Notes under the pieces: generated by a model | Told to the model about the DNA's origin: nothing | The model's input: only the letters and a program-made list of their open reading frames with translations | Databases searched by the model: none | Source: a virus | Reading direction: 5' to 3' (one strand) | Length of the DNA stretch: 45,963 bases | IMG/VR virus record: IMGVR_UViG_3300021168_000009 | Location: 1 to 45,963 of that record | Made by a program: the position numbers and the translations under genes | In this document: piece after piece, positions 1 through 45,963 of the stretch | Layout of the letters: each line of letters begins with the position of its first letter | Numbering within the stretch: position 1 is the first letter of the stretch

Positions 1-26
1 ATGCGTAAAAACTAACATTTTTGGTA
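1..26. repeat. 26-bp terminal direct repeat, left copy
   Basis: The first 26 bases are identical to the last 26 (45938-45963). Genes run rightward off the right end and resume on the left in the same direction. The simplest reading is a circularly assembled (circularly permuted or circular) genome with a short overlap. A genuine but unusually short terminal repeat is possible, since T7-like phages usually have repeats of 150 bp or more. Confidence 0.9.
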
Positions 27-41
27 GAAAATCTTATGTAT

Positions 42-113
42 ATGCTGGTTGGCATAATTTTAATAGAACTAATAGTAATCATACGTCTTACTATTATACA
101 TATGCCTAAATAG
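42..113 (+). CDS. possible 23-residue hydrophobic peptide
   Basis: An ATG at 42 opens a 23-codon frame ending TAG at 111-113. The product is almost entirely Ile/Leu/Val/Thr with one Glu and one Arg in the middle and would behave as a membrane-inserting segment. It resembles the other tiny single-helix products of this early region (42026-42106, 45830-45913). No convincing ribosome binding site precedes it, so it may be chance coding in AT-rich leader sequence. Confidence 0.22.
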   Translation: MLVGIILIELIVIIRLTIIHMPK

Positions 114-207
114 TTCTTAGTAATACTAAAGAGCTTTTGTTACTTAGAGCTTTTCGTCCTTAAGGCAAATGCTAACATATTTTTAATTGATTGTCAAGGA
201 ATATTTT

Positions 208-411
208 ATGATTGGGTTTATCGTTTGGTTACTGCTTAGCATGTTAATTTGTTTTACTTTTCTCTATAGGAATAGAAAAGACATTAGCGATGACGATGAT
301 CTATCAATAGTAACGCTTTGTGTATTTTTCCTTTGGCCATTAATTGGCATAGCTTTGATTATTGTATCCCCGGTATTTATTCTAACTTGGGCTGTAAAGA
401 GACTGCCATGA
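208..411 (+). CDS. small two-helix membrane protein
   Basis: A 67-residue protein with two strongly hydrophobic segments (about residues 2-20 and 36-60) separated by a short charged loop containing RNRKD and a run of Asp (DDDD). It should sit in the inner membrane as a helical hairpin. I chose ATG 208 because AGGA lies 7 nt upstream; a TTG at 187 in the same frame has no such signal. The stop overlaps the next start (ATGA, 408-411), which indicates translational coupling. Small membrane proteins in early phage regions often act in host takeover or superinfection exclusion, but nothing here fixes the role. Confidence 0.75.
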   Translation: MIGFIVWLLLSMLICFTFLYRNRKDISDDDDLSIVTLCVFFLWPLIGIALIIVSPVFILTWAVKRLP

Positions 412-596
412 AAGTAACAACTGAAGGTCTTACCCTTGGTATTATCTCTGGTTTACAGCGTAGTGGATACAAAGTTGAGATTGAAGACGGTGGTTCATAC
501 GCTAACATCACCAAGGAAGCCCTATTAAGCGCCATTGTAAGCGATCCAGATGGTCAGGGCTGGGGTAGTATGGGTGAACCATTGGAAAGCCTTTAG
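408..596 (+). CDS. hypothetical protein, 62 aa
   Basis: Starts at the ATG overlapping the stop of the upstream membrane protein and ends with TAG. The product is soluble and mildly acidic, with an alternating strand/helix pattern and a Gly-rich C-terminal part (GQGWGSMGEP). I recognise no domain. Coupling to the preceding gene and good codon continuity support translation. A longer in-frame start at 318 lies inside the neighbouring gene and is unlikely. Confidence 0.6.
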   Translation: MKVTTEGLTLGIISGLQRSGYKVEIEDGGSYANITKEALLSAIVSDPDGQGWGSMGEPLESL

Positions 597-620
597 ACAG
601 GCTTAATTGAGGTTGTAGAT

Positions 621-767
621 ATGTGTAAGAATATGATCCACATTGGTTGGGCTAGACTGGTTAGAAAATATACAGCCATTACAGTTTGGGCTGAACCTGT
701 CTTCGTGTCTGGTATCAAAAAGCCAGACAATGTTCATTCTTGGTTTAAGGTGTACAGAAATGGATAA
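621..767 (+). CDS. hypothetical basic protein, 48 aa
   Basis: ATG 621 follows a GAGG-like Shine-Dalgarno about 9 nt upstream, and the frame runs to TAA 765-767. The product is small and basic, rich in Trp, Lys and Arg (WARLVRKY, SWFKVYRNG), which could suit nucleic-acid or protein binding. Its end overlaps the next gene start at 760. It lies in a different frame from the longer open frame that begins at 643. I recognise no family. Confidence 0.5.
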   Translation: MCKNMIHIGWARLVRKYTAITVWAEPVFVSGIKKPDNVHSWFKVYRNG

Positions 768-1047
768 GCCATTTGTGCATGGTGATTTAGTTTTCATTGA
801 TAACCTTGATGAAACAATGAGCCATTTCCCCACTAAACAATATGGTGTAGTTGACTATAGTTATTTTGATATGTATGGTGGCAAGTCAAGAGAGGAGTTT
901 ATTTATAGTTTAGTATTGTCCGACGGAGCACATGCATGGTATCCACATGAGTGCTTAAAGCTAAAGAAGGAAGCCATTGATCGTGAAACATATAATCAAT
1001 GGTACATGAGACAAATCAAAAAAGTTAAGGCACTAAACAATGGCTAA
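760..1047 (+). CDS. hypothetical protein, 95 aa
   Basis: A soluble protein whose N-terminal half (HGDLVFIDNLDE) looks like a small beta-barrel of the SH3 kind found in many short phage proteins. The C-terminal third is a charged helix (KLKKEAIDRETY). I place the start at ATG 760 because AAGG precedes it and it overlaps the upstream stop. The upstream frame extension to 643 reads like noise and is covered by another gene. It overlaps the following interrupted gene by 8 nt. Function unknown. Confidence 0.6.
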   Translation: MDKPFVHGDLVFIDNLDETMSHFPTKQYGVVDYSYFDMYGGKSREEFIYSLVLSDGAHAWYPHECLKLKKEAIDRETYNQWYMRQIKKVKALNNG

Positions 1048-1240
1048 GATTGTTAGGTTTAATGATGGTACATATGGTATACGTAAGTGGTGTTTTGTGT
1101 ATCTGTATAGGGATTTAAGACATCCACAGTTATAGTGGTCTCGTTTTAGTGGTTATCACGAAGATTGTAAGGGATCATTAGAAAATTGTTTAAAATGCAT
1201 ACCTACTGATAAAGGAACCCCAGTATGTCGAAGCATCTAA
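1040..1240 (+). pseudogene. small phage protein interrupted by an in-frame amber codon
   Basis: ATG 1040 opens a frame (MAKIVRFNDGTYGIRKW at its start) that meets TAG at 1133-1135 after 31 codons and then stays open for 34 more codons to TAA 1238-1240. Both halves read like one protein: an N-terminal KIVRF-(N/D)G-xYGIRK pattern and a C-terminal WSR then DC segment, as I recall from small phage proteins of about 60-75 aa. The stop lies just before a Trp codon (TGG), so a TGG to TAG change is the simplest explanation. Alternatives are a truncated 31-aa product or amber readthrough. None of the three tRNAs here has a CUA anticodon. Other genes here end in TAG, so wholesale recoding is unlikely. 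Confidence 0.5.
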
Positions 1241-1599
1241 TCTTTGTCTATGGTACACTTAAGCGTGGGTGGGGAAACAATGCCATCATCCACGACCAAG
1301 AATGTTTAGGTGAAGCCATTACTGTTGAGCATAGCTTTCAAATGTATACTCTGGGTGGTTTCCCGGGAGTGGTAGGTGGTGATAAACAAATAATGGGTGA
1401 ACTTTGGGAAGTAGATGACACAGCATTTGATAGGTGTGATCGTCTAGAAGGTCATCCACGTTTTTATAAACGCTACCAGATCGAAGTGCTTACTAAAAAA
1501 TTAACTGGTATGAGTAAAGATACAGCTTGGATTTACATTTACCAAGGTGATGTAAGTCAACGTACTCCCATTAAGGAATGGACACATGCTTACTCGTGA
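1225..1599 (+). CDS. gamma-glutamylcyclotransferase-like protein (GGCT/AIG2 fold)
   Basis: A 124-residue protein of typical length for the GGCT/AIG2 family. It shows the substrate-binding signature YGTLKRG at residues 9-15 and the catalytic-type Glu in the DRLEGHP motif (Glu75). Family members cyclise gamma-glutamyl amines or peptides to 5-oxoproline plus the free amine, acting in the cytoplasm. A good ribosome site (AAGGA) precedes ATG 1225. It is the first gene of a cassette of glutamine and gamma-glutamyl enzymes, so it probably breaks or edits a gamma-glutamyl linkage made by the downstream ligases. Its end overlaps the next gene by 14 nt. The fold is confident; the substrate is unknown. 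Confidence 0.88.
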   Translation: MSKHLIFVYGTLKRGWGNNAIIHDQECLGEAITVEHSFQMYTLGGFPGVVGGDKQIMGELWEVDDTAFDRCDRLEGHPRFYKRYQIEVLTKKLTGMSKDTAWIYIYQGDVSQRTPIKEWTHAYS

Positions 1600-2470
1600 A
1601 GAAGATAAGACTGCGCATAGTAAATACTTTAATTTAAATAGGCGTGCTTCAACTGCCTGTTCAGTTAAACATGATAAATATGGTAAGGTAAGTTATGGCC
1701 ATGCACATCAAATGTGCTTTGGCGGTCTAGCTGCTCTTATCACTAAACATTCTGAATATATTATCAATGGTATTCAGTACATGTGGCCGAATTATGAAAG
1801 TAGTTCTAAGGAAAATACTGAGTTCTTTCTTGACTATCTAATGAATGAAAGCCCATTCAAAGATTGTTTCTTTGATAAAGATGTTAAGTGGTCAATTGAA
1901 AACAACTTAACATTCCATAAGATTGATATGCCGGGCAATATGGTAATTGGTTGCCTGTCAGCAGTTAGGGAAATGTGGGAAGAATATAGTTCACAAGGTT
2001 TTAAATATTTTAAGCAGCTGGTTGATGCTGGTTGTACTAAAGATTTTGCATGGTTGATTATACATAATCTTAAGTATGGTGTTGATACAGATTTATGTTT
2101 TAAAAGGCCTAATTATAATGGTGGTCATTCAGCATGGCCAGAAAATAGTGCTAACATTGGTGATGCAATTAATTATATTAATTGTAATATTCCGGGAGTT
2201 CACGAGAATAACTTCTGGTATGGATATCCATACAAGGGTGTATTTCAACTGTTTCTTAATTCTTATGATGTGGTTAAGGGTGATGATAATTTTGCTTATT
2301 GGATTATAAATAATAGTGATAAGAAAGTAAAATCCAATGTCAGAAAAGAGCCTTGGGAGTCTGGTGCAGCAATTGTTTATAACATCACACTACCTGTAAA
2401 TGAAATGATTGAAGAGATGGCCTTGATGTGTGATAAGTTCTACAAGACTTTTAAGGAGTATATTAAATGA
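1586..2470 (+). CDS. unknown protein of the amidoligase cassette, 294 aa
   Basis: A 294-residue soluble protein translationally coupled on both sides (14-nt overlap upstream, 4-nt overlap with the class I amidotransferase downstream). It is rich in aromatic and Asn residues and has conserved-looking His/Cys patches near the N-terminus (GHAHQMCFGG, about residues 38-47), a C-terminal NFWYGYPYKG segment and helical stretches. I cannot assign a family. The tight packing among peptide-bond enzymes suggests it acts on the same substrate, as an enzyme or carrier, but that is inference from context. Confidence 0.75.
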   Translation: MLTREEDKTAHSKYFNLNRRASTACSVKHDKYGKVSYGHAHQMCFGGLAALITKHSEYIINGIQYMWPNYESSSKENTEFFLDYLMNESPFKDCFFDKDVKWSIENNLTFHKIDMPGNMVIGCLSAVREMWEEYSSQGFKYFKQLVDAGCTKDFAWLIIHNLKYGVDTDLCFKRPNYNGGHSAWPENSANIGDAINYINCNIPGVHENNFWYGYPYKGVFQLFLNSYDVVKGDDNFAYWIINNSDKKVKSNVRKEPWESGAAIVYNITLPVNEMIEEMALMCDKFYKTFKEYIK

Positions 2471-3039
2471 AGGTTTATATTGTTGGTGGTGGATCAGACT
2501 TCTCTAAGATGTTCCAGTCCTATGGATGGGAAGTTACTACAGACTTATTTAAGGCAGACCTAGTTCAGTTCACTGGTGGTGCAGATGTAACACCAGAGAT
2601 TTATGGTGAGAAGAATACTGATAGTCATAATGACTTTAATAGAGATTTAAGAGAAGCTGCTATCTTTACCATTGCTAAACGTATTGGTAAGCCGATGGTG
2701 GGTGTATGTCGTGGTGGTCAGTTCCTTAATGTCATGTGTGGTGGGTCAATGATTCAACATGTTGAAGGGCATACTAAAGCACACACCATTACTGCATGGT
2801 ACAAAGGTATTGCTAAAACAGTATTAGTAACTTCGACACATCATCAAATGATGGTTCCAGAACCTGATAATGGTGATGTATTAGCTTACACAGATACTGT
2901 TGGTGATGCTGATACAGAGGTTATCATGTATTGGGAAGATATGGTATTATGCTTCCAACCACACCCAGAGTTTGGTGGACATGAATGTCAAGAGTATTAT
3001 TTTGAATTGATTGAACGTTGTCTAGGACTAAAGGCATAG
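2467..3039 (+). CDS. class I glutamine amidotransferase fold protein, peptidase C26 (PuuD/gamma-glutamyl hydrolase) type
   Basis: 190 residues with the complete catalytic set of the family: nucleophile elbow GVCRGGQ with Cys81, and HPE at 166-168 (His166, Glu168). The HHQMM segment at 125-129 matches the histidine pair of the PuuD/gamma-glutamyl hydrolase branch rather than synthase-linked amidotransferases. Such enzymes hydrolyse gamma-glutamyl bonds, for example in gamma-Glu-GABA or polyglutamates. It is compact compared with cellular PuuD (about 250 aa). Overlapping ATGA with the upstream unknown shows co-translation. Together with the cyclotransferase it gives the cassette two gamma-glutamyl cleaving activities alongside several ligases. 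The exact substrate is unknown. Confidence 0.87.
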   Translation: MKVYIVGGGSDFSKMFQSYGWEVTTDLFKADLVQFTGGADVTPEIYGEKNTDSHNDFNRDLREAAIFTIAKRIGKPMVGVCRGGQFLNVMCGGSMIQHVEGHTKAHTITAWYKGIAKTVLVTSTHHQMMVPEPDNGDVLAYTDTVGDADTEVIMYWEDMVLCFQPHPEFGGHECQEYYFELIERCLGLKA

Positions 3040-3042
3040 ATT

Positions 3043-3459
3043 ATGGCCAGAGTCTCTAATTTTACTGACTGTTGTTCAGGCGCAATTTTCAGCGGGTTTG
3101 GTGGTGGACATGTTGGAGAAACTGAATCATGGTCTAAGCGGGAATTGATTAAATGGTTGTGTGATAAACTTACTAAATGTAAGTTGCGTTATGCAACTGT
3201 AGTTGCCATACCAACTTCATCACAACCTAATGCTATAGCAGCATTAGAAGAGGTTGGATTCTACCAACATCCAGATGGTGTTGATGGTGGTGGGTATAGA
3301 CTTACAAAGTCACATAAGATGTGTGTGATGTTTATGCCACTTTATGAGTGGGATGAAAAGAAATTCCTTGAGTCCTATGATCCAAATAAGGATGATTACA
3401 AGGATAAACCTAATCGTGGTGAAAAATTTACCAAAACTACGGCTGATACCTATTGGTAA
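3043..3459 (+). CDS. unknown protein, weakly GNAT-like, 138 aa
   Basis: The gene starts 3 nt after the preceding stop. The middle holds TVVAIPTSSQPNAIAALEEV followed by GFYQHPDG, which resembles the last strand-helix-strand of GNAT acetyltransferases (an Asn/Ala-rich helix then a Gly-Phe turn). The acetyl-CoA loop is not obvious and the N-terminus is Gly-rich. The tail is highly charged and probably disordered. It may be a diverged or minimal acyltransferase, or an unrelated fold. Its position between the C26-like hydrolase and the class II amidotransferase implies a shared pathway. I would not assign a function. Confidence 0.7.
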   Translation: MARVSNFTDCCSGAIFSGFGGGHVGETESWSKRELIKWLCDKLTKCKLRYATVVAIPTSSQPNAIAALEEVGFYQHPDGVDGGGYRLTKSHKMCVMFMPLYEWDEKKFLESYDPNKDDYKDKPNRGEKFTKTTADTYW

Positions 3460-3513
3460 TGCAATACTGATTTTGTGAATTAACCTCAGAAAATAATTAA
3501 TAGGAAATTAATC

Positions 3514-4995
3514 ATGTGTGGAATTGTTGGCTGTGTGGGTAAAATTTATGCTAAAGAAGAAGAAGTGTTCAAACTTCTATCTAAGCTAGATGTTATTCGT
3601 GGTGAGCATTCAACTGGTGTGTTATCAGTTACCAAGGATATTGGTAGTTGGGAAACACAAAAGATGGTAGGTACGTCATATGATCTTTTTGCAACTAAGG
3701 GTTTCAATGAGATGTTTAAGCGTACACATCTATGCCTATTTGGACACAATCGTCAAGCTACTCGCGGCACAATCACAAATGATAATGCCCATCCATTTGC
3801 CCATGACCATATTGTAGGTTGCCATAATGGCACACTTAATAGTATGTGGAATCTTAAGGACAATAAGAACTTCACTGTTGATAGTGATAATATTTATTAT
3901 GATATGTCACACAATGGTGCTAAGAAAACTCTTGAGAAGCTTAATGGAGCATTTGCTCTATGTTGGTATGATGACAAGGAGCGTACTATTAATCTTGTCA
4001 GAAATGAACAACGTCCTTTGTACTATTGTTACACAAAAGATCATAAGACATTCTTCTGGGCATCTGAGTCATGGATGCTTCATGTAGCAATGTTAAAGAA
4101 TGATCTTGATCGTGATGAGATTCATTTCTTGCCAGAAAGACAACTTCTAACAATTGATGTGCCGGTTGTAGCTGGCAGTCAAGTAGAGAAAATTGAACAT
4201 AGGCAGGAGGGCGTGGAGTTCTACAAAGCTCCCGCGTTTCGGGAAGGTGGTTCATGGGACTCAGACTGGTACTCCACTTCAAGGAACCGCCCATATGCAG
4301 GTTCGACTTACACGACGGGAAAAACGGGAACTGAAGCGTCAAAAGAAACTCCAAAGAAAGTAACAAACATAAATGATAAGAGGAGTTCAGTAACTCTGAA
4401 CACACGATTTCTGGGAAAGACTATCGTCTTTTCTGTGGTCGGAAAAGGTAAAGAAGGTAATTTAGATCACATCAAATGTGAAGTTGAAGATCAGGTTAAT
4501 CCTCCTGAACTACGTGTGTTTACAGACTATAAAGGAAAATTAGGAACACTTCTACTTGATAGTCCTAAGATGTTTAAGGGTAAGGTTAAGGCTGTATCAA
4601 ATTATGGTGCAAGCACTTATCTAGTTTGTGATAATAGAACCATTGAGGAAGTACCATATGAGGAAGCCATTTGGCTAGGCAATTCCAAAAGTGAAGATCA
4701 TGCCCCGCTTAATAAGGATGATGAAGAAGCTATTGTAGAGCAGTCAGTACAAGACTACGCAGATGCAATGAAGAGTGTAAAGTACACTGGCTTTGAAGGT
4801 AAGCTGCTAACACCAGAAGAGTATGCTAGGAATACTGGTGGTGGTTGTGCTTTATGTGGAGATTATCCTTCACTAAGTGGAATGGATAAGATTGTGTGGA
4901 TTAGTAATGTAGAACATTTCTGTGAAAACTGCAGTGAGACACAATTTGCAATTGAATATTTAACCCCAAGCGCAAAGAACATTAACAAGGTGTGA
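3514..4995 (+). CDS. class II glutamine amidotransferase (Ntn hydrolase) with C-terminal zinc motif
   Basis: 493 residues. The product begins Met-Cys-Gly-Ile-Val, so Cys2 becomes the N-terminal nucleophile after Met removal. The domain keeps GHNRQATRG (78-86), HNGTLNS (104-110) and a DSDN segment near 123-126, the usual glutamine-binding elements. The domain releases ammonia from glutamine. The remaining ~270 residues contain no synthase domain I recognise; a Ser/Thr-rich linker (about 240-290) leads to a small beta-rich domain, and the end has two CxxC pairs (CALC, CENC) that should bind zinc. The ammonia acceptor is probably acted on by the neighbouring ligases. AGGA precedes ATG 3514, and the stop is 1 nt from the next gene. 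Close analogues occur in phiEco32-type cassettes. Confidence 0.9.
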   Translation: MCGIVGCVGKIYAKEEEVFKLLSKLDVIRGEHSTGVLSVTKDIGSWETQKMVGTSYDLFATKGFNEMFKRTHLCLFGHNRQATRGTITNDNAHPFAHDHIVGCHNGTLNSMWNLKDNKNFTVDSDNIYYDMSHNGAKKTLEKLNGAFALCWYDDKERTINLVRNEQRPLYYCYTKDHKTFFWASESWMLHVAMLKNDLDRDEIHFLPERQLLTIDVPVVAGSQVEKIEHRQEGVEFYKAPAFREGGSWDSDWYSTSRNRPYAGSTYTTGKTGTEASKETPKKVTNINDKRSSVTLNTRFLGKTIVFSVVGKGKEGNLDHIKCEVEDQVNPPELRVFTDYKGKLGTLLLDSPKMFKGKVKAVSNYGASTYLVCDNRTIEEVPYEEAIWLGNSKSEDHAPLNKDDEEAIVEQSVQDYADAMKSVKYTGFEGKLLTPEEYARNTGGGCALCGDYPSLSGMDKIVWISNVEHFCENCSETQFAIEYLTPSAKNINKV

Positions 4996-4996
4996 T

Positions 4997-5806
4997 ATGA
5001 AAATTCTAGTGGGTGCTGACCCTGAAATCTTTATGTTTAAGGATGGACTACCAGTATCGGCTCATGGTGCCATTCAAGGAACAAAGCATGATCCATTCAA
5101 AGTAAAGGATGGTGCAGTACAAGTAGATGGTATGGCTCTTGAGTTTAACATCGATCCTGCTAGTACAGAGGAAGAGTTTATCCATAATGTTGAATCAGTA
5201 CTAGCAACACTTAAGAGTATGGTTCCGGGATTTGATCTGGTAGCTACACCAGTGGCAGAGTTTGGGTTTGATTACATTAAAGCACAGCCTGAAGATGCAT
5301 TGCTACTTGGTTGCGACCCAGACTTTGATGCATGGAATGATGGTCAGATTAACCCTAGACCTAATGGGGATAATCCATTTAGAACTGGTGCGGGGCATGT
5401 TCATATTGGTTGGACTAGTGATGCCGACGTGATGGACTCATCACATATTAATACCGGCATTACACTTACCAAGCAACTTGATGCATTCCTAGCATTGCCA
5501 TCACTATTCTATGACTCTGCAACTAAGCGTCGTACTATGTATGGTAAGGCTGGTGCATTTAGAACTAAGTCTTATGGTGTTGAATATCGTGTTCTTAGCA
5601 ATGCATGGCTTAAAGACTCGAAGCTTATGGGTTGGGTGTATAAGAATACAATACTTGCCGTAGAGAATTTAATGGGCGGTAATCATGTTTATAAGGAAAT
5701 GGGTGAAGATATTCTTTCAGAAATTACAAACGATAAGCCAAACCTTAAGATGGTTAAGGATTGGTTGGTTGCACATAACATTCCGCTTCCGCCACAGGTG
5801 GCCTAA
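4997..5806 (+). CDS. phage COOH-NH2 ligase, type 2 (glutamine synthetase/GCS-like fold)
   Basis: 269 residues with the hallmark start GADPEIF (6-12), an acidic strand (ALEFN, Glu49), the metal/ATP-binding HVHIGW (134-139) and a GVEYRVLSN strand near the C-terminal third. These are the features of the phiEco32-like COOH-NH2 ligase type 2 family, relatives of gamma-glutamylcysteine ligase. They use ATP to join a carboxylate to an amine through an acyl phosphate. The gene is packed between the class II amidotransferase and a small unknown. It is the first of three ATP-dependent amide-forming enzymes in the cassette. Substrates are unknown; a gamma-carboxylate of Glu is an inference from the gamma-glutamyl cleaving neighbours. 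Confidence 0.9.
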   Translation: MKILVGADPEIFMFKDGLPVSAHGAIQGTKHDPFKVKDGAVQVDGMALEFNIDPASTEEEFIHNVESVLATLKSMVPGFDLVATPVAEFGFDYIKAQPEDALLLGCDPDFDAWNDGQINPRPNGDNPFRTGAGHVHIGWTSDADVMDSSHINTGITLTKQLDAFLALPSLFYDSATKRRTMYGKAGAFRTKSYGVEYRVLSNAWLKDSKLMGWVYKNTILAVENLMGGNHVYKEMGEDILSEITNDKPNLKMVKDWLVAHNIPLPPQVA

Positions 5807-5807
5807 T

Positions 5808-6374
5808 ATGTATGGTAAAGATTTTGGTTATGCTAATACAAGAGTTACTGGAACTGTTGTAAGGCTTATTAAGGGTGGTGAACCAGTTCTTGTAAATACA
5901 ATAACTAATAGTGGGTTATGTTCAGTAACATTGCTAGAGAATATTGAAGCAGGTGATAGTACAACAGTACATTTAGATGATCTTAATTTAGAACCCGTGC
6001 CTTTGGGTTATGTTAATCACAATGGTAAGGCTATTTATCTACAACGTATTCCTGTAAGACGTGGTCCGGGTAATCAAGGATTAAATGCTAATAACTGTAT
6101 ATCCACAGGCGAGAGACTTTGGAGATTTCCAAACAAGGCACTTAGACAGTGTATCATGGGTAAGTATCCAGACTTTAAAACTGCTTTTAAGAGTGCAAAC
6201 GGTATTAATAAGTTTAACTTAGAAAAGTCAATTGCTTTTGATAGGCATTGGGCAGTATCAGAAGAAAGACTTTATTACAAAAATAATCTTTTGGTTGGTA
6301 TAATCAAAGATGGTAAGCCTAGTCTACTACCAGAGTTTAAATACTTGAGAGAGTGTTTAGCGGAGATTGTATGA
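5808..6374 (+). CDS. unknown amidoligase-cassette protein, 188 aa (N-terminal SH3-like)
   Basis: I place the start at ATG 5808, one base after the upstream stop; the open frame back to 5685 only runs inside the ligase gene. The N-terminal ~60 residues (TRVTGTVVRL, EPVLVN, LEPVPLGYVN) look like a small beta barrel. A basic segment with YLQRIPVRRGPGNQGL and a C-terminal helical part follow. I recall similar proteins lying beside phage COOH-NH2 ligases, but no biochemical role is known to me. The stop overlaps the next ATG. It could bind the substrate or a partner enzyme. Confidence 0.75.
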   Translation: MYGKDFGYANTRVTGTVVRLIKGGEPVLVNTITNSGLCSVTLLENIEAGDSTTVHLDDLNLEPVPLGYVNHNGKAIYLQRIPVRRGPGNQGLNANNCISTGERLWRFPNKALRQCIMGKYPDFKTAFKSANGINKFNLEKSIAFDRHWAVSEERLYYKNNLLVGIIKDGKPSLLPEFKYLRECLAEIV

Positions 6375-7252
6375 GTACCGTAGCAAAAGAAATGGGCATT
6401 AAGAAATTGGTTACAGGTGACGTTGGTATTGAGATTGAGGTTGAAGGTACAGGTCTTCCAGTGATGGCTAAATATTGGAACAATGAACAGGACGGTAGTT
6501 TACAAGGGCCAGAATCTAGAGAATACGTACTTAAGCGACCAATGACTCTAGTAGAAGCTAAGAGTGCCTTAGATCATCTTGATAATGAATATAAGCGTTG
6601 GAATACAACAGTTAATGATTCTGTTCGTGCTGGTGTGCATATCCATATTAACTGTCAACATCTGACGATGACACAGCTTTATAACTTCATGACTGTGTAC
6701 CTAATCCTTGAGAATGTTCTTGTTAAGTGGTGTGGTGATTCTAGGTGTGGTAATCTATTCTGCCTTAGGGCATCAGATGCAGAATGGATCTTAACTCAGA
6801 TTAGACATGCAGCAAGTACCAAGAAGTTTATCAATGCATTCCACAGAGACGAGTTAAGATATTCTTCTATGAATGTTAAGGCATTGGGTGATTATGGGTC
6901 TTTAGAGTTTAGATCAATGCGTGGTACTCGTGACCTAGGATTGATTTATATGTGGGCTGAAACACTACTAGGTCTACGTGAATTTGCAAAGAAGTTTAAT
7001 AATCCTGCTGACATCATTGAAGCATTTAGTATTCAAAGTCCTCTTAGGTTTATGAGGAATGCTTTGGGTGATAATTATGATTCATTCAAAACAGATGGAC
7101 AAGAAAAGATGTTATGGACTGGTGTACATAATGCACAAGATATTGCATTCTGTGCAGACTGGTCTAAGTTTGATCCTAAGATGCGTAAGATTGGAGAGCT
7201 TGAATTTCCAGAAGATATGAATGATATTGATGAACCAGAAGATGATTTCTGA
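6371..7252 (+). CDS. amidoligase (Amidoligase_2-like, GCS superfamily)
   Basis: 293 residues from ATG 6371, which has GGAG upstream and overlaps the preceding stop; the upstream in-frame TTG at 6353 is less likely. Core motifs: VGIEIEVEG (18-26), DGSL (41-44), ESREYVL (48-54), GVHIHIN (88-94) and GSLEFRSMRGT (about 185-195), matching the metal- and ATP-binding strands of the Amidoligase_2 family. It is a second, distinct carboxylate-amine ligase in the same operon, so two successive condensations are plausible. The acidic C-terminus (DMNDIDEPEDDF) is probably a flexible tail. The specific reaction is not predictable from sequence alone. Confidence 0.88.
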   Translation: MSTVAKEMGIKKLVTGDVGIEIEVEGTGLPVMAKYWNNEQDGSLQGPESREYVLKRPMTLVEAKSALDHLDNEYKRWNTTVNDSVRAGVHIHINCQHLTMTQLYNFMTVYLILENVLVKWCGDSRCGNLFCLRASDAEWILTQIRHAASTKKFINAFHRDELRYSSMNVKALGDYGSLEFRSMRGTRDLGLIYMWAETLLGLREFAKKFNNPADIIEAFSIQSPLRFMRNALGDNYDSFKTDGQEKMLWTGVHNAQDIAFCADWSKFDPKMRKIGELEFPEDMNDIDEPEDDF

Positions 7253-7293
7253 TAATCCAATGCTGAAAACAACAATTTTATTGAGAAAATATT

Positions 7294-8244
7294 ATGTACT
7301 TACTTCCATATAAAAATGGTAGTCATGGAGCATCTGATTTAGCTAATGCTTTGGGTATCAAACAAATTAAACGTGAAGGTAGTAAATTCAAAGGTAGTAA
7401 GGATAAACTTGTTATCAATTGGGGTAGTACAATTATGAGTGACGAAGTAGCTAAGTGTGAGGTTTTAAATAAGCCAGAGGCGGTAGCTTTAGCTAGTAAT
7501 AAACTACAATTCTTCCAGTGCATTCATCGTTGGAATAGTTCAAGAGAATATCTTGGTAATCAAGTTAAAGTTCCTACTTGGACTACTGAGAAAAGAATAG
7601 CTATGGAATATCTTATCGATGATGGTAAGACTATAGTAGCTCGCACCATTCTCAATGGTCATAGTGGTGCTGGCATTATTCTATGTGAAACTCCCGAGGA
7701 GCTAAACGAAGTCGATGCTCCACTGTATGTTGTATACGTGCCTAAGAAACAAGAATATAGAATTCATATTCTTAATGATAAGGTGGTAGATATTCAACGT
7801 AAGGCACGTAGAACTGATCTTCCAGATGACCAAGTCAATTGGAAGATTCGTAATCACGATAATGGTTTTATCTATAGCCGAAATGAAGTGGCTAAGGATA
7901 TTCCTGAGGATGCATTAAACATTAGCATTAATGCTGTGAATGCGTGTGGGTTAGACTTTGGTGCTGTAGATGTAATCTATAATGAAAATCAAAATAGATC
8001 TTATGTCCTTGAAATTAATACAGCTCCGGGTCTTTCTGGTGAAACTCTTGCTGGTTATACAGCAAGAATGAAAGAAGTGATGGAGGGTTTTAAGACTGGT
8101 AGAGTTAAGTCCCTCAAGAAAACACTTACTTGGGTTGACGAAGTAGATCATTTTCCACCAATCGATGTTATGCCACAAAATATTCCTAATCCACTTTGGG
8201 TAGATTTTCAAGCTAATCAAGAAAGAAGGAATAATCAACAATAA
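7294..8244 (+). CDS. ATP-grasp ligase
   Basis: 316 residues. The C-terminal half has the ATP-grasp landmarks: a Gly-rich loop (LNGHSGAGIIL), EYRIHIL, a basic KARR segment, AVDVIY, and the metal-binding VLEINTAPGLSG. Such enzymes form peptide or amide bonds through acyl phosphates. It resembles the phage ATP-grasp proteins that accompany COOH-NH2 ligases in phiEco32-type cassettes. The N-terminal ~100 residues form the less conserved pre-ATP-grasp part. The gene sits 41 nt after the second amidoligase and 55 nt before the oxygenase-like gene. It may add an amino acid to the product of the other ligases or modify a protein end. Confidence 0.9.
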   Translation: MYLLPYKNGSHGASDLANALGIKQIKREGSKFKGSKDKLVINWGSTIMSDEVAKCEVLNKPEAVALASNKLQFFQCIHRWNSSREYLGNQVKVPTWTTEKRIAMEYLIDDGKTIVARTILNGHSGAGIILCETPEELNEVDAPLYVVYVPKKQEYRIHILNDKVVDIQRKARRTDLPDDQVNWKIRNHDNGFIYSRNEVAKDIPEDALNISINAVNACGLDFGAVDVIYNENQNRSYVLEINTAPGLSGETLAGYTARMKEVMEGFKTGRVKSLKKTLTWVDEVDHFPPIDVMPQNIPNPLWVDFQANQERRNNQQ

Positions 8245-8299
8245 AGGTTTAGAGAAGAAAATGCCATAATGGCACAGATTAAATCATTTGGATAAGCTA

Positions 8300-8872
8300 A
8301 TGTCTAATATACCATTAGTAATAGATGGGTTTCTTTTAAACGAACAAGCTTTACAGCTAAGACAAATAGCTGTAGAAGCTAATTATGTTGATTGGCATGG
8401 CCCAGATGGTCAGTTGTACAAGCGTATATGTATTATAGATAGTCCAGATATTAAATGGGCTATTGAAAGTATATGTGGGCCAGTTAAGATGTTAGGTATG
8501 GCATTCAGACTTAACTATGATGAAGAAATGCCTAATGCAGCTATTCATAGTGATGTTGGTTGGGGAACACATGCCTTAGTATACTACTTAAATAACACGG
8601 AAGATGATTTAGGTGGTACTGGATTTTGGAAGCATAGGGAAACTGGTGCTGAAGAAATTGAGTGGGATGATTCAGAACTGCTTGACAAAGTTAAAGACTC
8701 ATGGGATAATGAGGAACATTGGGATATGGTTCAGTATGTCCCAATGAAGTTTAATAGAGCTACAATCTATGAGTCTAAACTGTTTCATAGTAGATACCCA
8801 TTTGATGCGTTTGGATCTACACCAGAAGATGGTAGACTTATTGCTGTAGCTTTCTTTACACCTATTACATAA
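8300..8872 (+). CDS. 2-oxoglutarate/Fe(II) oxygenase-like protein (DUF6445-like)
   Basis: 190 residues from ATG 8300 (GGA upstream; an in-frame TTG at 8288 is weaker). A facial-triad pattern is visible: HSD at 83-85, His163 in LFHSRYP, and Arg179 in GRLIAVAFF, with the jelly-roll strand ALVYYLN between them. This fits the double-stranded beta-helix of prolyl-hydroxylase-like dioxygenases, especially small phage members grouped as DUF6445. The likely role is hydroxylation of a protein or small molecule in the cytoplasm. It closes the amidoligase cassette and is followed 8 nt later by the primase-helicase, so it could belong to either module. Confidence 0.72.
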   Translation: MSNIPLVIDGFLLNEQALQLRQIAVEANYVDWHGPDGQLYKRICIIDSPDIKWAIESICGPVKMLGMAFRLNYDEEMPNAAIHSDVGWGTHALVYYLNNTEDDLGGTGFWKHRETGAEEIEWDDSELLDKVKDSWDNEEHWDMVQYVPMKFNRATIYESKLFHSRYPFDAFGSTPEDGRLIAVAFFTPIT

Positions 8873-8880
8873 GGAGGCTT

Positions 8881-10545
8881 ATGGCAGGACAATGTTTATG
8901 TAAACTACCACATACATGTGGGTCTAGTGATGCCCTACAAGTCTTTGAGGATGAAGATGGAACGCTTAGTGGCTATTGTTTTGCATGTTCGACATACATT
9001 TCTAATCCTCTTGGGGTTGGAAAAACATCGGCTGATATTCCCAAGACACAACGATTATCAAAATCCAAAGATCAAATCGAACAAGAGATGGCAGAAATTG
9101 CCGGACTCAATTGTCTAGATTTAGAAGAGCGTAGACTAAGGGTTAAGTATCTAGAACCGTTTGATATTAAAGTAGGACTATCTGAACAAGATGGTAATAC
9201 GCCACGATTAGTTTTCTTTCCATACACTAAAAATGGCCAAGTCGTCAAGTACAAAGTTAGACTGTTAGGTGAGAAACGGATGTGGTCAGTTGGGTCTGAC
9301 AATGATGTAGACCTATTTGGTTGGGAGCAAGCAATTGGTAAGGGTGCTAGAAAGCTTATCATTACTGAAGGTGAGTATGATGCAGTGGCTATGTCGAAGA
9401 TTCTCGACACATATACTGCACCTAACTTTAGGGATTACATCCCCTCAGTGGTGTCACTGCCGAATGGTGCAGGTAACGCGGGACGTGATATTGGTAGAAC
9501 TTATAAGAAGATCAATAAGTTTTTCGATGAAGTAATTCTTTGTTTCGATCAGGATGAAGCTGGTGAACGAGCATGTAAAGACGTACTTAAGGTTTTACCT
9601 AATGCAAAGATTGCTACTTTGCCGTGCAAAGATGCAAATGAAGCATTACTAAATGGTATGGGTAAGGCTGTATGGAGAGCCGTTCAATTCGCTGCTGAGA
9701 AGGCTAAGAACACTAGGGTAGTGTTGGGTAGTTCCTTACGTGAGGATGCTCTTAAACGGCCTGAAATGGGCCTTCCTTGGCCTTGGCCAGAGCTAACGAA
9801 GATCACTAGAGGTATTAGACGTGGTGAGACATACTATCTTGGGGCAGGCGTTAAGATGGGTAAGTCTGTCATTGTTGATGAACTTGCTAAAAGTCTTATT
9901 GTCGATCACGGACTACCAGTTCTACTTGTCAAACCAGAGGAAGATAAGGCTAGGACTTATCAGAACTTGGTTGCTAAAGCAGCAAGTCGTATTTTCCATG
10001 ACCCAGAAGTTACTTTCGATCAAGAAGCATTTGATGCAGCCGAACCTCTTATTGGTGACAAAGCCATTATCCTTGACTCGTATCAAGCTATAGATTGGGA
10101 TACGCTTAAGGAAGATATTAGGCATGTAGTAAATACATATGATGTTCATGATGTAATCATTGACCCAATCACATGCTTCACTGCAGGTATGACTGCTTCA
10201 GAAGGTAATGACTTCTTAGTTAAAATGGCAATGGAAATTGCCCTACTAGCAAAGGACTTAAACTTCACAGCATACTTATTTGCACATCTTAATGCACCTA
10301 AGACTGGTGAACCACATGAACGTGGTGGTGAAGTATTGTCCACACAGTTCACTGGCTCAAGAGCAATGATGAGAGCATGTCACTTGATGATTGGTCTAGA
10401 GGGCAACAAAGATCCTGAACTACCAGATCATGAACGTAATGTACGTAAGCTTAAGGTTCTTGAGGATAGGAACTTAGGGGCAACAGGAATTGTCAAGCTA
10501 TTCTATGACAACAGAACCGGAAGACTTAACGAGATGAAGTATTGA
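8881..10545 (+). CDS. T7 gp4-like DNA primase-helicase
   Basis: 554 residues, close to T7 gp4. The N-terminus has a Cys-rich zinc module (C5, C7, C13, C32, C35). The TOPRIM primase core follows with EGEYDA (about 163) and DQDEAGERA (about 223). The RecA-like helicase has the Walker A GAGVKMGKS near residue 320 and a Walker B-like strand ending VIIDPITC near 425. The protein unwinds the fork and makes RNA primers. A perfect AAGGAGG lies upstream of ATG 8881, the strongest ribosome site in this part of the window. The stop lies 1 nt from the sigma factor gene. Confidence 0.95.
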   Translation: MAGQCLCKLPHTCGSSDALQVFEDEDGTLSGYCFACSTYISNPLGVGKTSADIPKTQRLSKSKDQIEQEMAEIAGLNCLDLEERRLRVKYLEPFDIKVGLSEQDGNTPRLVFFPYTKNGQVVKYKVRLLGEKRMWSVGSDNDVDLFGWEQAIGKGARKLIITEGEYDAVAMSKILDTYTAPNFRDYIPSVVSLPNGAGNAGRDIGRTYKKINKFFDEVILCFDQDEAGERACKDVLKVLPNAKIATLPCKDANEALLNGMGKAVWRAVQFAAEKAKNTRVVLGSSLREDALKRPEMGLPWPWPELTKITRGIRRGETYYLGAGVKMGKSVIVDELAKSLIVDHGLPVLLVKPEEDKARTYQNLVAKAASRIFHDPEVTFDQEAFDAAEPLIGDKAIILDSYQAIDWDTLKEDIRHVVNTYDVHDVIIDPITCFTAGMTASEGNDFLVKMAMEIALLAKDLNFTAYLFAHLNAPKTGEPHERGGEVLSTQFTGSRAMMRACHLMIGLEGNKDPELPDHERNVRKLKVLEDRNLGATGIVKLFYDNRTGRLNEMKY

Positions 10546-10546
10546 T

Positions 10547-11023
10547 ATGAACGAGACTATTGACAAATACTATAGGGAGAATTATGACCTACTAGTAAAG
10601 CGTGTTAAGAATAGGGCAGGTAGTCCAGAGAATGCTGAAGATGTAGTACAGGAAGCATTCAGTCGTGCTATCAAATACTTCAACTCATGCTCATCAAACT
10701 TTGATAGATGGTTCAGCGTAATCCTATCTAATACACTTAAAGATTACCAGAAGGAATTAAGACTCGGTGGTTTGACCAAGAACATTGATGATGCTATCAA
10801 TGAACTTGAACCAATTATTCCTAATCATATCAAAGATCATTTCCGTGCACACATGGATCAATTAGCTAATGCTAAGACCAGTTGTAGTAAGGAAGTGATT
10901 AAGTTGCATATCCTCTATGGGTATACATCTAAAGAGATTGCAGAGATTCTCGGTTTAAGTAATGGTTATGTAAAGAACAACATATCACTATTCACTAAGG
11001 AAGTTGGGGAGATGTATGGGTGA
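10547..11023 (+). CDS. ECF-type sigma factor
   Basis: 158 residues with sigma region 2 at the N-terminus (YYRENYDLLVKRVKNR, then NAEDVVQEAFSRAIKYF, the classic DxVQExF signature) and region 4 at the C-terminus (YTSKEIAEILGLSNGYVKNN, a helix-turn-helix). Region 3 is missing, as in ECF sigmas. It should bind host core RNA polymerase and direct it to phage promoters, most plausibly for the minus-strand late block, since no phage RNA polymerase gene is present. phiEco32 uses an ECF-like sigma in this way. It is unusually placed between the helicase and the DNA polymerase, overlapping the latter by 4 nt. Anti-sigma control is not visible. Confidence 0.9.
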   Translation: MNETIDKYYRENYDLLVKRVKNRAGSPENAEDVVQEAFSRAIKYFNSCSSNFDRWFSVILSNTLKDYQKELRLGGLTKNIDDAINELEPIIPNHIKDHFRAHMDQLANAKTSCSKEVIKLHILYGYTSKEIAEILGLSNGYVKNNISLFTKEVGEMYG

Positions 11024-12882
11024 AACATATAATCTTCGATACAGAGGGTGATAGTTTAGTTCCAGATAAGTTTCATTGTTTAAGTTACAATGAAGATGGT
11101 GTCATTAGGTCAGTAGTAGATTATGATGATATGAGAGGCTTCCTTAGTGAAGCCGAACTATTAATTGCTCATAATTGCATTCGCTGGGATATACCTAATC
11201 TGGAAAGGGTTTTAAATATAAAGATACATGCCAAGCTAATTGACACATTAGCTATCTCATGGTATTTAGAACCAGATAGACCTAAGCACGGTTTAGAAAG
11301 TTATGGTGAAGAATTCAATATCCAGAAACCTCAAGTGGAGGACTGGCTAAATTTAAGAGTTGAAGACTACACCCACCGTTGCGAAGAAGATGTACGCATT
11401 AACACTGCGCTGTGGAAACGACAATGGAAGCAGCTAGTAAATCTCTATGAGTCTGAAGATGAGGCAATGAAGTTCATAGAGTATCTATCCTTCAAGGTGG
11501 ATTGTGCAAGAGAACAAGAGCAGTACGGATGGAAGTTAGATGTTAAGCGTTGCATAACTGTTAGAGATAAGTTAGTGAGCGAGAAGCAGGATAAGCTAAT
11601 CGAGTTGACTTATGCAATGCCGAAAGTGCCAATTTATGCTAGAAAAATTAAACCAGCTAAGCCATACAAGAAGGATGGTAGCTTGTCTGAGTCTGGTAAA
11701 GATTGGTTCGTACTCCTAGAAAAATGTGGGCTATCCCCAGACTATGATGGCGTTGTTGAGTACGTTAAAGATTGGAAGGAACCCAACCCCAACTCACATA
11801 CACAAATTAAGGATTGGTTAGATTCACTTGGTTGGATTCCAGAGACGTTCCAATATAAAAGAGACAAAGATACGGGTGATGTAAGGAAGATTCCACAGGT
11901 AGCACAAGATAAGACTAAAGGACCGGGGTTGTGTCCAAGTGTTAAAAAGCTTATAGACAAAGAACCTAAGCTTGCTGTGCTAGATGGATTGTCAATCCTA
12001 AGTCATAGAATAAGCATTCTTGAGGGATTTTTAGAGAATGTGGATGATAAGGGTTATATTAAGGCCGAAATACAAGGTCTTACTAATACTCTAAGGTTTA
12101 AGCATAAAACAATTGTTAACTTACCGGGCATACATAATCCTTATGGTGAGGATATTAGAGGTTGTTTAATATGTCCAGAAGGTTACGAACTATGCGGGTC
12201 TGATATGTCCTCATTAGAGGATAGGCTTAAACAACACTTCATGTTTCCATATGATCCTGAATATGTTAAAGAAATGTCTACACCAGATTTTGATCCTCAC
12301 TTGGATCTAGCCCTAAGTGCAGATGCTTTAACAGAAATACAGGTTACTACTTATAAGGAATCGGAGTCTAAAGATAAGACAGTTAAGGAAATTAGACATG
12401 TTCATAAGCAAGGAAACTATGCTTGTCAATATGGAGCACAGGTTCCAAGACTTGCATTAACAATTGGTTGTAAACGAGAAATAGCTCAACGTATCTATGA
12501 TGCATATTGGAAGAGAAATTGGGCAATTAACAAAGCAGCTGAAGCACAGATAGTTAAAATTAGTAATGGTATGAAGTGGTTATACAATCCTGTGTCACAT
12601 TTCTGGTATAGTTTAAGACATGAAAAAGATAGATTCTCTACTCTTGTCCAAGGAACTGCTGTATATGCGTTTGATGTATGGCTCAAGTTTTGTAGACAAT
12701 CTGGCCCTCCTATCATCGGTCAATTCCATGATGAATGGATTGCCAGAATTAGATTGGGACAACGAGAAAGATGTACAGCACATGCTCAGAGAGCAATTGT
12801 TAAAGTTAATGATTTCCTTAAACTAAACAGGGAATTATCTTGCGATGTTCAATTTGGAGAAAACTATGCCAGCATCCATTAG
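11020..12882 (+). CDS. family A DNA polymerase (T7-type) with 3'-5' exonuclease
   Basis: 620 residues starting at a GTG that overlaps the sigma-factor stop. Exonuclease motif I is FDTEGD (6-11) and an exonuclease II-like segment is LIAHNCIRWDIPNL. Polymerase motif A is CGSDMSSLEDR (about 392), motif B is around KQGNYACQYGA (about 463), and motif C is GQFHDEW (about 567-573) with the catalytic HDE. It is shorter than T7 gp5 (704 aa); whether a thioredoxin-binding loop is kept needs alignment. It replicates the phage DNA with the neighbouring primase-helicase. The coding end overlaps the next small gene by 17 nt. Confidence 0.95.
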   Translation: MKHIIFDTEGDSLVPDKFHCLSYNEDGVIRSVVDYDDMRGFLSEAELLIAHNCIRWDIPNLERVLNIKIHAKLIDTLAISWYLEPDRPKHGLESYGEEFNIQKPQVEDWLNLRVEDYTHRCEEDVRINTALWKRQWKQLVNLYESEDEAMKFIEYLSFKVDCAREQEQYGWKLDVKRCITVRDKLVSEKQDKLIELTYAMPKVPIYARKIKPAKPYKKDGSLSESGKDWFVLLEKCGLSPDYDGVVEYVKDWKEPNPNSHTQIKDWLDSLGWIPETFQYKRDKDTGDVRKIPQVAQDKTKGPGLCPSVKKLIDKEPKLAVLDGLSILSHRISILEGFLENVDDKGYIKAEIQGLTNTLRFKHKTIVNLPGIHNPYGEDIRGCLICPEGYELCGSDMSSLEDRLKQHFMFPYDPEYVKEMSTPDFDPHLDLALSADALTEIQVTTYKESESKDKTVKEIRHVHKQGNYACQYGAQVPRLALTIGCKREIAQRIYDAYWKRNWAINKAAEAQIVKISNGMKWLYNPVSHFWYSLRHEKDRFSTLVQGTAVYAFDVWLKFCRQSGPPIIGQFHDEWIARIRLGQRERCTAHAQRAIVKVNDFLKLNRELSCDVQFGENYASIH

Positions 12883-13045
12883 TAAAGATCAGATGGCTCA
12901 TTTTGATCCAGCAGTTAAGGACATAAGAGTGGTTAACGGATTTATTAACTTGACATTAGAACCAAATACAGTTATACTTACACTCAGTGAGGATGAACTT
13001 CACTGGTTAACAAAACTTTTACAGGAGACAAGCATTGGGTTTTAA
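12866..13045 (+). CDS. hypothetical protein, 59 aa
   Basis: I place the start at ATG 12866, which has GGAG 6 nt upstream inside the polymerase gene; a longer start at 12845 is less favoured. The product has a short predicted beta-rich centre (VVNGFINLTL, TVILTLSE) and an amphipathic helix (ELHWLTKLLQET). Its end overlaps the TTG start of the putative SSB gene. The position between polymerase and SSB suggests a replication accessory role, but I recognise no family. Confidence 0.6.
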   Translation: MPASISKDQMAHFDPAVKDIRVVNGFINLTLEPNTVILTLSEDELHWLTKLLQETSIGF

Positions 13046-13724
13046 ACTTGACAAACTACCACGTGGTAAGGGTGGTGGAGATAGAGTTCTACAACCAACA
13101 TTGGAAGTAGGTACTTATCCGGGAAGACTGGTTCAATTTATTGATCTAGGCATTCAACCACAACGTCCATATAAAGGTGAGGAAAAGCCACCAGCACATC
13201 TAGCTAGACTTGTATATGAATTTGGTGATGTGTTCATGGTTGACAAGGATGGTAATGAATTAGAAGACAAACCTCGTTGGATTAATGAGACTATTCCAAT
13301 GAATAGGCTAGAAGCTGATTTAGCTAAGTCAACTAAACGTTATAAAGCTCTTGATCCTAACATGGACTTTGATGGTGACTTCGCAGCCCTAGTTGGTCAG
13401 CCTTGTATGATTACCATTGTTCATGGTGAGAATAAGAAAGATTTAACTCGTCCATATGAGAATATTGGTAACATATCAACCATGAGAGCTAAGGAAGCTG
13501 CTAAGGCTGCTCCTCTTAAGAATCCAACAACAGTGTTTCTACTTGATGAACCAGACATGGAAATCTTCCATAAGCTTCCAAGCTGGCTAACTGATGAGAT
13601 TAAAGGCAACCTAGGCTTCTCAGGAAGCGCTCTAGAGGCTGCTCTTAAGGGTGGGAATAGTAGCACTAAGGGTAAGCAACAGGAAGCTCCTGTAGACGCC
13701 CCAGATGAAGGAGATAGTTGGTAA
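13035..13724 (+). CDS. putative single-stranded DNA-binding protein
   Basis: 229 residues. The TTG at 13035 is the start because AGGAG lies 7 nt upstream and no ATG is available near the N-terminus. The N-terminal two thirds are beta-rich and basic (LPRGKGGG, YPGRLVQF, HGENKKDLTRPY), as in an OB fold. A Gly/Ser/Gln linker follows, then an acidic tail ending DEGDSW, the classic partner-binding tail of phage and bacterial SSBs. It lies between DNA polymerase and nuclease genes, as expected for a T7 gp2.5 analogue. The overall sequence is not close to gp2.5, so the assignment rests on architecture and context. Confidence 0.65.
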   Translation: MGFKLDKLPRGKGGGDRVLQPTLEVGTYPGRLVQFIDLGIQPQRPYKGEEKPPAHLARLVYEFGDVFMVDKDGNELEDKPRWINETIPMNRLEADLAKSTKRYKALDPNMDFDGDFAALVGQPCMITIVHGENKKDLTRPYENIGNISTMRAKEAAKAAPLKNPTTVFLLDEPDMEIFHKLPSWLTDEIKGNLGFSGSALEAALKGGNSSTKGKQQEAPVDAPDEGDSW

Positions 13725-14044
13725 TGGCATTTGAAATCATGCAGTTTGTTAAGCTTAAGAATGATTCACTAGAAGAGTATGGTTTTAAGACTGGTGATAT
13801 CATGTACCTAGTTGGTAATGGTTTTGTTCATGATAGTAAGATTGATCCTTATCGGTTCAGAATGTTATTTGTTGGTGCACCAGTTAAGGATGGTCATATT
13901 CAACTAGAAGGAAATGGTAAACCTAATGGTTACACTGTAGATGCACGTAACCTAAAGAAAGTTACAAAACCTGAACTAAAGAAATTAGAAGCAATTAAGG
14001 AAGCAGATTTTGGTGGACAAACAGCAGAAGCAACAACCGACTAA
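13724..14044 (+). CDS. hypothetical small beta-barrel protein, 106 aa
   Basis: ATG 13724 overlaps the SSB stop by one base; GGAG lies just upstream. The sequence MQFVKLKNDS, GFKTGDIMYLVG, RMLFVGAPVKDG has the spacing of a small SH3-like or KOW-like barrel, followed by a charged C-terminal helix (KPELKKLEAIKEADF). Its 3' end encodes a second overlapping gene in another frame (from 14013). It probably belongs to the replication operon. No specific function is assigned. Confidence 0.65.
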   Translation: MAFEIMQFVKLKNDSLEEYGFKTGDIMYLVGNGFVHDSKIDPYRFRMLFVGAPVKDGHIQLEGNGKPNGYTVDARNLKKVTKPELKKLEAIKEADFGGQTAEATTD

Positions 14045-14150
14045 GGAAGAGTTAGAGGAACGAGCACAGGCTAAGGCGCACAGACAGCGCCTTAGACAGC
14101 TTCGTGAACAGGATACATGCCCGGAGTATGATGATGAAATGCCTGATTGA
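14013..14150 (+). CDS. 45-aa charged coiled-coil peptide in an overlapping frame
   Basis: GTG 14013 has AAGGAAG 8 nt upstream and opens a 45-codon frame ending TGA 14148-14150. The product is Gln-, Arg- and Glu-rich (KEELEERAQAKAHRQRLRQL), a strong heptad-like helix, with an acidic tail (CPEYDDEMPD). It overlaps the previous gene by 32 nt and the exonuclease start by 17 nt. It fills a stretch that otherwise would not be coding, in a region with essentially no other gaps. Short charged helical peptides of this kind are common beside phage nucleases; the role is unknown. Confidence 0.6.
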   Translation: MDKQQKQQPTKEELEERAQAKAHRQRLRQLREQDTCPEYDDEMPD

Positions 14151-15084
14151 TGCTGACATTCTTTCCTACGAAATATCTAGTTGTGGTCAATATTATGAAC
14201 CAGAGGATGTTGCCAGAGAACATCTAATTATTAAGGATTTTGGTTCTGTAGCTGATTTGTTAGACCAGAAGATTAGGGAAATAGTAGCTGAGTGTAATAG
14301 TGATGAAGAACCAACACTATACCTAACTGGTGATGAGAAGCTTCTATATCACATCAATAGGGTTAGAGTTAGAGATGGTAGTGAGGCTAAGGTATTCAAA
14401 CCTAACTTTCGTGTAGCTACAGCTAAATCTAAGCCATACAAGGGACAGCGCAGACAAGAGAAGCCCTTTCATTTTCATAATCTAAGAGCTTATATGCTCA
14501 GTCAATATGATTGTGTTGTAACAGATGGGATGGAAGCTGATGACCTTATTTGTGTTGATCTTTATCATGGTGGTGATGGCTTCATCTGTTGTACCCGTGA
14601 TAAAGACCTTAGAATGTGTCCGGGCTGGCACTATGGGTGGAAGTGTGGAAAACAGGAACAGTATGGCCCCGTATACATTGATAAGCTTGGATGCCTTGAA
14701 ATATCAGAGGGAAGTCCCAAGAAGTTACGAGGAACAGGGCTCAAGTTCTTCTTTTCACAACTCATCACTGGTGACGTTGTTGATAACATACCGGGATTAC
14801 CCAAGCGAGGTGCAGTCTTTGCGTATAGTATCCTTTTTGACTGCACATCAGAGTTGCAATTGTATGAAAGAGTTAGACTTGCTTACAAGGATTACTACGG
14901 TGAAGATTACGAGCCATACCTACGGGAACAGTGTGATTTATTATGGATGATTAGGGAAATTAATGAGGATGGTAGTTTGAAATTTTATGAATGGCCAACA
15001 GGAGGTGCATCATCGGCAGACCAAGAGGAGAAAATACCAGATGTGGAGGCAAGTGGACTGAGGCTGAGTTTAGAAGCTTCGTAA
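14134..15084 (+). CDS. 5'-3' exonuclease (FEN/T7 gp6-like)
   Basis: 316 residues from ATG 14134, the third of three consecutive ATGs and the one spaced 7 nt from GGAG. Metal-binding acidic motifs are LIDADIL near the N-terminus, TDGMEADDLI, CTRDKDLRM and TGDVVDNIPGLPKRG (the H3TH-type DNA-binding turn). These match the 5'-nuclease superfamily used by T7-like phages to degrade host DNA and remove primers. The length fits T7 gp6 (about 300 aa). The 3' end overlaps the HNH nuclease gene by 94 nt, a long overlap for this genome. Confidence 0.92.
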   Translation: MKCLIDADILSYEISSCGQYYEPEDVAREHLIIKDFGSVADLLDQKIREIVAECNSDEEPTLYLTGDEKLLYHINRVRVRDGSEAKVFKPNFRVATAKSKPYKGQRRQEKPFHFHNLRAYMLSQYDCVVTDGMEADDLICVDLYHGGDGFICCTRDKDLRMCPGWHYGWKCGKQEQYGPVYIDKLGCLEISEGSPKKLRGTGLKFFFSQLITGDVVDNIPGLPKRGAVFAYSILFDCTSELQLYERVRLAYKDYYGEDYEPYLREQCDLLWMIREINEDGSLKFYEWPTGGASSADQEEKIPDVEASGLRLSLEAS

Positions 15085-15431
15085 AGAATCAACTTAGATC
15101 TGCAACACGTAAGTGGTCACCTATTCAAATGTGTAAGAAACGTGCACATGTTTCAAGGGGGGTATATAGGTGCGAGTGTTGTAATCAAGAAGTAATGCCC
15201 ACAGTGTTTGATGAAGATAAACGTAAGCGTATAACTAATATATATGTAGATCATATCAAACCAGTTATTGACCCAGATGTAGGTTGGGTATCATGGGATA
15301 GTACAATAGAAAATATGTTTTGTGAGTTAGACAACTTACAACTTTTATGTGGTGCTTGCCACAAGATTAAGTCTCAAGAAGAAATTGAGATAGCTAAGCT
15401 CAGACGAGCTAAGGAAAAATTAAATGACTAA
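14991..15431 (+). CDS. HNH endonuclease
   Basis: 146 residues. The N-terminal KWTEAEFRSFVKNQLRSA helix leads to a zinc-binding HNH core: CECC (58-61), VDHIKP (the catalytic His), the conserved Asn in LDNLQLLC, then CGACHKIK. This is the common free-standing phage HNH protein type seen next to exonucleases in T7-like and related podoviruses, where it may resolve or process replication intermediates. ATG 14991 gives the 94-nt overlap with the exonuclease and has only a weak ribosome site, so the true start could be slightly downstream. The stop overlaps the next gene. Confidence 0.88.
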   Translation: MANRRCIIGRPRGENTRCGGKWTEAEFRSFVKNQLRSATRKWSPIQMCKKRAHVSRGVYRCECCNQEVMPTVFDEDKRKRITNIYVDHIKPVIDPDVGWVSWDSTIENMFCELDNLQLLCGACHKIKSQEEIEIAKLRRAKEKLND

Positions 15432-15663
15432 TAAGTTCACAGACATTACTGATCCGGAACTTCGCACATGGAATCGTTGTGCAATGATTTTCAATCTCAT
15501 GAAAGATCAAGATACTAAAACTGCTATCAAATACGCAGGAAGTTTTACAGAGACAGAACGTAATCAAATTTCAGAAATGTACCAGAGGATTACCCGTGAC
15601 GGCTATGAACGAACAAGAGCAGCGATTAACCGGAATGTACAACGTGCAACCCTCGTTGCTTGA
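15424..15663 (+). CDS. hypothetical helical protein, 79 aa
   Basis: ATG 15424 overlaps the HNH stop (ATGACTAA). The product is predicted all-helical and mildly basic at the C-terminus (GYERTRAAINRNVQRATLV). It ends inside the following pyrophosphohydrolase gene with a 68-nt overlap in another frame. I see no cysteine motif or membrane segment and recognise no family. It is co-translated within the replication/nucleotide operon. Confidence 0.6.
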   Translation: MTNKFTDITDPELRTWNRCAMIFNLMKDQDTKTAIKYAGSFTETERNQISEMYQRITRDGYERTRAAINRNVQRATLVA

Positions 15664-15985
15664 AGAAGTAGTATTTCCAGATAAGAAGCAAGCTGATCGT
15701 TATAACTCTGGTAAATCTGAGTTGTCATACATCCTAGATGCACCACTAGCTATGCAAGGGTTGGCTGAAAGGTTTTCATTAGGGGCTAAGAAATACAGTC
15801 GAGACAATTGGAAATTAGGACTTCCTGAAGTTGAGTTAGAAGATGCATTACTTAGACACCTAAAAGCTTTTCATAATGGTGAACTTCTAGACTTCAAAGA
15901 TGGTGGTCATCACATCGACGCTGTGGTTTGGAATGCAGTAGTGTTAGCTGAACAATACCACCGGAGACGATCTATTGAGTCCTAA
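15596..15985 (+). CDS. MazG-like dNTP pyrophosphohydrolase domain protein (DUF5664-like)
   Basis: 129 residues. The segment SGKSELSYILDAPLAMQGLAE then GAKKYSRDNW matches the N-terminal domain described in phage dATP/dGTP diphosphohydrolases and DUF5664. RHLKAFHNGE and DGGHHIDAVVWNAV give the all-helical MazG-like metal site. Such enzymes hydrolyse dNTPs or (p)ppGpp-type nucleotides and tune pools during replication. GTG 15596 is favoured by AGAGG 8 nt upstream; ATG 15605 is the alternative. It overlaps the next gene by 11 nt. Confidence 0.83.
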   Translation: MTAMNEQEQRLTGMYNVQPSLLEEVVFPDKKQADRYNSGKSELSYILDAPLAMQGLAERFSLGAKKYSRDNWKLGLPEVELEDALLRHLKAFHNGELLDFKDGGHHIDAVVWNAVVLAEQYHRRRSIES

Positions 15986-16754
15986 AATTGGTTACGTAGA
16001 TATTGAGACAGCACCTAAGCTTGCATATGTATGGCAGTTCTTTAAGGCCAATATTGGTGCTAAACAAGTAAGAGAACATGGACATATTATGTCCTTTTCA
16101 TGGATTTGGAATGATGATCCAGATGATAAAGTTGTATATCACGAGAATCGTACACAGGATGATACTGACATTACTGCTAAGCTCATTGCCCTTCTGGATG
16201 AAGCCGATGTGGTTATTGGACAGAACTCTGACAGGTTTGACTTACCAACAATTAATGGACGTGCTCTCGTGGCTGGACTCAGGCCACCTAGTCCGTACAA
16301 GACAATTGATACATGTCTCGTGGCTCGTAAGGAGTTTGGCTTTGCGAGTAACAGTCTTGAATACTTAACAACAATTCTTAAGACTGCACATAAGAAACTT
16401 ACTCACGCTAAATTTCCGGGATTTGAACTCTGGCTAGCTTGTATGAATGGTGTTGAAGAAGCTTGGCAAGAAATGAGGACATACAACATTGTTGATACGC
16501 TATCCGTACGAGATGTCTATAAAATCATGCGACCTTGGATTAGGAACCATGCTAACATTGCAGTTCATATGGAGCTTGATTCTGTGGCGTGTCCTAAGTG
16601 TGGGTCTACTCATTTGCATCGCAGAGGTTATGCATACACCAATGTGGGCAAATATATTCGCTATCATTGTATTGATTGTGGTGGCTGGTCTAGAACTCGT
16701 CATACGGAATATCCTAAGGAAAAAGCTAAGTCACTATTGACTAATGCTGTATAA
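15975..16754 (+). CDS. DnaQ/RNase H-fold exonuclease with C-terminal zinc ribbon
   Basis: 259 residues starting at TTG 15975 (GGAG 8 nt upstream; no suitable ATG). Exo I is YVDIETAPK (7-15), exo II lies around VVIGQNSDRFDLPTINGRAL, and exo III is YNIVDTLSVRDVY. This is the DEDD pattern of the RNase_H_2/YprB-like branch. The C-terminal 60 residues carry a zinc ribbon, CPKC then CIDC, with many basic residues, likely for nucleic-acid binding. It may degrade host DNA or trim intermediates, adding a second 3'-5' exonuclease beyond the polymerase domain. The ribbon fusion is less usual. Confidence 0.85.
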   Translation: MSPKIGYVDIETAPKLAYVWQFFKANIGAKQVREHGHIMSFSWIWNDDPDDKVVYHENRTQDDTDITAKLIALLDEADVVIGQNSDRFDLPTINGRALVAGLRPPSPYKTIDTCLVARKEFGFASNSLEYLTTILKTAHKKLTHAKFPGFELWLACMNGVEEAWQEMRTYNIVDTLSVRDVYKIMRPWIRNHANIAVHMELDSVACPKCGSTHLHRRGYAYTNVGKYIRYHCIDCGGWSRTRHTEYPKEKAKSLLTNAV

Positions 16755-17090
16755 GTGAAAACAACGTTTGCATTTGACTACGATAATACCATCAGCAGGG
16801 ATGTTGATGGTTTCGTGGAGATAATGAAGATATTACAAGGACGTGGACATACAGTGTATGTTGTGACGGCCAGACGTGAGCATATACATCCAGAAGATTT
16901 TCATGAAATCGAAAAGGAGTTTATAGTCTTCAAGACTAGACATATTGCTAAGCGTCTATACATGCGTGAGGTTGCTGATATAGAAGTTGATGTCTGGGTA
17001 GATGATATGCCAGAGGCAATCATTAATAATTGGGAGGGTGCTCCTAGAACATTTAGAGACTTAAATGAGGATGGTAAATATAATGATTAA
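16755..17090 (+). CDS. HAD-superfamily phosphatase-like protein
   Basis: 111 residues beginning at a GTG immediately after the upstream stop. Motif I is FDYDNTIS (residues 6-13, nucleophile Asp and second Asp), motif II is VVTARRE, and motif IV-like VDVWVDDMPEAI carries the acidic pair. No large cap domain is present, so it belongs to the small capless phage HAD group, sometimes annotated as 5'-nucleotidase or polynucleotide kinase 3'-phosphatase-like. It sits among dNTP-synthesis genes, so nucleotide dephosphorylation is plausible. Exact substrate unknown. Confidence 0.83.
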   Translation: MKTTFAFDYDNTISRDVDGFVEIMKILQGRGHTVYVVTARREHIHPEDFHEIEKEFIVFKTRHIAKRLYMREVADIEVDVWVDDMPEAIINNWEGAPRTFRDLNEDGKYND

Positions 17091-17235
17091 AAAAGAAGGT
17101 AATAAATACAATGTTTATGATTCAACTGGTAGGATGAAGTTAGGTAGTCATCCAACTAGAGCTGAAGCTGTTAAACAAGTGGCTGCTATTGAAGCATCTA
17201 AAGCCGATAGGGCTAAAAAGAAAGGTAAGAAATGA
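17083..17235 (+). CDS. small basic phage protein, 50 aa
   Basis: ATG 17083 overlaps the HAD gene by 8 nt, and the TGA at 17233-17235 overlaps the next ATG. The product has KKEGNKYNVYDSTGRMKLG, then HPTRAEAVKQ, then AIEASKADRAKKKGKK. I recognise this pattern (K-x-Y-x-V, LG-xH-x-TR-x-EA, Q-xx-AIE) as a small protein common in phage genomes, often next to HNH or replication genes, with no established function. The very basic tail suggests nucleic-acid contact. Confidence 0.75.
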   Translation: MIKKEGNKYNVYDSTGRMKLGSHPTRAEAVKQVAAIEASKADRAKKKGKK

Positions 17236-18212
17236 TTAGGCTTCAAGAGCCTACTAGATCTTATGTTTGTCACTATCCAGAAGCTATCAAATTTGCTGAA
17301 ACACAAGAAGGTATCTTCTGGACAGCTAATGAAATTAATGTAGATAAAGATAAGCAAGATATGCTTGTCAATATGACTGAGGCTGAGCATCATGGAGTGG
17401 TCACGACTCTTAAATTATTTACTCTTTATGAGCTTGCCGCTGGCACTGACTACTGGCTTGGTCGTGTACTTACAAACTTTCCTAGACCAGAAATTCAGAG
17501 GATGGCAGCCACTTTTGGTTTCTTTGAGCTTAATGTACATGCTCCTTTTTATAACAAGCTTAATGATGTACTTAATCTAAACACAGAAGAGTTCTATAAT
17601 GACTACATACATAATCAAATACTTAAAGATCGTATGGAGTTTATTGACTCTCTTATTAGCAGTCCAGATGATCTTGTTAGCCTTGGGTGCTTTAGTCTTA
17701 TTGAAGGGGCTGTTCTTTATAGCAGCTTTGCCTTCCTCAAACACTTCCAAACTAAGGGTAAGAATAAACTTCTCAACGTGGTTAGGGGAATCAACTTTTC
17801 CGTCCGTGATGAGAATCTTCACTGTCTAGCAGGAAGCTGGCTATATCGGTCTCTAAGAGACGAACGACTTAAGGATATACCCAACTATAGGATAGACCTA
17901 GAGAACGCCGTACAACGCATTACAGAAGCTTCTAGGGCCATCTATGACCATGAGTGTCAGATAGTTGACATGATATTTGAAAAAGGTGAAATAGAAGGAA
18001 TAACATCTGAACAGATGAAAACCTTCATTAGGGGTAGGCTTAATCTATGTCTATCACACCTAGGCATTTCTGAACAGTTTGAATGTAAGAATGATATAAT
18101 TGCTGGTTGGTTTTATGACAATATCAACCAAGTACAATTTAATGATTTCTTCACAGGTATTGGAAATTCTTACAATCGTAATTGGGATCAAGGAGCATTT
18201 AAGTGGAATTAA
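17232..18212 (+). CDS. nrdB: ribonucleotide reductase class I beta subunit (NrdB-like)
   Basis: 326 residues of the ferritin-like di-metal fold. Visible ligands are Glu158 (LIEGAVLYSSF), Glu194 and His197 (VRDENLH), and His103. Tyr107 lies four residues after His103, the position of the radical tyrosine. Glu99 is one residue farther from His103 than in the canonical E-x2-H motif. The first carboxylate may be Glu67 or Asp73. The subunit generates the radical for NrdA to reduce ribonucleotides, feeding phage DNA synthesis. The start overlaps the upstream stop. A 52-aa gene separates it from nrdA, and the order nrdB-nrdA is the reverse of the common cellular operon. Confidence 0.93.
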   Translation: MIRLQEPTRSYVCHYPEAIKFAETQEGIFWTANEINVDKDKQDMLVNMTEAEHHGVVTTLKLFTLYELAAGTDYWLGRVLTNFPRPEIQRMAATFGFFELNVHAPFYNKLNDVLNLNTEEFYNDYIHNQILKDRMEFIDSLISSPDDLVSLGCFSLIEGAVLYSSFAFLKHFQTKGKNKLLNVVRGINFSVRDENLHCLAGSWLYRSLRDERLKDIPNYRIDLENAVQRITEASRAIYDHECQIVDMIFEKGEIEGITSEQMKTFIRGRLNLCLSHLGISEQFECKNDIIAGWFYDNINQVQFNDFFTGIGNSYNRNWDQGAFKWN

Positions 18213-18361
18213 CAAAAGAAGCATTAATGAAAAAGTTAGCAGACCTTCGATTCTTAGCAACTGGTAAATCCTTTGAAAGAAACAAAGAATTGTTCCAAGA
18301 GATTGAAAGTGTAAAAGTGCAGTTAGCAGCTTTTGAACGTAAGAATAAAAAGACTAAATGA
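18203..18361 (+). CDS. small helical protein between nrdB and nrdA, 52 aa
   Basis: GTG 18203 has AGGAG 7 nt upstream and overlaps the end of nrdB by 10 nt; its TGA overlaps the nrdA ATG (ATGA, 18358-18361). The product is a charged, almost entirely helical peptide (LTKEALMKKLADLRFL, NKELFQEIESVKVQLAAFE) ending KNKKTK. It is well placed for coupled translation. It might assist RNR assembly or replace the missing NrdA cone region in regulation, but I have no evidence for either. Confidence 0.7.
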   Translation: MELTKEALMKKLADLRFLATGKSFERNKELFQEIESVKVQLAAFERKNKKTK

Positions 18362-20046
18362 GTATATATGAGAAACTTAGTGAAGAACGTAAATGGCTAC
18401 AAGCTGAAGGTAAACTACCAGAATGGTTAACTACTGGTGGTTATCAACTTGTTAAAGAAAAGTATCTATACGAAACAGACTCTCTTAGGGATACTTATAG
18501 TAGGATTGCTAGGACTGCTGCTCGTCATACCGATGATCCCGGTTTATGGTATGAGCGTTTTAATGATATTATGTGGAAAGGGTGGCTCGCGTTATCTACA
18601 CCAGTATTAAGTAATATGGGAACCATCAAGGGCATGCCTGTAAGTTGCTCAGGAGGTTACATACCTGATAGCATTGAGGGCTTCTACGATGGATACAAAG
18701 AAACAGCAATCCTTACAAAACACGGCTTCGGAACCAGTAGTTACCTTGGAGATATCCGTCCAAGGGGTAGCAAGATACGAACAGGTGGTAAAGCTTCTGG
18801 CACCTTACCGATCATTAAACACTTTGTCCAAGACATGCGAGACGTCGCTCAGGGAACTTCTAGACGAGGAGCTTGGGCAGGATACCTACCAATTGACCAC
18901 CAAGACTTCCACGAGGTAATTGATTATGTGGAGCATCATCCTGATGACCTTAATGTTGGATGGATTGTTAGCGACGCTTTTATTGATAGGCTTCAGCTTA
19001 ATGATAGCGATGCTATTTCCCGGTATCAACGTAGTCTTAAAGTCAAAGCAGTTACAGGCAAAGGATATTACTTCTTCTTGGATAAAGTCAATAACTTGTC
19101 CCCCGCCTGTTATAAAGATCGGGGATTAGATGTAAAAGCAAGTAATCTTTGTACAGAAATTACATTACACTCAGATAAAGATCATACCTTTACCTGTGTT
19201 CTATCAAGCATGAATTTAGAGAAGTATAATGAATGGAAAGATACTGACGCAGTGTTTACTAGCACTGTTTTCCTTGATTGTGTTGCTAGCGAATTTATTG
19301 CTCTATCTAAGACTATTCCCGGAATGGGTGCTGCTAATAACTTTACCGTTAAGTCTAGGGCTTTGGGTCTTGGTGCTCTTGGCTTCCACACCTACTTGCA
19401 AAGCAAGAGTATACCTTTCGAGTCGCTCGAAGCTCATATACTCAATATTGAATTGTTTAGAGGGATAAGGAATGGAGCAGAACAAGCAACTAAGTGGATG
19501 GCAGAACATTGGGGAGAGCCTGAGTGGTGCACAGGGTACAACAGGAGAAATAGCCATCTCATTGCAATTGCGCCTAATACAAGCTCAGCTCTCATCTGTG
19601 GAGGAGTTAGTCAAGGAATTGAGCCAGTTGTTGCCAACCTCTACAATCAACCTACCAGCGCTGGAGAAATTTATAGAGTCAACCCAATCTTTCTTGACCT
19701 TGCAAAAGCCAGAAATCATTGGTCTGAGGAATTGGTTGCGACTCTCATTAGATCGGAAGGTTCGGTTAAAGACATTGAATGGCTAACAGATCATGAGAAA
19801 CAAGTTTTTAAAACTGCTTATGAGATTGACCAGCGATCGATTATTCGTCTTGCCGCTGCTAGACAACCGTTCGTAGATCAGGCCCAGAGTATTAATCTAT
19901 TCTTTGATGCCGATGAGGATGAGGGATATATCTCTGAGATTCATCAGGAAGCGTTTCAGAACCCCATGATTAAGAGCTTATACTATATGAGAACTAAGGC
20001 GGGTGTTAGTGCTAGTAAGAATGAATGCTTAGCATGTGAGGGATGA
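18358..20046 (+). CDS. nrdA: ribonucleotide reductase class I alpha subunit (NrdA-like), short form
   Basis: 562 residues against about 760 for E. coli NrdA. The N-terminal ATP cone is missing, so allosteric overall-activity control (dATP shut-off) is probably absent. The active-site triad is present (Asn263, Cys265, Glu267 in SNLCTEI), as are the radical-transfer Tyr542-Tyr543 (LYYMRT) and C-terminal redox cysteines Cys557/Cys560 (ECLACEG). An early catalytic cysteine is in PVSCSGGY. Thus it should be a functional class I reductase. Loss of the cone fits a virus needing unrestrained dNTP supply. It is the last large gene of the rightward block. Confidence 0.94.
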   Translation: MSIYEKLSEERKWLQAEGKLPEWLTTGGYQLVKEKYLYETDSLRDTYSRIARTAARHTDDPGLWYERFNDIMWKGWLALSTPVLSNMGTIKGMPVSCSGGYIPDSIEGFYDGYKETAILTKHGFGTSSYLGDIRPRGSKIRTGGKASGTLPIIKHFVQDMRDVAQGTSRRGAWAGYLPIDHQDFHEVIDYVEHHPDDLNVGWIVSDAFIDRLQLNDSDAISRYQRSLKVKAVTGKGYYFFLDKVNNLSPACYKDRGLDVKASNLCTEITLHSDKDHTFTCVLSSMNLEKYNEWKDTDAVFTSTVFLDCVASEFIALSKTIPGMGAANNFTVKSRALGLGALGFHTYLQSKSIPFESLEAHILNIELFRGIRNGAEQATKWMAEHWGEPEWCTGYNRRNSHLIAIAPNTSSALICGGVSQGIEPVVANLYNQPTSAGEIYRVNPIFLDLAKARNHWSEELVATLIRSEGSVKDIEWLTDHEKQVFKTAYEIDQRSIIRLAAARQPFVDQAQSINLFFDADEDEGYISEIHQEAFQNPMIKSLYYMRTKAGVSASKNECLACEG

Positions 20047-20049
20047 TAT

Positions 20050-20220
20050 ATGGGAGAAGTAGCAGAGTTCAAACTTAAAGAACGTAAAGAGTTATGTTAT
20101 GAGTGTCAATGTGGTTGTCAACATTTCATAGTCGGTATGAACTACATCAAATGTACAGCTTGTAGTTTGATTTCTAACAACATTGAAATTAGTCTTATCG
20201 AATACGAAAAGAAAGAATAA
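20050..20220 (+). CDS. zinc-ribbon mini-protein, 56 aa
   Basis: ATG 20050 is 3 nt after nrdA. The product carries a CYECQCGCQH cluster and a CTAC pair about 15 residues later, forming a likely four-cysteine zinc ribbon flanked by charged helices. It is the terminal gene of the rightward operon, directly before a strong terminator. It could be an RNR-associated redox or regulatory partner (its position suggests a glutaredoxin-like role, but the sequence does not show one) or a small transcription regulator. Confidence 0.7.
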   Translation: MGEVAEFKLKERKELCYECQCGCQHFIVGMNYIKCTACSLISNNIEISLIEYEKKE

Positions 20221-20246
20221 TTTCTAGAAAATATTTTGGACAAAAG

Positions 20247-20280
20247 AAAAGCCCCTTGGATTTCTCCTTGGGGCTTTTTT
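20247..20280. terminator. bidirectional rho-independent terminator
   Basis: Stem AAAAGCCCC (20247-20255) pairs with GGGGCTTTT (20270-20278). The loop region contains a further GGA/TCC pairing, and T runs follow on both strands (TTTTTT on plus, TTTTCTTTT on minus). It lies between convergent gene blocks and should stop both the rightward replication operon and the leftward late operon. Confidence 0.93.
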
Positions 20281-20284
20281 ATTT

Positions 20285-20647
20285 TCAACGTTTAAACTTC
20301 TGTCTTGATTCAAGTTGACCCTGTAAGTTACTTACAGCATTACCAAGAAGATTAACACTATCACTTAGTTTTATTACTGCTTCATTAGTAGCTTGCTGAG
20401 TTCTATTAGCTTGTTCAATTTGAATATGTAGCTGACCTACTTCTACCATCAATGTAGCCTGTTGAATTTGATTAGCCTCTACCTTAGTCATCCTACCTTT
20501 TAGGTCTTGTATATTTGCATAAGCAATACCTATTGTTATGAATGCACTACCTATAGCCATACCAACCTGTAACCAACTTGGTGCCCACTGATACCATTTA
20601 GGTTTCTGCTGTGTTACTACTTGATCTTTAGAATAGTGGCTTTCCAT
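20285..20647 (-). CDS. candidate holin: one membrane helix plus coiled coil
   Basis: 120 residues. A charged N-terminus and WYQWAPSWLQ precede one hydrophobic helix (about 27-46, VGMAIGSAFITIGIAYA). The rest is a Gln/Asn-rich amphipathic coiled coil (TKVEANQIQQATLMVEVGQL onward) ending in basic RQKFKR. It is the last gene of the lysis cluster and overlaps the o-spanin end by 31 nt. Being the only membrane protein of the cluster that is neither spanin nor endolysin, it is the best holin or pinholin candidate; a SAR endolysin usually needs only a depolarising holin. I do not recognise the family directly. Confidence 0.6.
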   Translation of the reverse strand: MESHYSKDQVVTQQKPKWYQWAPSWLQVGMAIGSAFITIGIAYANIQDLKGRMTKVEANQIQQATLMVEVGQLHIQIEQANRTQQATNEAVIKLSDSVNLLGNAVSNLQGQLESRQKFKR

Positions 20648-20877
20648 TCACGAAGCTTCCCAAGTCGGTTAATACAAATAGCTAAATTTATAGTCTGGTC
20701 ATCCCAAGCATTAACTAGGGACGTCTTTGATAGGTCATTAGGTGGTTCACTTACCGGACAATCTTGTAGGAGGCTGTCTGGTGGTACAACGGTCACTACT
20801 TGGCTTGGCTTCACAGTACGCATCCCACATGCTGTTAACATAAGCAGCATCGGCAACAGCATTACTAATCGAGCCAT
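20617..20877 (-). CDS. o-spanin lipoprotein (Rz1-like)
   Basis: 86 residues from ATG 20877, which has a strong GGGGTGGGG ribosome site; an upstream ATG at 20904 in frame is possible. The signal peptide MARLVMLLPMLLMLTAC ends in a lipobox with Cys17 as lipidation site, followed by a Pro-rich stretch (QDCPVSEPP) typical of Rz1. It is translated in a different frame from the i-spanin gene, overlapping it by 131 nt, the classic Rz/Rz1 nested arrangement. With the i-spanin it fuses inner and outer membranes in the last step of lysis. Confidence 0.87.
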   Translation of the reverse strand: MARLVMLLPMLLMLTACGMRTVKPSQVVTVVPPDSLLQDCPVSEPPNDLSKTSLVNAWDDQTINLAICINRLGKLREWKATILKIK

Positions 20878-21163
20878 TCCCCACCCCTTTATTAGTTTCA
20901 TCAATCTTATCTCTTAGGTTGGAAGCTTTAATAGTAAGCTCCTGTGTTTTAATTACTGCCTTGGTTACAATATCTTCAGTCTTGTCTGACATAACTGAAC
21001 GAGTTTGTAAACTCTTGTTAGCTAAAACTACATTAGCTGTAGCCTCCTTCAGCTGAGTTTTAACAACAACATTATGCTTCACTTCATGACAGGAAAATAG
21101 TAGTAATGCAACTATTGTAAGAATCACTGCACCAGCTACCATAAGCTTAGTTTTTAACAGCAT
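20747..21163 (-). CDS. i-spanin (Rz-like)
   Basis: 138 residues with an N-terminal membrane anchor (about 5-24, LKTKLMVAGAVILTIVALLL) and a periplasmic, predicted coiled-coil domain (QLKEATANVVLANKSLQTRS onward). The C-terminus has Cys residues and a basic Pro-rich end (CTTRQPPTRLSGK). It starts at ATG 21163 with GGAGTGG upstream, inside the endolysin end (17-nt overlap). It is the inner-membrane half of the spanin complex and the o-spanin is encoded within its 3' part. The nested partner gives the assignment good support despite low sequence conservation in this family. Confidence 0.86.
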   Translation of the reverse strand: MLLKTKLMVAGAVILTIVALLLFSCHEVKHNVVVKTQLKEATANVVLANKSLQTRSVMSDKTEDIVTKAVIKTQELTIKASNLRDKIDETNKGVGNGSISNAVADAAYVNSMWDAYCEAKPSSDRCTTRQPPTRLSGK

Positions 21164-21668
21164 TAGACCACTCCATTTTACCTAGACACATTTGTCTTTC
21201 TTGCTCACGTCTGTTTTCAAGCCCCTTAAGCCTAGTCTTACCAGAATACACCCACTTAAGTAATTCATCACAGCCAGCAGTATTATTACCGGCATTGAAG
21301 TCCTTAGCTAGTGTACTATTACGAAGTTTAGTAACGCCAACATTATAAGTAAAAGATGTTATAGCAGCTTCTTCATACACTGTCATTGGCGTCTTAATTA
21401 CTTCATGTACACCAGCATTAGCTACAGATAAATCTTTAGCAAACTGATTTAAACATTGTTGGTCAGTAAATCTAACACCAAGTTGTAAACCTTTTTCAGT
21501 GTGACCCAGACAGCTGGTAATGATACCAACTGGATCTAAATATGTTTTGTTAACTGCATTCTCATTAGGAGCTACTAGGAATGCTCCTGATACTGCTATA
21601 GCTATAGTCGAACCTGCTCCTAATAACCAAGCCATCATTTTCCTTTTATTATTGACGTCTATAGACAC
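21147..21668 (-). CDS. SAR endolysin, GH24-type phage lysozyme
   Basis: 173 residues. The catalytic signature E-x8-D-x5-T is intact: Glu36, Asp45, Thr51 (within YLDPVGIIT, then SCLGHT). An N-terminal weakly hydrophobic helix rich in Gly/Ala/Ser (MMAWLLGAGSTIAIAVSGAF) is a signal-anchor-release segment, so the enzyme is exported by the host Sec system and activated on release. It cleaves the glycan strands of peptidoglycan. GTG 21668 has AAGGA 8 nt upstream; ATG 21635 is an alternative. It heads the endolysin, Rz, Rz1, holin-candidate cluster. Confidence 0.92.
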   Translation of the reverse strand: MSIDVNNKRKMMAWLLGAGSTIAIAVSGAFLVAPNENAVNKTYLDPVGIITSCLGHTEKGLQLGVRFTDQQCLNQFAKDLSVANAGVHEVIKTPMTVYEEAAITSFTYNVGVTKLRNSTLAKDFNAGNNTAGCDELLKWVYSGKTRLKGLENRREQERQMCLGKMEWSNAVKN

Positions 21669-21670
21669 GG

Positions 21671-23587
21671 TTATTTATCCTTGGGTATACTTATTGGAGT
21701 ATCATTAGCCTTACCTACTGGTAAGTTACTACCCTCTGGAAATAAATCAATACCATGAGTATTAGGCGGTTGAATTGTATTCATTAGATCATTGTACCAA
21801 AATTCATAATTAGTAGACTGATGTAAATGCGCATCAGCTTTAATTGTAGTTTGTAAGATTGGTGCAATCTTAGTATTTAGATCATTAGAAGCACTAACAC
21901 TGTTCTGATCTGTTGGATCATTAGGTACAAACCTAACTGAACCATTAGCAAAGTCCGTATGTATTTTAGATGTAGCTGGTGCAGTATCAGCAACAATTAA
22001 TGGTTGATTAGTAAGCAAAGCTGTAGCAGGGTTGGGATTCATCTTACTGCCAACTACTACTTGTGAATTAAGAAATGAATCTTGTAGAAGCGGGACTAGA
22101 GATGTCTTATAATACTGATCGAAAGCTTTACTAGCTTTATCTGAGGCATCAGCATCAAAACCATTCTTTGGATTAGATGCATACAAACCGAACTCTGGAC
22201 TAGCAAATGTCTGAACAGCTGTCTTTAAACCTGTTGCATCTGCAGCTGTACCAGCATATACACCAAACCCAGCCATCATATTATTGAAGTTGCTATTAAT
22301 TTCTTTCTGATGATCTGGGTCCATCTTAACACCAGAGTTAACTTGTCTTAAGTTTTCTCTTAGAATGTCTGAATATTGCTGTACAGATTTTTGTTCTGTA
22401 GGTGTGCTATGAACAGGATTACCCGGCGTAGTTGGGAAGTTACCATTAGCATCTGGTAAACCACCATTGGTCTGTAGAAGTTTAACAGCTTGTCCAGCAA
22501 TATCGCCCTGAAGAATATTAGCAGCTGCAGGGAATGTTTTACTGACAGCTGCTAGTTGTAATACTTCTGGATTTTTATTAGCTAATGCTAATTGTGATGT
22601 AGTAAGTAAGTTACTTAATTGTGTCTGAGCAGCATCAGCTGCTATCTTACCACTATCTTGGTCCTTGTAAACTTGAACTCTTCGTTTGAATATATCAGAG
22701 ATTGCATTGATTGATCCAGTAGAATCTGCACCAACTGCTACACCAGTTACAGCATCACTAATATTGTTGATTACAGAATCATACTTCATTTGCTTCTGTT
22801 CAGGAGTTAATGTAGTATCATTATGAATTTGATCTAAATCAGCATTAAACTTTGGTGTAAGATTAGCTGCTAGATTACCAACGCCTTGAGTAAAGTTAAG
22901 TTTGTTTATATCTTGAGTCAAACCAATTTTATTACGTTGAGTTGTAATAGCATTGTTACCAATATTTTGATTAGCAGCAATTGTAGCTAATTTAGCATTA
23001 CCCAACTCAACCTGTGACTTCTGAAAAGCTACAACCTCTGATTGTTGTTTAAGCTGAGCAGCTGCTAATTGAACTCCTTGATAAGCATGTGCCATCTGTT
23101 GCTGTACTGCAGGAGGGTCATTTGGTGATCCATATCCTGCAGCTTGAGCATCACTGATAAACTTATTCTGTAGAGTACGTTGTTCTTGTTCAGCATAAGT
23201 ACCATTCTCAACATCATGTTGTAGAGCAGTACCAGTCAACGTACCTACAAGCTTATTAATATCATCCTGAAGTAATGGATGGTTAGCTAAGGAGGATACA
23301 GTAGTACGTCTGATATTACGTAAAGCTGCATCCTGACTTAGCACACCTTGTGATTGTAAGTCTTGAACTCTTTCAATGTTCTGTTGTAGTTCACCTAGAG
23401 CATTAGCCTTATACTTCATTTGAGCTAATTGAGTAGCATAGTTAGCAGAGTTGATAACTGCTGCACCTAGGCCACCAAGCAATCCACCACCCGCATTAAT
23501 AGCCATAGCAGCAGTATTGTTTGATACAGGTTGTACCGGAGTTATCGGTGATTGTACCTGTGGAATGTCTGCATTAAAATCTGCCAA
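21671..23587 (-). CDS. internal virion protein (T7 gp15-like position)
   Basis: 638 residues, mostly helical and very rich in Gln, Asn and Ala. An N-terminal Pro-rich start is followed by a Gly-rich hydrophobic stretch (INAGGGLLGGLGAAVINSAN) that could insert into a membrane, then long helices (ALGELQQNIERVQDLQSQGV). In T7-like phages, proteins at this place in the late operon form the ejected core that spans the periplasm for DNA entry. Assignment is by composition, size and neighbours, not by detailed similarity. It lies 2 nt downstream of the giant internal protein gene. Confidence 0.7.
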   Translation of the reverse strand: MADFNADIPQVQSPITPVQPVSNNTAAMAINAGGGLLGGLGAAVINSANYATQLAQMKYKANALGELQQNIERVQDLQSQGVLSQDAALRNIRRTTVSSLANHPLLQDDINKLVGTLTGTALQHDVENGTYAEQEQRTLQNKFISDAQAAGYGSPNDPPAVQQQMAHAYQGVQLAAAQLKQQSEVVAFQKSQVELGNAKLATIAANQNIGNNAITTQRNKIGLTQDINKLNFTQGVGNLAANLTPKFNADLDQIHNDTTLTPEQKQMKYDSVINNISDAVTGVAVGADSTGSINAISDIFKRRVQVYKDQDSGKIAADAAQTQLSNLLTTSQLALANKNPEVLQLAAVSKTFPAAANILQGDIAGQAVKLLQTNGGLPDANGNFPTTPGNPVHSTPTEQKSVQQYSDILRENLRQVNSGVKMDPDHQKEINSNFNNMMAGFGVYAGTAADATGLKTAVQTFASPEFGLYASNPKNGFDADASDKASKAFDQYYKTSLVPLLQDSFLNSQVVVGSKMNPNPATALLTNQPLIVADTAPATSKIHTDFANGSVRFVPNDPTDQNSVSASNDLNTKIAPILQTTIKADAHLHQSTNYEFWYNDLMNTIQPPNTHGIDLFPEGSNLPVGKANDTPISIPKDK

Positions 23588-23589
23588 AG

Positions 23590-26500
23590 TTATTTCTCCG
23601 TTGGATCACTTTTATCAAAGAAGTTTATCTGAGCTTTCATATCTTGTCTAGTCTGTTCTGATTTGAATGGATATTCATCAATGAGTGCATTAATATCCTT
23701 AAGTCCATACAAACCAGAATTTCTCATTAAGTTAGTATAGATTGAAGCATCACCATCCTTGACATCCTGTTTTAGTTTGGTATCCATGAATTGACGATAT
23801 GTGGGATCAGTACCATACACCCTATTAAACTCTGATAAAGCATTAGCTGTAAAATCTAATGCATCAGGGTTAGGATAGTTATAATTTAGATGTGTTTTAA
23901 GATCATTATAATACTGTGTAAAGTCAGCTTGCTTCTGTTGCTTAGTAGCCGTTAACTGACTAGTTACATCATATTGTCTTTTCTCATCTTCCGTATTAAT
24001 ACCAGCACCAGCAAGTAAAGCTTCTACTGGTGTTACATCTGAGTCAGTAGTTCTTCCTAAGCTACTTACCTTCTTACCATACTCCATAGCATATTGAGCT
24101 TTTAGATATGAAGAATAACCAGATGAAATCTGCATGAACTTACTAGCTACTTCCTTGAATGTAGTTGGATCTTTGTAGTCATCCATGAGGTTAGTATACT
24201 TAGCCACAGACTTAGCAAAGTTTAGTATTCTTGGATTCTGTCCAAAGAATAATGAACCAGCCGGTGTCTTAGCTACAATAGTACCGGCATCACTGGTAAG
24301 TAAATTATGTATAAGATCAGCAGTACCATATATATTTAATGGACTTAAACTACCACCCCAATCCATATCAACTTTCTGTCCAGTAGTTTTTGTTAATATG
24401 TGATTTAAAGTCCAACCTTCAATACCTTCATCTAAAGCTTTTTTAGCAAGTTGATTAGAAGGATCTTGTGGATTATCTGGAAGTACATCATCCATGTACT
24501 TGCTCCAAATAAGTTTTGTAGGTAAGCCAAATAAGCCCATTAGTACAAAGGCCATCTTAATTTTTGTGCCTAATGGAACAATTCTATTAGTAGTCATATT
24601 ACCAAGCATTTTCTGAGTCTGCTGTGTAAACTGTGCTATGATACTAAGCATGTTCTGATTAGTAGGCATATCACCAGCATGATTCATTGAGCCAGTATAA
24701 TTTCTAGCCGTTGCTGAAATATTATCTAATACTCTTGGATCATCAACATTTGCACCAGACTTAAGAGCCATATCTCTATGAGCCATCCATGAAGATGCAC
24801 TGTTGATCCATTCACCAGCATCGAAGCCTACCAGTCTAGCACCATGCATAACACTCTTAACAGCTCTTATAGGAGCTGTCACATGCCTACTAGTTTGATT
24901 AACCATTCGACTAGCTAGATCAGATAGAACACCACTAATCATATTGCTACTATCAATGGCTGAAGATACACCTGATCTTAAGAATTGTTTCCAAACAACA
25001 TCAGCATCCTTAGTGCTTGCATTGAATCCAAATCCCTTTGCCAAAATATTAGCAACAGGGCTGTTAGCATCCATACCCATTTGTCTCATAGAAATATATA
25101 ACATTTGTGGTACAAACTTAGTAACCATCCAACTTGGGTTGATTGCAGTAAGCATGCTTATCTGAGCACTTTGTACGATGAACTGTCTTAGTGGTGATAA
25201 GGCTAGGAATGCTGTATAAGCTGCAGTCTTACCTGCGCGAGTAATAGATACATCACTCAAACCACTAAATAATCTTTCAGCCATACCTAAATCTTTTGAA
25301 CCAAGTAAGTCAGCAAATGATCTAAGTCCAGCTTTGATACCATCATCCATTAAGTTAATATAGCCAGTAGTACGTAGATAATTATTGTACTGAATGGTTG
25401 TACGAGCATCAGCTATTTCACTACCATTCTCATTACCAATACCACGATATCTAACTAGCCTCTTGTCTCCCGGAATCATTGTTTGACCAAACTGATTCTT
25501 AGGTAGTAAGTGGCCATACTGATTAGCTGCTCTAGTATCCATAGCAGCAAGAGTGTCACCATAAGCCAGCTTGTTAGAAAGCCTTCTGGCTGAACTGACA
25601 AACACTTCAGCTGGATTTTTAATGTTGAGTTTAGATAGATTAGTTTTAGAAGAGTTAGTATCAACTAGTCTTTGACCTCTACGCCTAAACGCACTTTCAC
25701 CATTGGCTACTGATACATCATAATCATCAGCAATATCTCTGTTAGTTTTATTAGCAGTATTCTTACGATGATAGTAGATATTACCATTAGATGTAGCATT
25801 CATTCTATTGACATGTAGCTTAGCAGCTTTCATATCTGGTGCAGTAGCTACAGCATGCTCATTGAATACCTTACCACTCTTATCAACCTCTTTTTCCATA
25901 ATTATATGAGGTTGATTATATTCAACACCAAAGTAACCCGGACGGTAAGCTAATACTTGTGTACTAGGAGTAATGGACTTAAGATAACCACCAGCCATTG
26001 AGTTGCCAGCACTTACATGTCTTACGACATTGCCAGCTGTATCAGTGAAAGGATTTCTAAGCTCTGCTAAAGTACCGCCAGTAGAATACAGACGATCAAT
26101 ATCAGCAGAAGACATTCTAACATTCTTATCCTGCATAGCATCATAAACATCAAAACCACTTGGCTTGATACCCAAGCTGCCTTTCTTAACTGCTCTAGCA
26201 ACCATATTAGTTTGTGCACCAGTATGGACATATTCTTCATATCCCATCCTGTTTAGATATTTACCAAAGGCTTGATTACGGAAGTAGTATAGAGTATCCT
26301 GAGACTTCTTAAAAGCATTCATGATATCTATTTCTTGGTTAGTAGCACCAGCTGCCTTTAGACTTACAAAGTCAAAAGCTTTACTTTGCTCATTAGCTTT
26401 ATAAATTTCACCAAGGAGTAGATTCTTTCTTTCTCTTGGTAGTTTAGAGAATGGTGTAGCAAACTCACTAAACATGTTTAGCAACTGCTTCTCTATATAC

Positions 26501-28926
26501 TTAGATTTATCAGCAGCTACTAATGCACCTTTGTAAATGGTTGGATGAAGCATTGAACCAATATCTAAAAGAGTATTAGCAGCACTGCCTTGTCTACCGT
26601 CAGTTAGTGCGCCACGGTCTAAGAAGTTATTCTTAACATCTAGATTCTCTGAAGCACCAGCTGCCTTATAATCAGCAGCATTAACCTTGTAATTATGGTC
26701 AATACCAATTAGATAGTCACCATCAGGGAATACATTCTTAGTAGTTCTTAAACTTCTAGCTTCTCTAAAGCCTTGACCACTGGTTGATCTTAGATTCTGT
26801 TGTACTTCAGGTGATGGGAATGTAGCACCATGCTTCTCAGCATAGTCATACATAGCATTGGCAATTCCTTTACCCTGCTCACTAGGATCAACTCTTACAT
26901 TAGGATTATCAATCCTGTCTGTACTTTGACCATATAAAACACTGCCAACTTGCTTTCCATTTTCATTAAACGCTACTACACTACGTGCACCACTATCACC
27001 ATGAACAACACCAACCAACCTTATCTTACCACCAGCTACAGTTGTCTCAGCATAACGTCCATCATTATAAGCAGCTTTGATTCCTGAGTCACTATCAACT
27101 GGAGTAAAGCCCGGATCGAACTGACCAGCTTCAGCTTCCAATGTGGTTGGCACATACTTACCACCAACACGCTTTAGTAGATGTACATCATCAACAGGAA
27201 TGCCAGTTGAACGTAAGGCATAGTCAGCTAATTGTAAAGCATCCTTTGGATTACTATAACCATTGTTAGCTGGTCCATATACACCACGAATAGTAAAACC
27301 AGTTGAAGTATCAGATAGATTCTTTGTTCCCGGTTGAATTTGAAACATCTCAGGACGTTCATTCATAGCAATAGAACTTTCAAAGTCATTAACTTTCCAA
27401 GCTCTAGTCTTAGCAATCTCACTTTGTGTATATTGAGTTAAGCCATCATGATTAGCAAAATCAAGAAGATCCTGTGGAATTTGTGCACGAATATCTCTTA
27501 GCTGTGATGCACCATCAATATCAGCAATCTTAGCACTAACAGATTGATCTGCATGACCAACTTCAGGCAATATACCATTAGCTAAAGCATCAGGTCTATT
27601 AGTGCCATAAATAGCTTCAGCTACCTTACCACCAGAAGTATCCTGATCTACAGCATCATATAACTGCCTACCAATATCAACGTTAGCATCTTTAATATTC
27701 TGACCAACTGAGGCTGGTTGTACACCACTTCTAACTGAATCTCTATTTACATTGCTTTTAACTGCAGCTGGTGAATCAACTACTGTCTCTGGACCTGTAG
27801 CATCAAACGTGGCACCCTTAGAAGGGCCACCAGAGCCACTCGGGCCATTACCAATAGGGTTGGCAGGGTCAGTGAAACTATCAGGCTTAAAGCCCTTAGT
27901 ATTGGCTTCATAGTCTGCTTTGAAAGCATTGAAAGCTTCTGCTGCAGTCTTAGCTTTAGTAGCACCTTGGATTGCTTCTATACCTTTAGCAGCAGGGCCA
28001 GCAGCTAGGCCAACTATGTCAATTAAGCTACCAACGTTTTCATCTAATTTATCTTCACTGGTATATTCACCATTTAATGTTTTCTGAAGCTCATATCTAT
28101 TTTCATTATAGTTAGGATCACTAGAAAGAATACCTGTATGATTATTAATCACATCAGCCAGTCTTTGTAATGCATCTTGTCTAGCAGCAGGATTAGGTTG
28201 ATTATTAATCATGTCAACTAACTTCTGACGGCTATTACCAACACCGCTGAAGAAACTTGTGATGAATGCCTTAGTAGCATTATCTGGGTCCATACCAGCA
28301 GCAATCTTAGCTTGTGATAAACTAGATGCTAGAGGGATAAGACTATCAATGAAAGCTACAACACTACTCTTAGTAGTTGGTTCATTCTTAGCAAGAGCTT
28401 CATTTAGAACCTGTTGCTGTTGCTGCTTCTCATCATTCATTCTTTGTGAGAAGTTACCAATATTAAGTCTAACACTATCCTCTTCTGGATTGCTATTAGC
28501 TGTTGGTGAAGATAATGAACGAGTAGTCAGAACGTTAGCAGGAGTATATAGTTTACTATTTTGGTCATAGAAATTACTAGCAGCACGTTGTTTATCCTCA
28601 TCACTAATACCCGGATTAGCCATAGTAGATAGTAATGAAGGTGTATACTGTGCTTGAGTATCAGCACTTACTTTGTTTAGAAGATTAGTCTGAGTTTGTG
28701 ATTGACCAAGTAGGCTCTGTTCATCATTGATTCTCATGTAGTTAGAAACTACATCATTTGGATCAGTAGCTCCTAATACAGAGGCATAGGCAGCTAAGTT
28801 ATTATTAGAAGCAGCATTACCAACTGGAGCTGTCTGATCTTTGTCTGGTGAAAAGTCATTGATCGTATAGCCCAATTGTTTATCTAGTTGGAATGCTTCT
28901 AGTCCTTTTGGAATCTTAACAGCCAT
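23590..28926 (-). CDS. giant internal virion protein (T7 gp16-like position) with embedded GNAT-like segment
   Basis: 1,778 residues, the largest gene here; T7 gp16 is 1,318. The N-terminal third is helical and low in charge, followed by a Gly/Ser/Pro linker near residues 360-380. Around 640-770 lies a GNAT-like unit with VDPSEQGKGIANAMYDYAE, resembling the acetyl-CoA pyrophosphate loop (Q-x-G-K-G-(I/V)-A). The C-terminal part has hydrophobic helices (TAAYTAFLALSPLRQFIVQS, MAFVLMGLFGLPTKLIW) suited to membrane insertion during ejection. No lytic transglycosylase motif is obvious to me. The protein is presumably packaged and injected, so the acetyltransferase-like part might modify a host target at entry; that is inference. 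Confidence 0.75.
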   Translation of the reverse strand: MAVKIPKGLEAFQLDKQLGYTINDFSPDKDQTAPVGNAASNNNLAAYASVLGATDPNDVVSNYMRINDEQSLLGQSQTQTNLLNKVSADTQAQYTPSLLSTMANPGISDEDKQRAASNFYDQNSKLYTPANVLTTRSLSSPTANSNPEEDSVRLNIGNFSQRMNDEKQQQQQVLNEALAKNEPTTKSSVVAFIDSLIPLASSLSQAKIAAGMDPDNATKAFITSFFSGVGNSRQKLVDMINNQPNPAARQDALQRLADVINNHTGILSSDPNYNENRYELQKTLNGEYTSEDKLDENVGSLIDIVGLAAGPAAKGIEAIQGATKAKTAAEAFNAFKADYEANTKGFKPDSFTDPANPIGNGPSGSGGPSKGATFDATGPETVVDSPAAVKSNVNRDSVRSGVQPASVGQNIKDANVDIGRQLYDAVDQDTSGGKVAEAIYGTNRPDALANGILPEVGHADQSVSAKIADIDGASQLRDIRAQIPQDLLDFANHDGLTQYTQSEIAKTRAWKVNDFESSIAMNERPEMFQIQPGTKNLSDTSTGFTIRGVYGPANNGYSNPKDALQLADYALRSTGIPVDDVHLLKRVGGKYVPTTLEAEAGQFDPGFTPVDSDSGIKAAYNDGRYAETTVAGGKIRLVGVVHGDSGARSVVAFNENGKQVGSVLYGQSTDRIDNPNVRVDPSEQGKGIANAMYDYAEKHGATFPSPEVQQNLRSTSGQGFREARSLRTTKNVFPDGDYLIGIDHNYKVNAADYKAAGASENLDVKNNFLDRGALTDGRQGSAANTLLDIGSMLHPTIYKGALVAADKSKYIEKQLLNMFSEFATPFSKLPRERKNLLLGEIYKANEQSKAFDFVSLKAAGATNQEIDIMNAFKKSQDTLYYFRNQAFGKYLNRMGYEEYVHTGAQTNMVARAVKKGSLGIKPSGFDVYDAMQDKNVRMSSADIDRLYSTGGTLAELRNPFTDTAGNVVRHVSAGNSMAGGYLKSITPSTQVLAYRPGYFGVEYNQPHIIMEKEVDKSGKVFNEHAVATAPDMKAAKLHVNRMNATSNGNIYYHRKNTANKTNRDIADDYDVSVANGESAFRRRGQRLVDTNSSKTNLSKLNIKNPAEVFVSSARRLSNKLAYGDTLAAMDTRAANQYGHLLPKNQFGQTMIPGDKRLVRYRGIGNENGSEIADARTTIQYNNYLRTTGYINLMDDGIKAGLRSFADLLGSKDLGMAERLFSGLSDVSITRAGKTAAYTAFLALSPLRQFIVQSAQISMLTAINPSWMVTKFVPQMLYISMRQMGMDANSPVANILAKGFGFNASTKDADVVWKQFLRSGVSSAIDSSNMISGVLSDLASRMVNQTSRHVTAPIRAVKSVMHGARLVGFDAGEWINSASSWMAHRDMALKSGANVDDPRVLDNISATARNYTGSMNHAGDMPTNQNMLSIIAQFTQQTQKMLGNMTTNRIVPLGTKIKMAFVLMGLFGLPTKLIWSKYMDDVLPDNPQDPSNQLAKKALDEGIEGWTLNHILTKTTGQKVDMDWGGSLSPLNIYGTADLIHNLLTSDAGTIVAKTPAGSLFFGQNPRILNFAKSVAKYTNLMDDYKDPTTFKEVASKFMQISSGYSSYLKAQYAMEYGKKVSSLGRTTDSDVTPVEALLAGAGINTEDEKRQYDVTSQLTATKQQKQADFTQYYNDLKTHLNYNYPNPDALDFTANALSEFNRVYGTDPTYRQFMDTKLKQDVKDGDASIYTNLMRNSGLYGLKDINALIDEYPFKSEQTRQDMKAQINFFDKSDPTEK

Positions 28927-28946
28927 TATTATACCTTATGTGATTA

Positions 28947-29414
28947 TTAACCAAAGATGCTAGCAGTAGTTTGTTTAAAGCCCGGAGTTTGACTAAAGAT
29001 ATTAAAACCAGCAGTACCAATTTGGCCAATCTGTGAAAACATATTCTGTTTGTTAAATGCTGTAGCAGTCTCTTGAGTACTCTTATTCAGAGCTGTAGTT
29101 GTTATAGCAGCCCCTTCAATATTACCAATATTACTACCGGACTGTGAAGCTAGAACTGAAGCAGATCCAATTTGACCTGAGCTTCCAGTAGTGCCAGTAT
29201 CAGCTGATGCTTGTGCAATCTGAGCTGTCTTAACTCGTTGTGCTCTAACTTGATCCCTAATCTGGGCTTGTTGGTTAACAGTATTTTGAGCTTGTTGTAT
29301 ATTTCTAGTTTGGATAGCTGCTGCTGCTGCTTTGTTTCCTTGCTCAATAGATGCCGCTGTACCAACAGCAGCTACAGCAAGAGAAGCTACAGCAAGTAAT
29401 GTTGCTACTCCCAT
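28947..29414 (-). CDS. internal virion protein (T7 gp14-like)
   Basis: 155 residues. An N-terminal hydrophobic helix (LLAVASLAVAAVGTAASI) precedes an Ala/Gln-rich helix (AAAAAIQTRNIQQAQNTVNQ) and a low-complexity Gly/Ser/Thr section. This architecture and its position directly upstream of the giant core protein match T7 gp14, which forms the outer-membrane end of the ejection channel. There are no cysteines. The identification is by size, architecture and gene order. Confidence 0.76.
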   Translation of the reverse strand: MGVATLLAVASLAVAAVGTAASIEQGNKAAAAAIQTRNIQQAQNTVNQQAQIRDQVRAQRVKTAQIAQASADTGTTGSSGQIGSASVLASQSGSNIGNIEGAAITTTALNKSTQETATAFNKQNMFSQIGQIGTAGFNIFSQTPGFKQTTASIFG

Positions 29415-29415
29415 A

Positions 29416-29880
29416 TTACTTCTCTCCTAAATGTTTTTCATAATTAATACTTACTGGTGAATAGCCATTACTCAATGGCAACTTATCATTATGCCCCATT
29501 TGAAATTCTAACATCTGAACACCAACTCCACGGAATAACATAAGCTCTTCTTGCAGTTTTAACATGGCATTGTATACACCAGATTTTCTATAAGCCGGAT
29601 CTACAAATATTGCAAGCTCTTTAGCAATCTTGGTTGAGGTAAGCCAGTCTGTATCTACTAGATTGCAGAAGTAACCAATGCATTTACCATCAAGATCTCT
29701 AGCAACGACAAGATTAAGTATGTTGGCCTTAACCAACTTAGACATAAGTTGTTTGTCAAGTCCCATTTTAATCTTGCTGCTCTTTGAAATGATTTCCTCA
29801 TACTGAGCCTTAGCTCCCATCTCAATACACTCTAACAAGGATTCTTCGGTATTTTCTTCTTTTACATTAAACATTACCAT
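29416..29880 (-). CDS. GNAT-family acetyltransferase-like protein
   Basis: 154 residues. The central strand and helix LNLVVARDLDGKCIGYFCN is followed by AKELAIFVDPAYRKSGVYNA, fitting GNAT motif A, although the usual Q-x-x-G-x-G/A loop is reduced to Y-R-K-S-G. The C-terminus (EFQMGHNDKLPLSNGYSP) gives the last GNAT strands. Similar acetyltransferase-like proteins sit between tail and core genes in many T7-like phages. It overlaps the upstream gene by 14 nt; ATG 29874 is an alternative start. Whether it is catalytic or structural is unknown. Confidence 0.75.
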   Translation of the reverse strand: MVMFNVKEENTEESLLECIEMGAKAQYEEIISKSSKIKMGLDKQLMSKLVKANILNLVVARDLDGKCIGYFCNLVDTDWLTSTKIAKELAIFVDPAYRKSGVYNAMLKLQEELMLFRGVGVQMLEFQMGHNDKLPLSNGYSPVSINYEKHLGEK

Positions 29881-30340
29881 CGATTCCCATATTAATTGAC
29901 CAGCCGTATATTGTTAAATGCTTACCGGGTTCTGAGTTGTATAGAACAGAGACTACCTTACCAACACCCCTAATCTTATTTCTTGTTTCAACTACATTAT
30001 AAGAAGGTGCATATGTATGTGGGTTAGCAGTTCCATGAGCTATCTTTAATCTATATGCTTGGAATGGTACAGTCCACCTGCCAGATAGTGTAGAGTTAGT
30101 CCAATCCCACTGTATCTGTGTTAGGCATGAAGATTGATTAGATAATGTAACACCATCATCCTCTGTTCTAGCACAATGTACTGTCATGTATATTGCTTGT
30201 TTATCTCTTTGGTAATCACCACCAGATAGGAATCCAGTTAGTAAGTAGCTTGGAGCATCAACACTAAAACCACCAAGTATCCAGTCATAATGTGTTGGGT
30301 TCTTATATGAACCAAAGGTATATCTTAAAAATTGTGCCAT
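29867..30340 (-). CDS. tail-associated structural protein, 157 aa
   Basis: A beta-rich protein with many aromatic residues (FLRYTFGSYKNPTHYDWILG, WDWTNSTLSGRWTVPF) and no membrane segment. It is encoded 9 nt after the tail nozzle-like gene and just before the acetyltransferase, where T7-like phages carry tail or internal-core accessory proteins. It may decorate the nozzle or form a small receptor-contacting part, since no long tail fibre gene is evident in this genome. I recognise no family. Confidence 0.6.
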   Translation of the reverse strand: MAQFLRYTFGSYKNPTHYDWILGGFSVDAPSYLLTGFLSGGDYQRDKQAIYMTVHCARTEDDGVTLSNQSSCLTQIQWDWTNSTLSGRWTVPFQAYRLKIAHGTANPHTYAPSYNVVETRNKIRGVGKVVSVLYNSEPGKHLTIYGWSINMGIDGNV

Positions 30341-30349
30341 TATAATACC

Positions 30350-32251
30350 CTATGCTGGTGGTACACCAAGATCAGTTAAGATTAAATATGTAACTTCTTT
30401 AGTTCCACTAACCTGTGTCCTTGTACTAACAATTACATTATTAACACCAACCATTACTTGTTGTGTGGAACCAGTACTAGGATTAACAATTAGTACATTG
30501 TTATCAACATATGAATATCTATAAGGATCTACTTGGACACCTTTTAAGACTATTGGAAATCCAGAACTAGAACTATTAGGAGTTATCTTATTTTTATAAA
30601 AAGCTCCAAGAATAGTATCTAATACCAACTCCATCGGGGGGCTTGGCAATCCATACCCATTGTAGTATACCCACTTAACCTTCTTCTCATAAGAGTCGTA
30701 AACACCTTCTGAGTTTTTAGCTATAGTAGGTGGAATTGAATTGTAAAACTTCTGTATTGTTTTAGCGGCTAAATTAGTAGCTACATAATCACCATATTGA
30801 TTTTGAGCAATACTATAGATACCATCTTTACTCCAATATAGAGCAGAACCTTCTACTACTACAATTGATCCCGGACTAATACAACCTGAATTAGTTAGCT
30901 TACTTGTTTTATAATTAGTAGCTGAGAAGCCATAACTATTACCACCAGTAACACTCCACACACCATTATCAGCAAATACCAATAAGGCAGAACCTAAGTT
31001 AACCATACCACTAATGTTATATGCACCTTGGATTCTTATGAATCCACCATCGGTGTCTACTAGATCAGGACTGTCTTTATTAGTTGGATCAGCTGCTTGA
31101 TAACAATTGATAATTGTACTTGTGTCATGTACAAGTTGACTGAATAATACATACGAGGATAGTTTGGGTGAAGTTGAATCACCACCAACTACTTCACCAG
31201 AGAATCCAGCATACCAAACTCGACCAGCAAATTCACATACACAATTAGCACCACCCGGAGTTGAATCAACTGGAATGCTTGCTATGACTGCTGGTGAATT
31301 GATTGCAGTGCTTGTATAAGGATAAGTAATAGACATGTTAGTAAGCTCTGTCTTTCTACTCAACCCTCTATCTAGTGCGTCAATGATAAAGAAACCAATT
31401 GGGGCATACGTATTACCAAACTGTGATGCGCCACAATTCTCACCATCAAACCTTATAATAGTTTTACTACCGGCAGTAGTAGAAGTATTAGCATACAAAC
31501 TTGGAATAACACTATCAGAGTTTGATGGATAGAATGGTGGAGTGACATTATTCATAAAGTTTTGAATAGTGTCAAAAGGATAATCACTACCACTAAAGGT
31601 AGGTTTAGTAATACCCCAAGTTTGATTTCTTAGATTATAAATATGTTGTAATGGAGCTTGCTTAGGGCCAGATGTTTGTGGTCTAATAGATATATTACTA
31701 CCAACTCTTAAATTTGTACCATCTGGTGTTATTGCCTCAATGCCAAACAAATCTCTTACCAGAAGTCTTTTACTAGTTCTTGAAATAGTTCCTGCTACAG
31801 TATCATAAGAATATATATCTACGTTTTTATCACCAGTGGTTACTACAAGTTTACCATCCACAGAAGCAAATGAAAACCTGTTTATAACTGGTAAGTTGGT
31901 ATATAAGTATGTATATATTAATCCAGCTGATAATGCAGATTGATCTGAATTAAAGAACTGTAATGTACCATTAAGTTGTATGACAATAATAGTCTTGCTG
32001 CCTAAACCACCAGCATTGCTCCATCTAAATGAGTTGACTTTTAGATTAGTAGGGTCAGTTATGTTTGTATTGATCTTAACATAACCATCCTCAAAATCCA
32101 TTCCTAATCTTCTTGATCTAGAACCATCCTTATTGATGACAAAGTTCTGTTCATCTAATGAAGCATTCTGTGGAAAGGTTAATGGACTTGCCTCGGTAAT
32201 AAGCCCACCAACAAATGTATTTAGTTCAATAGGCTGGTAGGATCGTGGCAT
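30350..32251 (-). CDS. tail tubular protein B-like nozzle protein (T7 gp12 analogue)
   Basis: 633 residues, predominantly beta. The N-terminus (NTFVGGLITEASPLTFP, then NASLDEQNFVINKDGSRSRR) matches the opening pattern of podovirus nozzle proteins: a Gly-Gly loop, a Ser-Pro turn, and a basic Arg-Arg segment after an Asn-Phe strand. The rest has repeated beta-blade-like strands with Asp/Gly/Ser turns, consistent with the propeller of gp12. It closes the tail tube and opens on receptor contact. It is preceded 2 nt upstream by a 59-aa gene and the tail tubular A-like gene. Confidence 0.85.
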   Translation of the reverse strand: MPRSYQPIELNTFVGGLITEASPLTFPQNASLDEQNFVINKDGSRSRRLGMDFEDGYVKINTNITDPTNLKVNSFRWSNAGGLGSKTIIVIQLNGTLQFFNSDQSALSAGLIYTYLYTNLPVINRFSFASVDGKLVVTTGDKNVDIYSYDTVAGTISRTSKRLLVRDLFGIEAITPDGTNLRVGSNISIRPQTSGPKQAPLQHIYNLRNQTWGITKPTFSGSDYPFDTIQNFMNNVTPPFYPSNSDSVIPSLYANTSTTAGSKTIIRFDGENCGASQFGNTYAPIGFFIIDALDRGLSRKTELTNMSITYPYTSTAINSPAVIASIPVDSTPGGANCVCEFAGRVWYAGFSGEVVGGDSTSPKLSSYVLFSQLVHDTSTIINCYQAADPTNKDSPDLVDTDGGFIRIQGAYNISGMVNLGSALLVFADNGVWSVTGGNSYGFSATNYKTSKLTNSGCISPGSIVVVEGSALYWSKDGIYSIAQNQYGDYVATNLAAKTIQKFYNSIPPTIAKNSEGVYDSYEKKVKWVYYNGYGLPSPPMELVLDTILGAFYKNKITPNSSSSGFPIVLKGVQVDPYRYSYVDNNVLIVNPSTGSTQQVMVGVNNVIVSTRTQVSGTKEVTYLILTDLGVPPA

Positions 32252-32253
32252 TC

Positions 32254-32433
32254 TTATTCCTTAGTTAATGTTTGCGGTCTGCTTCCAATATACATATCAA
32301 TATGTTTCTTAGCTATCGCCTGTGTAGTAAATAGGCCAGATAGAACTTTTGGAAGTGCACCTTTACCAATTGAATGAATTGAATAGTTGGCTGTAGGCTT
32401 ATGTAGCTTAATTTCGTAACCGTTATGTTCCAT
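32254..32433 (-). CDS. hypothetical protein between the tail tubular genes, 59 aa
   Basis: ATG 32433 overlaps the stop of the tail tubular A-like gene, and TAA 32254-32256 is 2 nt from the nozzle gene. The product has EIKLHKPTANYSIHSIGKGA and a helical LFTTQAIAKKHIDMY segment, ending TLTKE. It fills a 180-nt interval between two structural genes and is clearly coding by packing and coupling. It could be a chaperone or minor tail part; I recognise no family. Confidence 0.72.
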   Translation of the reverse strand: MEHNGYEIKLHKPTANYSIHSIGKGALPKVLSGLFTTQAIAKKHIDMYIGSRPQTLTKE

Positions 32434-33236
32434 TAGTTATCTCTTCTGAAGGTTGGGTCTTTACCAATCGGATTACCAAGGGACCTACGATTGCGACCAT
32501 AATTTGGAAACTGAATACCACCAGCAACAGTCCAATCTTTACGAGCTAGCCAACGTCTACTACGTTGTGAAGCTTCCTCTGATTTCTGATCTGCTTGCTG
32601 TCTTAGTTTTAATGCTGACCTACTTTTAGATTCCTCAATTAATTGGGGGAATGCTTCAATAGGTAGGTCAGGAATAGCTGAATCTTCATGAGTCCAAGCT
32701 GGCATTACATAAGCATATGCTTGTGATCTAGCATCAGTTAGCGTTGGTTCAAAACTACTATCCCAAGAATCAAATACAAGATTGACATCATCAAAACTTG
32801 TAAAATACGTTGGTGGATTTGAATTATCTATTTGAAGTTCTATACCAGAATAAGGATCTGTAACACTCACAATGTTTGGTGCAGACCAGTTTCTTTTTGC
32901 TGATAATCTTAAGAAATCTTCTGGATTAATCCACTTAACTTCACCCATCTGTACAATGGGACTAATACGTGATTTATCATAATTAACCAATATAATTTCT
33001 TTTACATTTACATCAAAAGTCATATAAACTGGTATGGTTGTATCAGCAGTTGAGTGTAGCTGTATTAATCTTTTAGTATGAGGCCAACTTCTATTAGTCA
33101 TCATATCAAGGAATGTAGCACGAACAATACTAGCTACCTGTACTGATTCTACAGTATCATTAATTGATAATACTTCATCACCTGATATGTCATTTAGAAC
33201 ATCTTGTGTAATTTCAAGTAAGGTTAGCTTATTCAT
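32433..33236 (-). CDS. tail tubular protein A-like adaptor (T7 gp11 analogue)
   Basis: 267 residues. The N-terminal helix (LTLLEITQDVLNDISGDEV) and the following SIVRATFLDMMTNRSWP match the start of gp11-type adaptor proteins, which form a 12-mer ring between portal and nozzle. A beta section follows, then a C-terminal basic helix (ALKLRQQADQKSEEASQRSR). The gene order portal, scaffold, capsid, decoration, gp11-like, gp12-like supports this. Only 2 nt separate it from the decoration or head-fibre gene. Confidence 0.87.
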   Translation of the reverse strand: MNKLTLLEITQDVLNDISGDEVLSINDTVESVQVASIVRATFLDMMTNRSWPHTKRLIQLHSTADTTIPVYMTFDVNVKEIILVNYDKSRISPIVQMGEVKWINPEDFLRLSAKRNWSAPNIVSVTDPYSGIELQIDNSNPPTYFTSFDDVNLVFDSWDSSFEPTLTDARSQAYAYVMPAWTHEDSAIPDLPIEAFPQLIEESKSRSALKLRQQADQKSEEASQRSRRWLARKDWTVAGGIQFPNYGRNRRSLGNPIGKDPTFRRDN

Positions 33237-33238
33237 AA

Positions 33239-33865
33239 TTAACTACCAATCTCATAAACCTCTACTGAGGCTGATGGTATATCAGTCCAACCAGCAGTAG
33301 TAGCAGTTACTTTATATAAACCACCAACGTTAAGACCAGCAGATGAAGTAGCCACCTGTACTTTAAATATATCACCCGGTGAAACAGTTACAGTGAACTT
33401 CTTAGATATTGGAAGTACATCTCCATTGTTATCTAAAGTTGCGCCAAAAGTATTAGAAACCTGTGTAGTATTGAGTAGTCCTCTTAACATCAAGATTGAT
33501 AAACCAGCACCAGCTACTCTGCTAAGACTTGCATTAAATCTTACTTCATATGTACCAGCAACATTAAAGGTTATATTACCTAAGTTATCAATAGTAACAT
33601 TAGTAGTAACAGAACCAGCACCATATACAACTTGTAATGGTGTATCAACAGCTGTTGGTAACTGAGAAGTTAGGGTACTAAAACTTGAATTAGATAATGC
33701 TACACCACTACCGCTTGGCAGGCCTAGAAGATCACTATATGTTACTTGTCTGAAGGTTGTAGTTCCATCTCCGTTGGACATACAAACAGTTTTGTTTACT
33801 GCCGTGCTAGCTCCCTTAGCTTCATGGCGATCTGCGTCAGCAATAGCTGAATGTAGAATTGACAT
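33239..33865 (-). CDS. head fibre/decoration-like structural protein
   Basis: 208 residues from ATG 33865, with AGGAGA upstream; the open frame extends to 33901 but that part overlaps the terminator. The N-terminus (ILHSAIADADRHEAKGAS, then TAVNKTVCMSNGDG) is the recurrent HxAI-x-D-x-D-x-HE-x-KG-AS anchor seen in phage head-decoration or head-fibre proteins. The remainder is a beta-sandwich of jelly-roll type (TYEVRFNASLSRVAG, ISKKFTVTVSPGDIFKVQVA), like TNF-like phage trimer domains. It probably displays on the capsid surface. It follows the transcription terminator after the capsid genes. Confidence 0.75.
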   Translation of the reverse strand: MSILHSAIADADRHEAKGASTAVNKTVCMSNGDGTTTFRQVTYSDLLGLPSGSGVALSNSSFSTLTSQLPTAVDTPLQVVYGAGSVTTNVTIDNLGNITFNVAGTYEVRFNASLSRVAGAGLSILMLRGLLNTTQVSNTFGATLDNNGDVLPISKKFTVTVSPGDIFKVQVATSSAGLNVGGLYKVTATTAGWTDIPSASVEVYEIGS

Positions 33866-33877
33866 CTTATCTCCTGA

Positions 33878-33915
33878 ATAAAAAAGCCAGCCACCCATCA
33901 CTGAATGACTGGCTT
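33878..33915 (-). terminator. rho-independent terminator downstream of capsid genes
   Basis: On the minus strand AAGCCAG (from 33915 leftward) pairs with CTGGCTT (ending at 33884), followed by a T run (plus-strand A's at 33880-33885). It lies between the Ig-like decoration gene and the head fibre-like gene. T7-like phages place their late terminator at the same point, just after the capsid gene, which raises capsid mRNA relative to tail genes. Confidence 0.85.
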
Positions 33916-33925
33916 AGATTATACC

Positions 33926-34582
33926 TTAAGCAGTTACGGTTACAACGCAGGTAGCAACTAGCGCACCATTAGATACGGCAGTAGCCTTGACGTTTGAAGT
34001 ACCAGTAGCAACACCAGTCACTAGGCCAGCGCTTGTTACAGTAGCCTTGGCAGGGTTGCTAGAAGTCCATACAACAGCCTGATCTGCACCAGACGGTAGG
34101 ATGGTAGCAACGATAGTAGCAGTGTTGACGCCAGACAGAGACAGAGTCTGAGTAGTCGGAGCAACGCTGATAGACACAGCCTTAGCGAAGTCACTCGGGA
34201 AAGCAGGAAGTAGAGCATCGCTCTCATAACCAGCTTGCTGCTTGAACTCAATAACAAGACGGCCCAGAGTCATACCAGTTTGTACACACTCACCAGTATT
34301 AGTGGCAGGAATGAAGATAGGGGCAGACTCAGTAGCACCAGACACTTCTAGACCACCAATGGTGACAGAAGTGACAGTACCAGTCTTTACGAAAGTCTTG
34401 TCAATACCACTGACGAATACACCACCACCACGAGGGAAGAGATATACTAGACCTTGTGATGGCTGGTCAATAACATACTGATTGATGTAACCATCAACAA
34501 GATAAGTACCTTGACCACCACCGACAGTGCGTGGGCCATATTGGTTGTGAACATTTAGGCCAGTGTTAGATTCATAAGCCAT
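33926..34582 (-). CDS. capsid-associated protein with C-terminal Ig-like (BIG_2) domain
   Basis: 218 residues. Residues about 1-130 are beta-rich with a Gly-rich start (GPRTVGGGQGTYLVDGYINQ) and look like a virion part. From about 135 on there is a bacterial Ig-like group 2 domain (ISVAPTTQTLSL, VVWTSSNPAKATVTSAGLVT, GTSNVKATA). Such domains decorate capsids and help phage stick to surfaces or mucus-like glycans. The gene is 2 nt downstream of the major capsid gene and directly before the terminator. The N-terminal half could itself be a minor capsid or cement protein. Confidence 0.83.
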   Translation of the reverse strand: MAYESNTGLNVHNQYGPRTVGGGQGTYLVDGYINQYVIDQPSQGLVYLFPRGGGVFVSGIDKTFVKTGTVTSVTIGGLEVSGATESAPIFIPATNTGECVQTGMTLGRLVIEFKQQAGYESDALLPAFPSDFAKAVSISVAPTTQTLSLSGVNTATIVATILPSGADQAVVWTSSNPAKATVTSAGLVTGVATGTSNVKATAVSNGALVATCVVTVTA

Positions 34583-34584
34583 AA

Positions 34585-35547
34585 TTATTCTCCAGTATGG
34601 TCAGGGGTGTAGTTAACGGCGCTTGAAGCAATTAGGCCGAGAGTATCTACACGAGAGATACCAAAACCATAACGGCAACGAACGACATGCTCATCACGAG
34701 CACGATCCTTGTTACGCTCACCCTCAGACTTCGGCATACGTCTCCATGCACCCATAACCGGTTTAGTCTGGTCATCAAGGACACACATGAAGATATTACC
34801 AACGTAATTAGTACCAGTGGTAGTACCATCATTATAAGTATTGATGGGTAGACGGTTAGAGGTTAGAACGTCCCAACCGAAGATGTTCCAGAGGAATCGC
34901 TGACCAGAAGCCATACCAGCCTGAATAATATTCACTGCGAACTCAGTGATATTAGAGGTAAGGTTCACATAGCCAGATAGAGTTGCCTCTACAACAGGGT
35001 CAACAATGGCCACACGGCCATTAGCAGGAACGTTAGCTTTGTCGAAAGCAAGACGAAGTTTTAGGAAGTCTTTAAGCTGTACGACACCACCGACGTGGGG
35101 TGAAACGATTTGGTGTGCAAATCCGTTGACAGCATTAGGCCCAGTGTTAGCAGCATAATAATCACCAACAGTTTTCATGAAGTCAGTTTCAAAAACTTCC
35201 TGAATTGCACGGGTTGATTCAGCAGCACGAGCTGCCATAAGCGCATCAATGTCTGTACCGTCTTCACGAAGGTCATCAGTGATGTACCAAGCATCGCCCT
35301 TATACTCAGCGATTCTAAACTGGATTTCACCAGTCTCAATCGGGTTATAAATTAGCGGTGCATCTTCTTCAGCATCCTGAATGGTAACTGTACCGATGGT
35401 CTTGATGTGTAGTGTTTCACCATTAGCGAAATCACTTACGTTACGCCAGAAAGACTCTGGTAGAAGACCATCATGCAAGTTTAGCAGAATGAACTGAGAA
35501 TACTGCTCGGACTCAATAAAGGCACGAGTGTTGTCAGTTAATTGCAT
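34585..35547 (-). CDS. major capsid protein
   Basis: 320 residues, within the normal range for podovirus capsids. A helical N-terminal arm (NTRAFIESEQYSQFILL) is followed by DGLLPESFWRNVSDF and the beta/alpha HK97-like core (TVTIQDAEEDAPLIYNP, EIQFRIAEYKGDAWY, RRMPKSEGERNKDRARDEHV). Placement directly after the scaffold-like gene and before the decoration gene agrees. The GC-richer, more regular coding is typical of a highly expressed gene. I recall similar capsids in SIO1/VpV262-like phages, but cannot verify that here. Confidence 0.88.
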   Translation of the reverse strand: MQLTDNTRAFIESEQYSQFILLNLHDGLLPESFWRNVSDFANGETLHIKTIGTVTIQDAEEDAPLIYNPIETGEIQFRIAEYKGDAWYITDDLREDGTDIDALMAARAAESTRAIQEVFETDFMKTVGDYYAANTGPNAVNGFAHQIVSPHVGGVVQLKDFLKLRLAFDKANVPANGRVAIVDPVVEATLSGYVNLTSNITEFAVNIIQAGMASGQRFLWNIFGWDVLTSNRLPINTYNDGTTTGTNYVGNIFMCVLDDQTKPVMGAWRRMPKSEGERNKDRARDEHVVRCRYGFGISRVDTLGLIASSAVNYTPDHTGE

Positions 35548-35557
35548 TGTTTAATCC

Positions 35558-36316
35558 TTAAGTGGTTATACCATGTTTGGCATGAACCTGTTCCTTAATC
35601 TTCTGCATGAATTCTGCACGTTCCTTATTAGTTGCTCCTGAGAGCAAAGACTTTTCAGGACGTTTCAGTTTTTCAGTTTGCTGTGGATTAATTGGTTCAA
35701 CATTCCTACCACGCACGGTTGGGTTAGGTGTATGTACACCCTGAGCTTTAAATAGCTCAAGAACTAAGGCAGGGTTTCTACCTGCTAGATCACCCAGCTC
35801 TTTAGGTGTAGTACCAAGGGCAGCAGCCTTCTCAGCTAATACTTCCTTAGTCTTATCACCATACTGTGCAATCAAAGCGTCTTGAACTTTTGACACATTA
35901 CTTTGATATTGAGTTTGTACATCTCTATCAGTCAAAGTCTTAACTAGTGATTGTTCAACTAGTTTACGTACTGCTTGCTCATCAAGCCCAACATTGGCAT
36001 GGAGGTTACCATCCTCAGTGGATTCTCTTGCAGTCAGTCTTTGTACAACAGCTTCAATAGATTCTCTCTGTTCTAGTTCAGCCTTTACCCTCGCAAGCTC
36101 TGTTTCTCTTTCAGTAAGCTGACTCTTAAGCTGGGGAATAAATTGCTGACTATGTCCTAGAGCTTCTAAAGCTTTATCTAAGCTATCATACTTTTGTTCT
36201 CCATTCTCGTTCTTAATAGACTTTAGCAGGGTTGCTACTTTGTCATCTTGTGTGAGAATTGGAGCTACTACCGGCGGGGTAACGCCACTATCAAATACAT
36301 TCGGCTGGTCGGCCAT
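35558..36316 (-). CDS. capsid assembly (scaffolding) protein
   Basis: 252 residues with a Pro-rich start, a strong central coiled coil (QFIPQLKSQLTERETELARV, then KAELEQRESIEAVVQRL), an acidic middle and a basic C-terminal helix (NKERAEFMQKIKEQVHAKHG) of the kind that binds the capsid shell. It lies between portal and capsid genes and has no cysteine or membrane segment. These are the usual properties of internal scaffolds such as T7 gp9, which are needed for procapsid formation and lost before packaging ends. Confidence 0.85.
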   Translation of the reverse strand: MADQPNVFDSGVTPPVVAPILTQDDKVATLLKSIKNENGEQKYDSLDKALEALGHSQQFIPQLKSQLTERETELARVKAELEQRESIEAVVQRLTARESTEDGNLHANVGLDEQAVRKLVEQSLVKTLTDRDVQTQYQSNVSKVQDALIAQYGDKTKEVLAEKAAALGTTPKELGDLAGRNPALVLELFKAQGVHTPNPTVRGRNVEPINPQQTEKLKRPEKSLLSGATNKERAEFMQKIKEQVHAKHGITT

Positions 36317-36330
36317 TATTTAAATCCTTA

Positions 36331-36573
36331 TTAGTTTTCAATTAGATTGATTAGATACTTTAAAGCTCTTTCATAACCTACAGCATCAGCTTGTAGGTAA
36401 GCCCAATTGGGGCAATCATACTTATCTTTGGTGAGATTAGCAGATCGTATTTCCTCAATCTTATCTATCAACATCTGTTTTAGTCTTCGTCTCATAACTA
36501 GAGATTCTTTAAAATTCTGTTCAGTATCTATAGCTAATTGTTTTTCTAATCCACGAGTCCATGAATCAATCAT
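36331..36573 (-). CDS. hypothetical helical protein between portal and scaffold, 80 aa
   Basis: A helical, basic N-terminal part (EKQLAIDTEQNFKESLVMRR) and a C-terminal helix containing NWAYLQADAVGYERALKYL. It starts 1 nt downstream of the portal stop and ends 14 nt before the scaffold gene. It is tightly packed in the head operon, so it is likely an assembly factor or minor virion protein. No family recognised. Confidence 0.68.
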   Translation of the reverse strand: MIDSWTRGLEKQLAIDTEQNFKESLVMRRRLKQMLIDKIEEIRSANLTKDKYDCPNWAYLQADAVGYERALKYLINLIEN

Positions 36574-36574
36574 A

Positions 36575-38323
36575 TTATAAACCCGGTGGTGTCTTTACTT
36601 GTTGCTGAACCTGTAAGTCTTCTTGACTCTGATTAACAGCAGCTTGTGTGTTGTGTTGTTCTTCAATACCAATATTAGGTGCGAAGATCTGGTAAGCTTT
36701 AAGTCCAATGATCTGGTTAACGAAGTCAGCAATAGCTAGAGCTGAAGTATGTGGTTGTAGCATTGCACCAAGTGGTGAGTTGAATACACCAACTAGGTTC
36801 TGTAGATCCTGTTGCTGTTTAGCAAAGTGTCTAGCACCTACTGGTCTAATGATACCTGCAGCTGTAATATCTTCTTGAGTAACAGTTAAGAACTCCTGAG
36901 CATTATACTCAGTGTCCATGACTCTAATAACATCAGAGCCATCCAAGTTACGTCGTGCAATTTCAAGCATACCATTAAGAAGAGGTTCTAGTAGTTCCAC
37001 TTCAAAGTTAGTAGCTTTCTCTTGGAAGATACGCCCAGCTGCTGTCATTAAGGTGTTAACTTCAAACGCTGTCTTCTCACCCGGTGTCCTAATGCCCATA
37101 GCATCTCTTGGAGCACCAGCATATAGTTCCATCTTATCTTCTAGTGAAGATATCTCATTGGTAGCAGTAATCACTGCATTCATATTAGCTGAGAGTGGAG
37201 TAACACTACCACCTTCCATTACATGAATCTCAGCACTTGGCCCCCAAACGAATTGTTCAACATCACCTGCAATAAGTAGGGGTGGTTGAATGACTAGATC
37301 AAAAGCATCAGCCTTAGCATTCTCTAAATGATCTATTCGATATTGCATACCAACTAGATTATCTAATGGGCCCATGGCCCAGATGTTATCTTGTCTAAAT
37401 CTCCAACCTACATGATAAATTGGTGCACCACCAAACCATGTTGGAATCTGCTCATCTCTGACTGTATGACAACGATCTACGACAGTAATAAGACGTTCAG
37501 TCTCAAGTTCATTAGTAGTTTTATTATAGTAATCACCATAGAACTCCAACACTTCCATTTGATTGCCCATGAAGTAATCATACATATTCATGAAACCATC
37601 TGCTTGGAATCCGCAGAACTTCTGGAAGTCTTCATAAGAGTAACCACCATAATTCCTACGAATTAGATCTCGGTTCTCTAAAGCCTTCTTCCAAAAAGAA
37701 TTCTCTGGTTGATCTAGTGCTAGTCTTTGTAGCTCACCTATACCTCTAACTGACCTAATGATTTTCCACGATTCAGCAAAGCTAGGAGCTAGATGATCGA
37801 AAGCCATATCAAGAGGACTAATCCTATTAGCTCTGGGTCCAATGAAGCTAGGTAGCTTACTTCCATCAGCCAATGTCTTATAGTTACTTTCAAACGAAGG
37901 TATAACGAAAGCATTACCATAGTCGATGTAGTCATATACACACTTAGATATCTCTGTTCTGAAATGACCTTCCCTGCATTTATTCTCCATGTAACCTTCA
38001 ATTACTTTAGCTTTTTCTTTCTTAGCTGCATCCTTAGTATATGCTTCCCATGATAACCATTGGTCATTAGGAAACAAACTTGAGATATAGTTTGAATGAA
38101 GGTTATCTCTGATTTGACAAATCTTAGGAGTAGTGGTACTATTCTTCCACGGCAAGGTGTTGTTACTTGTAGTTCTGGTGTCAGTTGCGAAGATGTAGTT
38201 ACGTAATTCTAACCACTCATTAATCTTACCTTGCATATTCATGTGGGATCTATTCCACAGATTAGCAATAAACTTAGCGGGGTCATCCTGATAAATAACA
38301 GGAAGTTCTGCTACTTTCTTCAT
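36575..38323 (-). CDS. portal (head-tail connector) protein
   Basis: 582 residues, typical for podovirus portals. N-terminal helices (FIANLWNRSHMNMQGKINEW) lead to a wing domain. The stem and clip regions are suggested by LDNLVGMQYRIDHLENAKAD and EVNTLMTAAGRIFQEKATNF, followed by a Gln-rich C-terminal tail (QEDLQVQQQVKTPPGL). It forms the dodecameric channel through which DNA enters and leaves and on which the terminase docks. It is encoded 12 nt downstream of the large terminase gene, as in T7-like and other podoviruses. Confidence 0.88.
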   Translation of the reverse strand: MKKVAELPVIYQDDPAKFIANLWNRSHMNMQGKINEWLELRNYIFATDTRTTSNNTLPWKNSTTTPKICQIRDNLHSNYISSLFPNDQWLSWEAYTKDAAKKEKAKVIEGYMENKCREGHFRTEISKCVYDYIDYGNAFVIPSFESNYKTLADGSKLPSFIGPRANRISPLDMAFDHLAPSFAESWKIIRSVRGIGELQRLALDQPENSFWKKALENRDLIRRNYGGYSYEDFQKFCGFQADGFMNMYDYFMGNQMEVLEFYGDYYNKTTNELETERLITVVDRCHTVRDEQIPTWFGGAPIYHVGWRFRQDNIWAMGPLDNLVGMQYRIDHLENAKADAFDLVIQPPLLIAGDVEQFVWGPSAEIHVMEGGSVTPLSANMNAVITATNEISSLEDKMELYAGAPRDAMGIRTPGEKTAFEVNTLMTAAGRIFQEKATNFEVELLEPLLNGMLEIARRNLDGSDVIRVMDTEYNAQEFLTVTQEDITAAGIIRPVGARHFAKQQQDLQNLVGVFNSPLGAMLQPHTSALAIADFVNQIIGLKAYQIFAPNIGIEEQHNTQAAVNQSQEDLQVQQQVKTPPGL

Positions 38324-38335
38324 TTAGTATTCCTG

Positions 38336-39949
38336 TTATTGACGGTATGGTACACCACCGAATCTACTATTAACAAAAGTTGTTTTAAGAAAGTCTGATA
38401 CTCCATACCCACCACGTTTCATTGGTGGTACAGCAATGGCTACAGCTGAAGCTAGAGCATCCTTAATATCATCGTGTGGTGGCTTACTTAGAACAAGTTC
38501 TTCTTCTAAGACTGAAGTCCAACCACCCTCTAAGTGCCACATTGATAGATCATCATAACGATGTTCAAGTGCAGCAGCAATACGTTCTTCCTTACTACCT
38601 TCTGATCTAGAAGGTCTAAACTCTTCAATGGATAATCTCAACCCATCCTTAGTTACATAATCTTTGATTGCATTTACAATTACTTTTTGAGCCACTGAAA
38701 CCTCAGCTCTAAGTTTATTAAAAGTCCACTTAATGTGTAAATCTTTTACATGCTTAAAATACTCAAGAGTCTTATCTGACTTGAACCTATCTATATCTAA
38801 GATGTATATATTACTGTCTGAGTCTATACCTATTACTACTATGGCGGTGTAATCTGCTCCTCTAGACAGTGAGAAAGCAAAGTCAACGGCTGCGTATATG
38901 TTAAGCCTTCTATCTGAATAGAACCATTTGCCACTCTCTTTACGAAGACCTCTTGGGCTATAATACTGAAATTTTGACCTAGATATTCTATCAGATCCCG
39001 GGTCATTTGGGTTGTTGTAATACTGTGCGAAGAATTGAACTCGGTCATTATATTCTGCCTTAATTCTAGCAAGTGTCTGTTGATCGAAACCAAAAGCCTT
39101 ACCATCATCCCTAATAGATCTAGGCCAGCAGAATACACCATCTACTTCTACTTGATACTCCTTAATTTCCCAAACAGGAGCTTCTTCAATCTTTATACCA
39201 TCCTCATTGTATACATCATAGAATTGTTGTTTCCATTCATGGTATACATCTACAGGATGATAGCGAGTTCCACAAGCAAGAGTAAAACCGCCAGAATTAC
39301 GAATGGAAGTAAACTGTGAGGATTTTCTTGATACCAATGAACGACCATCTTCCGTGTACGCATTTTCAGGAACAACCAAGTCATCAGGAATAATGATATC
39401 AGCGTGCCAACCGGTTGTGTTAGTAGTGAGTCCTGCCGTAGCCACCGTAGCATCTCTAATACCTTCTTTCTTTCTTAAGGGATGATCTACTGATATCTTA
39501 TTAGCTGACCAACGTTCTCTTTTACCTTCCTGTGGATTTAAATACTCAGGAAAATATCTTCTGTATACTGTACTACCAAGAATGTTCTTAATAGCAAATA
39601 GCTGTGTTTCTGCTAGCTCAGCCGTAGCTGATACATAAAGTATTGATACATCTGGATGACGAGTGATGATCCAAGCAGCCCATGTAGCAACCATGTGACT
39701 CTTAAGATGGCCACGAGGTAGCATGATTAGTTTATTAGCTGTTAGTGTTTGGCCTTTGCCAAAGAGACTATACTCTTGTAACCACCTAAAGATTTCTCTA
39801 TGGACATTACCATAAACATATCCCGGGTTAACTAACTTAGCAAAGAAGCATAAATCTTCTATAGCTTCTTGTCTTATCTCTTTAGCACCTTGTGGCATTC
39901 TTTCTAGTTTAAGTTCAGCCTCTACTAACCACTCTTCTTCATACCTCAT
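38336..39949 (-). CDS. terminase large subunit
   Basis: 537 residues. The packaging ATPase has a Walker A-type loop PRGHLKS (78-84), the variant with Arg-Gly-His in place of a Gly-rich P loop, and the strand VSILYVSATAELAE. Walker B/catalytic Glu probably lies in WHADIIIPDDLV. The RNase H-fold nuclease domain shows the acidic strand YAAVDFAFS and later YILDIDRF, with PPHDDIKDALASAV carrying the last metal-binding Asp. It translocates and cuts DNA into the procapsid. The start overlaps the small-terminase stop by one base. Confidence 0.93.
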   Translation of the reverse strand: MRYEEEWLVEAELKLERMPQGAKEIRQEAIEDLCFFAKLVNPGYVYGNVHREIFRWLQEYSLFGKGQTLTANKLIMLPRGHLKSHMVATWAAWIITRHPDVSILYVSATAELAETQLFAIKNILGSTVYRRYFPEYLNPQEGKRERWSANKISVDHPLRKKEGIRDATVATAGLTTNTTGWHADIIIPDDLVVPENAYTEDGRSLVSRKSSQFTSIRNSGGFTLACGTRYHPVDVYHEWKQQFYDVYNEDGIKIEEAPVWEIKEYQVEVDGVFCWPRSIRDDGKAFGFDQQTLARIKAEYNDRVQFFAQYYNNPNDPGSDRISRSKFQYYSPRGLRKESGKWFYSDRRLNIYAAVDFAFSLSRGADYTAIVVIGIDSDSNIYILDIDRFKSDKTLEYFKHVKDLHIKWTFNKLRAEVSVAQKVIVNAIKDYVTKDGLRLSIEEFRPSRSEGSKEERIAAALEHRYDDLSMWHLEGGWTSVLEEELVLSKPPHDDIKDALASAVAIAVPPMKRGGYGVSDFLKTTFVNSRFGGVPYRQ

Positions 39950-40473
39950 TAACTCTTCCTGTAATTATCCATCCTAGCTACATCAGTATCAAACTCAGTT
40001 TCAATGTGATGAGCAATAGCTGCACGTTTCTCTTCTTCTTGTTTAGAAGGTCTACCAGCACCCCTCTTATCCCAACCCCTATCAGCTAAGAACTTAGCTG
40101 CTTGATAATTACCATTCTCACTAGCACATAGGTTCTGTATATCACGAATGGCTTGAGAGCGAAGTTTAATTTCTAATTCTTCTCTCCACTCAGCAATGTA
40201 TCTACCAATTACTTTATTCTCTACTAGACGCTTCCAATGACTCCAACTTAAGAAGTATTTAGTAGCAAATGCATATTCAGTTGGATCATCAGCTTCAATA
40301 TATAGTTTCTTAATAGAAGGGTATAGTTTACCATTCCATGTATGATCCTGTTCCTTAAGAGTATACATAGCATAAGGTTCACTATAACCAAGCTCAAGAA
40401 ATAGGGCTTGTGTTAATGGCCTACCTGCATTATCTAAAAGTTTAACTCTATCTGAAACAAATTCATTTTTCAT
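39949..40473 (-). CDS. terminase small subunit-like protein
   Basis: 174 residues, mostly helical, directly upstream of and overlapping the large terminase gene. The middle (EYAFATKYFLSWSHWKRLVE) and the end (QAAKFLADRGWDKRGAGRPS, KQEEEKRAAIAHHIETEF) resemble small terminase or packaging initiator proteins. The GAGRPSK hinge before a charged C-terminal helix is a frequent feature of such proteins. It should recognise viral DNA at the packaging start. The DNA-binding site itself is not predictable from this sequence. Confidence 0.78.
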   Translation of the reverse strand: MKNEFVSDRVKLLDNAGRPLTQALFLELGYSEPYAMYTLKEQDHTWNGKLYPSIKKLYIEADDPTEYAFATKYFLSWSHWKRLVENKVIGRYIAEWREELEIKLRSQAIRDIQNLCASENGNYQAAKFLADRGWDKRGAGRPSKQEEEKRAAIAHHIETEFDTDVARMDNYRKS

Positions 40474-40475
40474 AA

Positions 40476-40952
40476 TTATAATGGTGTCTGAAGATTAATT
40501 GATGTAATAACATTATTAACAATAGTAAATTGAACTGTCTGGTTAGACAGGGTTGCATTACCTGTTATCGCTATACCTGTATAACTTACTCCACGCGAGT
40601 TATCACAAGTTATCGTAGTTGTGTCAGGAAATCTTACACCCTGTAGATTAGAATCATTAATTGGAGACCACCATAGCATATCATTAGTAACACCAATATC
40701 AATATATGCGTCTGGTGAAGTAGTAGCTTTAACAACACCTGGACTTGTATTGGTCATATTAACTAGGCCAAAACCATTATCTAGTATTGCTACAGTATTA
40801 ACTCCCCCAAGAAGAGTTACAACTGATGTGCCTAATGTCTGGTCATAATGGTTAAGTACATACATAGTATCGCCCGGATACTTACCATTAGGAGAACCAC
40901 CACCAGATCCTCCACCGTTCCATGTACCAAGAGTGCTAGATAATGTAGGCAT
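40476..40952 (-). CDS. hypothetical beta-rich structural protein, 158 aa
   Basis: A Gly/Ser-rich N-terminus (GTWNGGGSGGGSPNG) precedes a beta-rich body with Thr/Asn/Val repeats (TTITCDNSRGVSYTGIAITG, VQFTIVNNVITSI). It lies at the promoter-proximal end of the late operon with a 1-nt overlap on its upstream neighbour. It contains one of only two CCWGG sites in the whole window (40738-40742), within a Pro-Gly pair encoded CCA-GGT, unlike other Pro-Gly pairs. It may be a recent arrival or a virion surface protein. Function unknown. Confidence 0.6.
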   Translation of the reverse strand: MPTLSSTLGTWNGGGSGGGSPNGKYPGDTMYVLNHYDQTLGTSVVTLLGGVNTVAILDNGFGLVNMTNTSPGVVKATTSPDAYIDIGVTNDMLWWSPINDSNLQGVRFPDTTTITCDNSRGVSYTGIAITGNATLSNQTVQFTIVNNVITSINLQTPL

Positions 40953-41230
40953 TATTCTAAGTCCAAACCACCACCAAATGCTGATGGTTGTCTTACCACC
41001 CTAAATGTACCAGCACCAGTAATAGTACCAAATTGAGTAATATTCTGTGGAGTTAGGTTAGCAATGGTTGTATAAGTACCACCAGAGTCTTTATGCTGTA
41101 GAAGGAATAATGCATCTCCATTAACTACTGCATCTTCTGGTTTAATATATAATGACTTAGGTGTACCAGCAACTACAGTAAAATCTGAAGAAGTAGCTGA
41201 TGTATTGCCAAAGGCTATTAGTTCTGCCAT
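40952..41230 (-). CDS. hypothetical structural protein, first gene of the late operon, 92 aa
   Basis: I place the start at ATG 41230, preceded by AGGAA; the frame is open further to 41263 but that extension lacks a ribosome site. The product is beta-rich (SSDFTVVAGTPKSLYIKP, LTPQNITQFGTITGAGTFRV), of the type found in small head-decoration or base proteins. It is the first gene transcribed leftward from the divergent hub. No family recognised. Being next to the packaging genes, it may be a minor capsid component. Confidence 0.62.
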   Translation of the reverse strand: MAELIAFGNTSATSSDFTVVAGTPKSLYIKPEDAVVNGDALFLLQHKDSGGTYTTIANLTPQNITQFGTITGAGTFRVVRQPSAFGGGLDLE

Positions 41231-41280
41231 GAGTATTCCTATAGTTACTATTAATAATACCAAGGCGACGCTCTTGGCTC

Positions 41281-41310
41281 TTGACTTACTACCTATGTTG
41301 TTGCTTTATA
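41281..41310 (+). promoter_or_regulatory. possible sigma70-type early promoter
   Basis: TTGACT (41281-41286) and TTTATA (41305-41310) are separated by 18 bp. The -10 element and spacer overlap the long inverted repeat 41292-41319, as an operator would. It would point toward the early genes at 41.8 kb and beyond. Experimental start-site data would be needed to accept it. Confidence 0.4.
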
Positions 41311-41319
41311 CAACATAGG
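41292..41319. promoter_or_regulatory. perfect 10-bp inverted repeat (operator or hairpin)
   Basis: CCTATGTTGT (41292-41301) is the exact reverse complement of ACAACATAGG (41310-41319) with an 8-nt spacer. There is no U tract suitable for a terminator, so a DNA-binding site for a dimeric regulator is more likely. Confidence 0.6.
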
Positions 41320-41355
41320 ACATACTTCTTCTTTCTAATCATTCCTTAGAGCTGG

Positions 41356-41370
41356 GAAGACGAAGTCTTC
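41356..41370. repeat. 6-bp hairpin
   Basis: GAAGAC (41356-41361) and GTCTTC (41365-41370) flank a 3-nt GAA loop. It is short, but lies among other palindromes between the divergent operons. The role is unknown. Confidence 0.4.
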
Positions 41371-41482
41371 AATTACTTATAATCCTTATGCTCTTATATA
41401 CTAAGACCCCAGGAATGAAGGAAAGGTAATGTCTGTAATTTTTATTAGAAATTTCTTAGGTGCATTGCACACTAATCTGACA

Positions 41483-41523
41483 CCCCTAACACCCCCTTTG
41501 ACCCCTAAGCCATTGACCACCCC
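41483..41523 (-). repeat. C-run array; minus strand can form a G-quadruplex
   Basis: Four C runs on the plus strand (41483-41486, 41492-41496, 41502-41505, 41520-41523) give four G runs of at least 4 on the minus strand with loops of 14, 5 and 5 nt. Three also form an ACCCCTA iteron-like repeat. Such a tract is striking in a genome of roughly 40% GC. Confidence 0.65.
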
Positions 41524-41537
41524 TAGTATATACTAGG
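41522..41537. promoter_or_regulatory. perfect 16-bp palindrome
   Basis: CCTAGTATATACTAGG equals its own reverse complement. It is a likely dimer-binding operator within the inverted-repeat bracket. Confidence 0.6.
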
Positions 41538-41548
41538 AACTCCTAGCC

Positions 41549-41570
41549 AATGTTAAAGATTCTTAACATT
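41549..41570. promoter_or_regulatory. 8-bp inverted repeat
   Basis: AATGTTAA (41549-41556) and TTAACATT (41563-41570) are exact reverse complements with 6 nt between. Candidate protein-binding site adjoining the 16-bp palindrome. Confidence 0.5.
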
Positions 41571-41654
41571 ATGTGTGCAATGCCTCCTCCGTATGTCGTC
41601 CAATGAATACTCCTTACTAATCAAGGCTTTATCCTATACACATGCCCACCTAAG

Positions 41655-41687
41655 TCATAATGTGACCATATGTGTCATCATGTGACC
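41655..41687. repeat. 13-bp direct repeat, 20-bp period
   Basis: TCATAATGTGACC (41655-41667) and TCATCATGTGACC (41675-41687) differ at one base and are 20 bp apart, about two helical turns, so a protein could bind both on the same DNA face. They lie upstream of the first rightward gene. Confidence 0.55.
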
Positions 41688-41707
41688 TACTACGTCAGTG
41701 TCTATCT

Positions 41708-41727
41708 ATGTAAAGCTTCCTTTACAT
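41708..41727 (+). repeat. 8-bp hairpin with CTTC loop
   Basis: ATGTAAAG (41708-41715) pairs with CTTTACAT (41720-41727). A T-rich stretch follows (TATTTATGTTTC), so weak termination or a 5' leader hairpin ahead of the small secreted protein gene is possible. Confidence 0.45.
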
Positions 41728-41805
41728 CATATTTATGTTTCTTTATATATCAATCACTTATGATTTATGGCATGAGTTGGCACACTGTCTGCATGTATGT
41801 CTGGC

Positions 41806-42015
41806 ATGAAGACCATATGCCTATTGCTAGCATTGTTTACCACTTCAGTGTATGCTGAACATACCTCGGCATCCTTCACTGTAGGTATAACCATTGTTGC
41901 TAGTTGCTCTGTGGTTGTATCCAGTGTTAGACTACCTGCCAGTTGTGTGGCTAAGTCATTGCCACCGTTGATAATCACTAACACTAAGAACAAGGTTGTT
42001 ACCATCTATTACTGA
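41806..42015 (+). CDS. small secreted protein resembling a miniature fimbrial/spore-coat-U strand pattern
   Basis: 69 residues. MKTICLLLALFTTSVYA is a clear Sec signal peptide with an AxA-like cleavage before EH. The mature ~50 residues run ASFTVGITIVASC, then PASC, and end NKVVTIYY. That is the first strand, disulfide pair and last strand pattern of SCPU/fimbrial subunits, with the middle cut out. It should be a periplasmic disulfide-bonded protein. The start may instead be ATG 41797; neither has a strong ribosome site. As the first rightward gene it might block pilus assembly or a second phage, which is inference. The signal peptide is the best evidence that it is real. Confidence 0.62.
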   Translation: MKTICLLLALFTTSVYAEHTSASFTVGITIVASCSVVVSSVRLPASCVAKSLPPLIITNTKNKVVTIYY

Positions 42016-42025
42016 GAGAATAGCC

Positions 42026-42106
42026 ATGAGTCCATACATCGTTTACTTCGGTAGCCTATTGATTCTTGCTATCGTTTGTCTGTGTTCAAAGAACGAAGAT
42101 AAATAG
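42026..42106 (+). CDS. 26-aa single-helix membrane peptide
   Basis: ATG 42026 to TAG 42104-42106. The sequence starts MSPYIVYFGSLLILAIVC and ends in charged CSKNEDK, so it should be an N-out or N-in single-span peptide. GAGAA precedes the start. It ends exactly where the structured noncoding region begins. Tiny membrane peptides recur in this early region (42-113, 45830-45913). Function unknown. Confidence 0.5.
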   Translation: MSPYIVYFGSLLILAIVCLCSKNEDK

Positions 42107-42865
42107 TCATACAAGTTATAGTCTGTTCAGCTTAGGTTCAGACTATACCTAGTATGATTTGATCGTCAGTCATGGAATGACCCTGAGACATGCTAGTCCG
42201 CCTAGTTGTATAGCCGACGTCTCATATAGTGCCGTAAGGTGACGATGACAACGTCGGGTTGTCTTTGTTGTAACACTGTCATACTGTTCATGTCTGTAAA
42301 GCATGCTTATGCAGTGCGCAAAAACGTACAAAAACGCTAGAAAATACGTTCAGGCTACGTTCAGGGTAACGAGTGTAGTCTGGACAACATAGCAAACGGG
42401 CTAAATGTTCAGCTACTGGGGACGACAACCGTATGACATAGCAAGTATGTCAGCCAATGGTGGTGATTGGAGTGCTAAAGCCTGACGGCAATGGTTCCGG
42501 TCTAAGCTAACGGCGTCAAAGGAGACTATAAACCCTCAACCATGCCGCTAGGTGAATATAGGGCAGAGTCGCGGTGCAGGCATCGGTGAATGCACCCCCG
42601 TTACTTTCACGGGCAACATGTTCTAAGCTGGCCTGTCTTACAAGCAGGGACTAGCTCGGCACTGGAAAGGATCGCAAGCGAACGTCTTGAGTAATTTAAC
42701 GTTCCCCGATCAAGGTTCAGGCTCAAGGATTCTATTCCTCGACTAACTGAACTAGCCATCATAATGGCGGCAAGCGTTAGCTTGCAAGTATGCCCTGCGA
42801 ATAGAGCACTCGGGCTTCTACCCGCCACGGCTTGACGACTAACTGACATATGCATAGTCAGATTC
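42107..42865 (+). ncRNA. candidate large structured noncoding RNA (~760 nt)
   Basis: No plausible gene occupies this interval. GC is about 49% by hand count (353 of 720 bases, 42121-42840) against roughly 40% elsewhere. Perfect hairpins follow one another: 42117-42125/42139-42147 (9 bp, enclosed by 42107-42112/42152-42157), 42169-42181, 42184-42189/42219-42224, 42247-42252/42258-42263, 42434-42440/42446-42452 (7 bp, GCAAG loop), 42454-42458/42466-42470, 42483-42487/42514-42518, 42573-42578/42591-42596, 42597-42600/42610-42613, 42632-42648, 42755-42768, 42770-42775/42780-42785 (6 bp), 42811-42814/42821-42824 and 42843-42847/42857-42861. CGCAAG caps, A-rich linkers and direct repeats also occur. 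Location near phage tRNAs matches the habitat of GOLLD and ROOL RNAs. Family membership is a hypothesis; both ends are approximate. Confidence 0.68.
42632..42648 (+). other. anticodon-arm-like hairpin inside the structured RNA
   Basis: A 5-bp stem (42632-42636 with 42644-42648, one G-U) closes the 7-nt loop CTTACAA, identical to the anticodon loop of bacterial tRNA-Val(UAC). No D-arm, T-arm or acceptor stem can be drawn around it, so it is not a tRNA gene. It may be a chance match or a mimic. Confidence 0.4.
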
Positions 42866-42902
42866 AGAGCATACTTTCAAGCTAACTCGTTGGAGAACAA
42901 TC

Positions 42903-43100
42903 ATGGATACACGTCCTGTCTTTGTTAAACACAATAAAGCTTTTCAGCGTCAAGCTAAGATCGTGCAGCTTGACAGTATTAAAACACCAGAAGCTAGGAA
43001 AGAACATAAGAACATGTTTACGTTTAGGATTGGCCGGACTAAGGTTAACACTGCCGGCTTCTATGAAAGGTCTGGTAAGCATCCTGTTCGATGTAAGTGA
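42903..43100 (+). CDS. hypothetical basic protein, 65 aa
   Basis: ATG 42903 has GGAG 8 nt upstream (42891-42894). The product is strongly basic and mixed alpha/beta (FVKHNKAFQRQAKIVQLDSI, KEHKNMFTFRIGRTKVNTAG), ending KHPVRCK. It is the first protein gene after the structured RNA and could be an RNA- or nucleoprotein-binding partner, but only charge and position suggest that. The frame in +1 (from 42922) is a shadow without a ribosome site. Confidence 0.68.
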   Translation: MDTRPVFVKHNKAFQRQAKIVQLDSIKTPEARKEHKNMFTFRIGRTKVNTAGFYERSGKHPVRCK

Positions 43101-43162
43101 ATTGGCTATCCAGTAATATGTAAATAATATCTAATCAACACACAACACAAGTGGAGAGTGTC

Positions 43163-43756
43163 ATGAGTACAATTAAGTATGTCGAAGCCAAAGACTTGAA
43201 AGGTCTAGAAGTAATTCAAGACAAGGCCATCAAGAGTGTCCACAGTGCACGTATGCTTATACAAGTTGCACTTGTGGCCACGATCCTACACATGGGTAAG
43301 CATGGAGACTGGACAGTTGCCAGTCGCTTGGTTGAAGGTCTGGGTAACACTGTCAATGGTAAGGCTGTGGTTGAATGGCTTAGGAAGTTTGGTAACCTGT
43401 CAACCAATGATGATGGATTCACTGGCTTTACCAACAAGGATTTCAAGGCAGCAGTGCTGGCAACATTGGATGAAGCCAAGGCAACCATGTGGTATGAACT
43501 TAAGATTGTTAACCCGTTCAAGGGTTACAGTCTTGAGGCACAATTGCAACAGGTAATCAAGAACCACAAGTCAGTGATGGCAAAGGTTGACACATTGTCC
43601 AAGGATGAACAGGACAAGGTAGATGTAACTGTCAATGATGCAACCATTCGGCAAGTGTTGGCGTTGTGTAAGTTTGATGCCATCATTGCCGATGCAAGTA
43701 ACACAGATACAATTGCTGCAGAGATTGCCGCACTTGAGAAAGTGACAACCAACTAA
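43163..43756 (+). CDS. hypothetical early protein, 197 aa
   Basis: ATG 43163 with GGAGAG upstream; the GTG at 43151 is weaker. The protein is largely helical, with KSVHSARMLIQVALVATILH near the N-terminus, a Trp-containing WTVASRLVEGLG, and a C-terminal helix rich in Asp/Ala (IIADASNTDTIAAEIAALEK). It is the largest gene of the early tract and is followed by a terminator-like hairpin, so it may form its own transcript unit. I recall similar proteins of about 200 aa at the start of other podovirus early regions but no function. Confidence 0.75.
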   Translation: MSTIKYVEAKDLKGLEVIQDKAIKSVHSARMLIQVALVATILHMGKHGDWTVASRLVEGLGNTVNGKAVVEWLRKFGNLSTNDDGFTGFTNKDFKAAVLATLDEAKATMWYELKIVNPFKGYSLEAQLQQVIKNHKSVMAKVDTLSKDEQDKVDVTVNDATIRQVLALCKFDAIIADASNTDTIAAEIAALEKVTTN

Positions 43757-43779
43757 TACAACAGTAACACTGGTTACCT

Positions 43780-43808
43780 AGCCCATTGCTAACCACAGTG
43801 GGCTTTGT
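43780..43808 (+). terminator. probable terminator after the 197-aa early gene
   Basis: AGCCCA (43780-43785) pairs with TGGGCT (43799-43804), with a weak inner pairing, followed by TTGTC (43805 on). It lies 24 nt after the upstream stop. The T tract is short, so termination may be partial. Confidence 0.5.
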
Positions 43809-43924
43809 CATGTCTGTTGGTACAGTTCTTAGCTCACTGTTGATGGACAATGATTGTCTAAAGAATACAGACCTTGTCGGCTCATACTAAAGACAGCAGG
43901 CATGACAAACAATGGGAGAATGTT

Positions 43925-44098
43925 GTGAATGTCTATCGTGCATGGATCAATCAACCAAGTACACTGCAACAAGACCATAGATTGCATGGTAAGTATTGCA
44001 TCGTACAAGACGATGGCAATCAATATTTAAGAGTGTGGTTTACTGAGGGTGAACTAATATCAACGATGGTTAGTAGACTTGCACTATCAAAGTGTTGA
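43925..44098 (+). CDS. small conserved-type phage protein, 57 aa
   Basis: GTG 43925 follows GGGAGA by 5 nt and gives VYRAWINQPSTLQQDHRLHG, YCIVQDDGNQYLRVWFTEGE and SRLALSKC. I recognise this pattern (WINQPSTLQ-x-H-xx-HG then a WFTEG strand) as a small protein widespread in phage early regions with no known activity. It looks like a compact beta barrel. The longer TTG start at 43874 is possible but lacks a ribosome site. Confidence 0.7.
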   Translation: MNVYRAWINQPSTLQQDHRLHGKYCIVQDDGNQYLRVWFTEGELISTMVSRLALSKC

Positions 44099-44153
44099 GT
44101 TTTACAATGCACGTTTTGTTAATTTTTGCCACAAAATCAAAAGGGCTATGAAA

Positions 44154-44330
44154 ATGTCAAACAAAATGGTTGTCCAGTGTGCTTCGTTCAAAGGTAAGCA
44201 AGTGGTTCGTGCACCTATTGAGCATGGTAAGCGTACAGGCAAGACTCACCGTGACCATACAAGTGGTTCATGGGCACGTCGTCCTCAGAATATCCGGGAC
44301 CGTCAAGACCGTTATGATGAGTTGAAGTAA
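44154..44330 (+). CDS. hypothetical highly basic protein, 58 aa
   Basis: ATG 44154 with AAGGG 8 nt upstream; ATG 44148 is the alternative. The product is strongly basic with a Lys/Arg/His core (FKGKQVVRAPIEHGKRTGKT, HRDHTSGSWARRPQNIRDRQ). It is probably disordered or nucleic-acid binding. The frame extends upstream to 44079, but that part has no good start. Function unknown. Confidence 0.62.
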   Translation: MSNKMVVQCASFKGKQVVRAPIEHGKRTGKTHRDHTSGSWARRPQNIRDRQDRYDELK

Positions 44331-44336
44331 TACGTC

Positions 44337-44492
44337 ATGGAATCAACAGAATTGTTCAACCAGTTCAGCAAGCTTGAGCTTAATGATGTCAAGACTGTTG
44401 AACTGGTTAAGTGGCTTAAGAACAGAACTGGTTGGTCAGTTCATATGTCTTACATGGTGGCTTGTCTAATTAAAATTGCTAATAAAAGGTGA
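44337..44492 (+). CDS. hypothetical helical protein, 51 aa
   Basis: ATG 44337 to TGA 44490-44492. It has two predicted helices (ELFNQFSKLELNDVKTVELV, VHMSYMVACLIKIANKR) with a KWLKNRTGW link. The ribosome site is weak (GAAG). It lies 6 nt downstream of the basic protein and 4 nt before the next ATG, in the rhythm of this operon. Function unknown. Confidence 0.52.
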   Translation: MESTELFNQFSKLELNDVKTVELVKWLKNRTGWSVHMSYMVACLIKIANKR

Positions 44493-44496
44493 TGTT

Positions 44497-44736
44497 ATGA
44501 TTACTGCCAGACAAGCCCAGCTTAAGTTCAATGACAAAGACTACGTAGATGCAATGATCGTAGTTAACCAAGCCATTATTGATGCGAGTCCTAACAGCCA
44601 TGAGGTAGGTGTTTCAATATTGACTGGTACTAATAACACACCATTGCAGGTTAAGTATGCATTGGAAAAGGTTGGATTCAATGTAATTCTAAATCATTAC
44701 GACAATGGTTTTAGTAATATCAATGTGAGGTGGTGA
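44497..44736 (+). CDS. hypothetical protein, 79 aa
   Basis: ATG 44497 with AAGGTGAT upstream; the frame open to 44476 is not needed. It is predicted alpha/beta (KFNDKDYVDAMIVVNQAIID, HEVGVSILTG, VKYALEKVGFNVIL), a small compact fold ending INVRW. It precedes the tRNA cluster by 86 nt. Function unknown. Confidence 0.68.
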   Translation: MITARQAQLKFNDKDYVDAMIVVNQAIIDASPNSHEVGVSILTGTNNTPLQVKYALEKVGFNVILNHYDNGFSNINVRW

Positions 44737-44822
44737 GATGAATACTTAACCATTTGTTACCAGCAGCCATCAGCGGCTTATCGTGTAATTATTCACACTA
44801 TAGAAGTTTTATAATAATCAAT

Positions 44823-44899
44823 GCCTCGGTAGCTCAACTGGACAGAGCATCAACCTTCTAAGTTGATTGTTGCAGGTTCAAATCCTGCTCGGGGCACCA
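44823..44899 (+). tRNA. tRNA-Arg (UCU)
   Basis: A 77-nt cloverleaf: 7-bp acceptor (GCCTCGG/TCGGGGC with G-U pairs), D-arm, anticodon stem TCAAC/GTTGA with loop CTTCTAA, T-stem GCAGG/CCTGC, and encoded CCA. Anticodon TCT reads AGA and AGG, which are frequent in this phage's genes but rare in many enteric-type hosts. Confidence 0.93.
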
Positions 44900-44905
44900 A
44901 TCATT

Positions 44906-44982
44906 GCACCTATAGCTCAGTTGGTTAGAGCAGGAGACTCATAATCTCTTGGCCCTAGGTTCGAGTCCTAGTGGGTGCACCA
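44906..44982 (+). tRNA. tRNA-Met (CAU)
   Basis: A 77-nt cloverleaf: acceptor GCACCTA/TGGGTGC, D-stem GCTC/GAGC, anticodon loop CTCATAA (CAT), T-stem CTAGG/CCTAG, discriminator A and CCA. CAU could also serve tRNA-Ile(CAU) if the C is modified by TilS; I cannot decide without identity-element comparison. Seven bases separate it from the Arg tRNA. Confidence 0.88.
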
Positions 44983-44987
44983 AGTAT

Positions 44988-45062
44988 TAGTTAGTCGTCC
45001 AACCGGCAAGACATCAGTCTCCAAAACTGAGGATGTGAGTTCGAGTCTCACCTAACTAGCCA
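44988..45062 (+). tRNA. tRNA-Trp (CCA), with weak D-arm
   Basis: A 75-nt cloverleaf: acceptor TAGTTAG/CTAACTA, anticodon loop CTCCAAA (CCA) on stem TCAGT/ACTGA, T-stem GTGAG/CTCAC, discriminator G and CCA end. The D-stem has only three pairs (GTC/GAC), so structure is slightly degenerate. It reads UGG. Confidence 0.86.
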
Positions 45063-45122
45063 TACCAACGGCAGGCCTATAACCTGCAATGCTCTTAGAA
45101 CGCTTCTATGGAGGTTACAGAC

Positions 45123-45287
45123 ATGGTTGACACCATTGAAGACAAACTAGAAAGAGCAAGACAAGTATTGATAGAACTAAAAGAACAAGGTTATAGTAAT
45201 AAAGATTTGAATCAGGTTGAACTAATAATGCTTATGGAAATGGGTAGTCATGTCCAAGAGACAGGAACACATAGCAATAGCATATGA
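45123..45287 (+). CDS. hypothetical helical protein, 54 aa
   Basis: ATG 45123 has a good GGAGG 8 nt upstream (45110-45114). The product is an acidic helix pair (IEDKLERARQVLIELKEQGY, LNQVELIMLMEMG). Its 3' end overlaps the deaminase gene by 38 nt in another frame. Function unknown; it is the first gene after the tRNAs. Confidence 0.65.
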   Translation: MVDTIEDKLERARQVLIELKEQGYSNKDLNQVELIMLMEMGSHVQETGTHSNSI

Positions 45288-45552
45288 CAAACAAGGACGA
45301 GTCATATCAATCGGTAGGAATAGTTACATCCGCTCTAATAAGACTCAGCGTAAGTATGCCCGACTGGTTGGTAAACCTGATAGTGTTTTTTTGCATGCCG
45401 AGATAGATGCTCTGGTCAGAGCCAAGGGCAGACAAATACATTCCATGTTCGTGTCTAGGATAACTCCGAGTGGATATGCTATGTCTAAACCGTGTGAGAT
45501 ATGTGAACAAGCATTGAAAGACTTTGGTGTTAAACACTTGAGGTGGACATGA
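45250..45552 (+). CDS. cytidine/deoxycytidylate deaminase-like protein
   Basis: 100 residues. Catalytic zinc motif: HAEIDAL (His, Glu) and PCEIC (Cys, Cys), in the HAE...PCxxC arrangement of the deaminase superfamily. It is shorter than T4 dCMP deaminase (193 aa) and lacks an obvious second zinc site or allosteric part. It could convert dCMP to dUMP for thymidine supply, or be a minimal cytidine deaminase. The gene follows TGGGTAG and overlaps the upstream gene. Confidence 0.8.
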   Translation: MSKRQEHIAIAYDKQGRVISIGRNSYIRSNKTQRKYARLVGKPDSVFLHAEIDALVRAKGRQIHSMFVSRITPSGYAMSKPCEICEQALKDFGVKHLRWT

Positions 45553-45553
45553 T

Positions 45554-45697
45554 ATGGGTACTGTTCTTATCAAGACAAAGAAACAAAAGATACTAGATAT
45601 CATTAACGATTATGTTTTCCTTGCAACAGGTCAAAACCTCACTGAAGAAGATGACTATGATGATTTTCTAGAGGCCTTAGATGACGCAGGATTATAA
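45554..45697 (+). CDS. hypothetical acidic protein, 47 aa
   Basis: ATG 45554 is 1 nt after the deaminase stop. A basic N-terminal helix (VLIKTKKQKILDIINDYVF) is followed by an acidic end (TEEDDYDDFLEALDDAGL). The bipolar charge suggests a protein-protein contact peptide or inhibitor. Function unknown. Confidence 0.55.
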   Translation: MGTVLIKTKKQKILDIINDYVFLATGQNLTEEDDYDDFLEALDDAGL

Positions 45698-45699
45698 CT

Positions 45700-45840
45700 A
45701 TGTATACTCTATATGCAATTGGTGTATGTGCCTTAGCATTCCTAGTATGTGTTTTGTTTGATATGGCAGTAGAAGATTATCGGGAACGCAAGTTAGAAGA
45801 ACAAGATATCAAAGACTTGGAGATGATTAATGACTCCTGA
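45700..45840 (+). CDS. small single-span membrane protein, 46 aa
   Basis: The N-terminal hydrophobic helix (YAIGVCALAFLVCVLF) is followed by a strongly charged tail (VEDYRERKLEEQDIKDLEMI). It is translated 2 nt after the preceding stop and overlaps the following tiny gene. It is similar in design to other early membrane peptides in this genome. Function unknown. Confidence 0.6.
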   Translation: MYTLYAIGVCALAFLVCVLFDMAVEDYRERKLEEQDIKDLEMINDS

Positions 45841-45913
45841 GACATGGTTACTATTGTTCATCATTGGCATACTACTATTAGCATTTGGTGGTAATAGAAA
45901 CAAACCATCATAA
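45830..45913 (+). CDS. 27-aa membrane peptide
   Basis: ATG 45830 overlaps the preceding gene by 11 nt and ends TAA 45911-45913. The product (ETWLLLFIIGILLLAFG core, GNRNKPS tail) is one transmembrane helix with a basic end. No separate ribosome site is needed if coupled. Low certainty because of its size. Confidence 0.42.
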   Translation: MTPETWLLLFIIGILLLAFGGNRNKPS

Positions 45914-45920
45914 TGCATAA

Positions 45921-45936
45921 GCATAACAAGTTATGC
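45921..45936. repeat. hairpin next to the terminal repeat
   Basis: GCATAA (45921-45926) and TTATGC (45931-45936) form a 6-bp stem with a CAAG loop, directly before the right 26-bp repeat. It could be a weak structural or packaging signal, or chance. Confidence 0.35.
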
Positions 45937-45937
45937 A

Positions 45938-45963
45938 ATGCGTAAAAACTAACATTTTTGGTA
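45938..45963. repeat. 26-bp terminal direct repeat, right copy
   Basis: Identical to positions 1-26. See the left copy for interpretation. Confidence 0.9.

Follow-up and report, generated by a model that had tools for sequence, protein, structure and literature searches.

The early leader of T7-type phages consists of a host-type promoter and a long hairpin with RNase III sites ahead of the first early gene, and the packaging RNA of phi29 is an early-transcribed phage RNA. Among large noncoding phage RNAs, GOLLD measures ~800 nt and has a universally conserved 3' region (PMC12286853). For phage ICP1 and the satellite PLE, the most abundant transcript of each is noncoding, an ~800-nt RNA in the former and the IIR transcript in the latter; the two are described as different RNAs, with that of PLE located between inverted repeats (PMC7567579).

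Here we analysed a virus record of 45,963 bases (the window), the TerL of which is 77% identical to TerL of Pseudomonas phage PA11 (Zobellviridae). From ~41 kb its structural genes point leftward and from ~42.9 kb its early genes point rightward, and a structured RNA sits in the divergent gap between them. Similarly to GOLLD and ROOL, this is a large phage noncoding RNA that has tRNAs in its wider vicinity and combines conserved with variable parts (PMC12286853). It differs from both in its length of ~500 nt, another conserved domain, the immediate-early leader position, the lack of a covariance-model match, and its additional presence in integrative elements that also encode TerS-like proteins. 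Biologically, the ICP1/PLE pair comes closest, where abundant noncoding RNA likewise stems from a phage and from a satellite; the phage and satellite copies found here are however homologous, a distinction drawn from the published description. The T7-type leader shares the host-type promoter and the subsequent long hairpin before the first early gene, whereas here ~400 nt of conserved, complex RNA separate the two. The phi29 RNA is comparable as an early-transcribed phage RNA, and the element found here also has a terminase-like gene, but the phage families differ, our RNA is several times longer and no homology is expected.

Borders and promoters of the RNA

The original prediction proposed a ~760-nt structured RNA at 42107-42865, densely filled with hairpins, in a stretch without a credible gene and higher in GC than its surroundings. 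Indeed, no credible gene is present in 42107-42865, the GC content is 48-49% compared to ~37-41% upstream, and the hairpins are real, with a fold of -253.5 kcal/mol, far below the -227.5 ± 6.0 kcal/mol of shuffled sequences (z -4.3, 0/20 shuffles). The segment 42381-42888 yielded a fold z of -3.56, with 0 of 60 shuffles as low, 42160-42380 folded no better than shuffles (z -0.08), and the RNA ends after a long hairpin with its 3' arm at 42869-42886. The structured RNA is thereby real but shifted in its borders, comprising ~500 nt from ~42386 to ~42888, while the first ~280 nt of the predicted region are promoter DNA. Observation and interpretation were, in other words, partly confirmed and partly supported, respectively.

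42126-42158, + strand: promoter P1; motif exact in this gap only, spacing read from the sequence
42338-42379, + strand: promoter P2; motif, spacing and A-rich element recur in relatives
42386-42888 (approximate ends), + strand: structured RNA, from fold z and from homology and synteny with the relatives L002 and L018

P1 is composed of an 11-bp direct repeat, TTCAGCTTAGGTTCAG (42126-42141), followed after 11 nt by the -10-like TATGAT (42153-42158). Analogously, P2 combines the A-rich TAGAAAAT (42338-42345), the direct repeat TTCAGGCTACGTTCAG (42349-42364) and the -10-like TGTAGT (42374-42379), with transcription expected to start at ~42385, a position that bears out the claimed placement early in the rightward transcript. 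The exact motif TTCAGN6TTCAG has two copies in the window (at 42126 and 42349), one in L002 and three in L018, all of them in sense orientation within the divergent gap, and is absent from the other loci among the 88 compared, save copies of the same contigs. In L002 and L018 it is followed by TATAGT with 11-nt spacing, and ~11 nt separate the second repeat from the -10-like hexamer in most copies, as read from the sequences. With its 11-bp period, the direct repeat resembles OmpR/PhoB-type activator sites. A consensus scan detected no canonical TTGACA promoter on the + strand of the window region; in L015, L016, L019, L031 and several Pseudomonas phages, a TAGAAAA element precedes a TTGACA promoter, a recurrence of the A-rich stretch ahead of P2.

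Several details of the original prediction are recast by these promoters. The reported 9-bp hairpin at 42118-42150 encloses the direct-repeat motif at 42126-42141, which is repeated at 42349-42364; a stem around it can be drawn by eye in all three relatives, at a place that is also promoter DNA. What had been taken for an A-rich linker at 42320-42345 is the A-rich element ahead of P2, present at the same place in relatives. Of the proposed long-range pairing between 42165-42170 and 42842-42847, the 5' half precedes the P2 start, and relatives lend the pairing no support. Three tRNAs are indeed located downstream (44823-45062), however ~1.9 kb away and with several ORFs in between, so that "beside the tRNAs" was a loose description.

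Additional observations concern the surroundings. A weak terminator-like hairpin between P1 and P2 (42247-42263) could separate both transcripts. A C-rich block, CACCCCTAACACCCCCTTTGACCCC, lies at the divergent junction (41480-41540), with similar blocks in L002, L018, PA11 (42820-42850) and T2S2, and a G-quadruplex could form on the opposite strand. The rrn-type boxA TGYTCTTTRACAAT was noted in the divergent gap of PA11-like phages, in several copies in some (L006 at 43610 and 43896; L008 at 704 and 932; also L019, L031, L055 and L078), and was not seen in the window clade. Phage FBPa8 (L101, 400-760) has a ~320-bp insertion, with an annotated small ORF within, inside the early promoter region of an otherwise intact RNA. 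Elsewhere in the window (2467-8244), a series of genes resembles those for glutamine amidotransferases, amidoligases and ATP-grasp enzymes, and such genes are annotated likewise in PA11 and T2S2.

Covarying helices and the 5' domain

L002 and L018 keep the locus, with leftward tail genes, the RNA, and then rightward genes for a 65-70 aa basic protein and a 200-230 aa protein. The elements of the RNA and the adjacent gene are as follows.

42390-42452, + strand: family 5' domain with H1, AACCGUA and H3, matched by covariance model R3
42537-42666, + strand: covarying core of 130 nt, with hairpins at 42573-42596, 42597-42613 and 42620-42662
42770-42785, + strand: short hairpin GCAAGC-GUUA-GCUUGC, identical in L002 and L018
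42776-42886, + strand: long terminal hairpin (arms 42776-42793 and 42869-42886), a likely RNase III site, ending 16 nt before the ATG
42903-43100, + strand: small basic protein of 65 aa, pI 10.8, PHROG 5722, directly downstream of the RNA

The original prediction named covariation among homologues as its check and a conserved reading frame as its refutation. In the gap-free 130-nt core block, 98.1% of the cells for 36 pairs were paired and 15 of the 36 pairs had changed on both sides; shuffled controls reached 83.3%, none attaining the observed value, and slid controls 29-44%. The 3' block comprises 39 pairs, 95.6% paired, with 11 changed on both sides. These counts derive from three sequences (the window, L002 and L018), a limited sample with many changes per pair. 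No conserved open frame was detected, as L018 has stops in all frames and no frame is common to the three relatives. Chance folding or the remnant of a coding region, to which the comparably good folding of the reverse strand of 42107-42865 and an 82-aa reverse-strand ORF overlapping part of the region might have pointed, is refuted by the covariation with its controls and hardly fits the stop-filled frames of L018.

The helix of the terminal hairpin contributes eight pairs changed on both sides. Its 5' arm overlaps the short hairpin at 42770-42785, the 3' arm of which is also part of the long stem, rendering the two pairings mutually exclusive; an analogous overlap exists in L016, L019, L031, GP100 and KBC54. 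With models R1 (core) and R2 (3' end), the relatives yielded no additional member, which indicates that the 3' half is confined to the window clade. Exact DNA patterns taken from the 3' core matched the two close relatives only. A blastn search of the window region against phages gave no match.

The wider family was instead reached via synteny, then the small ORF, which led to PA11 gp057, and then the AAACGG hairpin. The latter is H1, UAGC-AAACGG-GCUA (42390-42403) in the window, followed by AACCGUA (42427-42433) and directly thereafter H3, UGACAUA-GCAAG-UAUGUCA (42434-42452). H1, AACNGUA and H3, with H3 directly after AACNGUA, are present in 24 of the 24 sequences inspected, and the motif occurs once in the window (0.05 expected). 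The H1 stem AGGC/GCCU is replaced by UAGC/GCUA in the window and AGGG/UCCU in L002, with pairing kept. AACCGUA can pair with the H1 loop (ACGG/CCGU) in a candidate pseudoknot; such pairing is complete in the window and L002, and across the 24 sequences the variable pair forms in 17 and fails in 7.

The input for model R3 comprised six copies from satellites and one from a phage (L031), with the window group and the P. aeruginosa phages excluded. A full-model scan of the window returned 42390-42455 at E 1.6e-6 (next best 0.84), and R3 also finds PA11, O4, GP100, PPAT, L015, L016 and L019. Within the window clade, L002 scored weakly (E 0.026) and L018 was not recovered; both join the family through the homology of their 3' halves to the window. 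Aggregated, the existence of the RNA family is well supported, and we regard it as previously undescribed: in the literature within reach, which excluded most subscription papers, we found no description of it or of the ~5-kb elements below.

Members in phages and in Pseudomonas chromosomes

Related phages likewise have 0.5-1.8 kb without long ORFs at this junction. The order in phages is promoter, RNA, long hairpin and small basic ORF, with ~10-30 nt between promoter and H1 in family members. L015, L016, L019 and L031 have AGGCAAACGGGCCT in common, just after a sigma-70-type promoter. The same arrangement recurs in PA11 (44254-44685), TC6, FBPa8, HHBS10_2, O4, DMTU_1, PPAT, PP21 and GP100, and in the Pseudomonas putida phage C171_PPU_BP, a T7-like Kantovirus. 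The family spans Zobellviridae and at least one Autographiviridae phage, C171_PPU_BP. PHROG 5722 homologues lie directly behind the RNA in other phages, and the small basic proteins have net charges of +11 to +17 and pI values of 10.2-11.2. Between PA11 and O4 both RNA ends are kept and the middle differs.

Further candidates are probable, not proven, members. KBC54, Luke-3 and the Draal phages carry a 3' motif, GAAGUCYCG..GRGCAAAG, together with a comparable promoter and terminal hairpin, and Providencia phage PSTNGR1 has 85 nt in common at 77%; T7-like candidates besides C171_PPU_BP share mainly the 3' motif. The viral pattern matches L094 and L098 look like chance.

A pattern scan of bacterial genomes produced ten exact matches, three of which resemble the RNA, all in Pseudomonas chromosomes. 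By sequence search, 11 of 399 Pseudomonas species were positive, and a class-wide sample of Gammaproteobacteria yielded no genome beyond the seed. The fetched regions display one layout of about 5 kb near tRNA-Val, with the RNA at one end (one region ends inside the element). Where the neighbourhood was readable, genes convergent to the RNA encode a 113-118 aa TerS-like protein, small proteins and a ~485-aa P-loop protein (PHROG 2467, helicase-like) or a 416-aa variant, followed by three small proteins and, at the far end, a 318-aa tyrosine integrase. The RNA stands alone, convergent to the gene block and without a basic-protein ORF.

The 113-aa protein has weak matches to PHROG 8035 (E 0.0045) and to a terminase small subunit family (E 0.0071); the window gene adjacent to TerL is itself a member of PHROG 8035 (E 2.4e-62). 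From gene content together with this weak TerS match, we infer that the elements most probably represent satellites of such phages. L137-L146 (Pseudomonas genomes) show a uniform ~5-kb element near tRNA-Val, with integrase, wHTH, PHROG 2467, TerS-like gene and RNA, and variable cargo between attachment site and RNA, probably an undescribed phage-satellite family. Phage and satellite copies share sequence as well: GAGACUAUAAGCG is common to phage L031 and satellites L127/L143, and GGAUUGUARAC to phages L015/L019 and satellite L120.

Function of the RNA

We lean towards an immediate-early phage RNA that is released by RNase III, acts in trans and is carried by satellites too; its mechanism, i.e. 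the function in trans, the RNase III cut and the partner, is what we infer. Transcription by host RNA polymerase would yield the RNA ahead of all other early-operon products, and an RNase III cut in the long terminal hairpin would detach it from the mRNA that encodes the PHROG 5722 basic protein. A comparable long stem, of differing sequence and ending 15-25 nt before the ATG, is found in 14 of 17 phages, and such a hairpin before the Shine-Dalgarno sequence looks like an RNase III site separating RNA and mRNA. Once free, the RNA may act in trans on a factor of phage or host origin that is required early, either as RNP scaffold or as decoy, with the strongly basic PHROG 5722 protein as first candidate partner. 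The satellites would have an autonomous copy of the RNA, lacking the basic-protein gene, with which they exploit or divert that factor. Being convergent and lacking that ORF, the element RNA need not lead the basic-protein mRNA, and the presence of a stand-alone copy argues for action in trans. The related middle modules of phage and satellite copies would fit a specificity contest with that factor, as shared modules are expected if specificity against a partner matters.

The presence in cultured phages as well as satellite-like elements suggests that the RNA is probably a tool used by phages and by elements seemingly parasitising them. More tentatively, and with distinctly less confidence, phage-satellite parasitism may use the RNA as a recognised ticket or decoy. 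It would be made by lytic podoviruses of two families for an essential early step, and the minimal ~5-kb satellites would keep a type-matched copy among their few core parts to divert that step.

In phages, the RNA could also act in cis. As a leader it would control the early operon within the transcript, by antitermination or by a translation switch based on the alternative pairing beside the Shine-Dalgarno sequence of the small ORF. Congruent with this, in every phage examined the RNA comes after the early promoter and ahead of the first early genes, hairpins that exclude one another adjoin the ribosome binding site in L016, L019, L031, GP100 and the window clade, and no U-tailed terminator is present at the RNA's end in the window. 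The Pseudomonas elements, with no early ORF behind their convergent RNA, speak against it, and we consider the cis-acting leader a rather unlikely alternative. Somewhat less probable still is a packaging or replication RNA, either a motor RNA similar to the phi29 pRNA or a primer/origin RNA similar to ColE1 RNA II, that satellites need for packaging or copying by the helper. The elements do combine the RNA with TerS-like and helicase-like proteins, but an early promoter is not specific for packaging, and we know of motor RNAs only in phi29-like phages.

Of the two identities offered by the original prediction, a divergent GOLLD/ROOL member or a new large phage RNA, the second is supported, given covarying helices, a conserved position, no frame and homologues in phages of two families. 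Membership of GOLLD/ROOL, the RNA cages, is very improbable. The size class, tRNAs within 2 kb and the partly conserved, partly variable RNA fit; the length of ~500 nt and the location of the conserved domain at the 5' end, compared to the 3' conserved region of GOLLD (PMC12286853), do not. Furthermore, cmscan against Rfam on 41900-43150 and on the PA11 homologue, with gathering cut-offs and also at E<=10 with permissive filters, matched neither family in the window or the PA11 copies, and the conserved 5' anatomy was found independently of both. Weak Rfam matches to mir-5595 (located on the reverse strand at the terminal hairpin), mir-4003 and Tombus_3_III were far below gathering scores, and group I/II introns, RNase P and tmRNA had no Rfam match.

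What large phage RNAs do has long been debated as an open question, and the known families are hard to test. The present family is compact, occurs in cultured phages of workable hosts (PA11, O4, K4, GP100 and C171_PPU_BP) and again in small integrative elements, and comes with an obvious protein candidate for a partner. It would also add an RNA to the phage-satellite conflict in Pseudomonas. If the ticket or decoy reading holds true, it would represent a new class of functional phage RNA and, to our knowledge, the first homologous RNA common to helper and satellite.
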